Assembly: GCA_020849935.1 (NCBI GenBank)
Contig: JADZFJ010000067.1
Coordinates: 1-12,687, forward strand
Length of the DNA stretch: 12,687 nucleotides
Source of the DNA: Crocinitomix sp.
Lineage (GTDB): Bacteria > Bacteroidota > Bacteroidia > Flavobacteriales_D > Crocinitomicaceae
Direction: 5' to 3'
Shown here: piece after piece, positions 1-12,687 of the stretch
Position numbering within the stretch: the first letter of the stretch is position 1
How the letters are laid out: every line of letters starts with the position of its first letter
Made by a program: the position numbers and the translations under genes
The notes under the pieces: generated by a model
Database searches by the model: none
Told to the model about the DNA's origin: nothing
The model's input: the letters and a program-made list of their open reading frames with translations, nothing else

Positions 1-944
1 ATTTTTATTCCGTCATACTTCCATACTCCTGTATCATAAGGTACGAACCACAAATCATTGTTGTTGTCTTTTGCGACAGATAAGTATTCAGTAAAATCGT
101 TGTTTTTGCTTCCATCTAAACTACCTATACTTTTGATTCTCTTATAAAATGTTGATTTGTCTTGCCGGTTATTTGGCATTGAGTTAGTGTCATATATCGT
201 ATAACGATATGCTGAATTAAACCAAAAATCTCCATTTTTATCTTCTATTATTGAACGAACCCCATTGGCAGGTCCATCGTGCAGTTCTGTTACATCGTCT
301 TCAATAATCCAATCAAATGATTTTCCGTTGAAGCGGAAAGCACCTAAGGTTGCGGTACCAAACCAAATATTCTCCTGGCTGTCAGTGTAAATACAAAAAA
401 CAGCATAAGGGTTTGCATAGTTTGGATGTTTTGAAACATAATCTTCACCTAGTTTAATTTTTGGAATTTTTAATTTTAATAGACTTTCGCCATCAAATCT
501 GTAAACGAAACCGTCATATTCAGGACTTTTAAACCAAATGTCATTTGGATTTAATTTCCAATCGTTGTCAACTCCAACTTTTTCTTTTAACGCTTTAAAA
601 GTTTTTCCGTTAAATTGACATATTCCATAGTCAGTTGTAAAATAAATATTTCCCGATTTATCTTCCTTTATTTCTCCAATACTATTATTGGTCAAGCCAT
701 CTGTGGTTGTAAAATGAATGATTGTTTTTTCGTCATATTTGTACACTCCATCCTCCTTGCTTGCAAACCAATAATTGTTCTTCTTGTCTTGATAAACAAA
801 TGTTATGTCTTTGCCAAGTTCATTTACGGTGTCACCAATTGAAACCGAATTGGCTGAATTTTCGGAAGGTGATGTTGTCTGCCCGTTGCAGGAAATCAAC
901 ACGGTCAAAATGTTTAAAAAAAATATTAATGTTGGTATGTTCAT
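1..944 (-). CDS. Two-component-regulator-propeller lipoprotein (C-terminus cut by window edge)
   Basis: An uninterrupted minus-strand frame runs from ATG at 944 off the left edge (314 complete codons, no stop seen). The N-terminus is a lipoprotein signal with hydrophobic core and lipobox LISC, lipidated Cys19. The rest is built from blades of about 40-50 residues ending in an aromatic-Trp/Tyr-Phe strand followed by 'Tyr/Phe-Asn/Asp-Gly' turns: NYWFAS (57-62), NIYFTT (99-104), DIWFKS (135-140), NIWFGT (192-197), DFWFNS (239-244), DLWFVP (297-302). This is the ligand-binding-sensor / two-component-regulator propeller (Reg_prop) pattern, known from periplasmic sensor regions of Bacteroidota hybrid histidine kinases. 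Here the protein starts as a lipoprotein, so it is probably a free surface or periplasmic beta-propeller; a C-terminal signalling domain beyond the edge cannot be excluded. It begins 19 bp after the stop of the 964-1692 gene, so the two are probably co-transcribed. Confidence 0.85.
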   Translation of the reverse strand, partial: MNIPTLIFFLNILTVLISCNGQTTSPSENSANSVSIGDTVNELGKDITFVYQDKKNNYWFASKEDGVYKYDEKTIIHFTTTDGLTNNSIGEIKEDKSGNIYFTTDYGICQFNGKTFKALKEKVGVDNDWKLNPNDIWFKSPEYDGFVYRFDGESLLKLKIPKIKLGEDYVSKHPNYANPYAVFCIYTDSQENIWFGTATLGAFRFNGKSFDWIIEDDVTELHDGPANGVRSIIEDKNGDFWFNSAYRYTIYDTNSMPNNRQDKSTFYKRIKSIGSLDGSKNNDFTEYLSVAKDNNNDLWFVPYDTGVWKYDGIK

Positions 945-963
945 TGTCAAATTCTCTCGTCCA

Positions 964-1692
964 TTAGCATCCCATGGATGGTTCAATAATGATCAATTTG
1001 GTTACCGTTTGGCCATTGTCTTTTCGTTGTCCTGTAACTCGCAAATAATAGCGACTGATACCAACACCACTTGGATATTCTGTGGGTGCTTTTACCTTTT
1101 CTACTAGTTTTAGCCATTCGTCGCCGCATTGATCTTTTACTTCTTGTTTTAAGTCGTCCATTAAAATTTTCGGAAATTTCTCGTGTTCCTTTTCAGTATA
1201 TTTTTCACAGATAAATTGGCCGGAATTATTTGTTTGTAATTGTTTCCAGTCTGAATAAAAATGTTTCCAGTCGACCAAGGCGCAATAAGGACCTTCATTC
1301 ATAATTGTCACACTGGTTTCGTAGCGTTGTTCAACAGTCAAGCCTGTGAGTTGGTCGCTTGACAAAGAAATAAGTTGACCTTCAATTATTTCACCAAGTT
1401 CGGGATAGATTTCGACTGTATCTTTTTGAATTTGGTCCATTTTCATTTCTTCGTCATAAATGATTAAACGACTAATAGAAACTGAAAGCTCATCAAATTT
1501 TATGGTTGTAATGGTGTCAACTTCTCCTTCACTTGTAAATGGATCTTCGTTACTGGTTTGATTAGACATAATTGCTGTGTCGCTAACCATATTGTCGTTT
1601 TGAGTTGGCACCGTCGTGTCTGTCGATGCGTTATCGCACGCACAAAGTGTCGTAAATGTTAAAATGCTGATGAGGTGGTGTAGTTTCGTCAT
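964..1692 (-). CDS. Hypothetical lipoprotein, 242 aa
   Basis: Residues 1-19 form a lipoprotein signal peptide with lipobox LCAC (Cys19 the likely acylation site), followed by a low-complexity Thr/Asn/Ser/Asp linker to about residue 55, typical of a tether between outer membrane and folded domain. The mature domain (about 60-242) is mixed alpha/beta with several Trp and Cys residues (CALVDW, FICEKY, DQCGDEW) and a C-terminal strand TVTKLIIIEP. I recognise no family. The next gene, the propeller lipoprotein, follows after 19 bp, which suggests a two-gene operon of envelope-anchored proteins. No convincing TAnnTTTG promoter was seen directly upstream; the upstream gap holds an 11-bp direct repeat instead. 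The start at 1692 is chosen because it gives the complete signal peptide. Confidence 0.8.
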   Translation of the reverse strand: MTKLHHLISILTFTTLCACDNASTDTTVPTQNDNMVSDTAIMSNQTSNEDPFTSEGEVDTITTIKFDELSVSISRLIIYDEEMKMDQIQKDTVEIYPELGEIIEGQLISLSSDQLTGLTVEQRYETSVTIMNEGPYCALVDWKHFYSDWKQLQTNNSGQFICEKYTEKEHEKFPKILMDDLKQEVKDQCGDEWLKLVEKVKAPTEYPSGVGISRYYLRVTGQRKDNGQTVTKLIIIEPSMGC

Positions 1693-1748
1693 ACTTTTGG
1701 TGCTTTCAGTGAGTGCCTATGCGCGCTGCCGACTGTTTAAATAAATGG

Positions 1749-1798
1749 TTGTTCCGAAGTTAAGGTTTTTTTCTTTCTAATTTATCTTTGTTCCGAAG
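1749..1798. repeat. 11-bp direct repeat pair in intergenic gap
   Basis: The word TTGTTCCGAAG occurs at 1749-1759 and again at 1788-1798, 39 bp apart, in the 146-bp gap between the 964-1692 and 1839-2345 genes. The gap also has two patches locally richer in G and C (about 1715-1732 and 1811-1824). It could be an operator pair for the downstream lipoprotein operon or a scar of cassette-type gene insertion; nothing in the sequence decides between these. Confidence 0.35.
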
Positions 1799-1838
1799 CA
1801 AGATTTGAAGGCTGGCGCTGGTGAGCTATTATAAACAT

Positions 1839-2345
1839 TTATTCATTGGGTGATAATTCACATCCATCGCAATAGGTATTTCTTTTTTTGTTGGTGATCC
1901 AAGCGAACTGATCATTAAAGCGATAAGAAAAATTTCTGTTGCTAAGGTATCTCACACCTTTTTTTCGGCGATAATATTCTTTCATTTCCATCGTATCGCT
2001 CACAAATGGATGATCACCATTTAACGTTAATTTTCCTAGACGATCAATGGAATAATTCCCTTGAAATGAATAATATTTTCTAATCAACGCATCACCTTCA
2101 AGTGTTGCACATTCCAGATGAATATCGTAGTTTCCATCAGCTTGAAGAGTCACATTCATATACCCACAATAATCGCCTATTGGAGAATTATTTGAATGTT
2201 TCTTTACTTTGCGCGTGTCTATGTTATTACAACCAAAATCGGACTTATAACTCCCTTTAAAATGTTCAAAATTGTCATTCAGAGAATCACTTTCTTGAGA
2301 AAGTAAATTCATTGGGATCAATAGTAGAATGAGTAGGTATTTCAT
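1839..2345 (-). CDS. Hypothetical secreted protein, 168 aa
   Basis: The protein starts with a Sec signal peptide (MKYLLILLLIPMNLLSQ, cleavage probably near residue 17) without a lipobox. The mature part is beta-rich: a GSYKSDFGC strand, then CGYMNVTLQADGNYDIHLEC, a YYSFQGNYSIDRLGKLTLNGD segment, and a C-terminal CDGC pair. The pattern Gly-x-Tyr / Leu-x-x-Asp-Gly-x-Tyr / Phe-x-Gly-x-Tyr / Leu-x-Leu recalls small NlpE-like or lipocalin-like barrels that sense envelope stress, but this is a shape resemblance only; I do not recognise the family. Five or so cysteines suggest disulfides in the periplasm or outside the cell. The start lies 48 bp from the end of structured repeat copy A, so any leader of this gene would include or abut that repeat. 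Confidence 0.75.
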   Translation of the reverse strand: MKYLLILLLIPMNLLSQESDSLNDNFEHFKGSYKSDFGCNNIDTRKVKKHSNNSPIGDYCGYMNVTLQADGNYDIHLECATLEGDALIRKYYSFQGNYSIDRLGKLTLNGDHPFVSDTMEMKEYYRRKKGVRYLSNRNFSYRFNDQFAWITNKKRNTYCDGCELSPNE

Positions 2346-2496
2346 TGTTTATTAATTATTTATGCTTGCTTTTTTTGGTTATGTATTTGCCATTTAAAAT
2401 TAGGTAAATAAAACCGATTTAAAGGATTAGGGTTGGTTTATTTGGAAAAAAATCAACCCAAAAAAGGAAATTGATTCAATACACCGTTTGTTTTTG

Positions 2497-2549
2497 CATT
2501 GGGCGCCTGTAGAGACGCGATGCATCGCGTCTCTACGAAATGCCCAATG
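2497..2549. repeat. Nested palindrome in repeat copy A
   Basis: A perfect 28-bp palindrome at 2509-2536 (half-site GTAGAGACGCGATG, mirrored exactly) is itself enclosed by an 8-bp outer stem: CATTGGGC at 2497-2504 pairs with GCCCAATG at 2542-2549. No T-tract follows on either strand, so this is not a simple intrinsic terminator. Palindromes of this 'agagacgcgat' type are, from memory, common in Bacteroidota and cyanobacterial intergenic DNA. Confidence 0.8.
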
Positions 2550-2748
2550 ACCCAAAGGACATAATTTTTATGGTAATTTTTGCAAAAAATTTTTGTGAAT
2601 GATAGCATATTTGCCCGCGTTAAGGATGGGAAGGATTGTTTGAGCTCCTTACCTTTTGTGTCGATTGGTGAATTATGGTGGTAGGTTGGAGGATGGAAGA
2701 ATTGTGAGAAAAGGATAAATTTGGTAAGAGCGAGCCTGGACAGCCTGA

Positions 2749-2786
2749 CCCCACCAATCCCGACGTTTCAGTCGGGATTGGTGGGG
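2749..2786. other. Perfect 16-bp hairpin, variable stem of repeat copy A
   Basis: CCCCACCAATCCCGAC (2749-2764) pairs without mismatch with 2771-2786 across the loop GTTTCA. It lies between invariant flanks (CAGCCTGAC and GGGAACGCCCAG). The corresponding arms in copy B (4695-4726) have a different inner sequence but pair as well, which is covariation supporting a real folded structure. Confidence 0.85.
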
Positions 2787-2955
2787 GAACGCCCAGAAAA
2801 TTTATAGGTTGAAAATGGGGGACAGCGAACTGGTTTTTTCTGATTTGAATGTTAGGATTCCTGATTGGATTATTTCCTTGAAATTGTGCATGTTATGGGA
2901 TAAGTGTTGATTTAGAAATAGGGTTGGTGATTTGTGTTTGATGGGCTGTGCCAAG

Positions 2956-3705
2956 TTACTGGTAGTGTTGATCTTCCCAATTTTTTTGAAAAGCTATTCT
3001 TTCTTGCAACCAATCTTTAATGGTTTTCAATTCTTTGGGCGAGCTATATTCGCCGTATTGGAGAATTTTAGTCAATAAATCTTCATATTCCTCCAATTCA
3101 TAGTACGCGCCGGGATCGTCATTATTTGCAACCAAATCTTCAAGAAATAATTTCATTTCGAATACATGATCGATATAATAATCAGCGATTAATTGTGGGG
3201 AATCTTGAAAGTGGGTAATGATATATTTGTCAAATTGATGATCCCATTTATCAAAGTCTGTTGTTACTTGAATATTTAATTGGCCATCTAAAATCTCAAA
3301 ACGACTAATTTGCGTATCATAAATCACGAAAAAAAGCGAGTCGGCTAAAAAAGGTGCTGAACTTTTAATTCCTTCAATGAAAGCATCATTGAATCCCCAT
3401 TTGCCATCAGATTGAATGGAAAGGTATATTCCGGGCTCTTTAAAATTGATTGTTCTTGTGGGTGAATAAATAGCCATTCTTTCTACGTTTCCGTTATTTT
3501 TGATGGAAACAAATGTGTCCGAAAAAATTGGTTTTGTTTTTGTTTCTATATTTTCTAAGTTAAAAGAGTGCAAAAAGGAATTTTCACAATTCTTTTTCAC
3601 TTTTAAGATGGCAGAAGCAGCTAGGGTAATTGGCTTCAGTTGATATACTTCATTTAAAGTTCCCATTGGTTGTGGTTTGATGAGTAAATGTGAATTGTTG
3701 CCCAA
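2956..3705 (-). CDS. Hypothetical protein, 249 aa (start uncertain)
   Basis: The frame opens at a TTG (3705) directly after an in-frame TGA at 3706-3708; the first ATG is at 3666 and would give 236 residues. TTG lies 15 bp after the stop of the upstream lipoprotein gene, ATG 54 bp after it; GGGTGA a few bases before TTG is a weak ribosome-binding candidate. Neither start gives a signal peptide, so the product is probably cytoplasmic, unlike its neighbours. The sequence is mixed alpha/beta, with strands up to about residue 150 and an acidic helical C-terminal half (DYYIDHVFEMKLFLEDL, GAYYELEEYEDLLTKIL) ending in a Gln/His-rich tail. I recognise no family. Together with 3721-4305 it forms a two-gene unit lying between the two direct repeats. 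Confidence 0.7.
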   Translation of the reverse strand: MGNNSHLLIKPQPMGTLNEVYQLKPITLAASAILKVKKNCENSFLHSFNLENIETKTKPIFSDTFVSIKNNGNVERMAIYSPTRTINFKEPGIYLSIQSDGKWGFNDAFIEGIKSSAPFLADSLFFVIYDTQISRFEILDGQLNIQVTTDFDKWDHQFDKYIITHFQDSPQLIADYYIDHVFEMKLFLEDLVANNDDPGAYYELEEYEDLLTKILQYGEYSSPKELKTIKDWLQERIAFQKNWEDQHYQ

Positions 3706-3720
3706 TCATTCACCCGATTT

Positions 3721-4305
3721 TTATTGGTATTTTAAGATGAGCAGCCGAAAATTATCTCCATTCATGATATAATAAGTTGTTAACACGAGAATTTCTTTAA
3801 TTTGATTATTGTCAACATCTTGTAAGGTGATTCCAACAAGCTGTTCACCTTGTAAATTCAGCGTTTTGCCATCTTTTCTTTCGGCATTTTTTACGGTAAA
3901 ATCGATGTTAGACAAGGCTAAGGCATCATAATTACAGTTGAATGAAATCGTGTTTTTTTCATCTAAATATTCCTTTTTTGGTTGCTGATTCTCAAATTTT
4001 TGAAGATTCAAGTCGTTATTTGTAAGAATATTTAGTTCGTTTAGTTTTTTTACGATTTCAGAATTTGAATTCACAGACAGTGCCGTAGGATTAGATTTTT
4101 TTAGCTCGTCCAATTCTTTTTCGGATAAATTTTCGTGACCAACATAGGATCTTCTAAAACTCATTGAGTCGATTTCGATAATACCAGCATTCGTTTTAAG
4201 ATTGGTGTCATCCTGAAAAATTTCACTTTTTTCAATGCGCTCGGCATCTTTTTTGTTTGTGCAAGAAAGACTTATGAATACAACTAGGATTAAAATGATT
4301 GGCAT
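3721..4305 (-). CDS. Hypothetical lipoprotein, 194 aa
   Basis: A short signal peptide ends in a lipobox ISLSC (Cys15), followed by a charged Lys/Glu/Asp linker. The mature region is Asn/Lys/Glu-rich. Its C-terminus contains DVDNNQIKEILVLTTYY: an Asp-x-Asp-x-Asn loop followed by a hydrophobic strand, which resembles the Ca-binding turns of FG-GAP/VCBS-like repeats ('D-D-G-x-x-E-I-hydrophobic'). Only one such turn is present, so this is a hint and not an assignment. It is followed after 15 bp (or 54 bp, depending on the start used) by the 2956-3705 gene, probably in the same transcript. Its ATG lies 33 bp from repeat copy B. No TAnnTTTG promoter was found in the short stretch upstream. Confidence 0.75.
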   Translation of the reverse strand: MPIILILVVFISLSCTNKKDAERIEKSEIFQDDTNLKTNAGIIEIDSMSFRRSYVGHENLSEKELDELKKSNPTALSVNSNSEIVKKLNELNILTNNDLNLQKFENQQPKKEYLDEKNTISFNCNYDALALSNIDFTVKNAERKDGKTLNLQGEQLVGITLQDVDNNQIKEILVLTTYYIMNGDNFRLLILKYQ

Positions 4306-4450
4306 TGTTTTTATGAATGTTGGTGGTTTTCACTTTGATTAAAATTAGGTAAATAAAACCGATTGAAGGGGTTGGATTTGGTTTTTTTTAAAAATCAATC
4401 AGAAGAAGGCAAATAATTCAATTCAACGTTTGTTTTTGCATTTGGCGCCT

Positions 4451-4478
4451 GTAGAGACGCGATGCATCGCGTCTATAT
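4451..4478. repeat. Partly decayed palindrome in repeat copy B
   Basis: This is the counterpart of the 28-bp palindrome of copy A. The central 20 bp (AGACGCGATGCATCGCGTCT) remain perfectly symmetric, while the right end reads ATAT in place of CTAC. The outer 8-bp stem seen in copy A is also broken here (CATTTGGC against GCCCAATG), so the structure is intact in one copy only. Confidence 0.7.
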
Positions 4479-4694
4479 GTGAAATGCCCAATGCCCCGAA
4501 GGACATAATTTTTATGTTAATTTTTGCAACAATTTTTTGTAAATGATAGCATATTTGCCCGCGTTAAGGATGGGAAGGATTGTTTGAGCTCCTTACCTTT
4601 TGTGTCGAATGGTGAATTATGGTGGTAGGTTGGAGGGTGGAAGAATTGAGAGAAAAGGATAAATGTGGTAAGAGCGAGCCTGGACAGCCTGACG

Positions 4695-4726
4695 CCACCT
4701 TAACTACGTTTTAGTTGTTAAGGTGG
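4695..4726. other. Hairpin with changed arms, variable stem of repeat copy B
   Basis: CCACCTTAACTAC (4695-4707) pairs with 4714-4726 across loop GTTTTA, with one T-T mismatch in 13 positions. The outer CCACC/GGTGG pairs are shared with copy A; the inner 8 positions differ from the inner 9 positions of copy A on both arms in a compensating way. The surrounding sequence is identical in both copies. Confidence 0.8.
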
Positions 4727-4799
4727 GGGAACGCCCAGAAAATTTATAGGTTGAAAGTGATGAATTAAACTAGGTAAATTTAATTTTTCTCACATTTTA

Positions 4800-4952
4800 T
4801 TAATCTTTTACCAACTTAAGTCTTCTTTCTTCGAAGTACTTTTTAATTTGTTCAAAATTCATTTCTTTGATGTCTTCATTGATTTTTTCGCGGACCTCAC
4901 GCATGAATTCCACCGCTTTGAAATCTCGGATAATTTTTTCTTTATTCTTCAT
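4800..4952 (-). CDS. Small antitoxin candidate of PIN-domain toxin, 50 aa
   Basis: A 50-codon frame starts at ATG 4952, inside the last codons of the PIN gene, and ends with TAA at 4800-4802. The two genes overlap by 11 bp (ATGAAGAATAA contains both the start and the toxin stop), so translation is very probably coupled. The product is strongly charged and predicted mostly helical: KAVEFMREVREKINEDIKEM (residues 12-31), then NFEQIKKYFEERRLKLVKD. This 'F-K-A-V-x-F-M-R-x-V-R-x-K-I' helix resembles, from memory, short unnamed partners of PIN toxins in Bacteroidota and other phyla. No DNA-binding fold (AbrB, RHH, HTH) is visible, so how the operon would be autoregulated is unclear. The order toxin-then-antitoxin is the reverse of classical vapBC. 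Confidence 0.8.
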   Translation of the reverse strand: MKNKEKIIRDFKAVEFMREVREKINEDIKEMNFEQIKKYFEERRLKLVKD

Positions 4953-5412
4953 AATTAATTATTTCTTTAGGTGAACGAATATCAATTTGTGAATAACCGA
5001 GTTTGAGGTTAACTGCATTGTAACCTCGAATTCTGAAAATATTCACGATGTGTTTAAAATTCCAACTCACTAGTATATCTGCTTTATATATTGTAGCTAA
5101 AGCGATGTGAAAACAATCTTCTCTGCTGGTTTTGCCCACAACTTTTTCGGCCAGGTAAGTATCTGCCAGATTAACTGCTTCTTCAGTTAATTCAACTCGA
5201 ATTTTGAGGTGCTCTGGAATTGATGCTAAGAATTCTCTGACTTGTTTCGGCGCATTAATTAATTCATTTTCAGTGACAGATGAGAACATTATTTGGTAGC
5301 TAGAACTTTCTATATTGTCAAACAAAGATTGCGTTTCTTGTGCGAACTCAACATCAAAATATCCTCCTATAACAGAGGTATCTACATATATAATTAATCT
5401 TTTATTTTCCAT
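4942..5412 (-). CDS. PIN-domain ribonuclease toxin (VapC-like), 156 aa
   Basis: PIN domain covering nearly the whole length. The acidic metal-binding residues are visible: Asp11 in YVDTSVIGG, Glu50 in SVTENEL (Glu48 is an alternative), Asp99 in SREDCFHIALAT, and the last position is Asn118 in SWNFKHI, a common replacement of Asp in this subfamily. Such proteins are Mg-dependent endoribonucleases that cut tRNA, rRNA or mRNA when freed from an antitoxin; the target cannot be told from sequence. The start at 5412 is required because Asp11 lies close to the N-terminus. A near-consensus Bacteroidota promoter lies immediately upstream, giving a nearly leaderless mRNA. The 3' end overlaps the 50-codon antitoxin candidate. 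The pair sits in accessory DNA between repeat copy B and a MITE-like element, consistent with horizontal acquisition. Confidence 0.9.
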   Translation of the reverse strand: MENKRLIIYVDTSVIGGYFDVEFAQETQSLFDNIESSSYQIMFSSVTENELINAPKQVREFLASIPEHLKIRVELTEEAVNLADTYLAEKVVGKTSREDCFHIALATIYKADILVSWNFKHIVNIFRIRGYNAVNLKLGYSQIDIRSPKEIINYEE

Positions 5413-5416
5413 TACT

Positions 5417-5447
5417 CAAATTTACGAATTTTTAGGGTGATTTCAAA
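5417..5447 (-). promoter_or_regulatory. Bacteroidota-type promoter of the PIN toxin operon
   Basis: On the minus strand TTTG (5447-5444) is followed after exactly 19 nt by TAAATTTG (5424-5417), a full match to the TAnnTTTG -7 box with its -33 partner. The start point would fall at about 5413, at or one base before the ATG at 5412, so the transcript would be nearly leaderless. Confidence 0.6.
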
Positions 5448-5511
5448 TTCATCAATGATCATATATTTTGCAAACACAAATATTCGATATTAAGATTTTC
5501 AATTTACTCAG

Positions 5512-5540
5512 TTGTCGCGATGATTTATTGTTTACCTTTC
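5512..5540 (+). promoter_or_regulatory. Possible weak promoter of the 5558-6007 lipoprotein
   Basis: TTG at 5512-5514 and TACCTTTC at 5533-5540 (one mismatch to TAnnTTTG) are 18 nt apart and would give a leader of about 14 nt. In AT-rich DNA such a match can arise by chance. Confidence 0.3.
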
Positions 5541-5557
5541 AGAAAGAATTTGATGTT

Positions 5558-6007
5558 ATGAAAGTACTTGGTTTTTTAATGGGCGCATTGGTGTTGGGGA
5601 GTTTGTTCAGTTGCCGTTCGGTTGACTATTATCATTACGACCCTGCTAATCCTAGCAGTGAGGCCTATGGCATGTACACCGAACTGTGTTTACATAAAAA
5701 TGGGGAATTTGAAGAGTATTTGTATTGGGGCGTAAAGGATTCGGTGGATCAGGTGAATGAGGGGGTGTTGATTGCGGGTAATTATGAAAAAAGTGGGGAT
5801 ACCTTGAAACTATGGTATTCGTTTGAAGGGGATGCCGCGAAAACATTGCATCACGAGTTTTTTATTATGCGAGAAGATGGGTTGCACTTGTTAGAACCTG
5901 TGACGTATTCGTATCATTTTTTAGGCAAGGTTTTAAGCCCAGGAAAATCAACTGGATTGCGCGAATTACCTGATTTTTCGTCAGTGGTTTGGAAAGGTAG
6001 TTTTTAG
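5558..6007 (+). CDS. Hypothetical lipoprotein, 149 aa
   Basis: The frame is open from 5468, but the start at 5558 is preferred: it yields a typical lipoprotein signal MKVLGFLMGALVLGSLFSC with Cys19 in the lipobox LFSC, whereas the upstream 30 residues have no such character. The mature protein is beta-rich with alternating aromatic strands (ELCLHKNGEFEEYLYWG, VLIAGNYEKSGDTLKLWYSF, HEFFIMREDGLHLLEP), suggesting a small lipocalin-like or NlpE-like barrel. The 'hxLxxxGxF...GxYxxxGDTLxL' rhythm is common in short Bacteroidota lipoproteins of unknown role; I do not assign a family. The gene is transcribed away from the toxin operon and ends 12 bp before the MITE-like element. Confidence 0.75.
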   Translation: MKVLGFLMGALVLGSLFSCRSVDYYHYDPANPSSEAYGMYTELCLHKNGEFEEYLYWGVKDSVDQVNEGVLIAGNYEKSGDTLKLWYSFEGDAAKTLHHEFFIMREDGLHLLEPVTYSYHFLGKVLSPGKSTGLRELPDFSSVVWKGSF

Positions 6008-6019
6008 GATTAAGCTTAG

Positions 6020-6273
6020 AACCTGAGTTCGACTCTAAATTACCATCCAGATTTTTATTAACATTTGACCTAATAGCCCTATTCGCTGGATTTACGGAAT
6101 CAATACATTATATTTAGCAGACTGCTTAAAATAATGCTATCGGTATTTTCGCATAGAAAAACATGATTTTTTCGTCAAAACAACTCGAAATAGCCCGCTA
6201 TTACTTCGTTGCTTTTTCTCAAACTCAAGCTTTTCTAAGCGATCTGAATGAAATTTAAAATCGAACTCAGGTT
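6020..6273. mobile_element. MITE-like element, 254 bp, 22-bp terminal inverted repeats, TAG duplication
   Basis: The ends 6020-6041 and 6252-6273 are inverted repeats of 22 bp with 20 matches; the outer 13 bp (AACCTGAGTTCGA) are identical. Both are flanked outside by TAG (6017-6019 and 6274-6276), a likely 3-bp target-site duplication. The interior has no transposase gene; short internal palindromes include AATAGCCCGCTATT and AGCAGACTGCT. The element ends 4 bp from the stop codon of the surA-like gene, so it would be the first sequence transcribed after that gene and could alter its 3' end. Alternatively the paired ends could act as one very large stem, but matched TIRs plus a duplication favour a non-autonomous transposable element. 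It makes up nearly all of the 270-bp gap 6008-6277. Confidence 0.75.
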
Positions 6274-6277
6274 TAGA

Positions 6278-7687
6278 TTATAAACCTGCAGGAATCCAAT
6301 TGTACTTAAACGTACACGTTTTTAGATATTCCGGTGCAATTTCAACGTAATTCCCACTAATTTTAGAAGCAATCCACGCATCGATAACGGCTTCTTTTTT
6401 CTGATTAAGGGCCGCCATTTCAATTAATTGTCGATCAGTTTCTAAAGAGGCAATGTGTGGTTCTGTTCGTCCCAATAATTTTACAATTCGCACGCCTTGT
6501 TTGCGGTCCATGTAATTATCATACAAAGATGGGGTAGAGTAGTTCCCAATTTTTAAGCCTTGAATTAATCGATACATTTGTGGATCGATGTCGTTGATGT
6601 TTTGAACGTCCCAAAAATAATCGTTGGTGTATGGGTTGACAATTTGTCCGCCGTTGTATTTTGATTCAAGATCCTGGCTAAAACGACGCGCTGCTTCTTC
6701 GAACGTAATATTTCCGTAATTGATTTGTTTGTATAAACTGTCCACCAAATTGGCCGCGCGGTCAAGTTCCATGTCACTTACTTTTGGACTGACAAGGATA
6801 TGACGCGAGTGATAATTGTCTCCTTTACGCTCGAGTAATTGCACAATGTGATACCCGTACATGGTTTCAAAAACGGGCGAAATTTCCATTGGTTTCAAGT
6901 TAAATAAAGCTGCCTCAAATTCTGGCACCATGGTTCCACGTGTTTGCCAGCCCAAATCGCCCCCACTTATTTTACTTCCGGGATCGTCTGAATAAAGGGC
7001 CGCCACATTTTGAAACTTCTTGGTGCCGTCTAAAATGTCTTTTAAATACCCTTCGATTCTTGTTTTTGCCAAGTTTTTATCGGCGGTAGTGATTTCTGGG
7101 TAAATGACAATTTGCGCCACTGTAATTTTTGAGTTGATATAAGGAATACTGTCTTTTGGAAGACTTTTGTAAAATTCTTTGATTTCGTTTGGAGTAATGC
7201 GCACATTTTCAGTAATGGTCTCACGCATTCGCTCTGCCAACATTCTCTTTTTGATTAAGTCAAAAAATTCAGCCTTAATCCGCGCAACAGATTTTCCGTA
7301 AAATTCCTCCAATTTTTCGATACTTCCAATTTGTTTGGCGATGTAATCCAACCGTTGTTCCATTTCTTGGTTCACCATTTCATCCGGCACTTGGATACTG
7401 TCTATTTTGGCTTGATTGATTAAGAGTTTTTCAAACATAATCTCTTCTAAAAAAGCACAATCGGATAATGTGCTTCCCTCAATTCCACTTTGAATTAATT
7501 GCAACCGTTGTTCTTGTAGACTAGACAACAAAATAATTTCATCGCCAATTTGGGCAACGATTTTATCAATGACTTTAAAATCATCTTTTTGAGCACGGCC
7601 TGTTTGAGATAAAAACAGACCCATTAACAATAGGAAAAAGTACTTATTTATCGATTGTAACTTCATTCTTCTCATACGCGGCATCAA
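6278..7687 (-). CDS. surA: SurA-like periplasmic chaperone / peptidyl-prolyl isomerase, 469 aa
   Basis: Order of parts: signal peptide (to about residue 33, ending GRAQ), SurA N-terminal chaperone domain (about 38-180, with IVAQIGDEIILLSSL), two parvulin-type PPIase domains (about 186-286 and 290-404) and a C-terminal helix. The domain plan and length resemble SurA, the escort of unfolded outer-membrane proteins. In the first PPIase domain the usual HIL motif reads AQIV (Gln192) while the C-terminal GYH (His280) is kept; in the second, HIL is kept (His296) while the later His is replaced (GVR, Arg400). Each domain thus lacks one of the two parvulin histidines, so prolyl-isomerase activity may be weak and chaperoning dominant. 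ATG 7687 gives an N-terminus MMPRMRRMK; ATG 7666 (MKLQSINKYF) fits a normal signal peptide better. Either start overlaps the upstream gene, implying translational coupling. Confidence 0.88.
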   Translation of the reverse strand: MMPRMRRMKLQSINKYFFLLLMGLFLSQTGRAQKDDFKVIDKIVAQIGDEIILLSSLQEQRLQLIQSGIEGSTLSDCAFLEEIMFEKLLINQAKIDSIQVPDEMVNQEMEQRLDYIAKQIGSIEKLEEFYGKSVARIKAEFFDLIKKRMLAERMRETITENVRITPNEIKEFYKSLPKDSIPYINSKITVAQIVIYPEITTADKNLAKTRIEGYLKDILDGTKKFQNVAALYSDDPGSKISGGDLGWQTRGTMVPEFEAALFNLKPMEISPVFETMYGYHIVQLLERKGDNYHSRHILVSPKVSDMELDRAANLVDSLYKQINYGNITFEEAARRFSQDLESKYNGGQIVNPYTNDYFWDVQNINDIDPQMYRLIQGLKIGNYSTPSLYDNYMDRKQGVRIVKLLGRTEPHIASLETDRQLIEMAALNQKKEAVIDAWIASKISGNYVEIAPEYLKTCTFKYNWIPAGL

Positions 7688-8504
7688 TTAACTCTTTTTT
7701 TAGCTGATCTCTGGTCTCTTTAATTCGGAGGTTTAAGATTCGATCTTTTATGTTTTCTCGCTCAAAATCAAGCGGAGAGATACTGTTTTTTAATTTATAA
7801 TCGAGGATATTTACAAAATAATAAAATCCATTGTCCTCAAAACGAATTTTAGATAGGTTTAGTATAAATCGATCTTTATTTATGTCGGTGAGTGGAATTT
7901 CTTTCAATAAATCATCAAAATAAATCCAGCTTTCAATGTCGTAATAAAAATTGGTGGCGTATATTTTGGCATAGGTTTCGACTGTTGCTAAATCGCCCGG
8001 TTTTTGAAGGCGATACACATTCTCAATTTTTGAAACATTGGGCGCATCGGTTGGAATTTTAAGGTAAAGAACCTTCACCAAATAATCGTTTAACTGAAAA
8101 TCTTCTTTGTGTGAGCGGTGATAGTTCAGAATTTCTTCTTCTGTCACAGTCGTGTCTAATTTTTCATCCAATTTAATGGTCTCCATTTCATGAATCAGCA
8201 AATCTTTACGGTAATCGGCCACTTTTTTATCGATTTCTGTTTGATCGATGCTTTCCATTTCTTCGGCCGCCATCAACAAAATATGCTCTTCAATCCAATT
8301 ATTCACAAAGGCAGAAACGATTTCGGCGCTGTCCTCTTTGGTATAGCTTAAAAATGCCAAATCGGTTTCAAATAATTCATACTCACCAACTTTTGCGATT
8401 CGTTCCGCTTCATTTCCACCACCGCAAGAGAAGACCATAATACATAGAATAGCCATCGAAAAATAATTTCGGAGTGGATGTGCGCTATGGATCGATTTTA
8501 ACAT
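7644..8504 (-). CDS. SurA-N-like lipoprotein (degenerate PpiC family), 286 aa
   Basis: A lipoprotein signal ends at lipobox VFSC (Cys27); ATG 8456 (MAILCIMVFSC) is an alternative start with a more compact signal. The mature N-terminus (AKVGEYELFETDL, then VSAFVNNWIEEHILLMAAEE) is the SurA-N/trigger-factor-like helical fold, with a long helical stretch to about residue 130. The following region sits where a parvulin domain is expected (YLVKVLYLKIP ... GFYYFVNILDYKL) but has neither the HIL nor the G-Y/F-H motif, so it is probably catalytically inactive. It ends inside the start of the surA-like gene (overlap 23-44 bp), forming a tight operon. It is probably an outer-membrane-anchored partner of the folding machinery. 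Its transcription likely starts in the 94-bp gap that also holds the terminator of the preceding gene. Confidence 0.82.
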   Translation of the reverse strand: MLKSIHSAHPLRNYFSMAILCIMVFSCGGGNEAERIAKVGEYELFETDLAFLSYTKEDSAEIVSAFVNNWIEEHILLMAAEEMESIDQTEIDKKVADYRKDLLIHEMETIKLDEKLDTTVTEEEILNYHRSHKEDFQLNDYLVKVLYLKIPTDAPNVSKIENVYRLQKPGDLATVETYAKIYATNFYYDIESWIYFDDLLKEIPLTDINKDRFILNLSKIRFEDNGFYYFVNILDYKLKNSISPLDFERENIKDRILNLRIKETRDQLKKELIDAAYEKNEVTIDK

Positions 8505-8519
8505 GTGTCTAATTCAGGA

Positions 8520-8527
8520 CAAATATA
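8520..8527 (-). promoter_or_regulatory. -7 box of the SurA-N lipoprotein / surA operon
   Basis: On the minus strand TATATTTG (8527-8520) fully matches TAnnTTTG. The predicted start would be near 8516, giving a leader of about 12 nt to ATG 8504. No TTG is found at the ideal 19-21 nt; the nearest are 14 and 24 nt upstream, both inside the terminator hairpin. Confidence 0.45.
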
Positions 8528-8532
8528 ACAAT

Positions 8533-8577
8533 AAAAAAAGCCAACGTCATTCAACTTGAATAGCGTTGGCTTTTTTT
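8533..8577. terminator. Bidirectional intrinsic terminator
   Basis: GCCAACG (8540-8546) pairs with CGTTGGC (8564-8570); an inner stem ATTCA/TGAAT (8549-8553 and 8557-8561) tightens the loop. On the minus strand the hairpin is followed by seven T (complement of A at 8533-8539), on the plus strand by eight T. On the minus strand it lies 21 bp after the stop of the 692-residue isomerase gene and closes that transcript. Confidence 0.93.
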
Positions 8578-8598
8578 TAACAGATTTTATGGTTTTAT

Positions 8599-10677
8599 TT
8601 ACTTCGCAAGGCTATGTAAATTTTCAACATTAATCACCACATTGTATTTTTTACGCAATTCGAGCAACCACTCTTTTTCTAATTGATTTTGGTATGCTGC
8701 CGTCACCAATCCTTTAGCTTCACTGTATTCACGTTGTTTCGGTTGTAAAACTTCTCTTACATTAAAAACATAATACAAATCACCATTTTTGTACGGTTTA
8801 TTTAAGCCTTTTTTAAAGGTTTTTAATTTGAATTTTGCCTTTTCTGCATTTTGTTTTTGCACGGCTTTTTTATAGGCTTCGATTGCTTTTGTATCCGATT
8901 TATCAGCAGGTTCTTCCAATTTAGGAAACGATTTTCTTACTCTAAATGCTTCTGTGGTTTCGCTCGAGAAAATTTGAGTTTTCACTTTTGCATTTAATTC
9001 AGAACTTACGTTCACCGATTTAACAATTTCTTCCGGAGTCATTTTATTGGTTTCGATTAAGGCGACAACAGAGGCAGCCATTTTTTTATCGATACAGGTA
9101 TATAAATCTCCTTCGTAACGCACAGGATAGAAAAAATCTGCTTTATGAGCTTCGTAATAAGCACGAATTCCGGCAGTATCTTTCGATGCTTTTTTCCAAA
9201 TTGCGTCTTGCATAATTTCAAAAACTAAAATCCCGTCGCCATATTCTTTAATCAACGATTGGAATTCTGGATATTTTGCTTCTAATTTACTGTCTTCGTA
9301 AGCCAATAAACGTTCTTTTGCAAAGTCGTTCATCATGGACATCATTAATTCTTGTTTGTCCATTTGTGCACGTTTTTTCTGATTGGCAAGGATGTATTTT
9401 TCAAAATCACCCACAGTCACCATGTTATCTTTAAAGCTGAATAAGATTTCACCGTCGTTGGCATGGTTAGACAAACCTTTCCATTTAGCCATAAAAATTT
9501 CATCGCCAATGGTATTGTAAAAAATTGGCAGGTATTTTTTTGCATTGTCGGTATAATTGTATTGTTTTTTCAAACTCTCCACAAACGAATCGCGGGTAGT
9601 TTCAGAACGCATGTCCCGTTCCACTTTTAATTTCAATTCGCGGTACATATTGTCGTACGAAGGAATTGGAATGATTTGTACCCGTTTAATGATGTGAAAT
9701 CCGAAGATTGTGCGAACAGGTTTACTATAATCACCATCTTTTTCTAAGGCAAAGGCAGCCGCTTCAAAAGCAGGAACCATTCGTTGTTTTGCACCTGCAC
9801 CAAATAATGGCAACAACCCACCTTTGTTTTTTGAAGTTTGATCTTCTGAATATTTCGCCGCTACTTCTTCAAATGATTGTCCTGCATTTAAAAGGGCGTA
9901 AATTTCATTGATCTTTTTTTCTTTTTGTGCGATTAATTCTGGACTATCCGCGTCACCTGCAAGGATTAAAATATGCGCCGTCTCAATCATTCCTTTTGCT
10001 TCACGTTTGTCTGCACAATAGATTAAGTGGTAACCAAATTTGGTTCGAATTGGCATAGAAACATCCCCAATATTCAATTTAAACGCCGCGTCCTCGAAAG
10101 GATAAACCATTTGAAAAGCAGAAAAATAACCTAAATCTCCACCATTTATTTCCACCGAAGGATCTTCAGAACCACCCGCACCACGCGCTACAGATTCAAA
10201 ACTTTCACCCGCTAAAATTCGTTCACGCATCCGCAAAATTCGCCCGTAAGCCACAAGGGTATCTTGCGGTATTGGATCTGGATTTAATCGGACCAAAATA
10301 TGACTTGCGCGGATTTCCGTTTTTGTACGGTCATACGCCTCTTTAATGAGGTATTCGTTTTGGTTTTTATCCGTAAGATAAGGCAATGCTAATTGTTTAC
10401 GGTAATCCGACAATTCGCTAATTAAGCGAGGAATTGTGTCATAATGCGCATCTCTAGCCGCACGAACCTTTAATTTGTAATTGATAAACAATTCCATATA
10501 CGCATCCAACGAATCTTTGTGGAAAGAGGGGTTAGGATTGTTTTTAGAATAAATGTAGATAAATTCAGATGCCCGTACCTCTTCACCTTGGACGGTCAAT
10601 ACCACTGGATCCTTCACTTGCGCGCTGGCACCAATTGATAAAAGGACTCCCAAAAGAACTAATTGTAATCTTTTCAT
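8599..10677 (-). CDS. Periplasmic parvulin-type peptidyl-prolyl isomerase, 692 aa
   Basis: A signal peptide (MKRLQLVLLGVLLSIGASAQ) is followed by a helical N-terminal SurA-N-like region (about 22-118), two parvulin (PpiC/rotamase) domains at about 121-223 and 231-334, and a long Lys-rich C-terminal region (340-692) with more helical PpiC-linked segments. Both PPIase domains keep the histidine pair: ASHIL (His126) with FGYH (His217), and TAHIL (His235) with FGFH (His328), plus the GGDLG / GGLLP loops. Both therefore look active, in contrast to the surA-like gene downstream. It likely accelerates prolyl isomerisation of envelope proteins. It starts 58 bp after the guaB stop; no terminator is visible there, so read-through from guaB is possible, and no clear promoter of its own was seen. 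A strong terminator follows. The gene order guaB, large PPIase, SurA-N lipoprotein, SurA is, from memory, recurrent in Bacteroidota. Confidence 0.92.
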   Translation of the reverse strand: MKRLQLVLLGVLLSIGASAQVKDPVVLTVQGEEVRASEFIYIYSKNNPNPSFHKDSLDAYMELFINYKLKVRAARDAHYDTIPRLISELSDYRKQLALPYLTDKNQNEYLIKEAYDRTKTEIRASHILVRLNPDPIPQDTLVAYGRILRMRERILAGESFESVARGAGGSEDPSVEINGGDLGYFSAFQMVYPFEDAAFKLNIGDVSMPIRTKFGYHLIYCADKREAKGMIETAHILILAGDADSPELIAQKEKKINEIYALLNAGQSFEEVAAKYSEDQTSKNKGGLLPLFGAGAKQRMVPAFEAAAFALEKDGDYSKPVRTIFGFHIIKRVQIIPIPSYDNMYRELKLKVERDMRSETTRDSFVESLKKQYNYTDNAKKYLPIFYNTIGDEIFMAKWKGLSNHANDGEILFSFKDNMVTVGDFEKYILANQKKRAQMDKQELMMSMMNDFAKERLLAYEDSKLEAKYPEFQSLIKEYGDGILVFEIMQDAIWKKASKDTAGIRAYYEAHKADFFYPVRYEGDLYTCIDKKMAASVVALIETNKMTPEEIVKSVNVSSELNAKVKTQIFSSETTEAFRVRKSFPKLEEPADKSDTKAIEAYKKAVQKQNAEKAKFKLKTFKKGLNKPYKNGDLYYVFNVREVLQPKQREYSEAKGLVTAAYQNQLEKEWLLELRKKYNVVINVENLHSLAK

Positions 10678-10735
10678 GTTTTCGTTTTTTTAGCTAATTT
10701 ATTACTCTATAAAATGATATAATATGTATGACGTA

Positions 10736-12208
10736 TTATTTTTTACTATAGTTTGGTGCTTCACGTGTAATTGATACATCATGTGGATGACTTTCTAAAA
10801 CACCAGCGTTAGAAATTCGCACAAAAGGTGCTCCTTTTAAGCTCTCAATGTCTTTCGCACCACAATAACCCATTCCCGCACGAATTCCTCCAATAATTTG
10901 GTGCATCACCTCATCCAAATTTCCTTTGTAAGGTACTCGGCCAGAAATTCCTTCAGGAACTAATTTTTTAGCGTCGTCCTCTACATCTTGGAAATAGCGA
11001 TCTTTTGAACCTTGTTGCATGGCTTCTACTGAACCCATTCCACGGTACGCTTTAAATTTTCGACCTTCATAAATGATGGTTTCACCTGGAGATTCTTTTA
11101 CTCCTGCAAACATGGAACCCACCATAATTGAATCGGCACCTGCAGCAATTGCTTTCACAAAATCGCCTGTGTATCGAATTCCACCATCAGCAATTACCGG
11201 TACACCCGTACCTTCCAATGCCATCGCTACTTCGTTAATTGCAGACAATTGTGGAACCCCAACACCTGCAATGATTCGAGTGGTACAAATCGAACCAGGA
11301 CCGATGCCAACTTTAATCGCATCTGCACCCGCATCAACCAAAAACTTCGCAGCTTCGGCTGTGGCAATATTTCCAGCAATTACGTCCAAGGTTGGAAATT
11401 TTGCTTTCACTTTTTTAAGCATTTCACAAAATGATAGCGTGTGTCCGTGCGCTGTATCAATCACAATTGCATCTACACCCGCATTTACCAAGGCATCTAC
11501 ACGTTCGATTGTATCATTCGTTACTCCTACCGCTGCTGCAACACGAAGTCTTCCAAATTTATCTTTGCAAGAGTTTGGATGTTGTTTTACTTTGATAATA
11601 TCGCGGTAAGTAATTAATCCAAGTAATACGTTTTCAGCAGAAACAACTGGTAATTTTTCAATTTTATATTGTTGCAAAATCTCTTCTGCTTCCATTAAAC
11701 TTGTCCCTTCTTTCGCGGTAACTATATTTTCTGAAGTCATCACATCTTGTACTGATTTGGTGACATTTTTCTCAAAACGTAAATCACGGTTGGTCAAAAT
11801 TCCTTTTAAAATTCTATTTTCATCCACAATCGGAATACCTCCAATGGCATTTTCACGCATTAATTGAAGTGCATCGCTGATTTTAGCGGTTAAAGGCAAT
11901 ACAATTGGGTCAAGAATCATTCCGCTTTCAGAACGTTTCACTTTTCTAACTTCTAACGCTTGACGTTCGATAGACATGTTTTTATGAATAACCCCAATTC
12001 CTCCTTGTTGTGCAATAGCAATCGCCAATTCCGATTCAGTCACCGTATCCATTGCCGCAGAAATGATCGGAGCATTCAAAGTAATATTACGCGTTAATTT
12101 AGTTTGTAATTTAACTTCGCGTGGAAGAACTTCTGAATATCTCGGGATGAGTAAAACATCGTCATAAGTCAAACCTTCTTTGACATTATTTATATCTGAT
12201 ATCGGCAT
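10736..12208 (-). CDS. guaB: Inosine-5'-monophosphate dehydrogenase, 490 aa
   Basis: IMP dehydrogenase (EC 1.1.1.205) oxidises IMP to XMP with NAD+, the committed step of guanine nucleotide synthesis, in the cytoplasm. The sequence is full-length for the bacterial enzyme and shows all landmarks: N-terminal [12 protein letters not shown] (11-22), a pair of CBS domains at about 95-205 (regulatory Bateman module), the catalytic loop [11 protein letters not shown] with Cys308, the phosphate-binding [10 protein letters not shown] (340-349), YRGMGS (388-393), the mobile flap beginning near SKDRYF (401-406), and [11 protein letters not shown] (419-429). No residue seems missing. Transcription is divergent from the 12357 gene; a -7 box lies 32 bp before the ATG. 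The 692-residue isomerase gene follows after 58 bp. Confidence 0.98.
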
Positions 12209-12239
12209 AGAAATTTATTTGAACTATAAAAAATTCTGG

Positions 12240-12247
12240 CAAAGTTA
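12240..12247 (-). promoter_or_regulatory. -7 box of guaB
   Basis: TAACTTTG on the minus strand matches TAnnTTTG; transcription would start near 12236, with a leader of about 28 nt. No good -33 TTTG is present at 19-21 nt, so the site may depend on an activator or be fortuitous. Confidence 0.4.
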
Positions 12248-12308
12248 ATAAAAAGGAATATGATGCGTTCATTAATTTAAATTTACCACTTAAAAATTGT
12301 TAAATTGT

Positions 12309-12339
12309 TTTGATTGTATTATAATTATATGGACTTTTG
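12309..12339 (+). promoter_or_regulatory. Bacteroidota-type promoter of the 12357 gene
   Basis: TTTG at 12309-12312 and GACTTTTG at 12332-12339 (one mismatch to TAnnTTTG) are separated by exactly 19 nt. The predicted start near 12343 leaves a leader of about 14 nt before ATG 12357. Confidence 0.5.
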
Positions 12340-12356
12340 TTCATCACAGTTCGCAA

Positions 12357-12687
12357 ATGAAAAAATTAATAGTAATTAGTTTAATGTGTTTAAGCACAAT
12401 CGGCTTTTCTCAGAATTCGCCCAATTCAGCCAATTCGAGCGATACTGCACGTTTTGTTCAGTTAACTGGGATTATTATTACCGATAGTATGCTGCGTGTT
12501 CCTTTTGCCAAAGTGGTTGATTTATCGACACGAAGAGGTACGATTGCGGATTATTACGGATATTTTGCCTTGGTTGTTCATCCAGGCGACACGATTCAGT
12601 TTTCAAGTTTAGGCTTTAAAAAGAAACAATACATCGTTCCTGACTCCACCAAATTGACAGAAATCTCTTTGGTTCAATTAATGACGG
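12357..12687 (+). CDS. Carboxypeptidase-regulatory-like domain protein (C-terminus cut by window edge)
   Basis: Plus-strand frame from ATG 12357 with 110 complete codons and no stop before the right edge. The N-terminus is a Sec signal peptide (MKKLIVISLMCLSTIGFSQ, cleavage near residue 19), then a short Ser/Asn linker. From about residue 34 there is a carboxypeptidase-D regulatory-like beta-sandwich: VQLTGIIITDSMLRVPFAKV, STRRGTIADYYGYFALVV, HPGDTIQFSSLGFKKK. The 'G-hydrophobic-hydrophobic ... P-hydrophobic-A ... G-T-x-x-D-x-x-G-x-F ... G-D-T-I-x-F-S-x-L-G-F' series is the hallmark of this fold, known from the N-terminus of TonB-dependent receptors and from small Bacteroidota periplasmic proteins. 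Whether a TonB-dependent barrel follows cannot be seen; the sequence type fits the short, stand-alone form better. It is divergent from guaB. Confidence 0.85.
   Translation, partial: MKKLIVISLMCLSTIGFSQNSPNSANSSDTARFVQLTGIIITDSMLRVPFAKVVDLSTRRGTIADYYGYFALVVHPGDTIQFSSLGFKKKQYIVPDSTKLTEISLVQLMT

Follow-up and report, generated by a model that had tools for sequence, protein, structure and literature searches.

Since 2010, Flavo-1 has figured among the structured RNAs whose role is unknown (Weinberg et al., 2010; PMC2864571), and a 2022 review placed it among the most abundant sRNA families (PMC9029176). Rfam files it (RF01705) as 'sRNA', function unknown. According to the Flavo-1 passages of Guerin (2021; PMC9723704), its hits lie sense or antisense to transcribed regions alike, with many outside such regions and no consistent strand. 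Other short, folded, intergenic repeats are the REPs with GTAG or CGTC tags, some of which sit inside other palindromes; the CGTC-tagged ones, whose hosts include Bacteroidetes as well as other phyla, are described as lacking a transposase dedicated to them (Di Nocera et al., 2013; PMC3733652).

The locus described here lies in the window, a stretch of 12,687 nucleotides from Crocinitomix sp. A preliminary description had reported two direct copies of about 420 bp, near-identical in their core, each with a hairpin whose inner stem differs between the copies and still pairs on both arms. All of this was borne out. Matched blocks at 2394/4339, 2448/4390, 2537/4481, and 2780/4722 agree at 84, 88, 95, and 97%, respectively, with a copy-to-copy spacing of 1942-1945. 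As read from the sequence, 2749-2764 pairs with 2771-2786 around the loop GTTTCA in copy 1 and 4695-4707 with 4714-4726 around GTTTTA in copy 2, loops and pair counts being as claimed (Table 1). The first hairpin folds at -36.1 kcal/mol (z -7.8) and the second at -20.0 kcal/mol (z -4.5), and neither value was equaled by any of 200 dinucleotide shuffles. The claim that no ORF accounts for the conservation also held, as none of at least 80 aa was found within the element described below.

A Family of Three-Armed Elements

Each of the two hairpins forms one arm, P3, of a larger structure, a folded element with three arms. Its fold, about 80-190 nt in length, consists of a closing stem P1 (GCGTT/AACGC) followed by P1b, a core helix with G-A pairs, the arms P2 and P3, and an unpaired tail (CCCAA or CCAA(A)). 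In the window, P1 and P2 are predicted from the comparison of copies: P1 is absent from the minimum-energy folds of both window copies folded alone, and the P2-containing fragment 2615-2759, taken without its partners, folds no better than shuffles (z 0.2).

Table 1. Positions of the repeat units and of the element parts within the window.
Feature	Position	Strand	Remarks
Repeat unit, copy 1	2394..2817	+	About 420 bp; contains the element plus 5' flank
Repeat unit, copy 2	4339..4759	+	BLAST 89% to copy 1
Three-way-junction element, copy 1	2615..2796	+	Model R1, 100.3 bits; copy was part of the R1 training set
Three-way-junction element, copy 2	4559..4738	+	Model R1, 89.8 bits; copy was part of the R1 training set
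P1 5' strand GCGTT, copy 1	2617..2621	+	Predicted partner 2788-2792, AACGC
P1b AGG, copy 1	2623..2625	+	Predicted partner CCT, 2744-2746
P2 arm, type c, GATTGTTTGAGCTC ... GAGCGAG, copy 1	2626..2743	+	Predicted; unusually long in copy 1
P3 hairpin, copy 1	2749..2786	+	16/16 pairs; tip palindrome found again in the genome
P1 3' strand AACGC, copy 1	2788..2792	+	Followed by CCAG, where the family consensus is CCAA
P1 5' strand GCGTT, copy 2	4561..4565	+	Predicted partner 4730-4734
P1b AGG, copy 2	4567..4569	+	Predicted partner CCT, 4688-4690
P3 hairpin, copy 2	4695..4726	+	12/13 pairs; inner stem differs from copy 1
P1 3' strand AACGC, copy 2	4730..4734	+	Predicted partner 4561-4565

In an alignment of 67 copies that was fitted to the structure, P1 and P1b are paired in 99.1% and 99.5% of cells, changes on both sides occur in 11 of 12 pairs, and the covariation score is 0.387, compared with 0.111 after shuffling and no more than 0.085 after sliding. 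For P3, pairing in this alignment reaches only 80%, with mismatches at the outermost position in 39 of 66 cases. Alignment A4 was made without the partial reverse matches L041 and L044. A larger set of 192 copies collapsed to 181 distinct ones. Despite much compensatory change, their 1,810 core pair cells include 1,788 Watson-Crick pairs, 9 GT, and 4 AC. The pair at position 14, which lies outside the model, is TA in 109 copies, AT in 47, GC in 20, and CG in 2, and the G-A mismatches A12-G (175/181) and G15-A (174/181) are conserved. Conservation of the structure across the 181 copies is therefore supported by these comparisons. Covariation over many copies, on which the preliminary description had staked its structural claim, was present in both sets, and the claim survived.

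The repeat is not confined to two copies, as had first been thought: at least 31 elements were found in the genome of the window, which is 68% complete. This is a lower bound, obtained from 32 matches minus a reverse partial one in G000:C267, with 57 of 437 candidates scored. A repeat of only two copies, or a chance resemblance, is ruled out by these own-genome copies and by the covariation. Eight genomes carry 4 to 42 elements each and two sister genomes 58 and 64; elements occur in at least 46 of 296 genomes of a Bacteroidota phylum sample, own genome included, with 13 candidates scored per genome. Of 59 named stretches retrieved with a pattern for one arm type, one is labeled as a Verrucomicrobia bin and all others as Bacteroidota taxa. 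The same pattern had no match in IMG/VR, and the window repeat had none in phages (INPHARED) or plasmids (PLSDB). The window repeats thus belong to a large family of small elements dispersed over genomes of Flavobacterium-like bacteria.

The variable stem had been suggested to be a copy-specific recognition part, for which the arm tips give no support. The P3 tip of copy 1, ATCCCGACGTTTCAGTCGGGAT, was found again in its own genome, its TCCCGA..TCGGGA pattern recurring in 4 of 31 elements, and element C175 has a P2 tip similar to the P3 tip of element C267. By sequence comparison, the tips have the look of interchangeable palindromic modules and not of addresses.

Relationship to Flavo-1

A comparison with Rfam had been proposed at the outset, and its outcome differed between the window and its relatives. 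Neither window copy matches RF01705 at the gathering score (42 bits), and 2380-2840 gave no match up to an E value of 5. Among sibling elements, the gathering score is passed by 11 of 26, 5 of 8, and 4 of 8 in three sets. In a 140-kb test RF01705 matched 4 of 8 elements, and all four Rfam hits overlapped elements found here. The hits are those copies with the ATCC..GAT kind of P2. RF01705 models the P1b/P2 part only, as the printed model contains neither P1 nor P3 nor the CCAA tail, and Flavo-1 is the counterpart of the P2 arm in some sibling copies. The core helix GAUnGnAG/AnAGC, with covarying pairs counted on the 181 copies, is present in both window copies and coincides in position with the printed Rfam alignment.

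The element therefore shares with Flavo-1 the core helix of P1b/P2, the host phylum, and the many copies. In contrast, mobility, siting, and arm exchange do not figure in the portions of the Rfam and Weinberg et al. descriptions that were available. Literature searches with the motif strings of the element returned titles and abstract openings on unrelated subjects, and in further literature listings no title or abstract opening names such an element.

Dispersal and Siting of the Copies

Flanks were compared in 1,928 same-genome pairs, with 30 copies from the window's own genome (C453 was left out). Between near-identical copies at unrelated sites, homology mostly stops at the element ends. 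Three identical 89-nt copies occupy three sites in the own genome with unrelated 3' flanks, and 33 same-genome pairs of about 85-100% identity lack flank homology; in 29 of these the extension score is at most 5 on each side. Target duplications showed no excess beyond 5 observed against 1.2 shuffled, the largest among 270 settings on 152 copies. Seven same-genome pairs, the window pair included, share a 5' flank, six of them without 3' homology, and C488/C192 have about 25 nt of gapped 5' flank in common that escaped the ungapped test. Such shared 5' flanks would not be expected of a simple two-ended unit. Among the 1,928 pairs, the window pair alone has homology past the 3' end (21 nt), and it is therefore best explained as one segmental (local) duplication. 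A 420-bp stretch carrying one element would have been duplicated and the P3 stem replaced afterwards.

No clean filled/empty junction at base resolution was found in the comparison of two sister genomes (G468 and G487) or at the hemE sites. Rearrangements between the sister genomes put most offset-predicted windows out of place, and the one site located (G487:1893095) corresponds to 463 nt of other sequence in G468. At hemE, for which 58 genomes were searched and 30 loci fetched, 14 loci have the element within about 75 nt after the gene and 16 have none directly behind it. Of these 16, at least four (G495, G504, G506, and G519) have a match further downstream and so are not clean empty sites; L309, L323, L328, and L332 show a complete junction from hemE to the next gene without an element. 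At argS, 30 loci were fetched of 121 genomes and 29 were readable, with the element in G313 only (240 nt printed) and a weak match more than 1 kb away in L183.

The siting and constraint tests overstate independence, since the genome sample was non-random within the family and the copies include orthologues; within this limit, the element is preferentially placed with its 3' end facing a stop codon or terminator. In 87 of 178 cases a facing stop is found no more than 80 nt from the 3' end, and in 36 of 171 a sense stop no more than 80 nt from the 5' end. Gaps of at most 7 nt number 37/178 versus 7/171 (the Fisher test on these used 10 instead of 7 and is conservative). In several cases, terminator T-runs adjoin the 3' end. 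Among 12 orthologous pairs from the two sister genomes, one (639165/391045, flanks 85% and 78%) was left out. The remaining 11 diverge by 11/1054 (1.0%) in the element, 102/1115 (9.2%) in the 5' flank, and 32/1107 (2.9%) in the 3' flank. Two 5' flanks have large indels (29 and 42 differing columns), without which pairs the 5' flank differs at 31/900 and the element at 8/871. A purely selfish repeat would not usually be constrained in this way, and a host function accounts for the constraint equally well.

Local GC skew gave no strand bias (positive in 22 of 47). When computed with RNA parameters, folding favors the + strand in 142 of 181 copies, but it does so in 132 of 181 shuffled sequences as well, and GU pairs make up equal shares of the folds of the two strands (469/6350 and 447/5859). 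DNA parameters favor the + strand in 158 of 181 copies, a count made with no shuffled control.

Competing Explanations

The element is somewhat more probably than otherwise a dispersed non-autonomous mobile element of Bacteroidota, recognized via its folded strand and in many cases retained by the host. The foremost rival, which we consider rather unlikely, is a structured RNA with host function (a small RNA or UTR element) that is under selection as RNA and owes its many copies to ordinary duplication. It would account for the strong covariation and the conserved non-canonical G-A pairs, the low divergence at orthologous sites, the Rfam type, and an excess of G-T over A-C (19 to 4) at pairs 18 and 19. 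Moreover, CATATTTG stands a few nt before GCGTT in both window copies, one letter off TAnnTTTG, which is given as a box of Flavobacterium promoters (PMC9723704). However, the base composition of the 20 nt preceding the 181 copies shows no conspicuous box of this kind. Of 47 cases, 22 have both neighboring genes antisense to the element and 14 have both sense, and the Flavo-1 hits of Guerin (2021) follow no consistent strand. The unrelated flanks of near-identical copies also argue against it. The preliminary description had named a non-coding RNA or a recombination/transposition substrate, and the answer lies between these two: relatives match an Rfam RNA family, and the copies behave as mobile DNA.

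No mobilizing enzyme was found, and neither RAYT transposases nor reverse transcriptases fit. Movement of a REP-like element by a RAYT or IS200-IS605 tyrosine (Y1, HUH) transposase seems improbable to us. A Y1/HUH mechanism would give no target duplication and one conserved flank side, and the element is indeed folded and intergenic, shows no target-duplication excess, and has an A-rich flank at its 3' end. Several own-genome P3 tips (GACG-ATCCCG..CGGGAT-GTC) also resemble CGTC-tagged REPs by eye. Nevertheless, the 181 copies are larger than a single 20-40 nt hairpin with an unpaired GTAG/CGTC tag; they are three-armed, measure about 80-190 nt, end in CCAA, and lack the GTAG tag. None of 30 Y1_Tnp loci examined (from 33 matches) has an element within 1.5 kb, and G087, a single contig at 100% completeness, has 10 elements and no PF01797 match. 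A SINE-like retroposon, whose RNA ending in CCAA(A) would be primed at T-rich gene 3' ends and reverse transcribed, is given very little credence. It would explain the constant 3' end next to A-runs or abutting terminator T-runs, the fact that no pair shares a 3' flank alone, and the variable shared 5' flanks (237 nt in C488/C144, 184 nt in L090/L167, 30-50 nt in L156/L157/L158, and, weakly, 66 nt in L359/L368). Yet C488/C144 and L156-L158 lie behind genes whose C-terminal sequences look alike by eye, so gene-family homology may explain the shared flank, and PF00078 occurs in only 6 of 10 element-rich genomes, with none in G487 (64 elements), G003 (42), G087, or G456. An integron-type attC site or cassette boundary can hardly be credited at all. 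Like attC, the element is a folded site close behind stop codons, with variable arms and a conserved fold. The attC consensus is RYYYAAC ... GTTRRRY, whereas the element ends are GCGTT ... AACGC, with GTT 5' and AAC 3' in the closing stem, the reverse of attC. It also has a third arm, no cassette array was seen, and by eye its neighbors include housekeeping-like genes (hemE, hemF, argS, and pheS) and not cassettes. The MITEs of DDE transposases are likewise short, non-autonomous, and multi-copy, but they have plain terminal inverted repeats and a target site duplication, unlike the internal three-way fold and absent duplication excess found here.

Implications for Flavo-1 and Bacteroidota

For the mobile element, we infer that a protein acting in trans would recognize the fold at a transiently single-stranded stage, most likely as DNA, and that the unit would be inserted beside the A/T-rich 3' ends of genes. 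Other palindromes may then replace the arm tips with pairing kept. Many insertions would then persist, the structure being of use, or at least tolerated, at the gene 3' end. A bolder proposal, which we put forward tentatively and hold as somewhat short of probable, is that Flavo-1 is one arm of a new class of mobile elements. Such an element would be a three-way-junction unit that a structure-reading enzyme moves without duplicating the target, with exchangeable palindromic arms and commonly domesticated as a structure at gene 3' ends.

New for Flavo-1 is a full-length form that gives its ends, three arms, site preference, and recent copies. If the element is mobile DNA, a structure-reading mobilizing enzyme is still to be found, and the sRNA inventories of Bacteroidota would be inflated.

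Element plan, copy number and structure

A direct repeat of 420 bp with two hairpins, reported in the preliminary description of the window, was confirmed in position and pairing (16/16 and 12/13), and none of 200 shuffles matched either hairpin. Each repeat holds one three-way-junction element with a closing stem (P1), P1b, arms P2 and P3, and a CCAA tail. In the window's genome, BLAST with the 420-bp repeat found it complete twice and matched parts of it at several further sites. There are 12 exact occurrences of GCGTTAAGGA in this genome, with a full element at 10 of these, and alignment of those copies gave the plan GCGTT-A-AGG-AT-n-G-n-AG (P2 arm) ... AnAG-CCT-G (P3 arm) AACGC-CCAA.

Features of the element copies and their surroundings
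Feature	Location	Remark
Element copy c1	2615-2796	
P3 hairpin of c1	2749-2786	
Element copy c2	4559-4738	
P3 hairpin of c2	4695-4726	
Palindrome GTAGAGACGCGATGCATCGCGTCTCTAC, copy 1	2509-2536	within 420-bp repeat
Palindrome GTAGAGACGCGATGCATCGCGTCTCTAC, copy 2	4450-4477	within 420-bp repeat; final bases altered
Small proteins in series	964-4305	minus strand; 420-bp repeats just upstream of two
ORF adjoining copy 2	4942-5412	weak PIN-domain match (PF16289), below cut-off
P2-only motif form	L367:19485-19542	fetched locus; CCT/AGG closing, without P1 or P3

A covariance model built from 13 copies gave 32 matches, representing at least 31 elements, in the window's genome (67.65% complete) and matched at least 23 of 59 genomes. 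A second model (67 copies) matched at least 46 of 296 genomes of a phylum sample, with 13 candidates scored per genome; both tallies include the window's own genome. Fuller counts in eight genomes were 42, 33, 4, 34, 35, 15, 10, and 12 elements; four genomes of one genus held 15, 13, 18, and 16, and two sister genomes 58 and 64. A pattern for one arm type returned 59 named stretches, including Tenacibaculum, Polaribacter, Flavobacterium, Kordia, Mesonia, and Carboxylicivirga, and one bin titled Verrucomicrobia.

The earlier claim of structural conservation was upheld by covariation across 67 and 181 copies. In the 67-copy alignment, which was fitted to the structure, 93.0% of cells were paired, both-sided change occurred at 11 of 12 pairs, and all five measures were higher than in any of 500 shuffles or any slid version; the outer pairs of P3 were only 80% paired. 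Positions outside the model are less affected by that fitting: among 181 copies, position 14 was TA in 109, AT in 47, GC in 20, and CG in 2 (178/181 paired), and position 18 was GC in 141, AT in 16, GT in 10, and CG in 7. Core cells were Watson-Crick in 1,788 of 1,810, with nine GT and four AC, and the mismatches A12-G (175), G15-A (174), and A17-G (146) were kept. P1 stems in the window's genome include GCGTT/AACGC, GCAAA/TTTGC, GCACA/TGTGC, GCGCC/GGCGC, and GCGCT/AGCGC, and there are at least three kinds of P2: ATCC..GAT, AGCCC..GAGGACT, and TTGTTTGAGCTC..GCGAG. P1 was absent from the thermodynamic folds of c1 and c2 taken singly, so its support comes from the comparison of copies.

Differing arms in like surroundings, first noted for c1 and c2, recur in genomes G083, G357, G424, and G456, where P2 or P3 differs at sites whose flanks look alike by eye (loci L222/L224/L221/L219 and L214/L218/L215/L232). 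In the window's genome, arm tips read CCCCAA..TTGGGG in 12 of 31 elements and TCCCGA..TCGGGA in four of 31, and the P2 tip on contig C175 resembles the P3 tip on C267. In appearance these tips are like the CGTC-tagged REPs described in PMC3733652.

Relation to Flavo-1 and neighboring features

Flavo-1 (Rfam RF01705) matched 5/8, 11/26, and 4/8 elements in three sets, the last from 140 kb of genome G254, where all its matches overlap elements found here. The model as printed covers P1b and P2 only, and it did not match the window copies. Copies with P2 alone (model positions 11-78) seem to exist in genomes G468 and G487, and one such copy was inspected. The consulted sections of Weinberg 2010 (PMC2864571), Guerin 2021 (PMC9723704), and a 2022 review (PMC9029176) give no function for Flavo-1.

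The palindrome GTAGAGACGCGATGCATCGCGTCTCTAC also lies inside genes at loci L004, L005, and L022, whose translations by eye resemble Y1/RAYT transposases, and comparable matches occur in genomes G009, G018, G031, and G039. It is perhaps the REP of those RAYTs, distinct from the three-armed element. The ORF adjoining copy 2 is perhaps part of a toxin-antitoxin pair; four small proteins of the minus-strand series had no Pfam match.

Siting and mobility

With ORFs called by a simple 100-codon rule and orthologues included, 87 of 178 copies have a facing gene that stops within 80 nt of the element's 3' end, and 36 of 171 a sense gene that stops within 80 nt of its 5' end. Where the gap is at least 25 nt, a hairpin with a T-run was seen in 16 of 30, and in several the T-run touches the element. 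In genome G456, copies at L230 and L233 follow 5S rRNA genes at a distance of about 100 nt, and matches of a similar kind, 113-119 nt long and lower in score, are repeated there.

The window's genome has three identical 89-nt copies (contigs C488, C144, and C192) whose 3' flanks are unrelated; on the 5' side, more than 200 nt of sequence, a gene end, is common to C488 and C144, and C192 shares about 25 nt. Within-genome comparison of 1,928 pairs from six genomes found 33 of approximately 85-100% identity that lacked flank homology, 29 of them with extension scores of at most 5 on each side; L345/L357 (94%) and L272/L276 (93%), for instance, scored 0-1. Seven pairs shared the 5' flank, one of which (c1/c2) also shared the 3' flank, and none shared the 3' flank alone. 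No clear excess of direct repeats was found at element ends. At the 3' end of argS the element is present in one genome and absent within 240 nt at the other 28 readable loci. Downstream of hemE, 14 of 30 loci have it at a distance of about 75 nt or less, with differing next genes, and the whole junction lacks it at four.

At L393, L394, L395, and L155-L158 (window's genome and G003) the element follows gene stops; the C-termini of these genes resemble, by eye, type-B type IX secretion sorting domains. Gene end and element seem co-duplicated, with homology ending at the element's 3' end.

Mobile element or host RNA

Across 11 orthologous pairs from sister genomes, differences were found at 11 of 1,054 element columns. 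For the 5' flank the figure is 102 of 1,115, or 31 of 900 once two gap-rich pairs are left out, and for the often coding 3' flank it is 32 of 1,107. Since the elements diverge less than their flanks, the element is under constraint once inserted. This constraint makes an RNA with a host function the main rival explanation, and a near match to a promoter box at c1 and c2 also favors it. The near match, together with the folds of c1 and c2 lacking P1, slightly raised its probability and slightly lowered that of mobility; a host RNA is still the less probable account.

Two candidate movers fit poorly. Of 30 Y1 transposase (PF01797) loci examined, none had an element within 1.5 kb, and this transposase had no Pfam match in genome G087; reverse transcriptase (RVT_1, PF00078) had no match in four of 10 element-rich genomes. 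Genome G159 has 19 RVT_1 matches, many equal-scoring and clustered, which may represent an active reverse-transcriptase gene family.

The element is somewhat more likely than not a non-autonomous mobile unit that is recognized in folded, single-stranded form: the ends of most recent copies are sharp, no target duplication was seen, and the fold is kept despite sequence turnover. An enzyme would recognize and move the unit through this folded strand, which may be DNA or RNA and either strand.
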